Below the pieces are notes generated by a model that was not told where the DNA came from, searched no databases, and was given only the letters and a program-made list of their open reading frames with translations. From Granulibacter bethesdensis (GTDB taxonomy: Bacteria; Pseudomonadota; Alphaproteobacteria; Acetobacterales; Acetobacteraceae), in the NCBI RefSeq assembly GCF_001889545.1, contig NZ_CP018194.1, forward strand, positions 434,001 to 498,000: a stretch of DNA of 64,000 bases, read 5' to 3'. Below are positions 1 through 64,000 of this stretch, one piece after another. The position numbers were made by a program, and so were the translations under genes. Position 1 is the stretch's first letter. Every line of letters starts with the position of its first letter.

Positions 1-756
1 AACAGCCTGTTGCGACTGCGCGGGTTTGGCGATCAGAGCTATGAGGCGGCTATTGAAGCCGCTGCTCCGAAGCTTGGCCTGAGACTGACGATCGACACAT
101 CACAGGCCAAGCTCGCGCCCCCCGTGGTGGTGAAGGCCGGGCGGGACAGTGTCGCTTTTCTGCCGCCGCCCGCCGATGGCGGTATCGCTGCTGCTGCTGC
201 GTTCAAGCTGTTGCAATCTGATCCGGGTCAGTGGCGTCGGGCGCAACAGCGTGCAGAAGCTGCCGCTTCCGCATGGCGGAGTGGTCATGCCTCGGTGGAA
301 GGTATTCTGAACGGGGCTGGCAGCAGCCATGCCCTGCCGCCTCTGCCGGCCTCGACCAGCTTTGTGACCATGGACCGGGACGGCAATGCGGTTTCCTGCG
401 CCCTGACGATGAATAATCTGTTCGGGAATGGGGAAGTCCTGCCGGGAACCGGTATTCTGCTCGCAGCGTCACCTGATCGTGGTCCGCAGCCGCTGCTGTC
501 TGCGGCGCTGGCATGGAGCCCTGAGAAAAACGCATTTCGTGCGGCAACGGCGGGATCGGGTCAGGAAGGCGCCCCGCTTGCCGCCGGCGCCGCGATGGCC
601 AATGCCCTGCGCAGCCGTGAAGCCATTGCCACAAAACTGCCGGAACCGGCGCGGATGAACGCCATTGGCTGTGCCGGCTATCTGCCGGGTAGTAGCGGAA
701 GCTGTGGTTGGGTGACTGATCCCAAAGGGGCTGGAGTCGCATTGGGGGCACGCTGA
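1..756 (+). CDS. Gamma-glutamyltransferase-like protein, C-terminal part (partial at window edge)
   Basis: The reading frame is open from the first base, so the gene starts upstream of the window. A TTG at 10 could also be read as a start, but the family needs a much longer N-terminus. The stretch around S115-N131 (counting from the TTG), with MDRDGNAVS and later PGTGILL, matches the start of the small subunit of gamma-glutamyltranspeptidases, periplasmic enzymes that cleave glutathione. Several hallmarks are changed. The residue aligned with the nucleophilic Thr is Ser115, the MDDF substrate-binding motif after GILL is absent, and no clear SSMSP motif is seen. It may be a diverged or inactive homologue. 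The stop overlaps the next start (TGATG), suggesting translational coupling with the aminotransferase. Confidence 0.7.
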   Translation, partial: NSLLRLRGFGDQSYEAAIEAAAPKLGLRLTIDTSQAKLAPPVVVKAGRDSVAFLPPPADGGIAAAAAFKLLQSDPGQWRRAQQRAEAAASAWRSGHASVEGILNGAGSSHALPPLPASTSFVTMDRDGNAVSCALTMNNLFGNGEVLPGTGILLAASPDRGPQPLLSAALAWSPEKNAFRAATAGSGQEGAPLAAGAAMANALRSREAIATKLPEPARMNAIGCAGYLPGSSGSCGWVTDPKGAGVALGAR

Positions 757-1916
757 TGGCACTGAAAATCGGGCGGGGTGGTCTGACCCCTCCTTTCATC
801 GTCATGGATGTGATTTCAGCCGCCAATGCGCGGGCGCGGTCTTTGCCCCCCGGTATGCCCGGAGTGATCCGTATGGAGGTTGGCCAACCCTCCACCGGCG
901 CCCCCGCCGGAGCGATCGCGGCCGCAAAGCAGGCGCTCGGGAGTGGTGATCCGCTCGGCTATACCGAAGCGTTCGGTCTGCCGGTGCTGCGGGAGCGTAT
1001 CGCCGCGCATATTCGTGACTGGTATGGCATTGAGGTGCCTGTGTCCCGCATTGCGGTCACGGTTGGTGCCTCCGGCGCTTTCCCGCTGGCTTTTCTGGCT
1101 GCGTTCAATCCGGGGGATCGGGTGGCATTGGCGGCCCCTTATTATCCGCCTTACCTCAATATTCTGAAGGCGCTGGGGCTGGAGCCGGTTGTCATCGAAA
1201 CCGGGCCTGATACACGCTACCAGCCTGATCTTGCGGCGCTGGAGGCGCTTGATCCACGTCCTGATGGGCTGATCATTGCCAGCCCCTGCAACCCGGCGGG
1301 AACAATGCTGCTGCCGGATGAGCTGAAAGCGCTGGCGGAGTGGTGTGAGCAGGCAGGAGTCAGATTGATCTCCGACGAGATTTATCACGGGCTGCAATAT
1401 GATACGCCGCTTTCGACTGCCTCGGCTTTTTCGTCCTCTGCGATCGTCATCAACAGTTTCAGCAAGTATTTCAGTATGACCGGATGGCGGGTCGGCTGGA
1501 TGGTGCTGCCGGAGGATCTGGTTCGTCCGGTCGAGCGGCTGGCACAGAATCTGTTCATCAGCGCACCGCATATCAGCCAGCGTGCGGCTCTGGCTGCGTT
1601 CGACTGTACGGCAGAGCTGGAAGCGAATCTTGATCGTTTCCGCTGCAACCGGCTGGAACTTCTGGCCAATCTGCCCCGATGCGGTTTCGCGCGGTTGTCG
1701 CAGGCACAGGGGGCTTTCTATATCTATGCCGATATTTCAGGCCGGACCGGGGACAGCGCCGCCTTCTGCACCCGTATGCTTGAAGAGATCGGTATTGCTG
1801 TCACACCAGGACTGGATTTTGATGCTGCTCGTGGGCATCGTACGATGCGCTTCAGCTACTGCGGTGCGGAAAGTGATATCAGGGAGGCCGTGGAACGCCT
1901 CTCCGGCTGGCGCTGA
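756..1916 (+). CDS. Class I/II pyridoxal-phosphate aminotransferase
   Basis: A 386-residue fold-type I aminotransferase, cytoplasmic, of the aspartate/aromatic aminotransferase group. It shows the cofactor residues in order: N179 in SPCNPAG, D207 in ISDEIY, the Schiff-base K237 in SFSKYFSMTGWRVGW, and a C-terminal R in the region around MRFSY. Length is normal for the family. The ATG overlaps the preceding stop by one base. A second ATG 16 codons in (MDVISAAN) is a possible alternative start. The amino-acid substrate cannot be read from the sequence, and the link to the upstream GGT-like gene is positional only. Confidence 0.85.
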   Translation: MALKIGRGGLTPPFIVMDVISAANARARSLPPGMPGVIRMEVGQPSTGAPAGAIAAAKQALGSGDPLGYTEAFGLPVLRERIAAHIRDWYGIEVPVSRIAVTVGASGAFPLAFLAAFNPGDRVALAAPYYPPYLNILKALGLEPVVIETGPDTRYQPDLAALEALDPRPDGLIIASPCNPAGTMLLPDELKALAEWCEQAGVRLISDEIYHGLQYDTPLSTASAFSSSAIVINSFSKYFSMTGWRVGWMVLPEDLVRPVERLAQNLFISAPHISQRAALAAFDCTAELEANLDRFRCNRLELLANLPRCGFARLSQAQGAFYIYADISGRTGDSAAFCTRMLEEIGIAVTPGLDFDAARGHRTMRFSYCGAESDIREAVERLSGWR

Positions 1917-1934
1917 TCCGGAACGACGGATGGG

Positions 1935-2441
1935 TCAGGGCAGTTTGATGATCTTGTGATAGCCGCGCCCGAAATAGATCAGCCCTTCATGGGATGGGCC
2001 GGTGCGAATGGCTTCTACTTCGCAGAAAAACACGGTGTGGGTGCCGACATCCGTAGCCTGCGCAATGCGGCAGTCGAAAGAAACGACGGCCCCGTCCAGT
2101 ACCGGCGCTCCCGTGGTCAAAGTGGTCCATTCAGCCTGTGCGAAGGCATCACCGGTGGCGTTATCGGAGGATGCAAAAATATTCGACAGGGCCTCCTGAT
2201 CTGCTGACAGCACATTGACACATAAAATACCGTTCCGGGCGAATGTGGCATGACGCTGGCTGGAGCGGTTCATACATACCAGCAGAGTTGGCGGATCATC
2301 AGTCACGCTGCATACCGCCGAGGCGGTGAAGCCGCATCGCTCCTGTTGCCGCCCGGGCTGTGCTGCAGAGGCTGTCGTGATGACGTTGACGGCTGCACCC
2401 AGCCGGGCCATCGCGTCCCGGTATTCCTGTCTGGATACCAT
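1935..2441 (-). CDS. Flavin reductase domain protein (NAD(P)H:flavin oxidoreductase type)
   Basis: Belongs to the flavin-reductase-like FMN-binding split-barrel family (RutF/HpaC group), which supplies reduced flavin to monooxygenases. Visible family features are the N-terminal segment AAVNVITT, then GFTASAVCSVTDDPPTLLVCMN, the internal ILCVNVLS, and a C-terminal GRGYHKI. The start at 2441 gives about 168 residues, the usual size, and has AGGA 11 bases upstream. A frame-open ATG at 2540 would add a 33-residue extension without family similarity. It is convergent with the aminotransferase gene. No partner monooxygenase is nearby, so the client is unknown. Confidence 0.8.
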   Translation of the reverse strand: MVSRQEYRDAMARLGAAVNVITTASAAQPGRQQERCGFTASAVCSVTDDPPTLLVCMNRSSQRHATFARNGILCVNVLSADQEALSNIFASSDNATGDAFAQAEWTTLTTGAPVLDGAVVSFDCRIAQATDVGTHTVFFCEVEAIRTGPSHEGLIYFGRGYHKIIKLP

Positions 2442-2793
2442 GATTGATCTGATCCTGCCTGATACGCTTTCCGGTCTTAAGGCCGGGAGGTGATTGAAAC
2501 CGCTATCACGCGGAGTTTGGCGTGACATACGATCCTGCAATGTGAGTTAAGCCGCGGGGCGGCCTTTTTCCAAGAGACACGGTCGCAATTTCTGCCATGC
2601 AGGTGGAGCACGATTGGTTACGCTATCAATCCGTATGAACAGGGTTTCACCCCGCTGCTTTGTTCCTGTCACGTGTTGTGGCGCATATAAGAGACACACA
2701 AGATTTTTCGGCGCCGTATTGGCCGGAAAACGACATTGTCAAACTGATCTTTGTTCATTGTCATCTTTCGGTCACACCAAAAGGATTCGCTGT
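2442..2793. other. Intergenic region between flavin reductase and degP
   Basis: About 350 bases separate the two divergent genes. It must hold both promoters, but I could not identify convincing -35/-10 or heat-shock sigma motifs. AAAGGA at about 2779-2785 is the likely ribosome binding site for degP. The reading frame of degP stays open upstream to 2614, but that part has Cys/His-rich, non-conserved character and is not likely to be translated. Confidence 0.4.
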
Positions 2794-4356
2794 ATGTCTC
2801 TTCGTCAGGATCAACCTGAAATCCATGTGGCACCCGACTATTCGGCTTCGGCCACCATTCTGCACCATGCCCCGCGTCGCGCACGCATGTTCCTGGCGGC
2901 GGCGCTGCTGGCTGCCACCGCACTGGCCGGCTATGGCGTTGAACATGTTACCCAGGCTGAAGAGTTGACGAAATCGGTTCCCGCCGCTGCGCCGATCGGT
3001 GATTTTTCTGCTCTGGTGCAGCATGTGCGGCCAGCTGTTGTTTCTATCACCGTTAAGATGGTGCCGCGTCAGGTAGCGCAGGAAGTGCCAGGCGGCATTC
3101 CGTTGCCTTTCGGCATGCCGGGTGCTGGTCCGGGCGTTGAAGACGGTGGACGGCCTGCCCCCCGTATGGCGGAGGCGCGTGGGTCCGGCTTTATTATCGA
3201 TGCCAATGGCACGATCGTGACCAATAATCATGTTGTGAAAGATGCGAAAACCGTCTCCGTCACTCTGGATGACGGGACGGAGCTTCCTGCCACCATTGTT
3301 GGTCGTGACCCGCGCACTGATCTGGCGGTGTTGAAAGTCTCCGCGGGTCATCCGCTGCCGTATATTGAACTGGGTGACAGCGACCATGTGCTGCCCGGGC
3401 AGTGGGTGGTGGCGGTTGGCAATCCGTTCGGGCTGGGCGGCACGGTGACGGCCGGGATTGTCTCGGCGCGGGGACGGGATATCGGCTCAGGCCCGTATGA
3501 CGATTACATCCAGGTCGATGCACCGATCAATCAGGGTAACTCGGGTGGTCCGCTGTTTTCCCAGGATGGTAAAGTGATCGGCGTGAACACGGCGATTTTC
3601 TCACCGACCGGTGGCAGCGTGGGTATTGGCTTCGCCATTCCCTCCAGCATTGTTCGCAATGTGGTCAGCCAGCTTGAGAATGGTGGCAAGGTCACGCGCG
3701 GCTTTATTGGTGTGACGGCCCAGCAGGTGGACAAGGATATGGCGGCGGCGCTGAACCTGCCGCTGGCGAAAGAAGGATCGCCCAAAGGTGCGCTGATCTC
3801 CTCTATTGAGGAGGACAGCCCGGCAGCGAAAGCCAGCCTGCACCCGGGGGATGTGGTGCAGACTGTGAATGGTCAGGTTGTCGGCTCGCCGCGGGATCTG
3901 GCGCTGAAAGTCTCCTCCCTGAAGCCAGGCAGTCATGCGACGCTTTCAGTGGTGCATGACGGTACGGCGCGGGATGTCACGGTGACCATCGGTGCCATGC
4001 CGTCCACGGAAACCGCCAGCCTTCAGAGTGGCACCGGTGTGGAAAGCGGGCAGGGCCGAATTGGTGTGGCGTTGCAGCCGCTGACGCCGGAGCTGCGCAA
4101 CGAGCTTGAAATCCCCGCTGAGGTCAAGGGAGCGGTCATTGCAAACGTGCAGCCGGGATCGGCTGCCGAGCAGGCCGGGATCAAGGCGGGCGATGTGCTG
4201 GTAGGGGTCAATACAACAAGCGTGACCAGCCCCTCTCAGGCGGCTTCCGCTATTCATGCGGCCAGCAAGCGGAACACAGTGGCGTTGCGTATTATGCGGA
4301 ATGGCCAGATCGGCTTTGTTGGGGTTAATCTGAAGGGTGACACCAACGACGGCTGA
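2794..4356 (+). CDS. degP: Periplasmic serine protease, Do/DegP (HtrA) family
   Basis: A 520-residue Do-type protease/chaperone acting on misfolded envelope proteins. A basic N-terminus is followed by a hydrophobic segment (about residues 31-48), so it is exported or membrane-anchored. The chymotrypsin-like domain carries the catalytic triad: H146 (TNNHVV), D176 (RTDLAVL) and S250 (QGNSGGPLF). Two PDZ domains follow, with IGVTAQQ/GALISSI in the first and IGVALQP/GAVIANV in the second. The ATG at 2794 was chosen because AAAGGA precedes it and the extension to 2614 is not protein-like. A hairpin just after the stop separates it from the convergent rlmB. Confidence 0.93.
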   Translation: MSLRQDQPEIHVAPDYSASATILHHAPRRARMFLAAALLAATALAGYGVEHVTQAEELTKSVPAAAPIGDFSALVQHVRPAVVSITVKMVPRQVAQEVPGGIPLPFGMPGAGPGVEDGGRPAPRMAEARGSGFIIDANGTIVTNNHVVKDAKTVSVTLDDGTELPATIVGRDPRTDLAVLKVSAGHPLPYIELGDSDHVLPGQWVVAVGNPFGLGGTVTAGIVSARGRDIGSGPYDDYIQVDAPINQGNSGGPLFSQDGKVIGVNTAIFSPTGGSVGIGFAIPSSIVRNVVSQLENGGKVTRGFIGVTAQQVDKDMAAALNLPLAKEGSPKGALISSIEEDSPAAKASLHPGDVVQTVNGQVVGSPRDLALKVSSLKPGSHATLSVVHDGTARDVTVTIGAMPSTETASLQSGTGVESGQGRIGVALQPLTPELRNELEIPAEVKGAVIANVQPGSAAEQAGIKAGDVLVGVNTTSVTSPSQAASAIHAASKRNTVALRIMRNGQIGFVGVNLKGDTNDG

Positions 4357-4367
4357 TCAGATATGAA

Positions 4368-4392
4368 GGATGGCCGGTTATCCCGGCCATCC
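4368..4392. terminator. Hairpin between convergent degP and rlmB
   Basis: A perfect 10-bp GC-rich stem (GGATGGCCGG pairing with CCGGCCATCC) with a 5-base loop lies 11 bases after the degP stop. There is no T tract on either side, so it may act as an RNA-stabilising hairpin or a weak bidirectional terminator. Confidence 0.55.
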
Positions 4393-4426
4393 CTCGGTCA
4401 GTGGCAGCTTGTTCAGCCGGAGCGGA

Positions 4427-5770
4427 TTACCCGTTCCGGCTGATTTCGTACAGGGCGATGGCGGTGGCGACGGAGACATTCAGGCTCTCCATTCCCTCAG
4501 CCATGGCGAGGGATACGATTTCATCGCAGTTTTCCCGCGTCAGGCGACGCAGCCCGTCCCCTTCTGCGCCCATCACCAGCGCCACGCGACGCTTGCCCAG
4601 TGCCGGGCCGGAGAGGGTCGTGCCTTCCGCATCAAGACCGACCACCCATAGATCGGCGGCTTTCAGGGCAGCGATGGTGCGGGCGATGTTGACCACGCGC
4701 AGCATCGGCAGCCTGTCCAGCGCGCCGGAGGCAGCCTTGGCCATAGTGCCGCTTTCTTCCGGAGCGTTCCGGTCCTGCACGATGACGCAGCAGGCCTGAA
4801 AAGCGGCGGCAGAGCGGAGAATGGCGCCGACATTGCGGGGATCGCTGACCTGATCCAGCACCAGAACCGGGCCGGGACGTTGCGCCAGAATCTCGCCCAG
4901 CGGCGGGGATGGCAGCTTGTCCGCCAGCAGAGCAATGCCCTGATGCACCGATTCGGTGCCGAGCAGCTGATCCATATGGGCGCGTTCCGTGCGCTCCGGT
5001 ACCAGCGCCCAGGGGGGCGGCAGGCGCTCGGCAAGGGTTGCCTCGGCCTCTTCGGTCAGCAGCAGGCGACGGAGACGACGTGCCGGATTGCGCAGAGCGG
5101 CCTCAACCGCGTGCAGGCCATGCAGCCAGACTGCGCCCACCGGGGCCTGTAATGCCCGTCCGCCGGAGCGGGACGCACGCTCCACAGCCGGTTGTGCATG
5201 CGCTGTGCTGTTCGATCCGGAATGCTCGGCACGCGGGCGGCGCTCGGCATGCTCGTCGGAGCGGGCGGCTCCATCACGCGGGCGGCCATCACGCGGGCGG
5301 CCATCACGCGGGCGGAAAGAGCGTCCGCCTGACGGGCGTTCGCCGTCCTGCCGATGGCGGGTGGGCCGTTCTCCGAAATTCTGCTCATCTCTGGGGGCAT
5401 CGAAACGCGGACGCCGTTCCGTGCGCTCGCTGGCGTGAGGACCGGATCGGGGGGCTCCATCATGGGAACGAAAAGAGGGTTTGCCGCCTGTCGGGCGTTC
5501 TCCGCCCTGATAGGGGCGCTCCCCACGCTCGGTGAATCGTTGTTCACGCGTGGGCTTGTTGCCCTCGAAACGCGGCTTGTCGGAGCGTGAGCGGTATTCT
5601 CCACCCTGTTCGCTGCGTGCGGCATCCTCACGGGATCGGAAGGATTTTCCCGCCGATGGACGGGAACTGCCGCCCTGATCATTACTGGAGCGCCCTGAGC
5701 GGGAAAAACCGCTGGAGGATGCGTTTTTTGCAGGCCGACCACGGCCCGTATGTTTTGAAGGTGGCTTCAT
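4427..5770 (-). CDS. rlmB: TrmH/SpoU family 23S rRNA 2'-O-methyltransferase (RlmB-like) with long basic tail
   Basis: The C-terminal 234 residues form a standard SpoU methyltransferase that 2'-O-methylates guanosine in rRNA (G2251 of 23S for RlmB). The substrate-binding part begins at HGLHAVEAAL (about residue 217). The knotted SAM-binding part contains DQVSDPRNVGAILRSA, VMGAEGDGLRRLT and ESLNVSVATAIALYE. The first 213 or so residues are low-complexity, rich in R, G, S, P and D, with repeated GERP, RPRDG and FRS units, and probably disordered. Three perfect 15-bp repeats encode the RPRDG triplet. The start at 5770 was chosen because the frame-open extension to 5965 runs antisense through tRNA-Tyr. 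Confidence 0.85.
   Translation of the reverse strand: MKPPSKHTGRGRPAKNASSSGFSRSGRSSNDQGGSSRPSAGKSFRSREDAARSEQGGEYRSRSDKPRFEGNKPTREQRFTERGERPYQGGERPTGGKPSFRSHDGAPRSGPHASERTERRPRFDAPRDEQNFGERPTRHRQDGERPSGGRSFRPRDGRPRDGRPRDGAARSDEHAERRPRAEHSGSNSTAHAQPAVERASRSGGRALQAPVGAVWLHGLHAVEAALRNPARRLRRLLLTEEAEATLAERLPPPWALVPERTERAHMDQLLGTESVHQGIALLADKLPSPPLGEILAQRPGPVLVLDQVSDPRNVGAILRSAAAFQACCVIVQDRNAPEESGTMAKAASGALDRLPMLRVVNIARTIAALKAADLWVVGLDAEGTTLSGPALGKRRVALVMGAEGDGLRRLTRENCDEIVSLAMAEGMESLNVSVATAIALYEISRNG
5271..5315. repeat. Three perfect tandem 15-bp repeats inside rlmB
   Basis: The unit CCATCACGCGGGCGG occurs at 5271-5285, 5286-5300 and 5301-5315 with no mismatch. On the minus strand it encodes the five-residue repeat RPRDG in the disordered tail. 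Being a multiple of three, copy-number changes would keep the reading frame. Confidence 0.9.
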
Positions 5771-5871
5771 CGCGCCGGTATAATCCGCTTTCGTGGGGCT
5801 TGAAATATCCAGAAATGCGCATCGGATACGTTGACAAGGCCGCCTTTTGGCTCTAGTCCGCACCCCGCTCC

Positions 5872-5957
5872 GGAGGGGTGCCCGAGTGGCTAAAGGGGAC
5901 GGACTGTAAATCCGTTGGTTAACGCCTACGTTGGTTCGAATCCAACCCCCTCCACCA
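5872..5957 (+). tRNA. tRNA-Tyr (GTA)
   Basis: An 86-base class II tRNA. The acceptor stem GGAGGGG (5872-5878) pairs with CCCCTCC (5947-5953), followed by A and an encoded CCA. The anticodon arm ACGGA-CTGTAAA-TCCGT places GTA at 5906-5908. A long variable arm and the T arm GTTGG-TTCGAAT-CCAAC follow. Confidence 0.97.
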
Positions 5958-6061
5958 TCCTTCATTTTTCACAGGCCGACAGGCCCGGATGTCTAAGGGA
6001 TGGACAGCACGGTTTAAAGGCTCGACGCCATGCGCGTCCTGCGCTAATCCGTTTCAGGGCT

Positions 6062-6135
6062 GCGGGTGTAGCTCAATGGTAGAGTTCCAGCCTTCCAAGC
6101 TGGCTGTGCGGGTTCGATTCCCGTCACCCGCTCCA
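6062..6135 (+). tRNA. tRNA-Gly (TCC)
   Basis: A 74-base tRNA. The acceptor GCGGGTG (6062-6068) pairs with CACCCGC (6125-6131), followed by T and an encoded CCA. The anticodon arm CCAGC-CTTCCAA-GCTGG places TCC at 6094-6096. Its 3' end (6116-6136) is repeated almost exactly at 10197-10217 and is the attachment site of a decayed integrative element. Confidence 0.97.
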
Positions 6136-6136
6136 A
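6116..6136 (+). other. attL-type attachment repeat (3' end of tRNA-Gly)
   Basis: The last 20 bases of tRNA-Gly plus one base form the left copy of a 21-bp direct repeat. The second copy is at 10197-10217 with one mismatch (G in the tRNA versus T). An integrase start follows on the right, the usual layout for tyrosine-recombinase elements that insert into tRNA 3' ends. Confidence 0.8.
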
Positions 6137-6244
6137 TTTAAGTTCTACAGAGTTCCGAGAAGTTCTGTAATGCCTTGAATTCAAAGGAAAAATCTCTGAT
6201 TTTGTTTCAGTGACTTCTACCGAAAGCCATCCGCAGCCAGGACG

Positions 6245-6266
6245 TTTTAGTCCATTTTTAGTCCAT
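6245..6266 (+). repeat. Two tandem 11-bp repeats near the attachment site
   Basis: TTTTAGTCCAT occurs at 6245-6255 and again directly after it at 6256-6266. Lying between the tRNA attachment site and the integrase start, it is a candidate arm-type integrase binding site. The repeat is seen; the function is inferred. Confidence 0.6.
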
Positions 6267-6355
6267 CTAAGCGGTTGGCGGCGAGTCCGGATTGCTGCTC
6301 GAACGAAGCGGGGAAGGGATGAAGGTTTGGCTCCTGACAAGAACAGGAGCCAGAA

Positions 6356-6455
6356 ATGCCTCTTACCGATACCGCCGTTCGGCAGGCTAAGTTCGCCGGG
6401 AGGGACTACACCCTCGGTGATCTCGACGGTTTGTCCTTGCACGTTTCAGCTCGAG
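6356..6455 (+). pseudogene. int: Truncated P4-type tyrosine integrase (N-terminal stump)
   Basis: The ATG at 6356 opens a frame encoding MPLTDTAVRQAK, then GRDYTLGDLDGLSLHVS. This is the typical beginning of phage-P4-like integrases (the N-terminal DUF4102 arm-binding domain). After about 33 codons it runs into the left end of an IS3-family element at 6456. None of the catalytic domain is found to the right of the IS, so the gene is dead. Its position just after tRNA-Gly and its orientation fit a former integrative element. Confidence 0.75.
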
Positions 6456-6481
6456 TGACCTTGCCCCGTTGAAATAATCCA
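6456..6481 (+). repeat. IS left inverted repeat
   Basis: Begins TGACCTTGCCCC. It matches the reverse complement of 7702-7727 at 11 of the first 12 bases and again at an ATCCA block after a one-base shift. Confidence 0.75.
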
Positions 6482-6519
6482 TTTTGAAGTAAGCTCTGGC
6501 CCATTGAGAGGACCAGGGA

Positions 6520-6786
6520 ATGAAGCACAATCGTTTCACGGTCGAACAGATCATCGGCGTTCTGAAGGAGCACGAGGCTGGCACGCCGGTCTCGGAGCTT
6601 TGCCGCAAGCACGGCGTCAGCGATGCCAGCATCTATAAATGGAAGGCCAAATTCGGCGGCATGGACGTATCCGAAGCCAAGCGTCTGAAGACGCTGGAAG
6701 ACGAGAACACGAAGCTGAAACGGCTCCTGGCAGATGCGATGCTCGACAATGCGGCTTTGAAAGACCTTTTGGGAAAGAAGTGGTGA
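6520..6786 (+). CDS. IS3-family transposase OrfA
   Basis: An 88-residue DNA-binding subunit. The N-terminal helix-turn-helix spans roughly residues 5-40 (FTVEQIIGVL through SELCRKHGVSDASIYKWK), followed by a leucine-zipper-like helix (LKTLEDENTKLKRLLAD). It ends TGGTGA, where a GTG for orfB sits in the -1 frame. A run GGGAAAGAAG just upstream could support programmed -1 frameshifting to an OrfAB fusion, as known for IS3 elements. It appears intact. Confidence 0.88.
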   Translation: MKHNRFTVEQIIGVLKEHEAGTPVSELCRKHGVSDASIYKWKAKFGGMDVSEAKRLKTLEDENTKLKRLLADAMLDNAALKDLLGKKW

Positions 6787-7709
6787 CGCCCGCAGCAAAG
6801 CGGAAAGCTGTCGCTCATCTGATGGATCACCACCAGATGAGCGAACGGCGGGCGTGTAAAGCCATCGGCTTTTGCCGGATGACGATCCGTTACGAAACCA
6901 GGCGCCGCGATGATCATGACCTTCGCGAGCGTATGAAGGCGCTGGCGCACGAACGCCGCCGCTTTGGATATCGACGCCTTCATGTGCTGCTCAGGCGTGA
7001 GGGTCACCTTGTGAACCACAAGCGGCTCTTCCGGCTCTATCGGGAAGAGAAGCTGACGGTGCGCAAGCGCGGCGGTCGGAAACGAGCGATAGGCACACGA
7101 GCACCGATGCTGATCCCGCTTGCCGCCAATGATCGCTGGTAACTGGACTTCGTGTCGGATCAGCTCACCGATGGTCGCAGGTTCCGGGTGCTTACGGTCG
7201 TCGACGATTGCACCAGGGAATGCCTGGGCCTCGTCGCCGATACGTCCCTTTCCGGCCTGCGGGTTGCCCGTGAGCTGGATCGGATCATCGAGGGACGAGG
7301 CAAGCCGACGATGATCGTCAGCGACAATGGCAGCGAGTTCACCAGCAACGCGATCCTGCAATGGACGGATCGGGCCAAGGTGGAATGGCACTACATCGCA
7401 CCGGGCAAACCGATCCGGAATGCCTTCATCGAAAGCTTCAATGGGCGGCTGCGAGATGAGTTCCTGAATGAAACTCTATTCTCGTCACTGATCCATGCTC
7501 GATCAGCGCTTTCAAACTGGCGCAGCGATTACAACGATCATCGACCACACTATGGACTCGGCTGGATGACACCTGCCGAATTCGCTCAGATAATCAACCC
7601 GCGACGTGATGCGGTGCTGCGCAGCCGGAATGGCTCCGCACCGCAACCCGCCGCTACAGCCTCAAATACAGCAACCCAAAACCGCTGGAGCGAACTCAAA
7701 ACTGGATAA
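6783..7709 (+). pseudogene. IS3-family transposase OrfB, interrupted by an in-frame stop
   Basis: One reading frame of 309 codons from the GTG at 6783, broken only by TAA at 7140-7142. The upstream part has the HTH_21 region (ERRACKAIGF, RRFGYRRLHVLL). The downstream part has the rve/DDE catalytic core: LDFVSD (first Asp), IVSDNGSEF (second Asp) and [12 protein letters not shown] (Glu). The stop sits at the codon just before LDF, where relatives have Ser or another residue. Re-initiation at GTG 7152 would miss the first catalytic Asp at 7146-7148. No frameshift is needed, so this looks like a single recent point mutation. Confidence 0.88.
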
Positions 7710-7727
7710 AATTTGGGGGCAATGTCA
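7702..7727 (-). repeat. IS right inverted repeat
   Basis: The reverse complement begins TGACATTGCCCC. It ends at 7727, after which island sequence resumes without a target duplication. Confidence 0.75.
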
Positions 7728-7833
7728 TCCTAAGCAAGCCATTAGCACACCTTTGCTAATTCCGGGCTGACCACGTACCGTGTATCCGGATGCCGTGCAG
7801 AACAATCTATATCGCAACCGAATCGGGGATACC

Positions 7834-8280
7834 ATGATCACGAGACAATCCTTTCAAGTCTTTCCACTGCTGGCCGCAACGATGATCGGACTAGCTGCCT
7901 GCACCGGTCCAGGAGCAACTGGTGGCGAGACGTATGAGGACAAGTTCAGCCAATCGTATATTCAGTCGCACCTCTTTAAAGGCAAAACGACAATGCGGGA
8001 CGTGCAGGCGCTTTATGGTCAACCCTTCCGTCGCAGCACCCAGGGTGGTGACCGTGTCTACTGGACCTACAGGCGGGAGCAAACCGGCTCGATGGGCATG
8101 CTGACTGGCATTGCGCGAGTGGTTCCTGGCGTTGGGATGTCCAACGCTCTCATTAGAGTGAACGAGAACCTAGCGCAAATGCAGCGGGCTTCCGATGCGG
8201 CTTCCGGAAATACCGAAGTGCGTGGAGACTCGCTTGATCTGGTTTTTCAAAACGGCGTTTTAGATAACTGGAGCATGTAG
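7834..8280 (+). CDS. BamE/SmpA-like small lipoprotein
   Basis: A 148-residue protein with a lipoprotein signal: a basic start, a hydrophobic stretch, and the lipobox LAAC with the lipidated Cys at residue 23. The body has the pattern KGKTTMRDVQALYGQP then GDRVYWTY, which resembles the SmpA/OmlA/BamE fold found in outer-membrane assembly and in many mobile-element lipoproteins. The ATG at 7834 was chosen for the signal peptide and the GGGGAT just upstream; an ATG-like start at 7780 would bury it. It lies inside the tRNA-Gly island just right of the IS, so it is probably cargo. The assignment to the fold is by pattern only. Confidence 0.65.
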   Translation: MITRQSFQVFPLLAATMIGLAACTGPGATGGETYEDKFSQSYIQSHLFKGKTTMRDVQALYGQPFRRSTQGGDRVYWTYRREQTGSMGMLTGIARVVPGVGMSNALIRVNENLAQMQRASDAASGNTEVRGDSLDLVFQNGVLDNWSM

Positions 8281-8298
8281 AGGCTCCTTGCAAAAAGG

Positions 8299-8332
8299 AG
8301 GGACATGACCCCGAGCGCGAGCGCATGTCCCT
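8299..8332. terminator. Hairpin after the lipoprotein gene
   Basis: A perfect 9-bp inverted repeat, AGGGACATG (8299-8307) and CATGTCCCT (8324-8332), with a GC-rich loop, starts 18 bases after the stop. No T tract follows, so termination is only probable. Confidence 0.45.
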
Positions 8333-8371
8333 CATGAGACGGAAAAGAAGACGGTGATGTAGCTGGCTGCC

Positions 8372-8818
8372 TCACCAACCATTGTAGTTGAGCAGCAAGT
8401 TGGCGAACACCTGCCGGCGCCGCAGATCGAGGCCACCAAAATCGGCAAGTCCATGGAAGCTGCAGCGCTTGAGCATGGCGCCGCCCTCGCGATCGTTATA
8501 GAAACTCACCATGGCAGCGAGGAACATCCGCTCGCCACCACTCAGGACGCCAAGGGCGTCACCGAGCATCAGCAGGCTTGGTTGCAGGTCCCATTTGTCG
8601 GTGGCACGTTGAAAGCCATCGCAGGTGCCATCACCGAACCATTGGTAGCCGGCGATTTCTGCGCCGCGCTTCCATGCTTGAAAGAACGCTGCAGGAGCCT
8701 GCGCGGCATGCAGATCCTCTTGTGCGATCAGTTCGAGCACGTCTCGATGGAAAGGTTGGTTCACGAGAAATCTCCTGGCGGAAGTAGTAAGGGATGGCAA
8801 GGCAATCGCGTTGACCAT
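8372..8818 (-). CDS. Hypothetical protein of the tRNA-Gly island
   Basis: I do not recognise this family. From the ATG at 8818 it would be 148 residues, soluble, with no signal peptide or membrane segment, and a mixed composition that looks like a real protein (QPFHRDVLELIAQEDLHA, ALGVLSGGERMF, VSFYNDREGG, ending LLLNYNGW). The frame stays open for another 239 codons upstream, but that part runs antisense over other material and includes remains of the neighbouring methyltransferase, so it was excluded. No clear ribosome binding site precedes 8818. The gene may be cargo or a remnant. Confidence 0.45.
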   Translation of the reverse strand: MVNAIALPSLTTSARRFLVNQPFHRDVLELIAQEDLHAAQAPAAFFQAWKRGAEIAGYQWFGDGTCDGFQRATDKWDLQPSLLMLGDALGVLSGGERMFLAAMVSFYNDREGGAMLKRCSFHGLADFGGLDLRRRQVFANLLLNYNGW

Positions 8819-9137
8819 CGGCGGTTCTGCCGGGTCTTGCCGTGGTTTGGTAAATCGAGCCAACGCGTTGGATGGAACAGGACAGGCATCAGCGCCTGTG
8901 AGGCGCGCGTCCGCGGGGGCGATGCGAGGCGGACTGGCGGGTCGAACGGATGAAATTCCGCAGCAGCCGGTTGACCCTGGCTGCTTGCATGGTGCTGGCT
9001 TCGTCAGCAACACGTGCCTGGAAGCATTCGGCCGATGACGGAGGATGTCATGTGCCAATACGATGATTCCGCTGACCGCCATGATGGGGTCGATGACCGA
9101 ACGAAGGAGGAACGGACCCCGACGCTGGTCTGTTTCC
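8819..9137. other. Island sequence without a recognisable gene
   Basis: About 320 bases between the hypothetical gene and the methyltransferase remnant. I see no intact gene, RNA or clear hairpin; open frames here have no recognisable protein character. Confidence 0.3.
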
Positions 9138-9849
9138 TCAGCGGGCCTGCAGCAGTCGCTTCCCAATCCATGCGACACATGGCACTGCCATGGAATTTCC
9201 GATGGACCGGTAGCGTGGGGCATCTGCGGCGGGTTTGCCGCGGTAGGGCACCAGCGTGTAATGGTCGGGTATCCCCTGTAAGCGCTCGCATTCCACCGGC
9301 ATGAGCCTGCGACCTGCCATCCCGCCCAATCCGACCATCCTGTCTCACCTGCGGACAACAGGCTGCCGAGGAAGTGCTCTTTGGTCGAAGCAAATAGAAT
9401 ATGGGCTTTGTCGCTTCCGCCCGAGCTTGCTTCGTAGGGCGTCGCAGATTTCTCCGCCGAGCTCGGCAGTCGAGCCGCCGTCTCGGTCGCGCAAGGCGAC
9501 AGACCTGGCTCTGTGCTGGGGTTCGGGGATCGCATTGCGGTCAGGTTTGCGCTTTGTCATGGGCGACCCCGCTAATACCGTGCGCTCTCAGTGTCGGCGA
9601 CAGGTTCTCCAGTGCATCGGCGCCGTTGTCTGTTGCGGTGAAGCCGATGGCAGGCTTGGTGTTGCAATGATCATCAGCATGAGATCCTGCGACGGGAAAC
9701 AAGATTGTTGGCCGGCCCTGTCCGGGTTGTCCGCCTCCGGGTGAGAGCGTTCCCGTGATCTGGCCATGGCCGGCTTCCAGGCGCACCTCGACACGGCTGT
9801 TCTGGGCGAGGGCGATCGGCGTGTCGGTCGGAAGGACATGATGGGCCAT
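9138..9849 (-). pseudogene. Broken DNA (cytosine-5-) methyltransferase, C-terminal part
   Basis: Pieces of a phage-type Dcm/C5 methyltransferase appear in order in shifting frames on the minus strand. TPIALAQNSRVEVRL and then FTATDNGADALENLSPTLRAHG lie in one frame. LRDRDGGSTAELGGEI is in a second, EASSGGSDKAHIL in a third. Back in the second frame, after an in-frame stop at 9345-9347, comes RRLMPVECERLQGIPDHYTL through RYRSIGNSMAVPCV, the motif IX/X end of the family. At least two frameshifts and one stop are needed to join them. The catalytic PC motif region is not found, so the N-terminal half is missing. It would have methylated cytosines in the element or phage DNA. Confidence 0.7.
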
Positions 9850-10196
9850 GATGGGAACGCCGCGGCCCGTGCCGTCCTCGCTGCTGCGCGAGCCTTTCCG
9901 AGTGCGGCCGCATGATGTGGTGACTTGGTCGCCAGATGAAGGGATGCCATTCGGATGACTTTGGTGCTGTTGCGGATCAACTTCAGGAGCTTGTCCGCTA
10001 TGAAACTCCTGATGACTAACGGTGTTGCCTGTCGGAGCAGTTGAGAATGTTTTCTGAAGAGCGATCGTCTACCCCTGACTGACATGCCCAGGAGACGCCT
10101 CTTGCCAAGGTACGAAAGTTAGTCCAGCATCTTGTCTATCAGTCCGCGCTGATTGATGGAATCTTCTTTCGGATCAATCACTTTTGAGCCAAGTCT
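9850..10196. other. Right end of the island, no recognisable gene
   Basis: About 350 bases up to the right attachment repeat. A minus-strand frame is open to 10085, but it has no recognisable domain and may include degraded methyltransferase sequence. Nothing else was identified. Confidence 0.3.
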
Positions 10197-10217
10197 GATT
10201 CCCTTCACCCGCTCCAA
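10197..10217 (+). other. attR-type attachment repeat
   Basis: Matches the 3' end of tRNA-Gly (6116-6136) at 20 of 21 bases, including the CACCCGCTCCA end. No tRNA body precedes it. It marks the right boundary of an island of about 4.1 kb. Just outside it lies the 3' end of the LysR gene. Confidence 0.8.
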
Positions 10218-10267
10218 AATTTCCTTGCACTGCATAAACGCGCTTTGGTCTGCACTTGCTGTTATGG

Positions 10268-11176
10268 TCATGAATTGCAGTCAGCGGTGCTCATGACTCC
10301 GATTTTTTCGCTGATAAACCGCTTGGCCAGCCATTGAGACGCCGGTCCCTGCGGCCGCTGCTTGTGCCAGATCAGCTCCATGGCTACCGGCCAGTCCGCC
10401 GTATCGAAAGCGAGGCGCGGAATGACGAGATCACGGGCGGCGCTGGAGGCGGCAATGATGTGATCGGAGACGAAAGCCCAGCCGATTCCCTGCCTGGCCA
10501 GTTGCAGAATGACCCACTGGCTTTCCACCCACCAGACATCCGCCGCAATGCGCAGCCGGCGCTTTTCCTCACTTTCGCTGCGGGTCGCGACCATCAGTTG
10601 CCGGTGTCGCTTCAACTCTTCCCACTCGATCACCTGGTCCGCCAGCGGATGATCACGTGCGCAGACCAGTTGCAGTGGCACCCAGCCAAGGGTGTGAAAG
10701 CCCAGCACGGCTGGCAGCGTTTCCTGCCGCCACATAATGCCCAGATCGGCCTGACCATCGAGGACAAGGCGGCTCACATCCTCCATAAACGGAAACAGGA
10801 TTTCCAGTTCCACGCTGGGGAAAGTTTCGGCAAAAGAGTGCAGAAGACGCGCGAGGACCGGTTCCGGGTATAATTCGTCAACGGCCAGAACCAGTCTCGT
10901 CTCGACATGTTTTTCCAGACTGCAGGCAACGCCGATGAAATGGGCATGACGATCCAGCACGACCCGCGCCTCTGCCAGCAGCCGGGTTCCGGCTTCGGTC
11001 AGGGATGGTGTGCGCCCGGCCCGCGAAAACAGGGTCACGCCCAGATCAATTTCCATATTGCTGATCGCGGTGCTGATCGCCGACTGGGCTTTGCCCAGAT
11101 GACGTCCGGCAGCTGAAAAAGAGCCCATTTCGGCTGTGGTGACGAAAATGGTCAGTTGCTCAAACGATATGTCCAT
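10268..11176 (-). CDS. LysR-family transcriptional regulator
   Basis: A 302-residue LTTR. The N-terminal winged helix-turn-helix (MDISFEQLTIFVTTAEMGS, then AISNMEIDLGVTLFSR and LTEAG) is followed by a periplasmic-binding-protein-like effector domain (from about residue 90). It is transcribed divergently from a PACE-family efflux gene with 120 bases between the starts. This is the known arrangement of AceR-type regulators that activate PACE pumps in response to biocides or polyamines. The intergenic region contains a palindrome with LTTR spacing. The ligand is not known. Confidence 0.9.
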   Translation of the reverse strand: MDISFEQLTIFVTTAEMGSFSAAGRHLGKAQSAISTAISNMEIDLGVTLFSRAGRTPSLTEAGTRLLAEARVVLDRHAHFIGVACSLEKHVETRLVLAVDELYPEPVLARLLHSFAETFPSVELEILFPFMEDVSRLVLDGQADLGIMWRQETLPAVLGFHTLGWVPLQLVCARDHPLADQVIEWEELKRHRQLMVATRSESEEKRRLRIAADVWWVESQWVILQLARQGIGWAFVSDHIIAASSAARDLVIPRLAFDTADWPVAMELIWHKQRPQGPASQWLAKRFISEKIGVMSTADCNS

Positions 11177-11189
11177 GTTGGACGTGATC

Positions 11190-11208
11190 CTATCTGAAAA
11201 ACAGATAG
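11190..11208. promoter_or_regulatory. Candidate LysR-regulator operator
   Basis: CTATCTG-AAAAA-CAGATAG is a perfect 7-bp inverted repeat with a 5-base spacer and contains the T-N11-A pattern of LysR sites. It lies 14 bases upstream of the regulator start and about 90 bases upstream of the efflux gene, so one site could serve both promoters. Confidence 0.6.
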
Positions 11209-11296
11209 TATCTAACTTTATCTACTGAATTCTACTGATACATAGAGCCCTGTCGCCTGTTCTGCGGGCTTAATGAAGTGAAGATTGGTGAACATC

Positions 11297-11734
11297 ATGC
11301 GTTCGTCGTGGGATCGTATCCGGCATGCCATCCTGTTCGAGGTGATCGGCCTTCTGTTACTGATTCCGATGGGTCATGTCGTGCTTGGTGTGGATACGGG
11401 GACTTTTGGTGGCCTGAGCGTCATTGTCGCAGTGATAGCTGCGATCTGGGCTTACCTGTTCAATCTTGGCTTTGATCAGGTGATGCTGCAACTGACTGGC
11501 TCTACCCGCAAGAACACCGCTGTGCGCGTGCTGCATGCGGCGTTGTTTGAGGGGGGGATGCTGGCCATGTTTCTGCCGCTCACTGCCTGGTATCTGTCGA
11601 TGAGCCTCTGGGCGGCGCTGATGACCGATATCGGCATTTCCGGATTCTATTTTGTCTATGCGTTCGTTTATAACTGGAGCTACGATCAGGTCTTCCCCGT
11701 TTCCCATACACGCATTTGCGAGGCCGGCCACTGA
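11297..11734 (+). CDS. PACE-family multidrug/biocide efflux transporter
   Basis: A 145-residue inner-membrane protein made of two bacterial transmembrane pair (BTP) domains, giving four membrane helices. Family marks are the paired RIRHAILFEVIGLLL and RVLHAALFEGGML segments, each with a membrane-embedded acidic residue (E in the FE pairs), and NLGFDQ and YNWSYDQVFP ending each repeat. PACE proteins such as AceI export chlorhexidine, acriflavine and short polyamines using the proton gradient. The ATG at 11297 has GGTGA five bases upstream; TTG/GTG codons at 11285/11288 are less likely. The natural substrate is unknown. Confidence 0.9.
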   Translation: MRSSWDRIRHAILFEVIGLLLLIPMGHVVLGVDTGTFGGLSVIVAVIAAIWAYLFNLGFDQVMLQLTGSTRKNTAVRVLHAALFEGGMLAMFLPLTAWYLSMSLWAALMTDIGISGFYFVYAFVYNWSYDQVFPVSHTRICEAGH

Positions 11735-11778
11735 GGCATCGCATTGGTAACGGCTCCGTATTCGGTTATGGCGGCATC

Positions 11779-12450
11779 ATGAACACGTTGGTTTTCAACA
11801 GCCGGTCTGCCGGTGCTGATGTCGCATGGGTGGCAGATGGCACCGTGCTGGTCTGTCGCTCGGCTGAGGTTCAGGATGCTGCATCACGTCTGCCGGTACT
11901 GGCGGCAGAGATTCTGGACGAGATGGAGCGGACATATCCGGATAGTCGCCAGCCTGATGCGGTGATCGCTTCCATTGGTCCGGGCAGTTTTACCGGGATT
12001 CGTGCGGCTTTGGCAGTGGCGCAGGGTTATGCGTTGGGAGCCGGTCTGAGACTGGCCGGTGTGGCAGTGGACGAGGCACTGGCCGTCATGGAGCCGCCCG
12101 AGCCGGGTTATACTCTCTGGACGGTCATCCCTGCCCGGCGGGAGCACATCTATCTGAACAATGGGGCCGGTTTTGTGGTGGTGCCGCTTGATGGCATCAC
12201 TGGATTGCCGGTGTCTGGCAGTCGGATCTGGCTGACGGGGGCAGCCGCAGAATCATGTGCCGGCTTGCTGTCCGGGCGCCCCGACCTTCATCTGCGTGTA
12301 GGTGCAGTGCAGGAGCCGGATGTAATGGCACTGGATCGGGTTGGTCGTGCACGTTTATCCGGGGCGATAGCGTCTCGCCCGGCATTGCCTGTTTATGCGG
12401 AAGAAGCGCGGATCAAGGCCGGAACAGTCCGTCCTGCCCCCCGGGCATGA
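11779..12450 (+). CDS. tsaB: tRNA threonylcarbamoyladenosine biosynthesis protein TsaB
   Basis: A 223-residue ASKHA-fold partner of TsaD and TsaE in making t6A37 on ANN-decoding tRNAs. Visible features are the N-terminal TLVFNSR strand, the central DAVIASIGPGSFTGIRAALAVAQGYALG signature region (from about residue 62), and a C-terminus VYAEEARIK close to the usual Y-R motif. The ATG at 11779 fits the family; the frame is open 21 codons further upstream. The stop overlaps the rimI start by four bases (ATGA), a pairing common in proteobacteria. Confidence 0.9.
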   Translation: MNTLVFNSRSAGADVAWVADGTVLVCRSAEVQDAASRLPVLAAEILDEMERTYPDSRQPDAVIASIGPGSFTGIRAALAVAQGYALGAGLRLAGVAVDEALAVMEPPEPGYTLWTVIPARREHIYLNNGAGFVVVPLDGITGLPVSGSRIWLTGAAAESCAGLLSGRPDLHLRVGAVQEPDVMALDRVGRARLSGAIASRPALPVYAEEARIKAGTVRPAPRA

Positions 12451-12947
12451 TGGCGCCTTTGCCGGACGATCATGATGCGGTGATAGCGGTGGGCCCTGGT
12501 CATGCGGCGGTATTGGCGGCCCTGCATGAAGCCGCTTTTCCGCTGGAGGAGCAGTGGGATGAAGCTTCTTTCGCTGTGCAGCTTCAGCAACTGGGTACTG
12601 TGGCTCTGATGGCGGTCAGGGGCGAGCAGGCCACTGATCCGGCAGGTTTCGTACTGTTTCGGACCATTTTCGAGGATTGTGAGATCCTGACCCTTGCGGT
12701 TGCCCCGTATTGTCGCAGGCAGGGGATGGGTGGTTTGCTGATGCGGGCTGCCATGAAACATGCTGCCGATCAGGGCGCAGAGCATATGTTACTGGAAGTA
12801 GAGACCACCAATCTCCCTGCCCGCACATTATATGACCGGCTCGGCTTCAGTGCGATTGGACTGCGTCGTCAATATTACCACGGCGGCGGTGATGCGCTGG
12901 TCCTGAGCCGCTCTCTGGACGGCGCAAAGATTACTGGCGGCGAATAA
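12447..12947 (+). CDS. rimI: GNAT acetyltransferase, RimI family
   Basis: A 166-residue GNAT enzyme expected to acetylate the N-terminus of ribosomal protein S18 or related proteins. The acetyl-CoA-binding motif A is LAVAPYCRRQGMGGLLM (about residues 79-95), followed by LEVETTNLPARTLYDRLGF and YYHGGGDALVL, which are typical of RimI. A second ATG at 12450 is directly adjacent. Coupled to tsaB by a four-base overlap. Its 3' end overlaps the convergent TusA-like gene by 17 bases. Confidence 0.9.
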   Translation: MMAPLPDDHDAVIAVGPGHAAVLAALHEAAFPLEEQWDEASFAVQLQQLGTVALMAVRGEQATDPAGFVLFRTIFEDCEILTLAVAPYCRRQGMGGLLMRAAMKHAADQGAEHMLLEVETTNLPARTLYDRLGFSAIGLRRQYYHGGGDALVLSRSLDGAKITGGE

Positions 12948-13155
12948 GAATACGCGTCTGGCCAGGCTGGGGATGTTCGATTGCAATGATCTCGTGGCCG
13001 AGTGCGGCAGCACTTTGCGGTACGTTACGCGATGCTTCGTCCCCAGCTGTCAGAACGGACAGCAATGCCCCGGATGGAAGCTTGTCCAGTGCGATCCGGG
13101 TCCGGACGAAGGTCATTGGGCATATATCCGCCGTGACATCCAGCAGTGTCATCAT
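12931..13155 (-). CDS. TusA/SirA-family sulfur-carrier-like protein
   Basis: A 74-residue protein of the TusA fold, small cytoplasmic proteins that relay persulfide sulfur. The conserved Cys-Pro pair occurs in TADICPMTFVRTRIALD, but the canonical CPxP motif is changed to CPMT, a variant whose sulfur partner is unknown. The start at 13155 gives the usual size and has GGAAAG upstream. An ATG at 13206 would add 17 residues. It converges with rimI, and the 3' ends overlap. Confidence 0.75.
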   Translation of the reverse strand: MMTLLDVTADICPMTFVRTRIALDKLPSGALLSVLTAGDEASRNVPQSAAALGHEIIAIEHPQPGQTRILIRRQ

Positions 13156-13302
13156 TTCGCCGCTTCTTTCCGGTATTGAAATGGGATGTGATTCATCCTG
13201 CTGCATATAGATACCATTATTTTAAGAAACGCCCTGTTGCTTAAACGGCGCTGATAAGTATCATAATGTGATCATTTTGTTTTTAAACAAGGCCGTTTTT
13301 TG

Positions 13303-13716
13303 ATGTCCAATCCAGAGGCGTCTGCTGATTTACTGGCGTTGACTGCGCAGATTGTTTCCGCCCACATCTCGAATAATGCGCTTCAGACCGAAGCACTCCC
13401 TGGATTCATTCAGGAAGTCTATCGCGCTATCTCGAATCTTGGGCGTGAGGAACAGGTTCCGGTCGAAAAGCCTCAGCCTGCCGTTCCTGTCCGCAAATCT
13501 GTTTTCCCGAATTATATCGTCTGTCTCGAAGACGGCAAGAAGCTGAAGATGCTGAAGCGGCACCTGAAGAGCGTCTATAACATGACTCCGGAACAATACC
13601 GGGAGCGTTGGGGCCTGCCGCCGGACTATCCCATGGTGGCACCTGAATATGCGACGCATCGCAGTTCGCTGGCCAAGAAAATTGGCCTTGGGACCAAGCC
13701 CAGGCTGAGGGACTGA
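13303..13716 (+). CDS. Ros/MucR-family transcriptional regulator
   Basis: A 137-residue alphaproteobacterial regulator. The DNA-binding domain is YIVCLEDGKKLKMLKRHL, continuing NMTPEQYRERWGLP and DYPMVAPEYA, the hallmark of MucR proteins, which silence genes through AT-rich DNA. The zinc ligands are incomplete: the Cys, the Asp and the first His are present, but the second His of the usual HLMTHY is replaced (HLKSVY). The ATG at 13303 is preceded by an AT-rich region (13220-13300) that could be an autoregulatory target. A strong terminator follows. Confidence 0.9.
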   Translation: MSNPEASADLLALTAQIVSAHISNNALQTEALPGFIQEVYRAISNLGREEQVPVEKPQPAVPVRKSVFPNYIVCLEDGKKLKMLKRHLKSVYNMTPEQYRERWGLPPDYPMVAPEYATHRSSLAKKIGLGTKPRLRD

Positions 13717-13736
13717 ACTGCACAATTGTAGTCGGG

Positions 13737-13770
13737 AAAGGCGGCTGGATCATATCCTGCCGCCTTTTTT
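13737..13770 (+). terminator. Rho-independent terminator of the MucR-family gene
   Basis: The stem AAAGGCGGC (13737-13745) pairs with GCCGCCTTT (13759-13767), an inner GGAT/ATCC extends it, and T6 follows. It starts 20 bases after the stop codon. Confidence 0.9.
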
Positions 13771-13934
13771 GTTCATGCCGCGATTATAAACATGGTGATC
13801 TGGCTGTCTTTCATGGCATCGTCATGATACCGGTTATCGACACGCCATGTCTGATCGGCTACCTCGCAGCAGATCAGCAACCTGCCTGAGTGATCGGGTC
13901 GGGCTGAATGGGATCAATCGGACGTTAAGGATCG

Positions 13935-14489
13935 ATGGGAAGCCGCCCGATGGAACGCCGCTCTTCTGAGCCTTCTCCGGTTCGCCGTACTCCGGCAAAC
14001 CATTCCCCCCACGCGACAGAGCGGCAGGGTGGCAGCAGCATAGAGCGGATGTGCGTTGAGCGGGGCCTCAAGATGACCGGCCAGCGCCGTGTGATCGCCC
14101 GTGTTCTGTCGGAAGCCAGTGATCATCCGGATGTGGAGGAGCTGTACCGCCGCGCCTCCGCCCTTGATGCCCGTATCTCCATCGCGACGGTCTATCGCAC
14201 CGTGCGGTTGCTGGAGGACAAGGGCATTCTTGCCCGCCGTGATTTCGGCGGCGGGCGTGCCCGCTACGAGGCCAGCGAACATGGGCCTCATTATCATCTG
14301 ATCGATGTCGAAACCGGCAAGGTGATCGAATTCGAGGATGAGGAACATGAACGCCTGATGCGGTCCATTGCGGCCCGGTTGGGGTTCAGCCTCGTTTCGC
14401 TGCGTCTGGAACTGTTCGGTCGGAAACTGGCCGACCCTGCGGGCGCGGATCAGAAAACGGCTGCTGCAAAACGAAAGTCAGGCCGATGA
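13935..14489 (+). CDS. fur: Fur-family transcriptional regulator
   Basis: A 184-residue metal-responsive repressor. An N-terminal Arg/Ser/Pro-rich extension (about 34 residues) precedes the winged helix (CVERGLKMTGQRRVIARVLSE, then ISIATVYRTVRLLEDKGI). The metal/dimer domain shows HGPHYHLIDVETGKVIEF and lacks the CxxC zinc pairs, as in alphaproteobacterial Fur/Mur. Whether it senses iron or manganese cannot be told from sequence. TAAGG precedes the ATG by five bases. The stop overlaps the olsB start (ATGA), so the regulator is translationally linked to two envelope-lipid genes. Confidence 0.88.
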   Translation: MGSRPMERRSSEPSPVRRTPANHSPHATERQGGSSIERMCVERGLKMTGQRRVIARVLSEASDHPDVEELYRRASALDARISIATVYRTVRLLEDKGILARRDFGGGRARYEASEHGPHYHLIDVETGKVIEFEDEEHERLMRSIAARLGFSLVSLRLELFGRKLADPAGADQKTAAAKRKSGR

Positions 14490-15322
14490 CCGCTGAGACC
14501 CCCTTAGGAATTGCGACACGAAGCGAACGAAGCTTCGGTGAGCTCCGTGCCGGCAATCTGGGGGTCCGCATTGCGGAAAGCCCGTCTGAAATCATCGCAG
14601 CCCAGGCGTTGCGATACCGCGTATTTTATGAGGAAATGGGGGCCGAACCAGCCCCCGCCATCCGCAGGGACCGGTTGGACCGGGATGAATTTGATCCCGT
14701 CGCCGATCATCTGCTGGTGATCGACCATGAGCGTGGCAGCGGGCCGGAGGCCATTGTCGGCACATATCGCCTGATCCAGGATGCGGATGCGCGTAAAGTC
14801 GGACGTTTCTATACTTCCAACGAATATGACATTTCCATCCTGACCTCCTTTCCGGGCAAGCTGCTGGAGCTGGGTCGCTCCTGCATTGCCTCCGATTATC
14901 GGGGGCGTGCCGCTATGCAGCTGATGTGGCGTGGCATTGCCGCCTATATCTTTCTGCACCAGATTGACCTGATGTTCGGCTGCGCAAGCCTGTCGGGTAC
15001 CAATGTCGAGGCGCTGTCGACCGAGCTGACCTATCTCTATCGCAATCATCTGGCCCCCCCGGGTCTGCGCCCCCGTGCGCTGGAAAGCCGGTATATCGAC
15101 ATGCGGCGGCTTGATCCGGCTGAGCTGGATATCCGCCGGGCGCAGGCGATGCTGCCGCCTTTGATCAAGGGCTATCTTCGGTTGGGCGGGTTTATCGGCG
15201 ACGGGGCGGTGGTCGATACCGAGTTTAACACCACCGATGTCGCGGTTGTGGTCAAGACGGATCTGATCACGGATAAATATTATCGCCACTATGAACGTCA
15301 GCTGCGTGACGCACTGACTTGA
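14486..15322 (+). CDS. olsB: L-ornithine N-alpha-acyltransferase (OlsB)
   Basis: A 278-residue GNAT-like acyltransferase that transfers 3-hydroxyacyl from acyl-ACP to ornithine, the first step of phosphate-free ornithine lipid synthesis at the inner membrane. Recognisable parts are LRYRVFYEEMGA, FDPVADHLLVID, VGTYRLI, LELGRSCIASDYRG and MFGCASLSGT, the order seen in OlsB proteins. It overlaps fur upstream by four bases and meets the lnt start downstream (TTGA). No olsA is in the window; it must lie elsewhere if lipid synthesis is completed. Confidence 0.88.
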   Translation: MTAETPLGIATRSERSFGELRAGNLGVRIAESPSEIIAAQALRYRVFYEEMGAEPAPAIRRDRLDRDEFDPVADHLLVIDHERGSGPEAIVGTYRLIQDADARKVGRFYTSNEYDISILTSFPGKLLELGRSCIASDYRGRAAMQLMWRGIAAYIFLHQIDLMFGCASLSGTNVEALSTELTYLYRNHLAPPGLRPRALESRYIDMRRLDPAELDIRRAQAMLPPLIKGYLRLGGFIGDGAVVDTEFNTTDVAVVVKTDLITDKYYRHYERQLRDALT

Positions 15323-16902
15323 TTGCATTGCCTGCGATGGCTGTACCAGCTTCTTCTTCTGCCGGACACGCTGCGCGCTGGTATCTGTATCTGCGCGATC
15401 TGACGGGATGGCGGGCTGATGGTGCCGGGGCTTTGGCCGGTGCTGCTGCGGCCATCGCTCTGCCGCCCTTTTTCTGTATTCCGGTTCTGTTGCTGTCCTT
15501 TCCAGCCCTGATGGCGCTGATCGGAGGGGCAGCCACTCGGCGTGTTGCGTTCAGGCGGGGTTTCTGGTTCGGCTTTGGGCTGAATGTCGCCGGTTTGTAT
15601 TGGATTACGGAAGCCATTCTGCTGGAGGCTGCCCGGTACTGGTGGTTCGTGCCGATTGCAGTGCCCGGATTGTCCGCCCTGATGGCTCTGTTCATTGCTG
15701 CCGCCTGTGCATTCGCCAAAGGCTTCCTGCGTGGGTTGCCCCGTTTGCTGGCCTTTTCGGCCGCATGGACAGCAATGGATCTGCTGCGCCAGTTCCTGTT
15801 TACGGGCTTTCCATGGAATCCACTGGCCAGTATCTGGGCAATCCCCGGGCTGGCCGGAGATATCATGCTCCAACCGGTTGCCTGGATTGGCACACCAGGT
15901 GTGACTGCGTTGACAGTGCTGCTGGCCTGTCTGCCGGTGCTGCGTCCTTTCGCATGGGGCGTAGGGGCTGGTGGTATGGCGGTATGGGCTGCTTTGGGAT
16001 GGATGCATCTGTCAGAACATCCTGACCGGGCCAGTGCCCTCAATGTGGTGCTGGTACAGGGGAATATTCCGCAGGGCCAGAAATTTGACCGGCGCTTCCT
16101 GCGTACGACATGGGAAACCTATCTGCGCCTGACCCGAGAGGGCGTGGAGGCCGCGCATAAGGCGATGCCGGGCGATCCTGTTGTTGTGGTCTGGCCTGAA
16201 ACGGCGAGCGTCGTGCTGCTGGCCGATGATGCAGCGGCACGGCAGAGTATCGCAGAGGCTGCGGAAGGTAATCCGACCCTGATTGGCTCCGTGCGGTTTG
16301 GCGACGATGGGCGTCCGCGCAACAGTCTGATCGCGATGGATGGCCAGGGAAGCATTCAGGATTTTTATGATAAATGGCATCTTGTCCCGGGCGGTGAATT
16401 TGCGCCAGGCTGGTTGCCTTTCGCGGTGCAGCTTGTGCCGGGTGGGGGCTTTGTCCCCGGTCCTGGGCCGCGTACCCTTGACTTGTCCGGTCTGCCGCCA
16501 TTTGCGCCGCTGATCTGTTATGAGGCCATTTTTCCTGCTCAGATCGTCAATGAGGTCCAGCGCCCTGCCTGGATTGTGAATATCACCAATGATGCCTGGT
16601 TTGGCCAATCAACAGGGCCGCATCAGCATCTTGCTGCTGTCAGGATGCGTGCGGTAGAGGAAGGGCTGCCGGTCATGAGGGCGGCCAATACCGGTATTAC
16701 CGTGGCCTATGATGCATACGGGCATCAGGTGGCGCGTATGAATCAGGGGCAGGCCGGTTTTCTGCTGGCCAGACTGCCCGGTCCGTTGGCCCCCACTTTT
16801 TTCAGCCGATACGGACTGATCGTTCCGGTCCTTTTGGCGATCCTGCTGCTGTTGGCGGCCATCATTTGCGAGCGCCAGAAAATCCGAGCGTGGCCGCTCT
16901 GA
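15319..16902 (+). CDS. lnt: Apolipoprotein N-acyltransferase
   Basis: A 527-residue inner-membrane enzyme adding the third acyl chain to lipoproteins. About six to eight membrane helices precede a periplasmic nitrilase domain. The catalytic Glu-Lys-Cys triad is E294 (VWPETAS), K352 (YDKWHLVPGGEFAP) and C400 (LICYEAIFP). A C-terminal membrane helix ends the protein. The TTG at 15319 overlaps the olsB stop (TTGA). The first ATG is at 15337, six codons later, and is an equally possible start. Confidence 0.92.
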   Translation: MIALPAMAVPASSSAGHAARWYLYLRDLTGWRADGAGALAGAAAAIALPPFFCIPVLLLSFPALMALIGGAATRRVAFRRGFWFGFGLNVAGLYWITEAILLEAARYWWFVPIAVPGLSALMALFIAAACAFAKGFLRGLPRLLAFSAAWTAMDLLRQFLFTGFPWNPLASIWAIPGLAGDIMLQPVAWIGTPGVTALTVLLACLPVLRPFAWGVGAGGMAVWAALGWMHLSEHPDRASALNVVLVQGNIPQGQKFDRRFLRTTWETYLRLTREGVEAAHKAMPGDPVVVVWPETASVVLLADDAAARQSIAEAAEGNPTLIGSVRFGDDGRPRNSLIAMDGQGSIQDFYDKWHLVPGGEFAPGWLPFAVQLVPGGGFVPGPGPRTLDLSGLPPFAPLICYEAIFPAQIVNEVQRPAWIVNITNDAWFGQSTGPHQHLAAVRMRAVEEGLPVMRAANTGITVAYDAYGHQVARMNQGQAGFLLARLPGPLAPTFFSRYGLIVPVLLAILLLLAAIICERQKIRAWPL

Positions 16903-17046
16903 ACTGCGACGAACGGTGATTGCGCGACAGTCTTTGGATAAGATTTATTTTTTATAATGCCTATCCATATAACAGACTTGCAACCGGTCTATGTTCATAT
17001 GATGTTCCGTGGTTTCCACTTTGCAATGTGAAGGCAGATTATCCAG

Positions 17047-17505
17047 TTGTCGGAAAGTCACATCGGTATCGGCCAGAATTTTGAAAAAGATGGTCAGCCC
17101 AACGCGCTGGATATTCACGTGGGCAGGCGGATCCGCCTTCGGCGTGCTTTTCTGGGTGTATCTGAGCAGAAACTGGGTGATCTGATTGGTATCAGCGCAT
17201 CACAGATTCAAAAATATGAAACGGGCGCTGTACGGGCTGGAGCCATCAGATTATTTGATCTGGCCCGCGCCATGGATGTGTCGATCAGTTTCTTTTTCGA
17301 TGAAATGCCGGAGCAGGAGGTTGCCAGTCATGGCGTAGCCGCTATGTCCCGACTGGGGGGCTTTGCGGAACCTCAGGAAGGTTTTGGCGATGACGATACC
17401 ATGCGGCAGGAAGCTCTGGAACTGATTCAGGCTTTTTTCCGCATTACTGACCCGGCTGTGAGGGAACGTATTCTGGATCTGATAAGATCACTGGCGAAAG
17501 AGTGA
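17047..17505 (+). CDS. XRE-family helix-turn-helix regulator
   Basis: A 152-residue regulator starting at TTG, with GAAGG 11 bases upstream. A single Cro/C1-type HTH covers about residues 22-75 (VGRRIRLRRAFLGVSEQKLGDLIG, then ISASQIQKYETG and IRLFDLARAMDV). The C-terminal half has a conserved-looking FFRITDPAVRERILDLIRSL end, typical of a widespread alphaproteobacterial group. It lies just upstream of hprK in the same direction, where many alphaproteobacteria have the ChvI/ChvG two-component pair instead, so it may regulate the PTS relay genes. The target is inferred from position only. Confidence 0.85.
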   Translation: MSESHIGIGQNFEKDGQPNALDIHVGRRIRLRRAFLGVSEQKLGDLIGISASQIQKYETGAVRAGAIRLFDLARAMDVSISFFFDEMPEQEVASHGVAAMSRLGGFAEPQEGFGDDDTMRQEALELIQAFFRITDPAVRERILDLIRSLAKE

Positions 17506-17583
17506 TCTTTCCCCCTGATATGCATGCGGCATGACTGTGGATCGGGCTTCCCTCATGGCGATGAAGGTTGCAAAGTCCCGCTT

Positions 17584-18060
17584 ATGAATGCATCGGTGCA
17601 GTTTCGGGGCCAGAGATACGCAAGCTGTGCTGCAAGGCCGGATACGGATGCGGCATCCCCGCCTCCTGCTGTTCTGATTATAGGCCCGGCAGGGGCGGGC
17701 AAGTCAGATCTTCTGTTGCGACTGATGGATCGCGGTTTCCGGCTTGTTGCTGATGACCGGGTTGATATATGCGATGGTCTTGCCAGCCCGCCGATGGCGC
17801 TGGCCGGGCTGATTGAAATCCGCGGCCTCGGGATCATGGTCTCTCCCTATGTGCCGCTGGCGAAGCTGTCGCTGGTTGTCTCGCTGGAGACGGAGGAACG
17901 TCTGCCATCCCCCCGCCGTGACAGTCAACTGGACCTTCCCTTGATTGCCATTGATCCTCACGCCGCTTCCGCGCCCTGCCGTGTGGAATGGGCGCTTGAA
18001 TGCGCGTTGGGCTGCCGTGCCAGCAGGGCAGGTGCCTTCGCGCAGGAGGAAGCAGTATGA
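17584..18060 (+). CDS. hprK: HPr kinase/phosphorylase, minimal alphaproteobacterial form
   Basis: A 158-residue protein equal to the C-terminal catalytic domain of HPr kinase; the N-terminal domain of Firmicute enzymes is absent, as is normal in alphaproteobacteria. The Walker A is GPAGAGKSDLLL (about residues 34-45). The family signature IEIRGLGIMVSPYV and the VADDRVDI segment follow. It should phosphorylate and dephosphorylate the regulatory serine of HPr encoded three genes downstream. The start at 17584 fits the family; a longer frame from 17524 adds a Cys/Gly/His-rich stretch. The stop overlaps rapZ by four bases. Confidence 0.88.
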   Translation: MNASVQFRGQRYASCAARPDTDAASPPPAVLIIGPAGAGKSDLLLRLMDRGFRLVADDRVDICDGLASPPMALAGLIEIRGLGIMVSPYVPLAKLSLVVSLETEERLPSPRRDSQLDLPLIAIDPHAASAPCRVEWALECALGCRASRAGAFAQEEAV

Positions 18061-19031
18061 GCACTGACCAACATCGCAGGGTGGTCGTGATCACCGGCCT
18101 GTCCGGCGCAGGCAAATCCACAATTCTCCGTGCTCTGGAGGATGCGGGATATGAAACGGTGGATAATCCTCCGTTACCGTTGGTGCATGACCTTGTGACC
18201 CGGGGGGAAGGGCCTCTGGCTTTCGCGGTGGATGCCCGCAGCCGTGGCTTCACCGCGGACGGGCTGGCTCTGGCCATGGAACGCATGAAGCAACTGCCCG
18301 GTGTCAGGGCGGATCTGGTTTTCGTGCGGGCTGATACGGCGGCGCTGCTGTCCCGCTATACGGAAACCCGCCATCGCCATCCGCTGGCTTCAGGGGTGGG
18401 GGTGCAGGATGGCATCCGGGCCGAAGAAGCCCTGACCGCATCGCTGGTGGATGTGGCGGATCTGGTTGTCGATACCACCGATCTTCCGGTCACAAGGCTG
18501 AGGGCGATGATCGCCGAACGCTATGGGCCGGAGGAAACCGGGCAGGGAATGGTCGTATCCCTGATTTCCTTTGCCTATCCCAAGGGATTGCCGCGGGAAG
18601 CCGATCTGGTGCTGGACGCACGGTTTCTGCGTAACCCACATTACGATCCGACCCTGAAGCCGCGCACCGGTCAGGACAGGGATGTTGCGGCCTATATTGA
18701 AGCAGACCCGGATTATGCCACTTTCCATGACAGGATCGATGCGTTGCTGAGGCTTTTGCTGCCGCGCTTCGTCCAGGAAGGAAAGAAATATGCCACCGTC
18801 GCTATCGGATGCACTGGCGGACGGCACCGCTCGGTTCATCTGGTGGAAAGACTGGCCGGAGAATTACGGGCTCAGGGCTGGTCCGTCCTGCGTACGCATC
18901 GGGAATTAGGGATCAGTGACGATGCTCCGCAGGCGGAAGCCGCTGGAGCAGGCTCTGTCGAGATAAATGGAAGACCGGAAGAGCATGGCAGCGCACAGGC
19001 GCCCGATGCACTCTCCCGCACAACATCATAA
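18057..19031 (+). CDS. rapZ: RapZ-family nucleotide-binding protein (YvcJ/YhbJ)
   Basis: A 324-residue P-loop protein with Walker A GLSGAGKST (about residues 14-22). The C-terminal domain contains SFAYPKGLPREADLVLDARFLRNPHY and AIGCTGGRHRSVHLVERL, both diagnostic of RapZ. In enterobacteria RapZ directs RNase E to the glmZ small RNA to control amino-sugar synthesis; in alphaproteobacteria the role is less clear. The conserved neighbourhood with PTS genes is maintained here. A polar tail of about 30 residues after the conserved end is poorly conserved. Coupled to hprK. Confidence 0.92.
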   Translation: MSTDQHRRVVVITGLSGAGKSTILRALEDAGYETVDNPPLPLVHDLVTRGEGPLAFAVDARSRGFTADGLALAMERMKQLPGVRADLVFVRADTAALLSRYTETRHRHPLASGVGVQDGIRAEEALTASLVDVADLVVDTTDLPVTRLRAMIAERYGPEETGQGMVVSLISFAYPKGLPREADLVLDARFLRNPHYDPTLKPRTGQDRDVAAYIEADPDYATFHDRIDALLRLLLPRFVQEGKKYATVAIGCTGGRHRSVHLVERLAGELRAQGWSVLRTHRELGISDDAPQAEAAGAGSVEINGRPEEHGSAQAPDALSRTTS

Positions 19032-19044
19032 TGGAATACATGCC

Positions 19045-19449
19045 ATGATCGGTTTGGTTCTGGTGACGCATGGACGGCTCGCGGATGAGCTGCGCCGCGC
19101 CATGGAACATGTGGTTGGCGCGCAAAGCAGCGTGGTGACCGTATGTATTGGCCCTGATGATGATATTGAGGGCAGGCGCGCCGACATCCAGGCCGGGATT
19201 CAGCAGGTGGATACCGGGGATGGTGTCATCCTGCTGACCGACATGTTTGGGGGTACACCCAGCAATCTGGCCATTTCCATGATGGACCGACCGGGTGTCG
19301 AGGTGATTGCCGGGGTCAACCTCCCCATGCTGGTGAAGCTGGCGAAAATCCGCTGCACACAGCCCTTATGCGAGGTGGTGGAAGGGGCTCAGACGGCCGG
19401 GCGCAAATATATTGCTGCTGCCTCCCACGTGCTGCACGGCTGCCGATAA
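19045..19449 (+). CDS. PTS mannose-type EIIA component
   Basis: A 134-residue cytoplasmic phosphocarrier of the EIIA-Man (PTS-IIA, PF03610-type) fold. It begins MIGLVLVTHGRLA, with the phosphorylatable H9, and contains LLTDMFGGTPSNLA. No EIIB, EIIC or EIID gene is adjacent, so a regulatory rather than transport role is likely, as proposed for the equivalent alphaproteobacterial cluster. GGA lies nine bases before the ATG. Confidence 0.92.
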   Translation: MIGLVLVTHGRLADELRRAMEHVVGAQSSVVTVCIGPDDDIEGRRADIQAGIQQVDTGDGVILLTDMFGGTPSNLAISMMDRPGVEVIAGVNLPMLVKLAKIRCTQPLCEVVEGAQTAGRKYIAAASHVLHGCR

Positions 19450-19473
19450 ACAGAACCACAGGTAAAACGCGCC

Positions 19474-19755
19474 ATGGAAAACTCTGTGCTCAGCCGCCGC
19501 CTGATTGTCTGCAACCGGCGCGGCCTGCATGCCCGTGCAGCCGCCAAATTCGTCACGTTGGCAGAACGTTTCGGGGCCTCGGTGGAAGTGGGGAAAGATG
19601 GGCAGTTCGTCTCTGCCCGCTCCATTATGGGGCTGATGATGCTGGGTGCGGGCAAGGATTCGGAAATCGAGCTTCGGGTCGAGGGCTGGGATGCCAAGGA
19701 AGCGCTGGAAGCGCTGACTGAGCTGGTCGAGGCTGGTTTCCATGAAACAGATTGA
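19474..19755 (+). CDS. ptsH: Phosphocarrier protein HPr
   Basis: A 93-residue HPr. The active His19 is in NRRGLHARAAAKFV, and the regulatory Ser50 is in ARSIMGLMML, so both the EI-dependent His phosphorylation and the HprK-dependent Ser phosphorylation are possible. Its end overlaps the ptsI start by 14 bases. Confidence 0.95.
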   Translation: MENSVLSRRLIVCNRRGLHARAAAKFVTLAERFGASVEVGKDGQFVSARSIMGLMMLGAGKDSEIELRVEGWDAKEALEALTELVEAGFHETD

Positions 19756-21556
19756 GCCGCCTTTGGCTGGTCCGTGTTCTGCTGATTCGCCTTCTGCCGG
19801 TCCATCTGGTCTGGGGCAGGATATTCGGCTGGAAGGGATCGGCGTCAGCCCGGGCATTGCCATTGGCCCGGTTTTCGGGGTGGTGGAAATTGAGGCTCCG
19901 CAGGAACGGCGGGGTATTGCCGCGCATGAGGTGGAGCATGAGCGTGCGCAGCTCAGCCGTGCGGTCGAGGAATCCAGACGTCAGCTCGAAAAGCTGCGTG
20001 AAGGGCTGCGGGAGCTCCCGGAGGCCGGGCAGGAGGAATTATCGGCGCTGATCGATGTGTATCAGCGCATGCTTGCCAATTCCCGTCTGGTGCGGGGAGC
20101 GCATCGGCGGATCGAGACCGCGCTGGTCTCCGCCGCGACAGCGGTGGTCGATGAGGTCGAGGCGACCGTTGCCGCCGTGCTGGCCCCCGGCGGAGAATGG
20201 GCGGAGCGTACCATGCGGGCCCGACAGGCCTCGGAAATTCAGGAGGTGGGACAGCGCCTGTTGCGCACCCTTGCCTCTACCCCGTTCCGCAGCTTCAAGG
20301 CTGCGCCGCGCGGGGCGGTGCTGGTGTGCGAGATGTTACGTCCGTCCGATGCAGCGTTGCTGGACCCCGCCGTGATCGCAGGCGTGGTGACGGAAGAAGG
20401 CGGAGCGGACGGGCATGTGGCGATCATGCTGCGTGCGCTTGGGATTCCCTCCGTGCTCGGGGTTCCGGCCCTGATGCATACGATCCGGCAGCTGACTTTG
20501 CCGGGGCTGGTCCTGCATATGGTGCTGGATGGAGATCAGGGTGTAGTCACGGTCAACCCGTCCGACCACACACGACGGCAGGCGAAGCAGGGTCTTGCCG
20601 CCCATCAGCAGGAAGCCTTGGTGCTGGCGCAACTCAGCCGTCTGCCTGCCGTGACGACGGATGGCGAGGCAGTGCTGTTGCAGGCGAATATCGAACTGCC
20701 GGCGGAATTGCCCCAGATGGTGCGGGCCGGTGCCAGTGGGATCGGACTGTTGCGGACTGAATTCCTGTTTATGAACCGGGAAAGTCTGCCTGATATCGCA
20801 ACCCAGATTGAAACCTATTCCCATGTGATCGCGGCGACAGAAGGGGAACAGGTCACGATCCGTGTGCTCGATTGGGGCGGCGAGAAAGAAAGTGAGGCTC
20901 TTCGCACCGCCGGTCTGTTGCGTAGCGAGACAGAGCATAATCCGGCGTTGGGTCTGCGCGGGATCAGGCTGCTGCTGGCCCATCCCGAACTGCTGGAAAC
21001 CCAGTTAACGGCGATTTTACGGGCAGCGCGTGATGTGAAGGCGGAAAGCCGCGTGCGTATTTTACTGCCGATGATCACGACCTTGCAGGAAATGCGCACG
21101 GCCCGCACGATCTATGCCCGGATTTTGCATCACGAGGCATGGGATGGGGCTGCCCTGCCGCTGGGGGCGATGATCGAGACGCCAGCCGCGGCCCTGATTG
21201 TAGAGGAACTGGCGAGAGAATCAGATTTCCTCGCGATCGGGACCAATGATCTGGCGATGTATACGCTGGCCGTTGATCGCGGGGATGCCGGGCTGGCGGG
21301 TTTATATGATCCCCTCCATCCCGCCTTGCTGCGCCTGATTGCCGCCTGTGCCAGTGCGGCGGCGCTGGCCGGCAAGCCTATGTCACTCTGTGGTGAGATC
21401 GCGGGCAATCCGGCCGCGGTCCCTGTTCTGCTCGGGCTTGGTTTCCGGCAGTTCAGTATGGGGGCAGGGGCAGTGCCGCGTGTGAAAAAGGCGATTCGTG
21501 CTACCTCCCTTGATCAGGCAAGACGTGCGGCTCAGGACGCGCTGACGATCATCTGA
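19742..21556 (+). CDS. ptsI: PTS enzyme I
   Basis: A 604-residue phosphoenolpyruvate-protein phosphotransferase that charges HPr. An N-terminal linker of about 27 residues precedes the usual start LEGIGVSPGIAIGPV. The phospho-His is H225 in GGADGHVAIMLRALG; the usual T-S before this His is replaced by D-G. The PEP-binding barrel carries GIGLLRTEFLFMNR, EIPxA-like METP-type IETPAA, GTNDLAMYTLAVDR and the catalytic Cys in SLCGEIAGNP. It is the second EI activity in this window, the other being a domain of FruB. Overlapping translation with ptsH. Confidence 0.93.
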   Translation: MKQIEPPLAGPCSADSPSAGPSGLGQDIRLEGIGVSPGIAIGPVFGVVEIEAPQERRGIAAHEVEHERAQLSRAVEESRRQLEKLREGLRELPEAGQEELSALIDVYQRMLANSRLVRGAHRRIETALVSAATAVVDEVEATVAAVLAPGGEWAERTMRARQASEIQEVGQRLLRTLASTPFRSFKAAPRGAVLVCEMLRPSDAALLDPAVIAGVVTEEGGADGHVAIMLRALGIPSVLGVPALMHTIRQLTLPGLVLHMVLDGDQGVVTVNPSDHTRRQAKQGLAAHQQEALVLAQLSRLPAVTTDGEAVLLQANIELPAELPQMVRAGASGIGLLRTEFLFMNRESLPDIATQIETYSHVIAATEGEQVTIRVLDWGGEKESEALRTAGLLRSETEHNPALGLRGIRLLLAHPELLETQLTAILRAARDVKAESRVRILLPMITTLQEMRTARTIYARILHHEAWDGAALPLGAMIETPAAALIVEELARESDFLAIGTNDLAMYTLAVDRGDAGLAGLYDPLHPALLRLIAACASAAALAGKPMSLCGEIAGNPAAVPVLLGLGFRQFSMGAGAVPRVKKAIRATSLDQARRAAQDALTII

Positions 21557-21606
21557 TTGGTCGTGATGCCTGTTATAGGGTCTGAGCGTATCAGGAGGAC
21601 AGGGCC

Positions 21607-22539
21607 ATGAAAGTCGTGCTCGATCTCGACCGTCTGCTGCGGGAAGGGCAGATAACACCGGAAGAGCGGGACAGGCTGATCCGGCTTGGCAAGGTCCAGA
21701 CAGGGTCTCTGTTCGTGAACGTGCTGGTCGGTTTCGGTGCGGCTGCGGTGTGCGCCGGGTTGTTTGCACTGGCGCCTGATCCGCTTCTGGGTCTGCTCAT
21801 GGGCGTGGTTGCCATCGGGGCTGCGGTGTTGCTGCGGCATGAGCGGGCGCAGCAATGGGGAATCCTGTCGGATATTTTTGCCCTGCTCGGCGTGTTGACC
21901 ACCGGCATGAGTCTTTACTGGATTGGCCATGGACCGTCTTCAATGCTGCTGCTGGCGCTTTGCTGTGCCGGTGGAGCATTGTTCGCCCGTAGCATGATGC
22001 TGAGCGTTCTGGCCGTTCTCGCATTGGCGGCCTCGCTCGATACCTCGTTCGCTTATGTGCATGCCACCTATATGCTGGGGGTGGAACGGCCGGCACAGAC
22101 GATTCTGGTGTTTACCGGTCTTGGCCTTGCGTTGCTGTTCGCCTCGACCCGTGTGTCGCCTGTGCTGGAGGGCGTGGTGCTGGCCGCAGCCCGCTGTTCG
22201 GCCTTGATGGTCAATTTTGCTTTCTGGGTCGGCTCTCTCTGGGGAGAGGACCGGCTGCTGTTCAATGATAACAGGAATACAGTGCTGGTGTCCGCCGATA
22301 TGTTCAGCATCGGCTGGGCCGTGGTTCTGGTGGCTGCGGCCGCATGGGGGGCCTGGAGCGGTCGCCGCTGGCTGATCACCACAGCCGCGATTTTCGGGGC
22401 GATCCATTTCCAGACTCAATGGTTCGAGCGTTTGGGGGCGACTCCGACCAGCGTGTTGACGGCAGGCGTTCTGACATTGCTGCTGGCAGCATTGCTCTGG
22501 CGGGTGCTGTATGTTCGCAAACCGCCAGTGCCTGCATAA
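21607..22539 (+). CDS. DUF2157-like integral membrane protein
   Basis: A 310-residue membrane protein with about eight to nine hydrophobic segments. A short cytoplasmic N-terminus (LDRLLREGQITPEERDRLIRLG) resembles the start of DUF2157 proteins. AGGAGG lies eight bases before the ATG. It follows ptsI after 50 bases and could be cotranscribed. Function is unknown and no catalytic motif is seen. Confidence 0.7.
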   Translation: MKVVLDLDRLLREGQITPEERDRLIRLGKVQTGSLFVNVLVGFGAAAVCAGLFALAPDPLLGLLMGVVAIGAAVLLRHERAQQWGILSDIFALLGVLTTGMSLYWIGHGPSSMLLLALCCAGGALFARSMMLSVLAVLALAASLDTSFAYVHATYMLGVERPAQTILVFTGLGLALLFASTRVSPVLEGVVLAAARCSALMVNFAFWVGSLWGEDRLLFNDNRNTVLVSADMFSIGWAVVLVAAAAWGAWSGRRWLITTAAIFGAIHFQTQWFERLGATPTSVLTAGVLTLLLAALLWRVLYVRKPPVPA

Positions 22540-22572
22540 GGCGCTGACGGTTTCTTCCGATAACGGAGCGTA

Positions 22573-23529
22573 TCAGCGCGACAGGGGACGAGGACCGATC
22601 TGGGCGATGATTTCCGCCGCGGCCCGGCTGCCCTGGATGCCGCAGTTTTTCAGATCCTGCCCCTGTGCGAAGCTGGCAAGGAACCCGGCTGCATAGGCAT
22701 CGCCTGCCCCGGTCGTATCCAGAACCTTCGTGGAGACAGCCGGAATCCGGATTGTGTCTGCGCCGTGAAGAATGACGCTGCCAGCCTCGCTGCGGGTCAG
22801 GGCGGCGAGTGCGACGTCAAGCCGCGCCAGCTCGGCGGCTTCCTCGAAAGTGTTGCGTTCGTACAGTGCGGTGATCTCTGTTTCATTGGCAAACAGGATG
22901 TCCACGTTCGGCAGCAAAGCGAGGAAATCATCGCGATGGCGATGCACGCAGAATGCATCGGACAGGGACAGCGCTACTTTGCGTCCCGCTTCATGCGCGG
23001 CAGTGGCGGCCTTGCGGAAGGCGGCCTGCGCGGCTGGCGGATCGAACAGATAGCCTTCCAGATAGGTGATGGCGGAATCAGCCACCAGAGACGTGTCCAC
23101 ATCTTCGGCGGAGAAGGTTACGCAGGCACCGAGATAGGTGTTCATGGTCCGCTGCCCGTCGGGCGTAACGGCAATCAGGCATCGCGCGGTTGATGCACCG
23201 TCTTGCAGGCTGGGGGTGGGGAAATGCACACCGGTTTCCGTGATGTCATGGCGGAAGGCCTCCCCCAGTGCATCGTCAGCGACCTTGCCGAGGAAAGCGA
23301 CCCTGATCCCCATGCTGGCAGCCACGGCGCAGGTATTGGCCGCAGAGCCGCCGCTGACTTCCGTCCCGCGGGGCAGTGCCGCATACAGCGAGGCTGCCTG
23401 TTCCGCATCGATCAGCGCCATGCTGCCCTTGTGCATGTCATGGCGGCTGAGAAAGGCATCATCGGTCAGGGCAATGACATCGACGATCGCGTTGCCGATA
23501 CCGAGCAGGTCGAAGCGGGGTGCAGTCAT
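22573..23529 (-). CDS. Adenosine kinase-like PfkB-family sugar kinase
   Basis: A 318-residue ribokinase-family kinase. It shows the first PfkB region GIGNAIVDVIA, the GGSAANTCAVAASMG glycine-rich stretch, and the C-terminal signature DTTGAGDAYAAGFL with the catalytic Asp. The overall pattern, including LFANETEITALY, matches bacterial adenosine kinases, which salvage adenosine to AMP, though the substrate is inferred. The start at 23529 was preferred; in-frame ATGs at 23553 and 23601 would lengthen it. Divergent from the EI24-domain gene. Confidence 0.82.
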   Translation of the reverse strand: MTAPRFDLLGIGNAIVDVIALTDDAFLSRHDMHKGSMALIDAEQAASLYAALPRGTEVSGGSAANTCAVAASMGIRVAFLGKVADDALGEAFRHDITETGVHFPTPSLQDGASTARCLIAVTPDGQRTMNTYLGACVTFSAEDVDTSLVADSAITYLEGYLFDPPAAQAAFRKAATAAHEAGRKVALSLSDAFCVHRHRDDFLALLPNVDILFANETEITALYERNTFEEAAELARLDVALAALTRSEAGSVILHGADTIRIPAVSTKVLDTTGAGDAYAAGFLASFAQGQDLKNCGIQGSRAAAEIIAQIGPRPLSR

Positions 23530-23663
23530 GCGGAGAGGCTCCAGAATATCCATCAAGGGGCGGCGGGCGACCTGCCCGATACCGACGCTCGCAGGTATCA
23601 CCGTGAGGGGCCTGCCACAATGGCGGTCTGGTCAAATTGGCTTCTCCGGCGGAATATCCGCCT

Positions 23664-24422
23664 ATGCGTGATGATCCATTGCCCATTGCCGACCGGCCTT
23701 CTGTTTTCCAACCGCTACAGCGGGCGGTCACCCAGTTGGAGGATGCGCCGTTTCGGGCTGTGGTGATGCGGTCTCTCGGCTGGGCCCTGTTGCTGCTGTG
23801 TCTGTTGGTCTGGCTCGGTTTCAAGGGGGCTGGCTGGGTGCCAGTGCATTGGTGGCATGGCGACCACTGGGGTGGATGGGACTGGCTTGCTGGAATCGTG
23901 GGGGCGATGGCAATTGCGGCACTCGGCCTCTGGTTGTTTGTGCCGATCAGCGCGGCGATTGGCGGATTGTTTGCCGATACGGTGGCGATCTGTGTGGAGC
24001 GGCGCTGGTATCCGCAATGGAAGCCCGCCACATCGGCATCACTTCAGATGCAGATATGGGACGGATTGGCGCTGGGCCTGCGCGTGCTGGTGGTCAGCCT
24101 GATCACGCTGCCCGTGGTTCTGTTGCTGCCAGGGGCCGGATTTGTACTGGGATGGGTGGTTTCTGCCTGGGCGCTGGGGCAGGGGCTGTTCGTCAGTGTC
24201 GCCATGCGCCGGATGAGCCGGGCTGATGCCAGACGCCTTTATCGCACATGGCGTGGCACGATACTCGTGCAGGGTGGAATTCTTGCTGCCATCGGGATGA
24301 TCCCGGCTGTCAATCTGCTTCTGCCTGCCCTTGGTCCGGCCGTCATGGTGCATGTTCTGGCCCGGATTACGAATGCATCGCGGAGCCTTTTAACAGAGCG
24401 ACAGCAGGCACGACCGGATTGA
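23664..24422 (+). CDS. EI24/CysZ-like membrane protein
   Basis: A 252-residue inner-membrane protein with four or more membrane segments. It shows the EI24-domain layout: a cytoplasmic N-terminus, the motif LWLFVPISAAIGGLFADTVA and the late segment PAVNLLLPALGPAVMVHVL. CysZ, a member of the family, conducts sulfate; many alphaproteobacterial members are uncharacterised. GGCGGAAT precedes the ATG at 23664. No sulfur-assimilation genes adjoin it. Confidence 0.75.
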   Translation: MRDDPLPIADRPSVFQPLQRAVTQLEDAPFRAVVMRSLGWALLLLCLLVWLGFKGAGWVPVHWWHGDHWGGWDWLAGIVGAMAIAALGLWLFVPISAAIGGLFADTVAICVERRWYPQWKPATSASLQMQIWDGLALGLRVLVVSLITLPVVLLLPGAGFVLGWVVSAWALGQGLFVSVAMRRMSRADARRLYRTWRGTILVQGGILAAIGMIPAVNLLLPALGPAVMVHVLARITNASRSLLTERQQARPD

Positions 24423-24525
24423 TCTGTATGCGGAATGTCCTGCAACATATTGAGGAAGCGGGTTGTTCTGCTTCTCCGGGCATGTTAGCGAATCGAGTCG
24501 TGACGTCCAGAATGATGGAGTGCAC

Positions 24526-25257
24526 GTGTTTAAGCGACGCAAACCCGATGACCAGTCTCCCGAGGCTGGGGATATCCAATCAGCGGCGGGAGCTTCCCCG
24601 GGCGCGGGAACGTCACCCTCTGACGGCCCGGTTCGTCTGGGCGTACCGCCTGCCCCATCCGGCGCCGCGCCCGGCCAGCAGGCCGCAAGCGGTTTCGGTG
24701 TTCCCCCTTTCCGACCAAGCCATCAGAAGGAGGCCGAAGCCGTGAGCCGTGCGCCTTTCGCCAATACCCCGTCCTCTACAGCTGTGCCGCCCCGCCCTGG
24801 CGCACCCGCCGCCGCAGGATCAGCCCGTCCGGCAGGCAAGGATACGGCGGAGCGCCGCACACTGGTGGTGGGCCGTGGCATCTCCGTTCAGGGCACGGTG
24901 CAGGATGCCGAGCGTCTGGTGGTTGAGGGCACGGTTGAAGCGACCATGATCCGTGCGACCGAACTGTCAATTTCCCTTGGCGGCGTTTTCAAGGGTGAAG
25001 TCGAGGTCGAGGATGCAGAAGTCGCAGGCACCATCGACGGAACCCTGACCGCAACCGCAAGCCTGATCGTGCGGGCTTCCGGCAAGGTGCTGGGCACGGC
25101 CCGTTGTCGCCGCCTTCAGGTCGAGGATGGCGGCCAGATCACAGGCAGCATCCAGATGTTGACCGATGGAGCCCGTCCGGTTGAGGCGCCGCGTCCCGAT
25201 GCTTCCGCCCCGCGTCCGGCCGTTGATCAGGCCCCGTTTCAGCAGTCATCCGACTGA
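24526..25257 (+). CDS. Bactofilin-family cytoskeletal protein
   Basis: A 243-residue protein. A Pro/Ala/Gly-rich, probably disordered region of about 110 residues precedes the right-handed beta-helix bactofilin domain (TLVVGRGISVQGTVQDAERL, VEGTVEA, GVFKGEVEVEDAEVAGTIDG, LIVRASGKVLGTARCRRL, GGQITGSI). Bactofilins polymerise without nucleotides and organise envelope growth. The GTG at 24526 has GGAG six bases upstream; a GTG at 24520 is also possible. A terminator follows inside the convergent gene. Confidence 0.87.
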   Translation: MFKRRKPDDQSPEAGDIQSAAGASPGAGTSPSDGPVRLGVPPAPSGAAPGQQAASGFGVPPFRPSHQKEAEAVSRAPFANTPSSTAVPPRPGAPAAAGSARPAGKDTAERRTLVVGRGISVQGTVQDAERLVVEGTVEATMIRATELSISLGGVFKGEVEVEDAEVAGTIDGTLTATASLIVRASGKVLGTARCRRLQVEDGGQITGSIQMLTDGARPVEAPRPDASAPRPAVDQAPFQQSSD

Positions 25258-27489
25258 GCTGTTTTGCCCGGCGGCAGCTTTCATGCCGGCATACTTGCTT
25301 TCAGGAACAACCGCTCCGTCCAACGGGGCGGTTTTTTCGTTTGGACGGTCGATGCCGGCCATCAGTTCCAGTTGTCCGGCAATGCGTCGCAGGGCTTCCT
25401 GGAGGGAACCGGCACCTTCTGTGATTTCCGGTCGCGGCGGCAGCTCCGTCAAGGGGAAGGCGAGACCGTTCGCAGCATCCAGACGAGCCTCAATATAGGC
25501 GAAGGCTGTCGCGATCCAGTCCTTCCAGATGATCAGCTTCTCACGATCAATCGTATCGGTGTTGGCCAGATGAAGCACGCTCAGCCGTCCGGCGATGCGG
25601 CGGAGTGCAGTATCGGCCAGCATCACGGGTTTGATCCATGTGGCGATGGTGGAGCGACGTGGCTCCAGCAGAGCTCGGGAGAGGCTGGCCTCCAGATTAT
25701 TACTGGTGAGGCCGGCCTGACGTCTGGCCTGATGAGCCGCCTCCTGTGGTGCCTCGCCGATCAGGGCAGAGAGAGCGATATCAGCATAACGCGCATGGGC
25801 TTTGATGCAGTTGCGCAATGCGCTCTGCAATCGCCCCGGTTCCCAGCTTGGCCACAGCAGCAGATTACCGACCAGAGCCAGCAATCCTCCGATAACCGTG
25901 AACAGAGCCCGCATGACGGCGATCAGCAGGTCGTTCTCTGATCCCTGCTCGTATTGGGTCAGCAGCACGATCATCGGGGTCAGAAACATGACGAAAAGTG
26001 CATAGCTTGCCGGGCGCAGCGACAGGGCCAGAATCGCGAGCGGAAACAGGGCCATGGCCGTTTCCAGCGGACCGTGAATCAGGAAAGTCAGCACACCTGC
26101 CAGAGCGCCGCCGGCCAGCGTGCCTGCCACACGCTCGAACGTTCGCTGCATGGTCATGGCATAATGCGGTTGCAGGGTCACGATCAGGGTGATGATCAGC
26201 CATTGCTGGTAGGGTGCCGGCTGGATGGTGCAGGCGGTCAGAGCAAGCATCACCAGCAGCGCAGTACGGGTGGCGTGCCTCAGCACCGCGGAGGACCAGA
26301 CCAGATTGGCGGTCAGAGGCGCCTTGATGGCATCAAACCCCCATGTTCGGGGTCTGTCCTCACCGGGCAGGCTGGCAGGGGTGGATTGGACAGCAATGAT
26401 GATTCTCAACCGGTCCTGAATGATGTCTTCCAGCGCGGCCAGTGCGCCATCCGTTTCTGCTCGTCCACGTGTCAGCGCCGGGATGATACGGGACAGGCGT
26501 TGTTCGGGAAGCGGCGTATTCTGGGACATATATCGTGACAACGCCGATAAAACGGGACGCATACGGCGCAAAAAGACCGCTGCCTGAGCGTTGCGTCCGG
26601 TGGATGAGCCGGCGCTGTCTCCGGTCTCCAGAATATCACTCATGGCGATGAGAGCACCGAAAATCTGATCGGCGGCTTCCAGTCGCGCCAGCAATACAGC
26701 GCCCAGTTCACTGCCGACGCCGCGCCGATGGCGCATGTCGATCAGCAGGTTGCGCGCCCGTTCGATATGGTCACGCGTCCGGGCGCGGCTGATACGGGCG
26801 ATGCGGGCCCATAGCTCCGCGTGATCACGATCAGTCGGGCTGTGCCGCGAGAGCATTCCCTCCATGCCAGCCACGAGATCGGCAAGGGAGGAAAACACGG
26901 CCGATACGGCGCGTTTGGCAGGGGTGAAGGGACGAATATTCCAGACGCCCAAAGCGATCATCTGCGTCCACAGACTCCCCCCGAGGAACGCGATCGCACC
27001 GGGCCAGCCGGTAACACTGGCATCATGGTCCGGCATGGCGGCATGGCCCATGCACAATGCCACGACCACGCCCAGCAGATTGCCGACACTCTGCGCGGAA
27101 AGCCCATAAATCCGGGCAAAGCTGGTCATGAAGATGATGATTCCGGCGGCGGGAATACTCATCTCCGGCCAGGGGGCCAGTATACCCAGCAGAAACGTGA
27201 TCAGTGCCCCCAGCAGGCCGAAAATCGTCAGTGGCCGGATGCGCTGCTTGGTCGGTCCCCCCGGATCGCAATAGCAGCTCAGCAGCGCTCCCAGGGCGGC
27301 TTCCAGTAAAAGGGGTTGATTGAACCAGGCATCCGCGGCGACCAGCGGTGCGGTGGCGAAGGCGGCGCGCAGACCCTCGGCCACGCTGATCGCCCATGGG
27401 TCCATGGACAGCGAAAGCCGCCCGAGGGTCTCCCCGGGCGGCTTTCCTGACAGCAGGGAGAGGGGCGAAAGGCTGGAGCGGCGCGTCAC
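25246..27489 (-). CDS. FUSC-family membrane transporter (aromatic-acid-exporter-like)
   Basis: A 747-residue protein with two membrane blocks (about residues 45-185 and 410-570), each followed by a cytoplasmic helical region, the layout of the FUSC/YccS/AaeB families. The second block contains RTALLVMLALTACTIQP and TFERVAGTLAGGALAG, the typical FUSC signature region. Substrate unknown. The frame starts at GTG 27489, but the first 28 codons contain a perfect GC-rich hairpin best explained as the acnA terminator, so the true start may be ATG 27405. The 3' end overlaps bactofilin by 12 bases. Confidence 0.78.
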   Translation of the reverse strand: MTRRSSLSPLSLLSGKPPGETLGRLSLSMDPWAISVAEGLRAAFATAPLVAADAWFNQPLLLEAALGALLSCYCDPGGPTKQRIRPLTIFGLLGALITFLLGILAPWPEMSIPAAGIIIFMTSFARIYGLSAQSVGNLLGVVVALCMGHAAMPDHDASVTGWPGAIAFLGGSLWTQMIALGVWNIRPFTPAKRAVSAVFSSLADLVAGMEGMLSRHSPTDRDHAELWARIARISRARTRDHIERARNLLIDMRHRRGVGSELGAVLLARLEAADQIFGALIAMSDILETGDSAGSSTGRNAQAAVFLRRMRPVLSALSRYMSQNTPLPEQRLSRIIPALTRGRAETDGALAALEDIIQDRLRIIIAVQSTPASLPGEDRPRTWGFDAIKAPLTANLVWSSAVLRHATRTALLVMLALTACTIQPAPYQQWLIITLIVTLQPHYAMTMQRTFERVAGTLAGGALAGVLTFLIHGPLETAMALFPLAILALSLRPASYALFVMFLTPMIVLLTQYEQGSENDLLIAVMRALFTVIGGLLALVGNLLLWPSWEPGRLQSALRNCIKAHARYADIALSALIGEAPQEAAHQARRQAGLTSNNLEASLSRALLEPRRSTIATWIKPVMLADTALRRIAGRLSVLHLANTDTIDREKLIIWKDWIATAFAYIEARLDAANGLAFPLTELPPRPEITEGAGSLQEALRRIAGQLELMAGIDRPNEKTAPLDGAVVPESKYAGMKAAAGQNSSVG
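25309..25337 (+). terminator. Rho-independent terminator of the bactofilin gene
   Basis: An 11-bp stem (AACCGCTCCGT with ACGGGGCGGTT, one T-G pair), a three-base loop and a T6 run. It lies within the last codons of the convergent FUSC gene. Confidence 0.85.
27413..27446 (-). terminator. Probable terminator hairpin of acnA
   Basis: GAAAGCCGCCC (27413-27423) pairs perfectly with GGGCGGCTTTC (27436-27446), an 11-bp stem around a 12-base loop that can form further pairs. It lies about 130 bases beyond the acnA stop on the same strand. The trailing T run on the minus strand is only TTT. Confidence 0.6.
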
Positions 27490-27573
27490 GGTTGGTTTCC
27501 CATGTTCATCCCCCCGGATGGAGAATGATGATCGTGCCGTCCGGCCTGTTCACCCGCCTCCGGCGGGCTGGTC

Positions 27574-30267
27574 TTACGCCGCGCGGGCCATACCGCGCAG
27601 CACGTAATGCAGAATGCCGCCATGCTTGTAGTAATTGACTTCGTCAGCGGTATCGACACGGCACAGCAGCGGCACCTTGTCGACCGTGCCGTTGGCACGA
27701 TGGATGACCAGGGTCAGGTCCATACGCGGTGACAGATCATCCAGTCCGACGATGTCCAGCGTCTCGCTGCCATCCAGCCCCAGCGTGTGGCGCGTCATAC
27801 CGTCCTTGAACAGCAGAGGCAGCACGCCCATGCCAACGAGATTGGAACGATGGATACGCTCGAAGCTTTCCGCGATCACCGCCTTCACGCCCAGCAGCAG
27901 GGTGCCCTTCGCCGCCCAGTCGCGGGAGGAGCCGGTGCCGTATTCCTTGCCGCCAAAGACGATCAACGGCACGCCATCGGCCTTGTATTTCATGGCGGCG
28001 TCATAGATCGGCATGACTTCACCGGAGGGCTGATGGGTGGTCACGCCGCCTTCCGTGCCCGGAGCCAGTTCGTTCTTGATGCGAATATTGGCGAAGGTGC
28101 CGCGCATCATCACTTCATGGTTGCCGCGACGGGCGCCGTAGCTGTTGAAGTCCTTCTCCAGCACCTGCCGCTCCAGCAGATACTGGCCTGCCGGAGAGGA
28201 TTTCTTGATGCTGCCGGCCGGGCTGATATGGTCGGTGGTGATGGAGTCACCCAGCAGAGCCAGCTCACGCGCGCCGAAAATATCGGCGACACCCGGCGGC
28301 TCCATGGTGATGTTGGTGAAGTAGGGCGGGTTGCGGACATAGGTGGAGCTGTCCGACCATTTGTAGGTGTCGGAGCTGCCATCGATCTCGATCGCCTGCC
28401 ACTGCTCCGGCCCCTTGAACACTTCGCCGTAGCGGGACAGGAACTGTTCGCGGGTCAGGTTGGCATGGACGGTATCGGCCACTTCCTGCGTGGTCGGCCA
28501 GATATCCTTCAGATAGACGGGCTTGCCATCCTTGCCGGTGCCGAGCGGAGCGGTGGTGATGTCTTCCCGGATATTGCCGAGGAAGGAATACGCCACCACC
28601 AGCGGCGGGCTGGCGAGGTAGTTGGCGCGGACGTTCGGATGGACGCGGCCTTCGAAGTTACGGTTGCCGGACAGCACGGAGACGGCCACCAGCTTCCCGT
28701 CTTCAATCGCATCGACGATGGTGTCGTCCAGCGGGCCGGAATTGCCGATACAGGTGGTGCAGCCATAACCGACGGTGTTGAAGCCGACGGCATCCAGATC
28801 AGCGGAGAGGCCGGAACGGTCCAGATATTCCGTCACCACCTGCGATCCGGGGGCGAGGGAGGTCTTGACCCACGGTTTCGGCGTGAGGCCGAGCGCGCGG
28901 GCTTTCCGCGCCACCAGACCGGCGGCCACCATCACATAGGGGTTGGAGGTGTTGGTGCAGGAGGTAATGGCGGCGATCACCACGTCACCATGACCGATCT
29001 CGTAGTTCTTGCCCTTCACCGCGCTCTTGCGGGCGACATCACCGGCGGCGACGCCGAGGCTCTTGGTCAGTTCGGTATTGAACGCGCTGGCGGCTTCCTT
29101 CAGCAGCACGCGGTCCTGCGGGCGCTTCGGTCCGGCCAGGCTCGGCTGCACGGTGGACAGGTCGAGTTCCAGCGTGTCGGTAAAGATCGGCTCCTGCATG
29201 GTCTCGTCGCGCCACATGCCCTGCGCACGCAGATAGGACTCGACCAGCGCGATACGGTCTTCATCACGGCCGGACAGGCGCAGATATTCGACGGTTGCCT
29301 TGTCCACCGGGAAGAAGCCGCAGGTCGCCCCATATTCCGGAGCCATGTTGGCGATGGTGGAGCGGTCGGCGACGGGCAGGTGATCCAGCGCCGGGCCGAA
29401 GAATTCGACGAATTTGCCGACCACGCCCTTTTTGCGCAGCATCTGGGTGACGGTCAGCACCAGATCGGTGGCGGTGGCGCCTTCCGGCAGGCGGCCGGTC
29501 AGGCGGAAGCCGATCACATCCGGGATCAGCATGGCGATGGGCTGGCCAAGCATGGCGGCTTCAGCCTCGATCCCGCCGACGCCCCAGCCCAGCACGCCCA
29601 GACCGTTCACCATGGTGGTGTGGCTGTCCGTGCCATACAGGGTATCGGGATAGGCATAGGTCGCGCCATCCACATCGGCGGTCCATACGGCCTGCGCCAG
29701 ATATTCCAGATTGACCTGATGGCAGATGCCGGTGCCGGGCGGCACCACGCGGAAATTCTCGAATGCTTCCTGACCCCAGCGCAGGAACTTGTAGCGCTCG
29801 CCATTGCGGTCGAATTCGATATCGACATTGGTCTTGAGCGCGCTCGGCGTGCCGTAGGTATCGACCATCACGGAGTGATCGATCACCAGATCGACCGGCA
29901 CCAGCGGGTTCACTTTCTGCGGATCGCCACCCAGACGGGTGATGCCGTCACGCATGGCGGCCAGATCCACCACGGCCGGGACGCCGGTGAAATCCTGCAT
30001 CAGAATGCGTGCGGGCTTGAACGGCACTTCCTCGGTGGAGGAAGCCTTTTCCAGCCAGCGCACAACGGCCTTTGCGTCCTCGACGGTGTAGGAGGTGCCG
30101 TCCTCGAAACGCAGGACATTTTCCAGCAGGATTTTCAGCGTTACCGGAAGGCGGCTGATATCACCGATGGTCTTGGCTGCTTCGGGAAGGGAGAAATAAC
30201 TGTAGGTCTTGCCGCCGACAGATAATGTCCGGCGTGTTTGCAGGGTGTCCCGACCGACTGACTTCAT
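27574..30267 (-). CDS. acnA: Aconitate hydratase AcnA
   Basis: An 897-residue monomeric aconitase of the TCA cycle, interconverting citrate and isocitrate on a 4Fe-4S cluster. Cluster ligands are visible: one Cys in [12 protein letters not shown] and two in [12 protein letters not shown]. Substrate-binding stretches include [38 protein letters not shown] and [11 protein letters not shown] in the swivelling domain. Length is that of the IRP/AcnA type. GAGG precedes the ATG by nine bases. Divergent from ccmA, an adjacency I associate with related alphaproteobacteria. Confidence 0.97.
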
Positions 30268-30422
30268 AGTGCTTGCCTCATCAATGGCACGCCTGCCCGC
30301 CCCCGCGGATGGCTGCGTTGCAACACGGCACCGCTTAGAGCATAGGCAGCATCAGGACAAGGATGCAGGGATGCCGTCAGCGTGAAAGCGATAAAATCTG
30401 CACGAGAGATGGGCGTGGCAGG

Positions 30423-31148
30423 ATGTTGACTGCAAGGGGGCTGGCAGTTTTCCGGGCGGAGCGTCTGGTGTTCCGCGATCTGGATTTTTCCCTCGCGCCG
30501 GCCACTTTGCGACCGGCAGGAGAGGGGGCGCAGGATGCCCTGACCCTGATCGGACCGAACGGATCGGGCAAGTCGACGCTGCTGCGACTGCTGGCTGGTT
30601 TCGTCCGCCCGGCCGCAGGGACCGTGTGGTGGCAGGAGGAGCCTCTGCCGGCGGATCCTGCCGATCGCGCCCGGATTGTCACCTATATCGGGCATCAGGA
30701 TGCGGTGAAGCCTGGGCTGACGGCGGCGGAAAATCTGCTGTTCGATGCGGCATGGCACCCGCGTGGCCGACGACGGGAAGCCATTTCGAACGCGTTGGAG
30801 GCAGTAGGCCTGTCGGCCCTGTCGGCCCTGCCGGGTCGCATGCTGTCGGCAGGGCAGAAACGGAGACTGGCCCTGTCACGGCTGATGCTGAGGGAAACAC
30901 CGGTCTGGCTGCTGGATGAACCTACTCTGGGGCTGGACGATGCGTCGATTGCCCTGTTCGGTGATATGTTGCGTGCGCATCGCGCCCGGGGTGGCGTTGT
31001 GATGGCGGCCACTCATGTGCCGCTGCCTTTGCCGGGTGCGGGTGTGCTGTCGCTTCATCCTCATGCACTGGCTGCTGAAGCAGGGGAAACAGCGATTGAG
31101 GGGGGCCGGGATGAGTGGGATGGGGATGACTGGATGATCATGTCATGA
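30423..31148 (+). CDS. ccmA: Heme exporter ATP-binding protein CcmA
   Basis: A 241-residue ABC ATPase that, with CcmB, acts in cytochrome c maturation. The Walker A is [16 protein letters not shown], the signature [14 protein letters not shown] is the CcmA variant of LSGGQ, and the Walker B is [12 protein letters not shown]. The C-terminus carries an extra Asp/Trp-rich tail. The ATG at 30423 was chosen; the frame is open 20 codons further upstream. The stop overlaps ccmB by four bases. Confidence 0.92.
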
Positions 31149-31804
31149 TCGCGGCATTGCTGGCCCGCGAATTGCGTCTGTCCCTGCGTCACGGGGCTGA
31201 TACACTGGCTGTGCTGCTGTTTTTCTTTGTCACTGGCAGCCTGTTCCCACTGGCTATCGGGCCAGGGCCGGAGATGCTGGCGCGGATGGCGCCGGGGGTG
31301 GTGTGGGTGTGTGCCTTGCTTGCTGCCCTGTTGCCGCTGGAACGGTTGCTCGGCGCGGATCAGGAGGACGGGTCGATGGACCACCTGTTGCTGTCCGGCC
31401 TGCCTGCTTTCGGGGTGGCACTGGGCAAGGCGCTGGCCCACTGGCTGGTCACTGGCCTGCCATTGCTGCTCTGCGCCGGCCCGCTTGCCATGATGCTGCG
31501 CATGCGGCCGGAGATTGTCCCGGTTCTGCTTGCGGGATTGCTGCCGGGGACGATGGCGCTCTCCCTGCTCGGCACAATGGGGGCTGCGGTGGTGCTGGGG
31601 GCACGAAGGGGGGCGGTGCTGTTGCCGCTGCTGGTGCTGCCGCTGACAACGCCGATCCTGATTTTTGGTGCGGCGGCGGCCGATGCAGCGGCCGGGGGGC
31701 TCTCTCCGCGTCCGCATCTTTTACTGCTCTGCGCTGTTGCCGTGGTGGCGGCGTCCCTATGTCCGTTCGCTGCTGGTGCGGGCCTGCGTGCCGCGGCGGA
31801 ATGA
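31145..31804 (+). CDS. ccmB: Heme exporter membrane protein CcmB
   Basis: A 219-residue membrane protein with six hydrophobic segments. The N-terminal [24 protein letters not shown] and the [18 protein letters not shown] loop are characteristic of CcmB. It is translationally coupled to ccmA. The next gene is not ccmC but an unrelated AI-2E-family protein, so ccmC-H must lie elsewhere. Confidence 0.93.
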
Positions 31805-31856
31805 GTATGTCATACTCTGTCACCACTCCCGAGATTTTGAGCGTATAAGGTCATCC

Positions 31857-32993
31857 ATGATCCAGCCCATCTCTCCGTTTTCTCCGCCCGTCTGGTCCGA
31901 AGCGGATGTGATCCGGCAGGATTGCGAGAATGGCGGCAAGCAGCGACCGGGCCAGAAAATCGCATTCTGTGCGCTCGCTCTGATCATTACTGCAGCCGCA
32001 CTCTGGACCCTGGGCAGTTTTATGCCTGCACTGGCATGGGCCGCGGTATTCGCCATTGCGACCTGGCCGCTTTATCGACGCGCGCGCAATGCCTGGCCGG
32101 GCGGGGGACGGGTGTTGCTGCCGTTGTTGTTTACTGTGGCGGTCACGCTGCTGTTTCTGGGGCCTTTGACCCTTGCGGGGATTGAGGTGGCCAATGACGC
32201 GCGCGGTGTGATCGACGGTGTGGAGCATGTGCTGCATAATGGTATTCCAGTGCCATCAGCCCTGTCCTCCTTGCCGCTCGGCAGTACATTGGTGGAGTGG
32301 TGGCAGAATAATCTTGGCAGTGGTGAAGGAGCGGCCCGTCTCGCCAGACATATCGACCGTTCCCAGCTGGTGGCGATCAGCCGTCATCTGAGCGCGGTGC
32401 TGGCCCATCGTGTGGTGCTGTTCAGCTTCATGCTGGTGACGCTGTTTTTCCTGTACCGTGACGGGGATACCCTGACGGCCCAGCTTTCCCGCGCCAGTGC
32501 CCGTGCTTTCGGCCCGCATGGGGCGCGTGTCGGGCGGCAGGTGATTGCCTCGATCCATGGTACGGTGGATGGTCTGGTTCTGGTCGGGCTGGCCGAGGGA
32601 ATCCTGATCGGTATCGGCTATGCCATTGCAGGCGTGCCGCATCCCACTTTGTTCGGCGCGGTGACGGCGATTGCCGCGATGATCCCGTTTGGGGCCCCGG
32701 CTGCGTTTCTGTTGGCGGCCCTGCTTCTGGCCGCGAATGGTGCGCTGCTATCCGCTGCGATCATCGCCGGATACGGTTGTCTGATCGTGTTCATCGCGGA
32801 TCATTTCGTGCGCCCGTTTCTGATCGGTGGAGCAACACGGCTGCCGTTTATTCTGGTGCTGCTCGGTATTCTGGGCGGCGTGGAATGTTGGGGATTGTTC
32901 GGCCTGTTTCTCGGCCCGGCACTGATGGCGGCTTTGACCCATCTGTGGCGTGAATTCAGCGCCGTGGGACCGGATATGATTGATCCGAACTGA
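31857..32993 (+). CDS. AI-2E/PerM-family membrane transporter
   Basis: A 378-residue inner-membrane protein with about seven to eight helices in the AI-2E exporter-like (PF01594-type) order. The C-terminal core shows GTVDGLVLVGLAEGILIGIGYAIAGV, AAMIPFGAPAAFL and FVRPFLIGGATRLPFILVLLGILGGVECWGLFGLFLGP, the conserved end of the family. Members have been linked to autoinducer-2 or ion export, but most substrates are unknown. AAGG lies six bases before the ATG at 31857. Convergent with oprB. Confidence 0.88.
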   Translation: MIQPISPFSPPVWSEADVIRQDCENGGKQRPGQKIAFCALALIITAAALWTLGSFMPALAWAAVFAIATWPLYRRARNAWPGGGRVLLPLLFTVAVTLLFLGPLTLAGIEVANDARGVIDGVEHVLHNGIPVPSALSSLPLGSTLVEWWQNNLGSGEGAARLARHIDRSQLVAISRHLSAVLAHRVVLFSFMLVTLFFLYRDGDTLTAQLSRASARAFGPHGARVGRQVIASIHGTVDGLVLVGLAEGILIGIGYAIAGVPHPTLFGAVTAIAAMIPFGAPAAFLLAALLLAANGALLSAAIIAGYGCLIVFIADHFVRPFLIGGATRLPFILVLLGILGGVECWGLFGLFLGPALMAALTHLWREFSAVGPDMIDPN

Positions 32994-33028
32994 TGAGTAA
33001 TCGGCTGCATTTGGTATTGATCAGGGCG

Positions 33029-34465
33029 TTAAAGTGGATGTCCCTTGATCATGTTATCAACCAGATTGGCAATGCTGACGGTCAATTTCAGCCCGATCAC
33101 GAAAGCATTCGGGATAGATTTCGGACGGGTTGGATAGCGAAGCTGATCCGGGTTGACGATATACTGCAGGTTCGGCGTGATTCGTACGGTTTCCAATGCT
33201 TGGAACGTATAGTTCAGTTCCATCATGATCTGGTTGCGGTTGGTTCCGGGTGACAACCCGGCCAGCGTTCTGGCTTCGCTGACGCCCTGAAGGGCTGCAC
33301 CGCTCAGAGACTGATTGTTGATCATGAAGCCGAGCGTATCATAAGGGCGCGTTTTGAAAGGCGCTGTCACTACCATGCCCGCTTCCAGAAAGTAATCCTC
33401 GCCCAGCCGGCCGGACACGCCGGTCATAGCCACCCCGAACACGGTCACCCCGCGTTGGGAGCGACCAGGGCGCCATACCATCTGGTCAAACCGGATATAG
33501 GCGCCTGAGCGGCCGTACAGCGATTGGGCCGGAAGGCCGCTCACCTGCACATAGCCCCCTTGTATGTCCCGTGACGGATCATCGTAATGGGTGGCGTCAT
33601 ACCATCCGCCAATCTGGTAATGACGTGGCAGACGATCATTTTCAAAAGTCGTGGCATATCCGAGTTCGAACGGCACAATCACGCCATTGGCACGGCTTGT
33701 GGACCAGTTGAGACCGTGGTCGTTATTGCCCTGAAAACTGCGGTTCACTTCATAAGCACCGGCATGCAGATAGACGCGTGGTGTCATCCAGACTTTGATG
33801 CGGCCCATCCAGCTGGATGCAGGCCACCATGTCAGGCTGCTGGTGCGGAACACGAAAGTCGGACTGCCGCAGACAGAATTCGACTGAAACTGGCAATAAA
33901 GCGGTGACGACAGAAACTCGGTATTGGCAATGCCTCGGCCTGCTTCGAGAATTATCCGGTCGTTAAAAGCTTTTTTCTCGATGGTGAACTGGGTCAGGCG
34001 GGTCGTCTGGCCGCCACCCCAGATTTCCTGCACGGAGGTGCTGTTGCCGATGGCATCGCGGGAAAGGCTGCGGCCCTGACGATTGGTGACAGCAATGTGC
34101 ACACTGACATCGTTCAGGCCGACCAGTTTATTCATATCTAAATCGGCACCGACGAGAATCTGCCCGGCATAGGCGGCTTCCTGTCTGATGCCCCCCACCG
34201 GGTTGGCGGCCATTTCTGCCGTATAGGCGGCGATGAAATCGACACCGTTTGCCAGTGAGACATGATCGGGAAGATTATGCGACGTCGCATCGATGCCGAG
34301 CCGGTTCGTATCTGTCGTGATTTCTCCCACGGCGTTTTCCTGAATCTGCCAGGGGTCGCTGTTATGGGTGACCGGCTTGCCCGGCTCAGCGGCAAGGGCA
34401 GGAGCGAGCAGAGACAGTTCTGCCATCAGCAGGCAGAGAGCTGTGAAAAAACGAAGCATGGCCAT
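33029..34465 (-). CDS. oprB: Carbohydrate-selective porin, OprB family
   Basis: A 478-residue outer-membrane beta-barrel with a signal peptide (about residues 1-25, ending PALAAEP). Alternating aromatic strands and the segments GVDFIAAYTAEMAANPVGG, RIILEAGRGIANTEFLSSPLYCQFQSNSVCGSP and YIVNPDQLRYP mark OprB porins, which admit sugars. It is the last gene behind fruB-fruK-fruA, 23 bases after fruA, so it probably provides fructose entry across the outer membrane. Confidence 0.9.
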   Translation of the reverse strand: MAMLRFFTALCLLMAELSLLAPALAAEPGKPVTHNSDPWQIQENAVGEITTDTNRLGIDATSHNLPDHVSLANGVDFIAAYTAEMAANPVGGIRQEAAYAGQILVGADLDMNKLVGLNDVSVHIAVTNRQGRSLSRDAIGNSTSVQEIWGGGQTTRLTQFTIEKKAFNDRIILEAGRGIANTEFLSSPLYCQFQSNSVCGSPTFVFRTSSLTWWPASSWMGRIKVWMTPRVYLHAGAYEVNRSFQGNNDHGLNWSTSRANGVIVPFELGYATTFENDRLPRHYQIGGWYDATHYDDPSRDIQGGYVQVSGLPAQSLYGRSGAYIRFDQMVWRPGRSQRGVTVFGVAMTGVSGRLGEDYFLEAGMVVTAPFKTRPYDTLGFMINNQSLSGAALQGVSEARTLAGLSPGTNRNQIMMELNYTFQALETVRITPNLQYIVNPDQLRYPTRPKSIPNAFVIGLKLTVSIANLVDNMIKGHPL

Positions 34466-34488
34466 GATGTTATGAATGTGAAACGATT

Positions 34489-36246
34489 TTACAGGACGGC
34501 TTCTGTGGGGCGTTTTTTCTTGAGCAGCCCGGCCAGAACGGCGGTGACGATTGTTCCCGTCGCGAGTGCGGCCAGATACCAGAGCGGGTGGCTGATGGCG
34601 TTGGGAATTGGCAGCACGAACACACCCCCATGCGGCACGCGCATCTGCACATCACAGGCCATGGAGATGGCTCCGGCGATGGCAGCGCCGCCTGCCGTAG
34701 CGGGAAGAACACGCAGAGGATCAGCCGCGGCAAAGGGAATGACGCCCTCGGTAATAAAGGCCAGCCCCAGAATGCTGGCGGCTTTACCGGCCTCTCTTTC
34801 CTGCGCGGTAAAGCGGTCCGGATAGAGGCGTGTTGCCAGTGCCATACCAAGCGGAGGTGTCATGCCGGCGATTACCACCGCCGCCATCGGTGTATAGATA
34901 TCGCTGGCTAGTAATCCGACGGAGAAGGTGTAGGCAGCCTTGTTGATCGGGCCGCCCATGTCGATTGCCATCATGCCGCCCAGCAGAAGGCCGAGAAGAA
35001 TGGCACTGCTGCCCTGAAGAGTTTGCAACCAGTGCGTCAGGGCAGAGAGCAGGTGAGCTGCCGGATCGCCAACGCCGTACATCATGACGAGGCCGGTTAC
35101 CAGACTACCGAGCACGGGCAGGATCAGAACCGGTTTCAGACCATCCAGATTGCGACCGAGCTTGATCCAGCGATTGAAAAAAGCCGTGCTGTATCCAGCG
35201 ATAAACCCAGCGAGAATGCCACCGAGAAATCCGGCGCCCATTGAGGACGCGATCATGCCGCCGGTCAGTCCCGGAGCAATACCGGGACGATCAGCAACAG
35301 AGTAGGCGATATATCCTGCCAGAACCGGCACAATCAGTGGAAAAGCTGATTTCGCACCGATGAGAAACAGGGCATGTGCCAGTGTGCCTGCCTGCGATGC
35401 ATCGGTCACATGAACGCCGCCCAGTGCGAAGGCCATGGCGATCAGAATGCCGCCTGCCACCACGACGGGCAGCATGAAGGAAACACCGGTCATCAGATGT
35501 TTGTAGGGGCCCGTCCGGGCCGGCCTGGCGTTGTCTGCCGACCGGTCGGAGGTGGATGGAGCAGCCTGCTCCCTGTTGTCCTGACCCCATATGCTGGCTT
35601 GAGCAAAAGCTTCTGTAATCAGGGCGGCTCCATCCCTGATGGCCGTTTTGGTGCCGGTTTTGAAAAGTCGTTTACCGGTGAAGCGGGACAGATCAACCTG
35701 TGTATCGGCTGCAATAATCACCAGATCAGCAGAGGCAATTTCTTCAGCACTCAGTGCATCCCGCGCCCCGACTGATCCCTGTGTTTCCACCCGGATCATG
35801 CAGCCATGCGCGGCAGCACCCTGTTGCAGTCCCTCGGCCGCCATGAAAGTATGCGCGATGCCGGTGGGGCAGGATGTGATGGCAACGATCCTGCTTCCCT
35901 GTGCCAGTTTTCCATCCGGTGATGCAGGGGGTGAGCTCGGCACGTCTGCAATATTATCCAGGACAAGATCTGCATCAGTCAGGATAGTATCCAATGTAGT
36001 CTGATGTTTTGGAAAACCTGAAAGCTTGTCTGCTATAGCCAGATGCGTGGTATCGCCTTCACTTTCGCCAACCAGCAACAGGGTGGAGATCATACGTGTG
36101 TCGGGCTCAGGTGACGCCGAGCCGGCTGCGCGCAGATCGATTTGAATGGTACGGTTACGGTTGGAGGCAGCTTTGCGCAGTGCTTCGGCAGCCAGTACGG
36201 CATGTGTGCGGCGTGCCTGTCCATCGATGATGGCGAGAATGGTCAT
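34489..36246 (-). CDS. fruA: Fructose-specific PTS permease, EIIBC
   Basis: A 585-residue permease. A degenerate B' domain (about residues 1-100) lacks the active Cys. The EIIB domain has the phosphorylated C126 in [16 protein letters not shown]. The membrane EIIC domain follows from about residue 245, with eight or more helices and [11 protein letters not shown]. It takes up fructose as fructose-1-phosphate. The start overlaps the fruK stop by four bases, in the operon fruB-fruK-fruA-oprB. Confidence 0.94.
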
Positions 36247-37262
36247 GACGGCAACACTCCCGCATTATGCCCGATATTTCGAAAATGGCCTGCGTTATCT
36301 TGCAGGTTCTGAACGATCAGGCGGCTTTCAAGCGTTAGCACCAGATCGCTTCCCGGCAGGGATGCGCCCGGTAGCGTCAATTTGGCGGAGGCAAGGGCTA
36401 CGGCGCGGCGCGCCAGTTGTTCCAGTGGCAGATCGTCATGAAGCGCCGTGACAATCCCGGCAACGAGCGCATCACCCGCGCCGACAGTGTTCAGCACCTG
36501 CATGGGGGGCGGCTGCACATGCACAGCCTGATCGTCAGTGACAAACAGGGCACCCTCTGCTCCCAGTGAAATAGCGGCGAGGGTTACGCCACGCGCTGTC
36601 AGCTCACGCCCTGCACGCAGGAGGTCGGTTATATGGTCCAGCGGGGTACCTGCCCATTCTTCCAGCTCATGCCGGTTGGGCTTCAAACAAAAGGGCAGTG
36701 TTTTCGCTTCGTTCAGCACGGCTCCCAGCGCGGCTCCACTGGTATCCAGTACTGTGCGAAGACCTTGACGGTGCAGCATGTCCAGCAGCGTGACATAGAT
36801 ATCGTGCGGCATTGCGCTGGGGACACTGCCGGCCAGTACGGCAATGTCTCCAGCCTGCGCCACTGAAGAGATATGCGTGATGATCGCCGCACCTTCATCA
36901 TTGCAGGGCAGGCCGGGCGTGTTGATGTCGGTGGTCTCTGCGGCTGTATGATCGATCAGTTTCAGGTTGCGGCGTGTATGACCGGGCACGCGAAGGAACA
37001 GATCCTCGATCCCCCGCTCGGCAAAAAACGTCGAGAACAGTACATCATTGGCATCCCCCAGAATGCCACAGGCCCTGACAGGCGGCGCGTTTTCATCTCT
37101 GGCCGCGAACCAGTCAGCAAGGCAGCCTGCGACATTGATCCCTTTTCCGCCGGGATAGGAGGCGGCGGCCAGGGCCCGATTGACCTGTCCCGGATGCAGG
37201 GTCGTCAACTCTACCGTCTCGTCGATGGCGGGGTTCAGGGTGATGGTCAGAATCGCGCTCAT
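36243..37262 (-). CDS. fruK: 1-phosphofructokinase
   Basis: A 339-residue PfkB-family kinase converting fructose-1-phosphate to fructose-1,6-bisphosphate. It begins [16 protein letters not shown], has [18 protein letters not shown], and the C-terminal signature [14 protein letters not shown] with the catalytic Asp. Four-base overlaps with fruB and fruA on either side indicate coupled translation. Confidence 0.94.
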
Positions 37263-39841
37263 ATGGCTTCTCCAAAGCCGGTATCAGCGTGGAAGCCGGT
37301 TTCCAGCGCTCTCACTTCAGCCGGAGAGGAAGCTGCCAGAGCGCGCTCGGCCAATGCCTTCAAATCGTCCATGCGGTACTGCCGCAGGCAGGCTTTGACA
37401 CCGGGAATGTCACGGGGCGTCATTGACAGTTCGGTAACACCCAGCCCGGCCAACAGCGCCGCACCGAACGGATCGCCTGCCAGACCACCGCAGACCCCGA
37501 CCCAGCGGCGCAGAGGTGCGGCGGCTTCGGCTGTACGGCGGATCAGCGCGAGCACGGCAGGGTGCAACCCGTCCACCTCAGCGGCCAGCCCGGAATTCTG
37601 CCGGTCCATGGCCAGCGCGTATTGTGTCAAATCATTGGTACCAATGGAAAAGAAATCCACATGGGGGGCAATCCGGTCGGCCAGCAGTGCCGCCGCCGGT
37701 ACTTCCACCATGATGCCCAACGGTACTTCCGGTGCCTGCAACGCGGTGCGGACACGGTCACAGACGGCACGCAGGCCGGCAATTTCCGCCAGTGACGTGA
37801 TCATCGGGAACATGATGGATAGCGGCGCTTCCGCGGCTGGCTCCGTCTCTGCCTGCCAGCGCCTGACATGTCCGGCGGCACGGTACAGCGCACGCAGCTG
37901 AGGCTCCAGCAGATCAGGCCGGCGCAGCAGAAGTCTGGCGCCCCGCACGCCGAGGAAAGGATTTTCCTCATGCGGAAGGTTCAGATGCGGCACCTGTTTG
38001 TCACCGCCAATATCCAGGGCGCGCACAACCAGCGGCCTGCCATCCAATGCTTCCAGCATCGCACGGTAGGTTTCGAACTGCTCCTCCTCATCCGGGGCAT
38101 GGTCACGCTCCAGAAACAGGAACTCGGTCCGCATCAGACCGACCCCTTCACCGCCCTGTTCGAGCGCGAAAGCCACCTGATCAGGGCGATTGACGTTGGC
38201 GGCCACGGTCACGTGATGACCATCCGTGGTGCGGGCCGGGCGGCTCCGTTGCGCAGCTTCTTCGTTGCGAAGCTCGGTCTGGCGCAATGACCAGTCCTGT
38301 GCCGAGGCGATGGCTGTCTCATCCGGGTGCAGATGCACCACACCGGCACGGCCATCGAGAATGACCATGCTGCCGGATGGCAGCTCCATCACATCCGGTC
38401 CGGCTGCCGCAATGGCGGGCAGGCCCAGTGTCCGGGCAAGAATCGCGGTGTGGGACGTCGGGCCGCCCAGCGCTGTGATCAGCCCCAGCACGCGCGCCGG
38501 ATCCAGTCCCGCCGTGTCGGAAGGGGCGAGATCATCAGCCACCAGAATGCAGGGATAATCCGGCAGGGTCAGCAGCGACCCCCCGGCCTGGGACGGATCA
38601 AGCTGGGCCAGAACCCGCCTGCCGACATCCCGCAGATCGGCCGCACGCGCGGCCAGAACCGGGTTGCCGAGTGCAGCCATCCCCTCGGCGGTCTGTTCGA
38701 CGGCATGATGCCAGGCCCAGGCCGCGCCATGTCCGTCCACCATCAACTGACAGACGCGGGTGATCAGGTCGGTATCATCCAGCAAACCTGCCTGTGCCTG
38801 AAAAATCGCGGCATCGGCGGCACCAAGGCGGCGGCCCGCGTCATCGGACAGGGCATGAAGCTGCGCGCGCGTGACGCGCAATGCCTCATTCAGCCGGTCC
38901 GCGCCCTCCCGCAGATCCTGCGGATGATCAGTCACGGATACGCTGTGCCCTTTCAGGACATAGACTGGCCCGATAGCCAGTCCCGGGGCAGCGGAAACGC
39001 CATCAATACGCATCAGCTCATGGGGTGGTGTCCAGCCTGCGACGGGCCGGGCAGCCCGCATGGCTTTTTCAGCGGCCGCGCGTTCTCCGGCAGTCAGGCT
39101 GTCCATGGTGGATTTCAGAGCCTGCAACGCCTGTTCGGCATCGTCCCCATCGGCGGAGACGGTAATGCGGTCGCCCTGTTTCAGCCCAAGCTGCAACAGG
39201 CCAATCAACTGGCGCGGATCGGCAATTTCAGCGTTATGACTGATCTGAAGCCGAGCCCGGAAGCGTTTCGCGGTTTCAGCCCACGCCGAAGCCGGTCTGG
39301 CATGCAGGCCGCTTGGATAGGGGACGCTCCATTCAAAGTGATGGCGGAGATCGGTTGTCACCGTATCAGAGGACATGCTGACGGCGGCAGGATGCGCATC
39401 CTCGCTCAGGGCAGCTTGCAACAGGGTGGCATCGCCAGTCTGGAACAGTGTTTTCAGGCGCTCCTCATCCTGCAACAGCCGGGTCAGGCGGCGGAGAATG
39501 GCGATATGCGCGTCAGATCGTGCAGCGATCCCGACCACCAGATGGGCGATCTGTCCCGGATTCCACAGGACACCTTCCGGCACCTGTAGCACTGCGATGC
39601 CATCGCTGCGCACCATGGCGCGGTCATCCACCATGCCATGAGGAATGACGACTCCATGGCCGAGCCATGTATTGGCGACATTTTCCCGCTTCAGCATGCT
39701 TTCGGTGTAGGCGGGATCAACATGACCGGCAGCAGCCAGAAGCTGGGCGACTTCCTCAATCGCCTGCTGCTTGTCTGCCGGAGCCGCTCCCACGCGCACC
39801 ATGGCACGCGGCGCGGTCTGTGCGCTCGCGATTGCATTCAT
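37259..39841 (-). CDS. fruB: Fructose PTS multiphosphoryl transfer protein (EIIA-HPr-EI fusion)
   Basis: An 860-residue fusion of the soluble PTS proteins. EIIA-Fru is at about 1-150 (H68 in GVVIPHG), HPr at about 168-255 (H180 in SGLHARPAS), and EI from about 278 to the end (phospho-His H464 in GGPTSHTAILART; catalytic Cys in GVCGGLAGDP). In the HPr domain the regulatory Ser is replaced (RQLIGLLQLG), so HprK should not act on it. The ATG at 39841 has GGGGAGGA nine bases upstream; a frame-open ATG at 39865 is weaker. First gene of the fru operon, with a palindromic operator 62 bases upstream. Confidence 0.93.
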   Translation of the reverse strand: MNAIASAQTAPRAMVRVGAAPADKQQAIEEVAQLLAAAGHVDPAYTESMLKRENVANTWLGHGVVIPHGMVDDRAMVRSDGIAVLQVPEGVLWNPGQIAHLVVGIAARSDAHIAILRRLTRLLQDEERLKTLFQTGDATLLQAALSEDAHPAAVSMSSDTVTTDLRHHFEWSVPYPSGLHARPASAWAETAKRFRARLQISHNAEIADPRQLIGLLQLGLKQGDRITVSADGDDAEQALQALKSTMDSLTAGERAAAEKAMRAARPVAGWTPPHELMRIDGVSAAPGLAIGPVYVLKGHSVSVTDHPQDLREGADRLNEALRVTRAQLHALSDDAGRRLGAADAAIFQAQAGLLDDTDLITRVCQLMVDGHGAAWAWHHAVEQTAEGMAALGNPVLAARAADLRDVGRRVLAQLDPSQAGGSLLTLPDYPCILVADDLAPSDTAGLDPARVLGLITALGGPTSHTAILARTLGLPAIAAAGPDVMELPSGSMVILDGRAGVVHLHPDETAIASAQDWSLRQTELRNEEAAQRSRPARTTDGHHVTVAANVNRPDQVAFALEQGGEGVGLMRTEFLFLERDHAPDEEEQFETYRAMLEALDGRPLVVRALDIGGDKQVPHLNLPHEENPFLGVRGARLLLRRPDLLEPQLRALYRAAGHVRRWQAETEPAAEAPLSIMFPMITSLAEIAGLRAVCDRVRTALQAPEVPLGIMVEVPAAALLADRIAPHVDFFSIGTNDLTQYALAMDRQNSGLAAEVDGLHPAVLALIRRTAEAAAPLRRWVGVCGGLAGDPFGAALLAGLGVTELSMTPRDIPGVKACLRQYRMDDLKALAERALAASSPAEVRALETGFHADTGFGEAI

Positions 39842-39902
39842 CTCGCGGCGTCCTCCCCAATCCATTTTGACGACCGGTCTATCTGCCGGGTGTAAGATTA
39901 TA

Positions 39903-39916
39903 TGAAAACGTTTTCA
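39903..39916. promoter_or_regulatory. Candidate FruR-type operator in front of fruB
   Basis: TGAAAACGTTTTCA, a perfect 14-bp palindrome with a central CG as in LacI/GalR-family sites. It lies 62 bases upstream of the fruB start and shares its 12-bp core with the site at 40045-40058. Confidence 0.82.
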
Positions 39917-40044
39917 GAGCTACGTCAAAGAATTTATTTTGTAGAATTTATTTCCTAGAACTTGTTTATGCTGCATTCTATCTTTGCTGCACCTGCGAAG
40001 ATCTTGCTGAAAATTGCTTGTGCAGTAGGTTTCAGAGATAATAA

Positions 40045-40058
40045 GGAAAACGTTTTCC
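40045..40058. promoter_or_regulatory. Candidate FruR-type operator in front of the LacI-family gene
   Basis: GGAAAACGTTTTCC, a perfect 14-bp palindrome 25 bases before the regulator start, suggesting autoregulation. Its centre is 142 bases from that of the fruB-side operator, a distance compatible with a DNA loop between two bound dimers. Confidence 0.82.
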
Positions 40059-40083
40059 AGATGATTGGGTCGCTGGTAGAACG

Positions 40084-41121
40084 ATGGAGAAAGCCTTGAG
40101 CTCTTTAGCTGATGGAACTTCCTCCACGATGCGGGCTGTCGGCATCAAGGATGTGGCGGAGGCAGCAGGTGTTTCACCCGCAACAGTCTCCCGCGTGTTG
40201 GCTGGCGGCAAGGTCAGTGAGGCACTGAAAGCGCAGGTGGAGGCCGCTATTGCCCGCTCCGGCTATCGCCCCAATTTGTCGGCGCGCCGCCTGCGCTCCC
40301 GCAATACCCAGACGATTGGTCTGATTGTTGCAGATATCCGCAATCCGTTTTTCACCGCTGTCAGCCGTTCTGTCGAGCAGATTGCCTTTGCGTCCGGCAT
40401 GCGGGTGATCCTGTGTAATACGGATGAAGATCCGGAACGCGAAGCCATGTACCTGCAATTGATGGAAGAGGAGCGCGCAACCGGCCTGATCCTTGCCCCG
40501 ACTCTCTCTGCGATAAGCCGTCTGGCGATGCACAGGCCTTCGTTACCGGTGGTTCTGATCGACCGTGAAGGGCCTGCCGGCTGTCTGGACTCCGTGGTGC
40601 TGGATAACCGGGAGGCCAGCCGTACCCTGACCCGGCATCTGCTGCAAAATGGATATCGCCGTATCGGCGGCCTGTTCGGGATGGCCAGCACTACGGCGGT
40701 GGAACGTCGGGAGGGCTATGAACAGGCAATGCGTGAAGCAGGATTGGCTTCTGAGTCCCGGCAGTCTCCCGCCACGATCCCCGACAGCGAGCAGACGGCC
40801 CATGCCTGGCTGAGCAGCCCTAATCCGCCAGAGGCATTGCTGGTCAGTAACAGCCTGACTCTGATGGGGGTTACCCGTGCCGCCCGATCGCTCGGCCTGT
40901 CAATTCCGCAGCAACTGGGGCTGGCCGGATTCGATAATGATCACTGGACCGAACTGGTAGGGCCAGGCATGACCGTTATGGCCCAGCCGGTCGAGGAAAT
41001 CGGGCGCATGGCGATGGAGATGCTGTTCAGCCGCTTGCGTGAGCCGGATCAACCGGTGCGCAAAATCGTGCTCAGTGGCCGTCAGATTACCCGCGGATCT
41101 TCTGTCCGGACAGCCGCCTAG
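40084..41121 (+). CDS. LacI-family regulator, probable FruR of the fructose operon
   Basis: A 345-residue regulator. The N-terminal LacI HTH (GIKDVAEAAGVSPATVSRVLAGG, about residues 20-42) is followed by the hinge helix YRPNLSARRLRS and a periplasmic-binding-protein-like sensor domain (TIGLIVADIRNPFF, VVLIDREG, GLAGFDNDHW). Divergent from fruB with 242 bases between. Two palindromes of the LacI-family type in that gap are its likely sites. The inducer is probably a fructose phosphate, by analogy with FruR/Cra. Confidence 0.88.
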   Translation: MEKALSSLADGTSSTMRAVGIKDVAEAAGVSPATVSRVLAGGKVSEALKAQVEAAIARSGYRPNLSARRLRSRNTQTIGLIVADIRNPFFTAVSRSVEQIAFASGMRVILCNTDEDPEREAMYLQLMEEERATGLILAPTLSAISRLAMHRPSLPVVLIDREGPAGCLDSVVLDNREASRTLTRHLLQNGYRRIGGLFGMASTTAVERREGYEQAMREAGLASESRQSPATIPDSEQTAHAWLSSPNPPEALLVSNSLTLMGVTRAARSLGLSIPQQLGLAGFDNDHWTELVGPGMTVMAQPVEEIGRMAMEMLFSRLREPDQPVRKIVLSGRQITRGSSVRTAA

Positions 41122-41124
41122 CCT

Positions 41125-41652
41125 TCAAAGCTGACGAAACGTGCCGATCGTCCGATCTTTTTCGAACTGCGTGCCGCTCAGAACCTGATCATGGAATGCC
41201 AGATGCAGCCCCGGTTGCAGCAGGCGCAGCGCCGTCAGCGCGGCTGACAGGTTCTGCACGGCATCCGAGCCATCAATATGAAGGGGAGCCATGGCGCCGG
41301 TGAACACGACGGGGCGCGTCAGGACGGCTTTTCCGGCCGTGACGCGGGCTTCCAGGTGACGCATCGTCTCGCGCACCGTATCGGTGCCATGAGTGACAAG
41401 AATGCCGCCAAAGCGGCTCTCTGCACCAAAAACTGCATCTGCCACTGCATCACGATCCGCATTGGTAAAGTCCAGACTGTCCTTCAGCACCGGCTGCACC
41501 ATGGTGATCTCCGTCTGCGGCAGGCGCAGTCGTGGGCCGAGCGCTGCAAGCCAGTCCGGATGCGGGTCCAAGGCCCCGGTGGCTTCTACATAACGCTTGG
41601 AGATTGTCCCGCCGGTGGACACGATCAGAACGGAAAGAGGGCCGCTGCGCAT
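41125..41652 (-). CDS. Short asparaginase-family protein (N-terminal domain only)
   Basis: A 175-residue protein matching only the N-terminal catalytic domain of L-asparaginases. It has the nucleophile motif VSTGGTIS and the second motif VTHGTDTVRET, plus RPVVFTGAMAP. The C-terminal domain of the normal 320-residue enzyme is missing, and the sequence between ends naturally at TIGTFRQL without a truncated feel. The ATG at 41652 has GGAG six bases upstream; an ATG at 41664 has none. Activity on asparagine is uncertain. Convergent with the LacI-family gene, with four bases between the stops. Confidence 0.8.
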   Translation of the reverse strand: MRSGPLSVLIVSTGGTISKRYVEATGALDPHPDWLAALGPRLRLPQTEITMVQPVLKDSLDFTNADRDAVADAVFGAESRFGGILVTHGTDTVRETMRHLEARVTAGKAVLTRPVVFTGAMAPLHIDGSDAVQNLSAALTALRLLQPGLHLAFHDQVLSGTQFEKDRTIGTFRQL

Positions 41653-41699
41653 CACAGGCTCCATGGCAATAAGATGTTGGAATCGATCAAAACGGGTCG

Positions 41700-44591
41700 T
41701 TAAAAATCATCACCGGTGGCGTATGTGCGACGCATTGGTGGAGGCAAAGGCATAGGGCCGGTATCATCGGGGGAGGTCAGTGCCCCCAGCAGAGCCTGTC
41801 TCAACTTGGCGAGCTTGCGTTCGTTTTCGACTTTCAGCCCGAATACGTCTTTCACATAAAAGACGTCCACCGCCCGCACGCCATAGGTGGTGATGTGAGC
41901 GCTGGCAATTTGAAGGCCCTGCTGTGCGATCGCGGCGGCAATATCGTGCATCAGGCCGGGGCGGTCACGCCCGTTCACTTCCAGAACCGTATGTGTATGG
42001 GAGGCATGGTTATCCACCACCACACGCGGCGGTACATGGATCGCCCGCATCCGTGTGCCAAGCAGGGGGTTGGAGGCCTTGCGGATTTCCTCGTCGATAT
42101 CCAGCTGGCCGGACAGGGCCTGTTCAATCAGCACGGCGATTTTTGCCAGCCGGTTCGGCTGATCGAAGGCTTCCCCGGACGTATCCTGTACCCAGAACGT
42201 ATCCATGGCCATACCATTGGTCATGGTGTGAATACGGGCATCGACGATGGAGGCTCCAGCCACGGCCAGCGCACCGGCGATCTTGCCGACCAGACCGGGC
42301 GTATCGGCGACATACACGGTCACTTCCGTCACGGCACGGGCGGGTAAAGGCTGGGTATCAACGGTCAGAAGCTGCGTGCCTGCGGTACGGATCAGGCGGG
42401 CATGGCGCGCATGGGTTTCGGGGTCGAAGGACAGCCAGTACCCGGGATAACCGAGTGTCAGGAAGGCTTCCCGCTGTTCCTCCGGCCAGTCATAGAGCAA
42501 TTCGGCGGCGGCTTCCTTGGCGCGGGCGACGCGGGTGTCGCGCTCTGTGGTGGCCAGACCGCCCGCCAGAACCTCGGCCACGCGCGCATAGAGTTCGCGC
42601 AGCAGCGTCGCTTTCCAGCCGTTCCAGACCTTGGAACTGACGGCCCGCATATCCGCGACTGTCAGCACCAGCAGCAGCTTCAGCCGCTCCGGTGACTGGA
42701 TGGTATCGGCCAGATCGAGAATGGTTTTCGGATCGTCTATATCGCGCCGAAACGCGGTCTGGCTGAGCAGAAGATGATGCAGCACCAGCCAGGAGACCAT
42801 TTCCGTCTCCTCTGAATCCAGCCCCAGTGCCGGGCCGATCTCCAGCGCCAGTTCAGCCCCGAGTTCGGAGTGATCGCCGCCCCGTCCCTTGGCGATGTCA
42901 TGCGTCAGCATTGCCACATACAGGGCACGGCGGGACTGGAGGTGATCAACCAGCCCGCTGGCGACCGGGGCTATATCGGCCAGATCTCCATGCTCAAGCT
43001 GGTTCAGAACACGAATCGCCTCGATCGTGTGCTCATCCACAGTAAAGACGTGGTAAGTGTCGAACTGCATCTGTCCGACAATACGCGCCCATTCGGGAAT
43101 GAACCGACCCAGAAAACCGGTTTCATTCAGGATGGACATCCAGCGTGCGCCGCTTGGCCGCTGGGATGGGCGCTGGGCGCCTTCCGGGAGCGTATTGCCG
43201 CACAGCAGATCGAGGAACAATTCGGCGGCGTGTTTGTCGTCACGCAGGGCGATGGCTCCCCGCTCATTGCGGATCAGGCTGCGAATGGCGAGAGGATGGA
43301 TTTGCAGATCGCGATCACGTGCGAGCTTCAGGATGCGCAGCATCTGAATCGGCTTGCGCTCGAAATCATGGGAAGGGGCAGGCAGGAGTTTGCCTTCCGC
43401 CAGTACGAAGCCCGCATTGATCAACGCCATATCGGTTTCAGCGGCGATAGCGGGAGGGCCGAGGGCAGCGCGGATCAATGCCGGTTCCAGCACGCGGGTC
43501 AGGCGCAGGACCTCGCGGGCGGTCAGGAAATAGTGGCGCATGAAGCGCTCGACGCCATTCTGGCGACCATGGCGCGTATACCCCATCCGCGCGCCAATCA
43601 CTGGCTGGACATCGAAGGTCAGACGTTCCTCTGCCCGTCCGGCGACGTAATGCAGGTGAAATCGCAGCGTCCACAGAAAATTCCAGGACCGTTTCGCCAG
43701 CCTGGCTTCGTTTTCCGTGATCAGGCCGCCACCGGGAGCGTCCGCGCCCACCAGATCGGCCAGTTTACGGGTGCCAAAGACGTACCGGGACAGCCAGTAA
43801 AGCGTTTGCAGATCCCGCAGGCCGCCGCGGCCTTCCTTGATGTTCGGCTCGACGAAAAACGGGCTTTCGCCATAGCGCAGATGGCGTGCATGGCGCTCGG
43901 CCTGTTTCGCGGCGATGAAGTCATGTTCACCCGCCTCGGTACAGGCTTCCCGGAAGGCGGTGATGAATGAATCGAACAGGCTCTGGTCACCAGCCAGATG
44001 GCGTGTATCCAGCAGGGTGGTGCGGACGGTGGTATCTTCGGTTGCGGCTTGCAGACTCTGGCTGATGGAACGTGTGGCGTGCCCGACTTTCAGCCCCAGA
44101 TCCCACAGAAAATACAGCATGAACTCGACCACCGCGAGTGTGCGGGCGGAAGGCGTGTCCGCCGTAATGAACAGCAGATCGATATCACTGAACGGGGCCA
44201 GTTCCTGCCGTCCATAGCCACCAGTAGCGGCAACGGTGACAGGTTCAGTCTGCTGTGTGGCGGAGGCCGGAATGGCGATACTGTCGGCATATTGGTACAG
44301 CGCGGCAACAAGCCCGTCGGTCAGGTCGGACAATAGATGGGCAGCCATCAGGCCAGCCAGCCTGCCCTGTTCAAACGTATCACGCACCCGCCCCTGAATC
44401 CGCGCCAGATGACGACGGAACACACCCAGGGCGGCATTACGTTCCAGTTGCGATAAAGGCCCCTTGCGGGGGCCGGGGCCGAACTCTTCCTCCAACGCCG
44501 TCAGGGCGCGATCTAGTTCCACGGCGGCAAGCTCGGATGCCGTCTGTCGGGGCGCTTTTGGCGCAAGGCCGGGGGAGGAAGGTGTCACCAT
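41700..44591 (-). CDS. glnD: Bifunctional PII uridylyltransferase/uridylyl-removing enzyme GlnD
   Basis: A 963-residue nitrogen sensor that uridylylates or de-uridylylates PII according to glutamine level. It has a nucleotidyltransferase domain with GGYGRQELAPFSDIDLLF, a GlnD-specific helical region, an HD domain with LTHDIAKGRGGDHSELG, and two C-terminal ACT domains (EVTVYVADTPGLVGKIAGAL and VLEVNGRDRPGLMHDIAAAI) that sense glutamine. Full-length. Its start overlaps the mutS stop by seven bases, so it is probably cotranscribed with mutS. Confidence 0.95.
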   Translation of the reverse strand: MVTPSSPGLAPKAPRQTASELAAVELDRALTALEEEFGPGPRKGPLSQLERNAALGVFRRHLARIQGRVRDTFEQGRLAGLMAAHLLSDLTDGLVAALYQYADSIAIPASATQQTEPVTVAATGGYGRQELAPFSDIDLLFITADTPSARTLAVVEFMLYFLWDLGLKVGHATRSISQSLQAATEDTTVRTTLLDTRHLAGDQSLFDSFITAFREACTEAGEHDFIAAKQAERHARHLRYGESPFFVEPNIKEGRGGLRDLQTLYWLSRYVFGTRKLADLVGADAPGGGLITENEARLAKRSWNFLWTLRFHLHYVAGRAEERLTFDVQPVIGARMGYTRHGRQNGVERFMRHYFLTAREVLRLTRVLEPALIRAALGPPAIAAETDMALINAGFVLAEGKLLPAPSHDFERKPIQMLRILKLARDRDLQIHPLAIRSLIRNERGAIALRDDKHAAELFLDLLCGNTLPEGAQRPSQRPSGARWMSILNETGFLGRFIPEWARIVGQMQFDTYHVFTVDEHTIEAIRVLNQLEHGDLADIAPVASGLVDHLQSRRALYVAMLTHDIAKGRGGDHSELGAELALEIGPALGLDSEETEMVSWLVLHHLLLSQTAFRRDIDDPKTILDLADTIQSPERLKLLLVLTVADMRAVSSKVWNGWKATLLRELYARVAEVLAGGLATTERDTRVARAKEAAAELLYDWPEEQREAFLTLGYPGYWLSFDPETHARHARLIRTAGTQLLTVDTQPLPARAVTEVTVYVADTPGLVGKIAGALAVAGASIVDARIHTMTNGMAMDTFWVQDTSGEAFDQPNRLAKIAVLIEQALSGQLDIDEEIRKASNPLLGTRMRAIHVPPRVVVDNHASHTHTVLEVNGRDRPGLMHDIAAAIAQQGLQIASAHITTYGVRAVDVFYVKDVFGLKVENERKLAKLRQALLGALTSPDDTGPMPLPPPMRRTYATGDDF

Positions 44592-47329
44592 GATTCCGCT
44601 TCTACATCGCCATTGTGCGCCTGCGAAGAAAGCATAGACTTAAAATGATACATAAGATCGAGAGCTTCGCGTGGGGTGAGTTTATCCGGTTCCATCTGAC
44701 GCAGCGCCTCGATCAATTCCGGCGGTCCGGAGGCGGATTTTGCCTCCTGAATCCTCTCTTCTTCCGGTTGTCTCTCTGTTTCGCTGCCATGGCTGGCGGC
44801 AAACAGGGGCAGCGTTGCACTGTCGGTCAGTCCGGCGGAACGTTCTTCCAGCGCCGTGAGCAATTGTCCGGCCCGGCGTACGGTGGCGGCAGGCACACCA
44901 GCCAGTTTCGCGACATGGACACCCCAGCTTCGTCCTCCGGCCCCTTCCGCCACCTCATGCATAAACACGACCTTGCCGCGCCATTCCTGCACTTTCATCG
45001 TATAGGGGCGCAGCATTGGCAGTTCCCCTTGCAGGCGCGCCAGTTCATGGAAATGAGTGGCAAAAATCGTGCGTGCGCCGATGCGGCTGTGCAGGGCTTC
45101 CAGCACCGCCCAGGCGATGGCCAGACCATCCAGCGTGGACGTGCCGCGTCCGATTTCATCCACGACGACCAGGGAACGCGGTCCGGCCTGATGCAGAATA
45201 GCGGCGGTTTCGGTCATCTCGACCATAAAAGTCGATTGCCCGCGTGCCAGATCGTCCGATGCGCCAACCCGGCTGAACAGGCGATCCACAATACCGATAT
45301 GGGCTGCTCTGGCCGGAACCGGCAGTCCCGCCTGCGCCAGAATGACGATCAGGGCGTTCTGCCGCAGATAGGTGGATTTGCCTGCCATATTCGGCCCGGT
45401 GAGCAGCATGACCCGTCTGCTGGCGGACAGATCCGTATCGTTGGGCATAAAGGGGGTTGGGCCGCCTTCCAGAGCCGCCTCCACGACGGGATGGCGTCCC
45501 GCCTCGATCGTCAGGGTCTGGTCATCGGTCATGACGGGGCGGCACCATGTGCCGTTTTCCGCCAGACGGGCAGCGGATTGCAGCACGTCCAGACGGGCCA
45601 GCGCCTCGGCGCAGGCGGCGATGGAGCTGGAATGGGCCTCCACCTTCTGCCGCAGGGCAGTGATGACGATCATTTCCCGCTGCCGGGCGCGTTCGGCGGC
45701 CTCGGTAATGCGGCGGTCCAGCTCCGACAGATCTGGATGCGTGAAACGTGCTCCGTTGGCCATGCCCTGTCGCAGGATCAATTCGGGTACGCTCCGCAGA
45801 GCTTCCACCGCTACGGCAGGCACCTCGATCATGTAACCGAGCTGCGCGTGATGACGGATCTTGAGGCTGGCAACGCCATAGCGCTGGGCATATTCGGTCT
45901 GAAGGGCGGCGATGACCTTGCGGCTGTCATCCCGCAGCCCGCGTTCGGCATCCAGTTCACCGTCGAAGCCGCTGGCGATCACGCCGCCATCCTCGATTCG
46001 GGCCGGCACCGGATCGGCGAGCGCTGCATCCAGCATCTCCGGCAGATCGGGCGGCAGATGCAGGTCGGCGTGCAGTTCGGCCAGTGCGGCGGGCAGGATG
46101 CCTTCCAGTAATCCGGCGGCTTCCATGGCAATGTGTGCACCATCCCGAATGGCGGCCAGATCGCGGGGCGTGCCGCGTCCCAGCGCGATCCGCCCCAGTG
46201 CGCGGGCCATATCCGGGCAACCGCGCAGCGTCTCCCGCAGGCGCAGGGACAGAGTTGGCTGTTCCAGCAGCCAGCCCCATCCATCCTGCCGGGCGGTGAT
46301 GGCTGCCCGATCGGTCAAGGGAGCACCCAGCCATGCGGCGAGCATTCTGCCGCCAGCCGGGGTCAGGGTGCGCTGGACGGCGGAGAGCAAAGTACGTTCG
46401 GTGCCGCCATCGCGGGCGCGGTCAATCTCCAGACTGGCGCGGGTGGAGGCATCCATGGCCAATCGTCTGGCCTCGCCCACCGGCACGGGATGCCCGAGGC
46501 GAGGCAGCGCCCCCATCTGTGCATCCCGCACGTAATCCAGCGCCTGCATGGCCGCCATGGCTTCGGCATCGGTAAAGCTGCCGAATACGTTGATATGGCT
46601 GACATCGTATGCTTCAGCGAGTCGCGCCCTTGCATTGCCTGGGTCGCTCACCGGCTGTTCCGGTCCGCGTCGTGCGTCCCACATCTCCAGTTGCAGGGAA
46701 GAGGGGCAGAGAATTTCCGCCGGATCAAGGCGGCCCAGCAGGGCGGTCAGGCCGGATTCGTCCAGCGCTTCCGTCTCGAACAGCCCGGTGGAGATATCCA
46801 GCCACGCAGCCCCCAGGCAATTCCCGGACTGCGCAATGGCCAGCAGCAGATTGGGACGGCCTGCATCCAGCAGAGTTTCCTCGGTAATGGTACCGGGCGT
46901 CACCAGACGTACGACATCGCGGCGGATCGGGCCTTTCCCGGCGCGGTTTTTGGGATTTTCCATCTGCTCGACAATCGCAACCCGCCAGCCGCGGCGGATC
47001 AGTCGGGACAGATACATCTCGGCGGCATGGACCGGCACGCCACACATGGGAATCGGCTCGCCTTCATGCAGCCCGCGCTTTGTCAGCTGAATATCCAGCG
47101 TTGCGGCGGCATTTTCCGCATCCTGAAAAAACAGTTCGTAGAAATCACCCATGCGGAAAAACAGCAATGCATCGGGGTGCTGGTTTTTCAGTACGAACCA
47201 TTGCGCCATGGCGGGTGTGGCGCCTGCCGGAATGGCGGCAGCCGTTTCACCTCCATCCCCATTGGAGGCACGGGCGGCACTGCTTCCGGGAGGACGGCCC
47301 CGGCGTGTGGGAGTCGATGCAACGGACAT
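44585..47329 (-). CDS. mutS: DNA mismatch repair protein MutS
   Basis: A 914-residue mismatch recognition ATPase. A Gly/Ala/Arg-rich leader precedes MAQWFVLKNQHPDALLFFRMGDFYELFF, whose later part contains the mismatch-binding F-x-E. The ATPase has Walker A TGPNMAGKSTYLRQ, then VVDEIGRGTSTLDGLAIAW and ATHFHELARL. The start at 47329 was chosen; the frame is open 162 codons further upstream, but that part is antisense to another gene and not MutS-like. Cotranscribed with glnD. Confidence 0.95.
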   Translation of the reverse strand: MSVASTPTRRGRPPGSSAARASNGDGGETAAAIPAGATPAMAQWFVLKNQHPDALLFFRMGDFYELFFQDAENAAATLDIQLTKRGLHEGEPIPMCGVPVHAAEMYLSRLIRRGWRVAIVEQMENPKNRAGKGPIRRDVVRLVTPGTITEETLLDAGRPNLLLAIAQSGNCLGAAWLDISTGLFETEALDESGLTALLGRLDPAEILCPSSLQLEMWDARRGPEQPVSDPGNARARLAEAYDVSHINVFGSFTDAEAMAAMQALDYVRDAQMGALPRLGHPVPVGEARRLAMDASTRASLEIDRARDGGTERTLLSAVQRTLTPAGGRMLAAWLGAPLTDRAAITARQDGWGWLLEQPTLSLRLRETLRGCPDMARALGRIALGRGTPRDLAAIRDGAHIAMEAAGLLEGILPAALAELHADLHLPPDLPEMLDAALADPVPARIEDGGVIASGFDGELDAERGLRDDSRKVIAALQTEYAQRYGVASLKIRHHAQLGYMIEVPAVAVEALRSVPELILRQGMANGARFTHPDLSELDRRITEAAERARQREMIVITALRQKVEAHSSSIAACAEALARLDVLQSAARLAENGTWCRPVMTDDQTLTIEAGRHPVVEAALEGGPTPFMPNDTDLSASRRVMLLTGPNMAGKSTYLRQNALIVILAQAGLPVPARAAHIGIVDRLFSRVGASDDLARGQSTFMVEMTETAAILHQAGPRSLVVVDEIGRGTSTLDGLAIAWAVLEALHSRIGARTIFATHFHELARLQGELPMLRPYTMKVQEWRGKVVFMHEVAEGAGGRSWGVHVAKLAGVPAATVRRAGQLLTALEERSAGLTDSATLPLFAASHGSETERQPEEERIQEAKSASGPPELIEALRQMEPDKLTPREALDLMYHFKSMLSSQAHNGDVEAESW

Positions 47330-47521
47330 GAGGCATAGTGTAATGGCTCTCGTTTTTTCGGCCAGCATGCAGAGGTGGCTGAGTATAGACTGTTGTATAA
47401 TCGCAACATCTTTGATGGCCTGCCATACGCTTTGCCTGTGGTTGCGCACAGAAAGCTGATTTTGTTCCAGCCTGTGCAGGCTGTCAGGGACTCCCCTTGA
47501 AAATCGGGAAAGTCTATCCAG

Positions 47522-48019
47522 TTGCGGTTGATCCCGCTGGAATTTGATGTAACTGATCGGCGGCACGAAAAGGAATGGCGGATCGTGGCAGCGCTGATCT
47601 TCGGCGTATTTTATCTGGCCGCGATTATCATGATCGTGGCGTCGCACGGTTTTGCGACCTCCCGCTATCAGCGTGAAATGCGGCGCTGGGGCGATGAGGA
47701 AGCCGCATTTTTCGGCTGCTTTACCCGGTTGGCAAGCGATACAGTAAGCGGTTGGCTGCTGGACCGACGGATTGATCGCTCGCAAGGGCCGATAGTCGTT
47801 TCTGCCCATCGCCATGGCCGGATGATCGGACTGACGACATTGGCAATGCCGCAGGACGGTGATGCCCCCCTGAATTTTACGCTGACTTTGGAAAAACCGG
47901 TGACAGAGAGCGATCTGTTGAGTGAACGTGTCGTTCTATGGGCAAGGGATGGCCATCTGGTGCGGCAGGTTGTGATGGATGCCATGTTGCAGCGCCGCCT
48001 GATCGGCAATATCCGTTGA
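47522..48019 (+). CDS. Hypothetical membrane-anchored protein
   Basis: A 165-residue protein I do not recognise. A charged N-terminus is followed by one membrane helix (about residues 21-40, IVAALIFGVFYLAAIIMIVA), then a soluble domain of about 120 residues. The start is TTG, with GGGAAAG nine bases upstream; a stop codon lies only seven codons above, so the start cannot move far. It is divergent from mutS and 25 bases ahead of the allantoinase gene, so the two may form an operon. Confidence 0.6.
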   Translation: MRLIPLEFDVTDRRHEKEWRIVAALIFGVFYLAAIIMIVASHGFATSRYQREMRRWGDEEAAFFGCFTRLASDTVSGWLLDRRIDRSQGPIVVSAHRHGRMIGLTTLAMPQDGDAPLNFTLTLEKPVTESDLLSERVVLWARDGHLVRQVVMDAMLQRRLIGNIR

Positions 48020-48044
48020 TACAGACTGCGTGGGGAGCGGGCGC

Positions 48045-48980
48045 ATGGCTCTGGATGGTGGGATGTATCCGCGCGATCTGATCGGCTACGGCAAAACACC
48101 GCCCTTTGCGCGCTGGCCGGGCGGCGCCAGAATCGCGGTCAATTTCGTCGTCAATTATGAGGAAGGCGGAGAGAACAGCATTCTCCATGGCGATCCGGCA
48201 TCGGAAGCCTTTCTGTCGGAGATCATCGGCGCACAACCTGTTCCCGGCCTGCGCCATATGAATATGGAAAGCCTGTACGAATATGGCAGCCGGGTCGGGT
48301 TCTGGCGGTTGATGCGTCTGTTCGGCTCATACGGGCTGCCTTTTACCTGTTTTGCGGTGGGCATGGCGTTGGAGCGTCATCCGGAAGCGGCGCAGGCAAT
48401 GATGGCAGCCGGGCATGAGATCGCGAGCCATGGTTATCGCTGGATCGACTATCAGTTCGTGACCGAGGACGCAGAGAGAGCCGATCTGGCACGCGCGATC
48501 GAGGCGCACCGCCGCGTGACAGGCAAGCGTCCCCTCGGCTGGTATCTGGGCCGCTGCTCCCCCCATACGCACCGCCTGATCGCAGAGGAGGGCGGCTTTC
48601 TTTACAATGCCGATACCTATGCTGATGATCTGCCGTACTGGGATCTGCACCATGAGCGGCCGCAACTGATGGTGCCGTATACGCTGGATGCCAACGACAT
48701 GCGTTTTGCCACGGCACAGGGATTCAATACCGCCGAGCATTTTTTCACTTATCTGCGCGACAGTTTCGATACTCTGTATGAGGAAGGGGCCGTGACCCCG
48801 CGCATGATGTCGATCGGGCTGCACTGCCGTCTGGTCGGGCGGCCGGGGCGTCTGCCGGGGCTGAAACGCTTCATCGACCATCTGCGGGCGCATGACGATG
48901 TATGGATCTGCCGCCGCGAGGATATCGCCCGCCACTGGCAGGAGACCCATCCTCCCCCCGCCCAATGTGTGCCGGGATAG
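48045..48980 (+). CDS. puuE: PuuE-type allantoinase (polysaccharide-deacetylase fold)
   Basis: A 311-residue NodB-fold hydrolase. The N-terminal YPRDLIGYGKTPPFARWPGGARIAVNFVVNYEEGGE, then ESLYEYGSRVGFWRLMRLF, and GHEIASHGYRWIDY are characteristic of PuuE-type, metal-cofactor-independent allantoinases of purine breakdown. The HCRLVGRPGRL stretch near the end also fits. GGGGAG lies eight bases before the ATG at 48045. No other ureide-pathway genes are nearby, so the pathway role is inferred from family. Confidence 0.85.
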   Translation: MALDGGMYPRDLIGYGKTPPFARWPGGARIAVNFVVNYEEGGENSILHGDPASEAFLSEIIGAQPVPGLRHMNMESLYEYGSRVGFWRLMRLFGSYGLPFTCFAVGMALERHPEAAQAMMAAGHEIASHGYRWIDYQFVTEDAERADLARAIEAHRRVTGKRPLGWYLGRCSPHTHRLIAEEGGFLYNADTYADDLPYWDLHHERPQLMVPYTLDANDMRFATAQGFNTAEHFFTYLRDSFDTLYEEGAVTPRMMSIGLHCRLVGRPGRLPGLKRFIDHLRAHDDVWICRREDIARHWQETHPPPAQCVPG

Positions 48981-48995
48981 CAGGCGGGACTGTTT

Positions 48996-52792
<3,797 letters not shown>

Positions 52793-52832
52793 CGGGAGGA
52801 ACCCCGTTCAGGAAACGCCAGCCACCATTCCG

Positions 52833-53705
52833 TCAGAATACGGAGTGCCACATGCGGGAGAAGAAACCGGGACCGTTGGTACCGGCGCGGGGAACCGGCT
52901 CCCCCTTCACCAGATTTTCGGCGGCGAGATCATCCCAGCTACTCTGATACCAGGAACTGCCGGGATAATTGTGTCCCAGCACCGCAGCCGTGCGGCGTGC
53001 ATCGCTGCGCAGACCCAGCAGCAGATACAGCTCGGTCAGGCGGTGCAGGGCTTCGGGAACATGATTGGTCGTCTGGTATTCCTTGACGACGGTCTGGAAC
53101 CGGTTGATGGCGGCGGCATAGAGATGTTCCCGCTCATAATAACGCCCGATTTCCATTTCCTTGCCGGCCAGATGGTCCCGGCATAGATCGATCTTCAGGC
53201 GGGCATCGCGGGCATAACCGCTGTCCGGGAAGCGGGAAACCACTTCCTGAAGAGCATTCATGGCATCCTCTGTGCCTTTCTGATCACGCTGGATATCCGC
53301 GATCTGCTCATAAAAGGACAGGGCGCGGAGATAGTAGGCGTAGGCAATGTCCTTATGCGTTGGATGCAGCTGGATGAAACGGTCCAGCGAACCGATCGCA
53401 TCCATATATTTATGTTCCAGATACTGCGAATAACCCTGCATCAGCTGGGCATTCGCCGCCCATGACGAGTAGGGATAATATTGCTGAACGGCATCGAATT
53501 GCTGGGCCGCCGTATTGTAGCGGTGGTCCTGCATGGCATCGACGCCAGTATTATACAGTTCCTCGACTGACATTTTTGCCGGATCGAGCTTGGCCAGTTC
53601 GTCATCTTTGCTGCTGCCGCACCCGCTGGCGAGTAGGGGAAGAAGCAGGGCTGCGCTGATGCGGCGAGCCGCCTTTGCGCGCGCGAAGGATGAGAGAAGC
53701 ACCAT
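52833..53705 (-). CDS. bamD: Outer membrane assembly lipoprotein BamD
   Basis: A 290-residue TPR lipoprotein of the BAM complex. After a basic start and hydrophobic stretch, the lipobox LASGC gives the lipidated Cys at about residue 28. TPR repeats follow (EELYNTGVDAMQDHRYNTAAQQFDAV, LMQGYSQYLEHKYMDAIGSLDRF, HPTHKDIAYAYYLRALSFYEQI), typical of BamD. The start at 53705 puts the signal peptide at the N-terminus; the frame is open 21 codons more. Confidence 0.93.
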   Translation of the reverse strand: MVLLSSFARAKAARRISAALLLPLLASGCGSSKDDELAKLDPAKMSVEELYNTGVDAMQDHRYNTAAQQFDAVQQYYPYSSWAANAQLMQGYSQYLEHKYMDAIGSLDRFIQLHPTHKDIAYAYYLRALSFYEQIADIQRDQKGTEDAMNALQEVVSRFPDSGYARDARLKIDLCRDHLAGKEMEIGRYYEREHLYAAAINRFQTVVKEYQTTNHVPEALHRLTELYLLLGLRSDARRTAAVLGHNYPGSSWYQSSWDDLAAENLVKGEPVPRAGTNGPGFFSRMWHSVF

Positions 53706-53804
53706 GGACACCGACTGATCTGTGAGACGCACCTTACCGCGCTTATAGCACGGACTGGCGCGGGGCAAGCCGTTGTCGCAGGACAGGGCTGGCGGGGAGG
53801 GGTA

Positions 53805-54782
53805 TCAGGCGGCGGAAAGCCAGCCCATTATGTCGGCGGAAACGGTCTGCCAGGCGGATCCGTCGCTCAACAGAGCGTGCAGCAGGCGGTTATTGAGGGC
53901 GTGACCGGTGCGATGCCCCACAAAACGACCGATCAGAGGGCGTCCGGCCATGGCCAGATCGCCCACCACATCCAGCATCTTGTGGCGCACGAATTCATCC
54001 GGCATGCGCAGGCCTGCGGGGTTCAGTATCTGATCGCCATCAACCACGATGGCATTATCGAGACTGCCGCCACGAGCCAGACCGGCTGCACGCATGGCCT
54101 CAATTTCTTTTGCCATGGTGAAGGTGCGTGCACTGGCCAGATCATGACGGAAATTATCCGTGTCCATCGTCATGGTCAGGGCCTGCCGTCCGATTGCAGC
54201 TTCATCAAATTCGATCGACAGAGAAAGGGAAAAACCGCTTTCCGCAGGGTGCAGTTCGGCGAAGGCATTCCCCGCCTCGACCCGAACAGGCTTCAGAATC
54301 CTGATGCTGAGACGGGATTCGGATTGTTCTTCGGTCCCGGCACAGTCGATCAGGAACATGAACGGTGCGGCAGAGCCATCAAGGATCGGCACTTCCGGCC
54401 CGTCAATTTCAATCAGCAGATTGTCGATACCCTGCGCGGCCAGCGCGGCCATCAGATGTTCGACGGTCCCGACGCGCGCATCCGGGCGGCCTGGTGCAGT
54501 CAGAAGGGTACACAGCCGTGTATCGGTCACATTGTTGAAAGATGCTGGAATATCAATGCCGAGATCGGTGCGGCGGAATACAATACCTGTTCCCGGTGCA
54601 GCGGGGATCAGCCGCAGCCGTACCGGTGCGCCACTGTGCAGCCCGTGACCGACACAATCAATCGGCGATTTCAGGGTTACCTGCCGTTTGCCCGGTGTGG
54701 AAGAAGGGCTGGAAAGGGAGGCAGGCGAAAATCCGCTCGGCATTCCCGTCATTCCATCCATTCCTGTGCCCTTTCCTGTCAT
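53805..54782 (-). CDS. lpxC: UDP-3-O-acyl-N-acetylglucosamine deacetylase LpxC
   Basis: A 325-residue zinc deacetylase, the committed step of lipid A synthesis. Key stretches are GHGLHSGAPVRLRL, the zinc-site His in GTVEHLMAAL, the HKMLDVVGDLA His/Asp ligands, and the catalytic His region GRFVGHRTGHALNN. The N-terminus has about 30 extra polar residues. The ATG at 54782 has GGGA upstream; the frame is open 39 codons further. It is separated from ftsZ by a terminator. Confidence 0.93.
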   Translation of the reverse strand: MTGKGTGMDGMTGMPSGFSPASLSSPSSTPGKRQVTLKSPIDCVGHGLHSGAPVRLRLIPAAPGTGIVFRRTDLGIDIPASFNNVTDTRLCTLLTAPGRPDARVGTVEHLMAALAAQGIDNLLIEIDGPEVPILDGSAAPFMFLIDCAGTEEQSESRLSIRILKPVRVEAGNAFAELHPAESGFSLSLSIEFDEAAIGRQALTMTMDTDNFRHDLASARTFTMAKEIEAMRAAGLARGGSLDNAIVVDGDQILNPAGLRMPDEFVRHKMLDVVGDLAMAGRPLIGRFVGHRTGHALNNRLLHALLSDGSAWQTVSADIMGWLSAA

Positions 54783-54853
54783 CACTATCCCGCCCGACCT
54801 GCTACGCATATGACCGTGCTGGAAGGATTGAAGTCCGTGCCCACCCATCAATA

Positions 54854-54898
54854 AAAAGGCCGGCAGAGGAAAGCTAACGCGCTTTGCCCTGCCGGCCA
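54854..54898 (-). terminator. Rho-independent terminator after ftsZ
   Basis: On the minus strand GGCCGGCAG pairs with CTGCCGGCC (9 bp), with an inner GCTTT/AAAGC stem, followed by T5. It ends the division/cell-wall operon and insulates lpxC. Confidence 0.87.
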
Positions 54899-54988
54899 AT
54901 TCAAGGATTATTTCTGACTATTACGCTATAAATGACTGATTTTCAAAGATTTTGTATCAGTTTATTACATGCGGTCAGGCTTTGTTAC

Positions 54989-56614
54989 TCAGGAGGACTG
55001 GCGGCGCAGGAAGGCCGGAATATCCAGTCCTATTTCTTCTGTTGCCGCTGGCCGGACAGAGGGGCGTGCCTGCTGGTCGGGCGCGGCATGATTATCGGCA
55101 GCCTGCTGACCATCATGCAACACGGGTTCGGTACGGGGCGGCTGCGGCGCAACCGGGGCTTCATGGGCGCTGCCACCTCCCATGCTGCGGCGGATAGCGC
55201 CGGTCACTACATTGAAGATGCTGCTGCGTGCCGGTGCGGCCTGGGGGGCAGAGGAGGGCTCCTGCGTGAACAGACCACGCGGTGCGCTGGCGGGTAGCGG
55301 CGCGCGCGGTGCTTCAGGATCCGTTCCGGCATAGCCATGCACATGACCGGTCGCAGGCGGCGGCGACTGGACGAAAGGTGTCCGGGCCGGAGCGGTGGGG
55401 GAGGGAGCTTGCGGAGCCTGATGCTGATGCACCGGAGCAGCACCCTGTGCGGGGAAAGGTGCCGCTTCTGCCGGAGCATAATGGCCGGGCTGATAGGCGG
55501 CGAAGGCGGCAGCCTCAGCCTGCTCGGCAGACTGCGCTGACAGGGAGGGGCCGGACGAGACGGCATCGACCGGCATGGCCGCGCCACCACCGACAGCCAC
55601 CAGACGGGGACGTTCGGAGGACAGGGAAGACATGTGATTGGCCGGGCTGTCGATGCCGGTGGCCACGACCGAGACCCGCACCTTGCCGTTCAGGCTTTCG
55701 TCAATGGCAGAGCCAAAGATGATATTGGCTTCCTCGTCCACTTCCTCACGGATGCGGTTGGCGGCCTGATCGACCTCGAACAGCGTCATATCCTCGCCGC
55801 CGGTGATATTGATCAGCAGGCCGCGTGCGCCGCTCATCGACGTGTCTTCCAGCAGAGGGTTGCTGATGGCCAGCTCGGCGGCGCGGATGGCGCGGTTTTC
55901 GCCGTCCGCCTCGCCAGTGCCCATCATGGCCTTGCCCATTTCGGCCATGACGGTGCGGATATCGGCGAAGTCCAGATTGACCAGACCCGGTGCCACCATC
56001 AGATCGGTCACACCGCGCACGCCCATATAAAGAACATTATCGGCCATCTTGAACGCTTCTTTCCAGGAGGTGCGCTCATTGGCCAGGCGGAACAGGTTCT
56101 GGTTGGGGATGACGATCAGCGTATCGACATATTGCTGAAGCTCTTCGATCCCGGCCTCGGCAGATTTGGCGCGGCGGCTGCCTTCGAAGCTGAAAGGCTT
56201 GGTGACGACTCCAACGGTCAGGATGTTGCGTTCCCGTGCCATGCGCGCGATCACCGGCGCAGCCCCTGTGCCGGTGCCACCGCCCATGCCGGCGGTGATG
56301 AACACCATATGGGCACCGTCCAGATGCCGGTACAGCTCATCAGCGGCTTCCTCGGCGGCGGCGCGGCCGATTTCCGGCTTGGCTCCCGCGCCCAGCCCCT
56401 GCGTGATGTGCGGGCCAAGCTGCACGCGGCGATCGGCGCGGCTGTGCATCAGCTGTTGCGCATCGGTATTCGCAACGACGAAATCGACGCCGGCCAGATT
56501 GAGCGCGATCATATTGTCAACCGCGTTCGTACCGCCGCCGCCTACGCCGATAACGGTAATGCGCGGGGTGAAATCTGTGTGCATCTGCTGCGGGATGGTC
56601 AGGTTCAGAGTCAT
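54989..56614 (-). CDS. ftsZ: Cell division GTPase FtsZ
   Basis: A 541-residue tubulin homologue that forms the division ring. GTP-binding loops are [13 protein letters not shown] and [13 protein letters not shown]. The T7 synergy loop is [12 protein letters not shown] long, Pro/Ala-rich disordered linker (about residues 330-525) precedes the C-terminal peptide DIPAFLRR, which binds FtsA and other partners. The length is above that of gammaproteobacterial FtsZ because of the linker, as in many alphaproteobacteria. 55 bases after ftsA. Confidence 0.97.
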
Positions 56615-56669
56615 GGGCGGTCTCCCCCCTTGGGCGCTGGCTGGACGAAATGGGTGACAGGAACAGGCA

Positions 56670-57968
56670 TCAGACCCGCTCCTTCAGAAAATTGACGAAG
56701 CGGCGCACCAGGCCGGTTGGACGCTCCGCCTCAAGATCGAGATCATGCATGCTGCGACCCTGCCCGGCGGCCCAGGCGAGCAGCCCGGCTGCGGTGGCGA
56801 AGGCAGGGCCGGATGCATTATCGGGCAGGCCGCGCAGATTATGCGGCCTGCCCTGTCTTACTTGCTTGTTCAGGATGGCGGCCGCCATTTCCCGAACGCC
56901 GGAAAGCTGGCTTGCGCCGCCCGTCAGCACGACACGGGCGCCGGAGGCGCGACCAAGGCCGGAGCTTTCCAGCCTTTCACGCACCAGCTCGAACGTTTCT
57001 TCGAGCCGGGGCTTGATAATGGAGACGATGGTGCTGCGCGGCACCTTCGTAATGTGTTCTTCGTCTTCCCCGACCAGAGGCACCGGCAGCATTTCTCTCT
57101 CATCGTCGGGGGAGGCCTGCGTGCTGCCGTACAGCGTTTTCAGCCGTTCGGCATGCGCAACCGTGGTGGATAGCAGGCGGGCTATGTCGTTGGTGACATG
57201 CACGCCGCCAATCGGCAACTGGGCGGTATGCAGCACCTGTCCTTCTGCAAAAACAGCCATTCCAGTGGTTCCGCCGCCCATATCGATAACGGTGGCCCCC
57301 AGTTCACGCTCATCATCCACCAGGGTGGACATGGACGCCGCCATCGGTGCGGACACCAGTTCGGCAATGTCCAGATCGCACCGACCGATGCAGGCGCTGA
57401 GATTACGCAGCGCGGTGTTGGTCGCATCGATCACATGCAGCCGTGCGGTCAGTGTGTCACAGTGCATGCCTCTGGGATCGGCCACACCACCCATCTCATC
57501 CACTGCAAAATTGAGCGGCATCGCATGGAGCGTTTCCCGTCCTTCCGTCATGGCGCGGGAGCGGCCTTCCTGCACCACGCGGCGGATATCGGCATCGGTC
57601 ACCGGTCTGCCGCCCACGGGCCACTGCACATTGAACAGCCTGCTCTCCGGCTGACCGCAGGAGAGGTTGACGGTCACGCTGCGCAGCCGTGTATCAGCCA
57701 TATCTTCGGCCTGACCGACCGCCGCGCGAATGGCACGTTCGGCTTCATCCAGATCAGTCACGCCACCACCACGTACGCCCCGTCCTTTCTGCCAGCCGAA
57801 GCCCAGCACACGCAGGGTGCCGTCGGCCTCGGCACGACCGATCACGCAGGCAATCTTGGTGGTTCCTATATCGAGCACGCCGAACGGTCCGCTACGGAAA
57901 TGGCGATTCCGTGGCAGTGTTTCAGGACCAGCCGAGGGCTGATGCAGATGGCGGGCGCTGTCGCTCAC
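56670..57968 (-). CDS. ftsA: Cell division protein FtsA
   Basis: A 432-residue actin-like protein tethering FtsZ to the membrane. The phosphate loop is [13 protein letters not shown]. It has the 1C-domain region and [14 protein letters not shown] as phosphate-2. The C-terminus [17 protein letters not shown] is a classic amphipathic membrane-targeting helix. An N-terminal extension of about 25 residues is present. Overlaps ftsQ by four bases. Confidence 0.95.
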
Positions 57969-58879
57969 GTCTGCCTCCGCACGGTCCGGATGGCGGGTTT
58001 TTCCGTGATTGCCTCGGAACGGGGGCGCAGCACCATGCGGTCAGGCAGTCGCAGATCCACCGATTGCAGCGGCCGGTCGAGCAGTTCATGCTCCTTCTGA
58101 AGGGCTGCCAGACGTCTGATAGCCTCCAGCGGATGATCCTCCGGCAGCAGCACGTCGGTTCCGTTCTGGAGCCGGAGATTCCAGCGGCGCTCATTGACCC
58201 GGACGGCGGCGATGACGTGGGCTTTCACCTCCGGCTCGGTCTTCAGCGCATCCAGCAGCGTGGTGGCGGCGGCAGGGGCGCCCGCCCCGACCACCAGCGG
58301 CAGGGTACGGAAAGTGGCGACATCCTGGTCGGCCACGACCTGGCCATCCCGGTCGATCAGCACGAATTTGCCCTGATTCTGCCAGATGGCGAAGGGACGG
58401 CGTTCAGTCAGCTTGACTACGATGGTACCGGGCAGCCGCCGCTCTACCGAGGCATTTTCAACCCAGGACAGGGTTTCGATGCGCTGTCTGGCTTCCGCGA
58501 CCGAGAAACCAAGCAGCGGATCGCCTTTACGCACACCAAGCGCCGCATTCAGCAGCGGCTCCGGCGTGTTGGAGCGGCCTTCGATCACGATATCCTGAAT
58601 GCGCATGCCGAGGGCGGCTGTGTGATCCCCCAGCATTTTGCGCAGGCTGGCCAGTGTGGCGGAGGCTCCGTTCCCGTTGATATTGGGTTGTGGTGCAGCG
58701 ATATGCAGCAGCATGCCGATTCCCACGACGGCGCTGATTCCCAGCACGCCCCAGCCCAGAGGGCGCAGCAGCCGGCGTTGCCGCCGCAGCAGGATGGTCA
58801 TGCGGGCAGGCCGGTCCTGCATGCGCCGATCTTTGGAAGAGGATGCGCGCCGTTCGCGCGTCCGGGTCACGCGCGACAT
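57965..58879 (-). CDS. ftsQ: Cell division protein FtsQ
   Basis: A 304-residue bitopic membrane protein. A very basic N-terminus of about 40 residues and one membrane helix (LGWGVLGISAVVGIGMLLHI) precede a POTRA domain (MRIQDIVIEGRSNTPEPLL) and the FtsQ beta domain (VENASVERRLPGTIVVKLTERRPFAIWQ). GGAGCAGG lies just before the ATG at 58879. A longer frame from 58906 is less likely. Overlaps ddl by 13 bases. Confidence 0.92.
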   Translation of the reverse strand: MSRVTRTRERRASSSKDRRMQDRPARMTILLRRQRRLLRPLGWGVLGISAVVGIGMLLHIAAPQPNINGNGASATLASLRKMLGDHTAALGMRIQDIVIEGRSNTPEPLLNAALGVRKGDPLLGFSVAEARQRIETLSWVENASVERRLPGTIVVKLTERRPFAIWQNQGKFVLIDRDGQVVADQDVATFRTLPLVVGAGAPAAATTLLDALKTEPEVKAHVIAAVRVNERRWNLRLQNGTDVLLPEDHPLEAIRRLAALQKEHELLDRPLQSVDLRLPDRMVLRPRSEAITEKPAIRTVRRQT

Positions 58880-59790
58880 GTTGCCTGCTCCACCATCCAT
58901 CGGCACAGGGAGACGAAGTCCACCCCCATCAGGGCTGCCTGTTCCGGCAGCAGGGAGGTCGGTGTCAGACCCGGCTGGGTGTTGACTTCCAGCAGCACCA
59001 GACGCCCCGGCTCGCCGCGTGTGTCGTCATAGCGGAAGTCCGAACGGGTTGCGCCCCGGCATCCCAGCGCATGATGGGCCGCCAGAGCGACATCCAGCGC
59101 CCGCTGGAATGCATCCGGGTGCATCTGGGCGGGCAGGATATGGCGGGAGCCACCTTCGGCATATTTGGATTCGTAGTCATAGAAGGCGGAGCGCGGCCTG
59201 ATATCCGTGACCGTCAGGGCGCGATCATTCAGCACCCCCACGGTCAGTTCCCGGCCGGGGATATATTCCTCGACCAGCGCCTGTCCGCCGAAGCTCCAGC
59301 CACGGGCAATTTCTGTGCGCCGGTTATCGCCCTCATGCAGGATATGCACCCCCACCGCCGAGCCTTCATTGGCCGGCTTGATCACAAAGGGGCGCGGGAG
59401 CGGGTCCTGTTCCGCCAGTTCCTCGACCGTGACCAGCCTGCCTTCGGCAACCGGCAGCCCGGCGGCCAGAAAGGCGGTCCGTGCAGCGGCCTTGTCCATC
59501 GCAATGGCGGAAGCGCGCACGCCGGAATGGGTATAGGGAATGTCGAGCCAGTCGAGCACGCCCTGAATGGCGCCATCTTCGCCGAAACGGCCATGGAGCG
59601 CATTGAACACTACATCCGGCGCGGGGGTCAGGGCGGCGATGGTATCGCGCAGATCAGTACCGACTTCGACCGGTGTGACCTCATAGCCGGCTTCACGCAG
59701 GGCAGCGACGACCTGCTGACCGGAGACGAGGCTGACGGCCCGTTCTTCGGAGATGCCGCCATACAGAACCGCAACGCGTCTGACGCTCAT
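58867..59790 (-). CDS. ddl: D-alanine--D-alanine ligase
   Basis: A 307-residue ATP-grasp ligase making the D-Ala-D-Ala dipeptide of peptidoglycan. It shows VAVLYGGISEERAVSLVSG, NALHGRFGEDGAIQGVLDWLDIPYTHSG, FVIKPANEGSAVGVHI, and the metal-binding end LLEVNTQPGLTPTSLLPEQA. The start at 59790 has GGAG upstream and overlaps the murB stop by four bases. Confidence 0.95.
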   Translation of the reverse strand: MSVRRVAVLYGGISEERAVSLVSGQQVVAALREAGYEVTPVEVGTDLRDTIAALTPAPDVVFNALHGRFGEDGAIQGVLDWLDIPYTHSGVRASAIAMDKAAARTAFLAAGLPVAEGRLVTVEELAEQDPLPRPFVIKPANEGSAVGVHILHEGDNRRTEIARGWSFGGQALVEEYIPGRELTVGVLNDRALTVTDIRPRSAFYDYESKYAEGGSRHILPAQMHPDAFQRALDVALAAHHALGCRGATRSDFRYDDTRGEPGRLVLLEVNTQPGLTPTSLLPEQAALMGVDFVSLCRWMVEQATCRA

Positions 59791-60716
59791 GACTGACACT
59801 CCGGCTGATGGAACGGGATTCCGATCCGTTTGATTTCCCAATGCAGGGTCATGCCACAGCTGCTCTGCACCCGTTGCCGTATTTCTTCGCCCAGCCCCTC
59901 CAGATCAGCGGCGGTGGCGTCCCCCGTATTCAGCAGGAAGTTGCAATGCTTTTCACTGACCTGCGCGCCCCCACGGCTCAGGCCACGGCAGCCGGCTGCG
60001 TCGATCAGTTCCCACGCTTTTTGCCCGTCCGGATTGCGGAATGTGGAGCCGCCGGTACGCGCCCGCACAGGCTGGGCCGCATCGCGGGCGGTGCGTATGT
60101 CCTGCATGCGGGCAATGATGTCGGTGGTATTGCCGGGGCGGGTCCGCAGGCGCGCCCGTACCACGGCACAGCCCGGCGGCAGGGCGGCATGGCGATAGGA
60201 CAGCGAGAGGCGGGACGCTTCCAGCCGGATGATGTCGCCATCCAGCGCCAGTTCCACCCAGTCCAGCACAGATGCGATATCGCTGCCATAAGCGCCTGCA
60301 TTCATGGCGATGGCGCCCCCAATCGTGCCGGGAATACCGCACAGAAATTCCAGCCCGGCCAGACCTGCCTGCGCTGCATGTTCAGCCACGGTTGCATCCA
60401 GTGCTGCGGCCCCTGCGATCATCCCGTCGCCATCGGTGGTGATCTCGTTGAAACCGCGTCCCAGCTTGACGGTAATCCCCGGCAGCCCGCCATCCCGGAT
60501 AATCAGGTTGGATGCCGCGCCGAGCATCGTCATGGGCACCGCATTGCTGATGCGCCGCTGCAGGGCGCACAGATCATCCGCGTCCGCGGGTCGAAACAGG
60601 GTTTCGGCCTGTCCGCCTACCCGGAACCAGGTTTGCGGTGCCAGCGGCGCAGCATGCGTCACCCGTCCGCGCAGGGCGGCGAAGACGTCCGGGTTCTGCT
60701 GCGCCGAAACGATCAT
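59787..60716 (-). CDS. murB: UDP-N-acetylenolpyruvoylglucosamine reductase MurB
   Basis: A 309-residue FAD-dependent reductase of UDP-MurNAc synthesis. FAD-binding motifs include [17 protein letters not shown] and [13 protein letters not shown], then [20 protein letters not shown]. The type II MurB features are [13 protein letters not shown] with the catalytic Ser, and [30 protein letters not shown] precedes the ATG at 60716, which overlaps murC by four bases. Confidence 0.94.
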
Positions 60717-62158
60717 CTTCCGCTCCCTGTCCTGCGGATTCTGCTGTTTTTCGCCTGTAGTGCGGCGAGTTCTTCCGGAAGTGTCTGCGCCCATGCGGTG
60801 ATGTTGCCTGCGCCGAGGCAGACCACGAAATCACCGGGGCGCGCTATGGCATGGATCATCTCGGCAAGATGCTCCGGACCGGGGAGTGGTACAACACTTT
60901 TATGCCCGCTGGTGCGCAGGCCATCGACCAGACTGTCACGATCCACACCCTCAATCGGAGATTCGCCTGCATTATAGACATCCGCAACGATGACGGTACC
61001 AGCATCATTCATGCAGGTACAGAATTCATTGAACAGACTGGCAAGACGGGAGTAGCGGTGCGGCTGTACCACCGCAATCACATCGCGGGCACCGGCCTGC
61101 CGGGCAGCCCGCAACACGGCAGCAATTTCCACCGGATGATGGCCGTAATCGTCGATGATTGTGATGCCACCGGTTTCCCCGGTTTTCGTAAAGCGCCGTT
61201 TCACGCCCTTGAACGATGCAAAGGCGCTTTGCAGCACGGAATCGGAAATCCCCATTTCCACCGCGACAGCAATGGCGGCCAGCGTATTGGCGATATTATG
61301 CTCGCCGAGCATCGGCAGGCGCAGCGGAGGCGTGCGGCGGGTGCGGCGTGTCTGCCGGTCGGTGATCACGACCTCGAAAGTCGCCCCGAATTTATCGGTA
61401 TTGATACGCTCGGCCCGCACATCGGCCTGTGGCGAGAACCCGTATGTGACGATCCGGTGATCTGAAAGCTGCGGGATCATTTTCTGCACGGTCGGATGAT
61501 CGATGCACAGAACTGCAAAGCCGTAGAACGGGATATTGCTGACGAATTGCTGGTATCCGGCCTCCATGGCCTCGGCGGTGCCCCAATGGTCCAGATGCTC
61601 CGGGTCCATATTGGTCACCACGGCGATCACGGCAGGCAGACGCAGGAAGCTGCCATCGCTTTCATCAGCTTCGACCACCATCCACTCGCCCGCGCCGAGC
61701 CTGGTGTTGGTGCCGTAGGCATTGATGATGCCGCCATTGATGACGGTGGGATCAAGCTGGGCCGCTTCAAGCACCGCGGCGATCAGGGAGGTCGTGGTGG
61801 TCTTGCCATGGGTGCCGCCCACGGCCACCGCCCATTTCAACCGCATCAGCTCCGCCAGCATCTCGGCGCGGCGCACCACCGGGATCAGCTTTGCGCGGGC
61901 GGCGGCGACTTCGGGATTGTCACGCCCGACGGCGGAGGAAATCACCACCACCTGCGCATGACCGAGATTGGCGGCCTCATGCCCGATCATCACCTGAATG
62001 CCCGCTTTCCGCAGTCGTCGCACATTCTGGTTGTCGCTGATGTCGCTGCCCTGCACGGCATAGCCAAGATTGTGCAGCACTTCTGCGATGCCGGACATGC
62101 CGATGCCGCCGATACCGACGAAGTGAATCGTGCCGATGGTCAGTGGCAGCGCCCTCAT
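60713..62158 (-). CDS. murC: UDP-N-acetylmuramate--L-alanine ligase MurC
   Basis: A 481-residue Mur ligase adding L-Ala to UDP-MurNAc. It shows the N-terminal [17 protein letters not shown], the ATP loop [15 protein letters not shown], the central [11 protein letters not shown] and the C-terminal [14 protein letters not shown]. Coupled by four-base overlaps to murG and murB. Confidence 0.96.
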
Positions 62159-63309
62159 GATTTCTTCTCCCCCTTGTAGTCGCCCTGGGGCGCACGGGCT
62201 GTATCCAGACTTTGTTCCACCGTGTCGGCAAGCCGTGCCACGGCGTCTTGCATACCAAGGCGGGCCGCATGGCTGGCCGCACTGGCAAGGGTGCCCGGTT
62301 CGGCCAGCAGCCCGGCGATGCGGGCTGCCAGCGTATCCGGGGTGAAATCCGGCTGACGGATCATCCAGCCACCCTGCGCATCAGAGAGGATGCGGGCATT
62401 GGCGGCCTGATGGTCATCAATGGCCCCCGGCAGGGGCACCATGATGGCCGGTCGCCCGATTGTTGCCAGTTCGGCGACGGTGGAGGCTCCAGCACGGGCG
62501 ATCACCAGATGCGCGCCTGTCATCAGGGCTGCGACATCGGTGAAAAACGGCGCCAGAATAGCTTCGATTCCGCAGGCCGCATAGGCCGTGCGTACGCGAT
62601 CGATATCCTCTGCACGGCATTGCTGTGTCACCCGCATGCGCTGCCGCAGGGCTGGGGGTAACAGCGCGAGGGCGGCAGGGACCACATCGCTCAACACACG
62701 CGCACCGAGTGATCCGCCCAATACCAGGAAATTGATCGCCCCCTCCGCGCCGGGCGGTGTGTAGGGTGTGCCTGCCAATGCGGCGATGGCAGGCCGGACC
62801 GGATTGCCGGTCACCAGAGTTCTGGTGCCTGCCGGAACATGGCTGGTGCTGGCGAAGCTGAGGGCGAGGCAGCGAGTCTGGCGGGCCAGCAACCGGTTGG
62901 CGCGCCCGAGCACGGCGTTCTGTTCATGCAGGATGACGGGAACGTTGCGGGCGCGCAGCCTGGCCCCCAGCACGGGCGGAATGCAGGGATATCCGCCGAA
63001 GCCGACGATGCAGCCAGCCTCCAGCCTGCGCAGCAAGGCTCCGGCTTTCACAACGCCGCGCCCCAATGCGATCACCGCCTGGCCGGCCCGCCGGATGCCG
63101 CGCCCTGCAATCCCGGCCCCCGGCAGCACGAAGCGATCCGTATCCGCAAATACGGCGCTGGTCAGTCCGCCGGAGCGGGCATCCGTCATCAGCACGATCC
63201 GCCGTCCGCGCCTTTTCAGCTCGGCGGCCAGCGCCTCGGCCGGGAAGAAATGGCCGCCTGTACCGCCTGCGGCGATGATGACCGGGCGCTGTGTCTGATC
63301 GCGCCTCAT
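62155..63309 (-). CDS. murG: Undecaprenyl-PP-MurNAc-pentapeptide GlcNAc transferase MurG
   Basis: A 384-residue GT28 glycosyltransferase that completes lipid II on the cytoplasmic membrane face. The G loops are [17 protein letters not shown] and [14 protein letters not shown], followed by [16 protein letters not shown] and the donor site [26 protein letters not shown]. The ATG at 63309 fits the family; the frame is open far upstream but overlaps ftsW. A Lys-rich C-terminus follows the conserved part. Four-base overlap with ftsW. Confidence 0.95.
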
Positions 63310-64000
63310 GACACATCTCCATGATGGCGCTTGCGGGTCAGGGCCAGCAGCATCCCCATCCCGAGCGAAATCGCGATCACCGAGGAGCCGCCATAGGAGA
63401 CAAAAGGCAGAGTCATGCCCTTGGTCGGGATCAGATGCAGGGTGGAGGCCATGTTGACGAAAGCCTGCAACCCGAAGCTGGTGACCAGCCCGGCAGAGGC
63501 GAGCACGATGAACAGATCCTGCTCCCGCATCAGACGCAGCAACTGCCTGATGACGATGAAGGCAAAAATCAGCACGATGACGCTGCATATCACCATGCCG
63601 AACTCTTCGCCCGCCACAGCGAACACGAAATCGGCATGGGCATCGGGCAACTGGTTTTTCACATAGCCTTCGCCGGGGCCGCGCCCCAGCAGGCCGCCAT
63701 TGCCAAATGCTTCCAGCGCCTTGTCCACCTGATAGCTGTCGCCGGATTGCGGATGCAGAAAGCGCTCCACGCGGCTGCGCACATGGGGGAAGAGTGTGTA
63801 GGCCGCCAATCCCGCCCCGGCAAAGCCACCGACACCGATCAGCACCAGCAGCATGTTCAGCCCCGCAATGAAAAGCTGGGCGAAAAACACGGAGGACAGC
63901 ACTGCCAGCATACCGATATCCGGCTGTGATTTCAGCAGCATGGCCATCACCAGAAACAGCCCGACTGCCACCATCGTGCCGGGAAAACCACGGCTGCGCT
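63306..64000 (-). CDS. ftsW: Peptidoglycan polymerase FtsW, C-terminal part (runs off window)
   Basis: A SEDS-family glycosyltransferase that polymerises septal peptidoglycan. The frame is open to the window edge, beginning inside the conserved loop before KSQPDIGMLAV, so the N-terminal part lies outside. Visible features are the DKALEAFGNGGLLGRGPGEG loop and the C-terminal GLQAFVNMASTLHLIPTKGMTLPFVSYGGSS signature. At least four membrane helices are present. It is followed by murG with a four-base overlap. Confidence 0.94.
   Translation of the reverse strand, partial: RSRGFPGTMVAVGLFLVMAMLLKSQPDIGMLAVLSSVFFAQLFIAGLNMLLVLIGVGGFAGAGLAAYTLFPHVRSRVERFLHPQSGDSYQVDKALEAFGNGGLLGRGPGEGYVKNQLPDAHADFVFAVAGEEFGMVICSVIVLIFAFIVIRQLLRLMREQDLFIVLASAGLVTSFGLQAFVNMASTLHLIPTKGMTLPFVSYGGSSVIAISLGMGMLLALTRKRHHGDVS

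Follow-up and report, generated by a model that had tools for sequence, protein, structure and literature searches.

The window (the whole 64-kb stretch of DNA analyzed here) carries a 4.1-kb insert between a tRNA-Gly(TCC) gene and a LysR-family gene, bounded on both sides by a copy of the tRNA end. Its features, in window coordinates, are these:

6062..6135, plus strand: tRNA-Gly(TCC), a host gene with the attachment site at its 3' end (ARAGORN, Rfam)
6116..6136, plus strand: proximal att repeat, GATTCCCGTCACCCGCTCCAA; left synteny with both congeners stops at 6136
6208..6429, plus strand: start of the integrase gene and the DNA upstream of it, 73% identical at the DNA level to the corresponding part of ICE integrase locus L148
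6356..6454, plus strand: integrase stump of 33 aa, pointing away from the tRNA; it shares 22 of 32 residues with its nearest integrases in the family
6456..7727, plus strand: insertion sequence of the IS3 family; its terminal inverted repeats are imperfect, and its right end is set by the inverted repeat alone
7837..8280, plus strand: intact lipoprotein-like ORF of 147 aa (lipobox LAAC, by eye)
8292..8356, no strand assigned: sequence 3' of the 130-aa gene, bearing an inverted repeat (by eye), with 79-87% identity over 45-66 bp in the listed ICE loci
8372..8764, minus strand: intact 130-aa gene with a GTG start, a conserved core gene of ICEclc-type elements found near topB
8886..9026, minus strand: radC RNA (RF01754), a full-length model match (1-149/149) at 64.9 bits against a gathering score of 40
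9138..9894, minus strand: broken DNA cytosine (C5) methyltransferase, reduced to its C-terminal part, which is spread over more than one frame and has an in-frame stop
9890..10196, no strand assigned: about 300 bp that match nothing in the fetched ICE loci, either junk or the far end of the element
10197..10217, plus strand: distal att repeat, GATTCCCTTCACCCGCTCCAA
10268..11176, minus strand: LysR-family gene, the first core gene beyond the element (protein 97% identical in both congeners)

The two 21-bp repeats, at the tRNA-Gly(TCC) 3' end and at 10197-10217, differ by one mismatch, as a preliminary description of this DNA had reported. A search of the 64-kb window bears this out, since these are the only two sites within three mismatches of the 21-mer, as do shuffles, in which such sites occurred 0.02 times on average and twice in none of 100. 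Comparison with two sister species (G001 and G002) locates the insertion: the left flank aligns with both as far as 6136, positions 10197-10224 (G001) or 10197-10221 (G002) map onto the same congener tRNA end, and the alignment on the LysR side restarts at 10277. The predicted direct join of 6136 to 10218 is upheld as far as the empty site is concerned, with the reservation that it is not strictly seamless: past the repeat only seven (G001) or four (G002) bases match, and from there to 10276 the sequence varies. The interval 10218-10276 measures 59 nt in the window, and its counterparts in the two sister species 89 and 189 nt. Because the same site is empty in both sister species, the borders of the scar are fixed. 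The empty site in two of two congeners supports the earlier reading, in which a site-specific, tyrosine-recombinase element sits at the 3' end of tRNA-Gly and is no longer mobile, and the contents listed for it (integrase stump, IS, lipoprotein gene, a further gene and broken methyltransferase) were all found between the repeats. The same sequence was not found as core genes in integrase-free relatives, neither of the two intact genes having a match in G001 or G002.

In position, direction and its first 33 residues (69% identity), the stump fits the start of an inward-reading tyrosine recombinase of about 617 aa beside the tRNA, the remainder of the gene being lost. It is 68.8% identical over 32 residues to 617-aa integrases from a Pseudomonas veronii record and the P. 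putida KF715 plasmid pKF715A, and similarity to the ICE integrase locus extends at the DNA level upstream of the gene; the Pfam model Arm-DNA-bind_3 matches at E 0.059, under that model's cut-off. When the stump was searched at E 1e-5 against 385 genomes from the host's class, the host's own genome alone came up, a result of which little can be made with so short a query. Abutting the stump is the IS, with short terminal inverted repeats starting in TG (TGACNTTGCCCC). It has the make-up of the IS3 family: an orfA with a helix-turn-helix (HTH_Tnp_1, 6.5e-24) and an orfB with a DDE core (rve, 1.3e-17). The model transpos_IS3 matches at 1.4e-41, yet below its curated cut-off because orfB is split by a stop codon at 7140-7142. 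With two candidates scored per genome among the matches listed (E 1e-50), the IS was found in 25 of 200 genomes of the host family, its own included, and in neither congener; in the own genome, where 25 of 25 candidates were scored, it was found in one place. No target duplication was seen around it, as its flanks do not match.

The preliminary description had spoken of cargo in general, a reading to be refined for the 130-aa gene. Among 271 loci for this gene in genome contigs, the best 80 were kept, and these have topB nearby in 74 cases, ssb in 72, the end of parB in 55 and a methyltransferase in 10, which makes the gene part of the ICE core; only 34 distinct proteins occur among the 80 loci, so they do not amount to 80 independent cases. 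The protein was assigned to no family from Pfam, NCBIfam or PHROGs. Pairwise dN/dS against five relatives is about 0.1-0.2, most of which divergence should predate the insertion, so that the ratio is no sign of selection in this host. The radC RNA was present in all of the 80 best loci (of 271) examined, at about three per locus. For the RNA of the window, folding alone is unexceptional (z -1.31, with 17 of 200 shuffles equally good).

Together, the methyltransferase stub, the radC RNA and the 130-aa gene stand in the order and orientation of the family, and they would be all that remains of the family's core block, which runs inward from the far end as parB, ssb, topB, (methyltransferase) and the 130-aa gene. 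The same three-part arrangement is found on the Enterobacter ludwigii plasmid NZ_CP116348.1 (130-aa protein 67% identical) and on a Pigmentiphaga MAG contig, L047 (82%), and the methyltransferase remnant is 89% identical to an E. ludwigii enzyme over 53 residues. Both loci differ from the window in keeping more of the neighborhood, whereas the methyltransferase of the window is broken; L047 also has an 83-aa ORF between the RNA and the 130-aa gene that the window lacks.

Relatives of the integrase would place the scar in a family found mostly beside tRNA-Gly. A long integrase of at least 61% identity was returned from 30 of 31 genomes searched (one locus per genome; G690 lacked it), although an ICE shared with the 130-aa gene was checked for a minority of these loci only. 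A tRNA-Gly was called within the 1.5-kb flank of 28 of the 30 loci, 24 of them CCC and four GCC; TCC, the isoacceptor used here, is unseen among the 28. In all eight cases in which the two could be matched to one contig by its length, integrase and 130-aa gene are convergent, as they are in the window. The distal att was found at two of eight fetched far ends, giving spans of about 89 kb (G692) and 74 kb (G700), and its pattern was not seen at the other six. From the 130-aa gene to the distal att, these two intact ICEs measure about 15.3 kb, versus 1.4 kb in the window.

Among the published members of the family, ICEbph-sal of Pseudomonas stutzeri KF716, whose integrase is also present on pKF715A, is described as a transferable element of 117 kb. 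It enters the 3' end of tRNA-Gly(CCC), where its repeat is 18 bp long (TTCCCTTCGCCCGCTCCA), and its int lies beside attL, with parA/parB about 100 kb away (PMC8704644). ICEclc of P. knackmussii B13 and ICEXTD of Azoarcus sp. CIB are likewise tied to tRNA-Gly (PMC8704644, PMC9960961); ICEclc integrates at tRNA-Gly(GCC), its att and that of ICEbph-sal differing at five bases (PMC8704644), and carries its topoisomerase and single-strand-binding-protein genes within one cluster (PMC2892462), and the ICEXTD repeat is given as 23 bp (PMC9960961). The window shares with the family its insertion at a tRNA-Gly 3' end, flanked by direct repeats in which some 18-23 bp of the tRNA recur. Unlike ICEbph-sal, the element of the window spans 4.1 kb, has no transfer genes and sits at tRNA-Gly(TCC); unlike ICEclc and ICEXTD, it is without catabolic cargo.

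From these comparisons, the scar probably descends from an ICE belonging to the ICEclc/ICEbph-sal family; it looks like the residue of an ICE many times its size, not a small element in its own right. No relaxase, type IV secretion, parA/parB, ssb or topB gene is left in it, conjugation genes having been sought among the listed ORFs and in nine stretches scanned between the repeats. It would accordingly derive from the ICEclc family without being a working member, and with those genes gone its assignment to the family rests on the insertion site, the stump of 33 aa and some 1.6 kb of core DNA. The element should not move by itself, since searches of the genome found neither a cognate full-length integrase (only the stump, besides one distant integrase of the type, of 31% identity, at G000:C1:1308739-1309998) nor an ICE topoisomerase. 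Relocation of the rest of the ICE elsewhere in the genome was considered and is not supported: searched as DNA, the whole insert has one place, the single type IA topoisomerase has like-placed counterparts in both congeners, and the genome holds one radC RNA.

We hypothesize the following course of events. An ICE would have been inserted by its tyrosine recombinase into the tRNA-Gly(TCC) 3' end; the empty congener sites show the insertion at this tRNA, and homology points to the family. It would have arrived once the host lineage had separated from the two sister species, as opposed to having been lost in both. The IS3-family element then appears to have landed inside the integrase gene, and it may have caused the main deletion: given the missing target duplication, we infer that a deletion from its inner end took the transfer region and all but the start of the integrase. 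A second loss would have removed the end of the ICE that runs from parA to topB, together with the first part of the methyltransferase, leaving both att repeats, the beginning of the integrase, the IS, the lipoprotein-like gene, the core gene with its radC RNA and the methyltransferase stub.

As an explanation of the whole, a collapsed ICE of the ICEclc/ICEbph-sal/ICEXTD family at tRNA-Gly(TCC) is very likely the best. We regard it as quite unlikely that the site is instead a composite hotspot hit repeatedly, and the scar a patchwork in which the stump and the methyltransferase/130-aa block were each contributed by a different ICE and the lipoprotein gene by yet another donor. The lipoprotein gene does lend itself to such a history, its closest relative being on a Serratia marcescens plasmid (75% identity) and another lying in G127 amid genes that look housekeeping-like by eye, with no match in the best 80 of 271 ICE loci; att copies can also stack, as two do at integrase locus L135. 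But the window has just two att-like repeats, the geometry from int to core is that of one ICE, and stump and core block both indicate the same family. Far less probable still is descent from a prophage or a phage satellite, which would have had a P4-type integrase and a methyltransferase of phage type. PHROG families are matched by the methyltransferase end, the stump (phrog_3423) and the lipoprotein-like protein (phrog_3135), but no phage structural gene occurs among the ORFs scanned, the order of methyltransferase, radC RNA and 130-aa gene is that of ICE loci, and the best plasmid match of the methyltransferase sits in an ICE-like region. A scan of viral contigs with the lipoprotein, by exact short patterns and hence insensitive, confirmed no relative; with the ICE-type gene order, this disfavors a prophage origin.

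Under the collapsed-ICE reading, the mismatch between the repeats has two candidate sources, of which we somewhat prefer the ICE's own sequence over decay. The 20-mer of the distal repeat is exactly the tRNA-Gly(CCC)-type end that 10 of the 30 relatives' integrase loci carry, and the version in the window's own tRNA is at none of the 30; the distal copy departs from the published ICEbph-sal att at one base (A for G; PMC8704644). That the distal T arose by later mutation, or by gene conversion from the host tRNA-Gly(CCC), is a reading with a substantial though smaller chance: the host gene at G000:C1:99200 ends in the same 20-mer, the two tRNA-Gly loci (TCC and CCC) have about 100 bp of downstream sequence in common in the genus, and the proximal and distal bases agree in both ICEs with a distal att, so that hybrid repeats were not seen there.

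The remnant is about 5% of the size of the two measured relatives with both ends kept, so that core gene, RNA and insertion site can each be read. By record titles, the best 80 of 271 loci are mostly from beta- and gammaproteobacteria, which suggests that an ICE of this family reached another bacterial group and then collapsed. The element is ordinary in kind; what is noteworthy is the TCC isoacceptor and the family's repeated radC RNA, a motif of unsettled function that gains a clear genetic home in ICE loci where its role is testable. In the window this RNA and the core gene behind it are both intact while the integrase, the methyltransferase and the IS are broken. That they survived because they have a function is a reading we consider unlikely: the two would be a unit domesticated by the host, and the RNA would serve the cores of ICEclc-type elements throughout the family, as a repeated 5' leader or as a structure of single-strand DNA, and would not regulate host genes.

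The scar at 6137-10196, beside a host tRNA-Gly(TCC), is most likely a dead ICE at a tRNA and ordinary in kind; its family name (ICEclc/ICEbph-sal) and an empty site in two sister species sharpen the earlier reading. The window occupies 434001-498000 of one 2.74-Mb contig.

Features of the scar and its surroundings (window positions unless a contig is named)
6062-6135, tRNA-Gly(TCC), host gene beside the scar
6116-6136, proximal repeat, last 20 bases of tRNA-Gly(TCC) plus one
6356-6454, integrase start, 33 aa, reading away from the tRNA
6456-7727, IS3-family element, directly after the integrase stump
7837-8280, lipoprotein-like ORF, intact
8372-8764, minus strand, 130-aa gene
8886-9026, minus strand, radC RNA (RF01754), full-model match, 64.9 bits
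10197-10217, distal repeat, one mismatch against the proximal copy
G000:C1:99200-99273, second host tRNA-Gly, anticodon CCC

A repeat search of the 64-kb window recovered the end of tRNA-Gly at 10197-10217 with a single mismatch, as the preliminary description had claimed, and no further copy within three mismatches in the rest of it; shuffled sequence held a mean of 0.02 copies, with two copies in none of 100 shuffles. Among 60 genomes compared, the two congeners (G001 and G002) align with the window at ~92% identity up to 6136 on the left and again from 10277 on the LysR side, with no trace of 6137-10196 between the aligned flanks. The empty site in both shows that there is a true insertion, with each of its borders inside the repeat. 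Boundaries exact to the base had been proposed, with 6136 joined directly to 10218 in a strain lacking the element; this holds as far as the empty site and the borders, but only 7 (G001) and 4 (G002) bases match just beyond the repeat, and the remainder of 10218-10276 varies; this interval is 59 nt long in the window, where the congeners have 89 and 189 nt. The bases after the repeat are partly common to the host's tRNA-Gly(CCC) locus, and the locus was therefore identified by the syntenic LysR gene. In the genus the CCC and TCC genes have ~100 bp of downstream sequence in common (G000:C1:99200 and 440062 regions; loci L027, L028, L166-L168), either a duplication or an old att exchange, and both tRNA-Gly loci of G002 hold stretches such as GTGCCAAATCCGTGCC.

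The integrase stump, expected to point away from the tRNA and found to do so, falls under the cut-off for the Pfam arm domain (E 0.059), but over 32 residues it shares 68.8% identity with 617-aa integrases of a Pseudomonas veronii record and P. putida pKF715A; at DNA level its surroundings (6208-6429) have 73% identity with the equivalent region of an ICE integrase locus. A long homologue of the P. veronii integrase (at least 61% identity) occurs in 30 of 31 genomes searched, the exception (G690) having weaker homologues only. ARAGORN called a tRNA-Gly in the flank of 28 of these 30 loci (all except L131 and L142), with anticodon CCC in 24, GCC in 4 and TCC in none.

Relatives of the 130-aa gene were found by scanning genome contigs with an alignment of its protein. 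In the best 80 of 271 loci it is without stops in 80/80, and lies near topB (74/80), ssb (72/80), a parB end (55/80) and the same methyltransferase (10/80), with the lipoprotein in 0/80; these loci hold only 34 different versions of the protein and so are not independent cases. Integrase and 130-aa gene face each other, as in the window, in 8/8 one-contig cases (contigs paired by length), and a distal att pattern was seen at 2/8 far ends, giving ICEs of ~89 kb (G692) and ~74 kb (G700). Between integrase and 130-aa gene these two carry ~71 and ~56 kb, a stretch occupied in the window by the IS and the lipoprotein gene; from the 130-aa gene to the distal end they measure ~15.3 kb versus 1.4 kb in the window, and ~14 kb more is missing on that side. 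At the G692 integrase locus (L135) two att copies stand 182 bp apart between tRNA-Gly and integrase, which would fit another insertion or a small element there.

The first loss may have been a deletion beginning at the IS end, because the IS abuts that loss and has no matching bases at its two sides as a target duplication. The IS, single-copy in the genome, has imperfect inverted repeats and a stop in orfB. Searches elsewhere in the genome found no ICE topoisomerase (its single type IA enzyme has counterparts in both congeners) and no full-length cognate integrase (one distant integrase, 31% identity). The reading as a tyrosine-recombinase element at tRNA-Gly that has lost mobility stands.

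ICEs of this family at tRNA-Gly are described with an 18-bp repeat, TTCCCTTCGCCCGCTCCA (ICEbph-salKF716; PMC8704644), and a 23-bp repeat, TTCGATTCCCATCGCCCGCTCCA (ICEXTD; PMC9960961), and some P. aeruginosa ICEs are reported to have a one-base mismatch in attR (PMC10732049). With a crossover 3' of the mismatched base, the distal repeat of the window would retain the base that the ICE brought, and the sequences lean towards the ICE as its source: the distal 20-mer, GATTCCCTTCACCCGCTCCA, is present at 10/30 ICE integrase loci, the tRNA version at 0/30. Those counts speak against a later mutation, or gene conversion from the host's tRNA-Gly(CCC), yet such an origin keeps a substantial chance, as that tRNA carries the same 20-mer, and in both ICEs whose distal repeat was located the two ends have identical bases at this position.

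All the genes described earlier are present, and a radC RNA lies among them; the order is IS, intact lipoprotein-like ORF, intact 130-aa gene, radC RNA and the C-terminal part of a broken cytosine methyltransferase. Within the host's family (299 genomes sampled) the 130-aa gene is so scarce (the host itself and one 30%-identity match) that, in this sample, it is foreign to the group. Relatives of the lipoprotein-like ORF occur on a Serratia plasmid (75%) and in one other family genome (G127; 68%), in the latter among neighbours housekeeping-like by eye. Outside the scar, the ORF at 4427-5965 is RNA methyltransferase-like by eye, with a long arginine/glycine/proline-rich N-terminal part containing repeats.

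The tie of the radC RNA to ICEclc-type cores is a more useful by-product than the scar itself; this RNA is not known to have a settled function. Its fold alone is unexceptional (z -1.31; 17/200 shuffles fold as well), and the scar holds the sole copy found in the genome, with none in G001, G002 or 14 control genomes. A model built from 23 copies (the window and seven fetched loci) gave 238 matches in 81 sources: a single one comes from the window and the other 237 from the 80 ICE loci. All share the strand of the 130-aa gene. By the match table every core locus (80/80, L047-L126) has at least one, L047, L048, L050 and L062 matching by construction, as their copies are part of the model. RF01754 appears in two papers, among them the 2010 description of the motif (PMC2864571), where it stands in a table; of 89 papers, none pairs an ICEclc term with one for radC RNA. 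In an annotated E. ludwigii region, four copies each end 74-129 nt ahead of a listed start codon.
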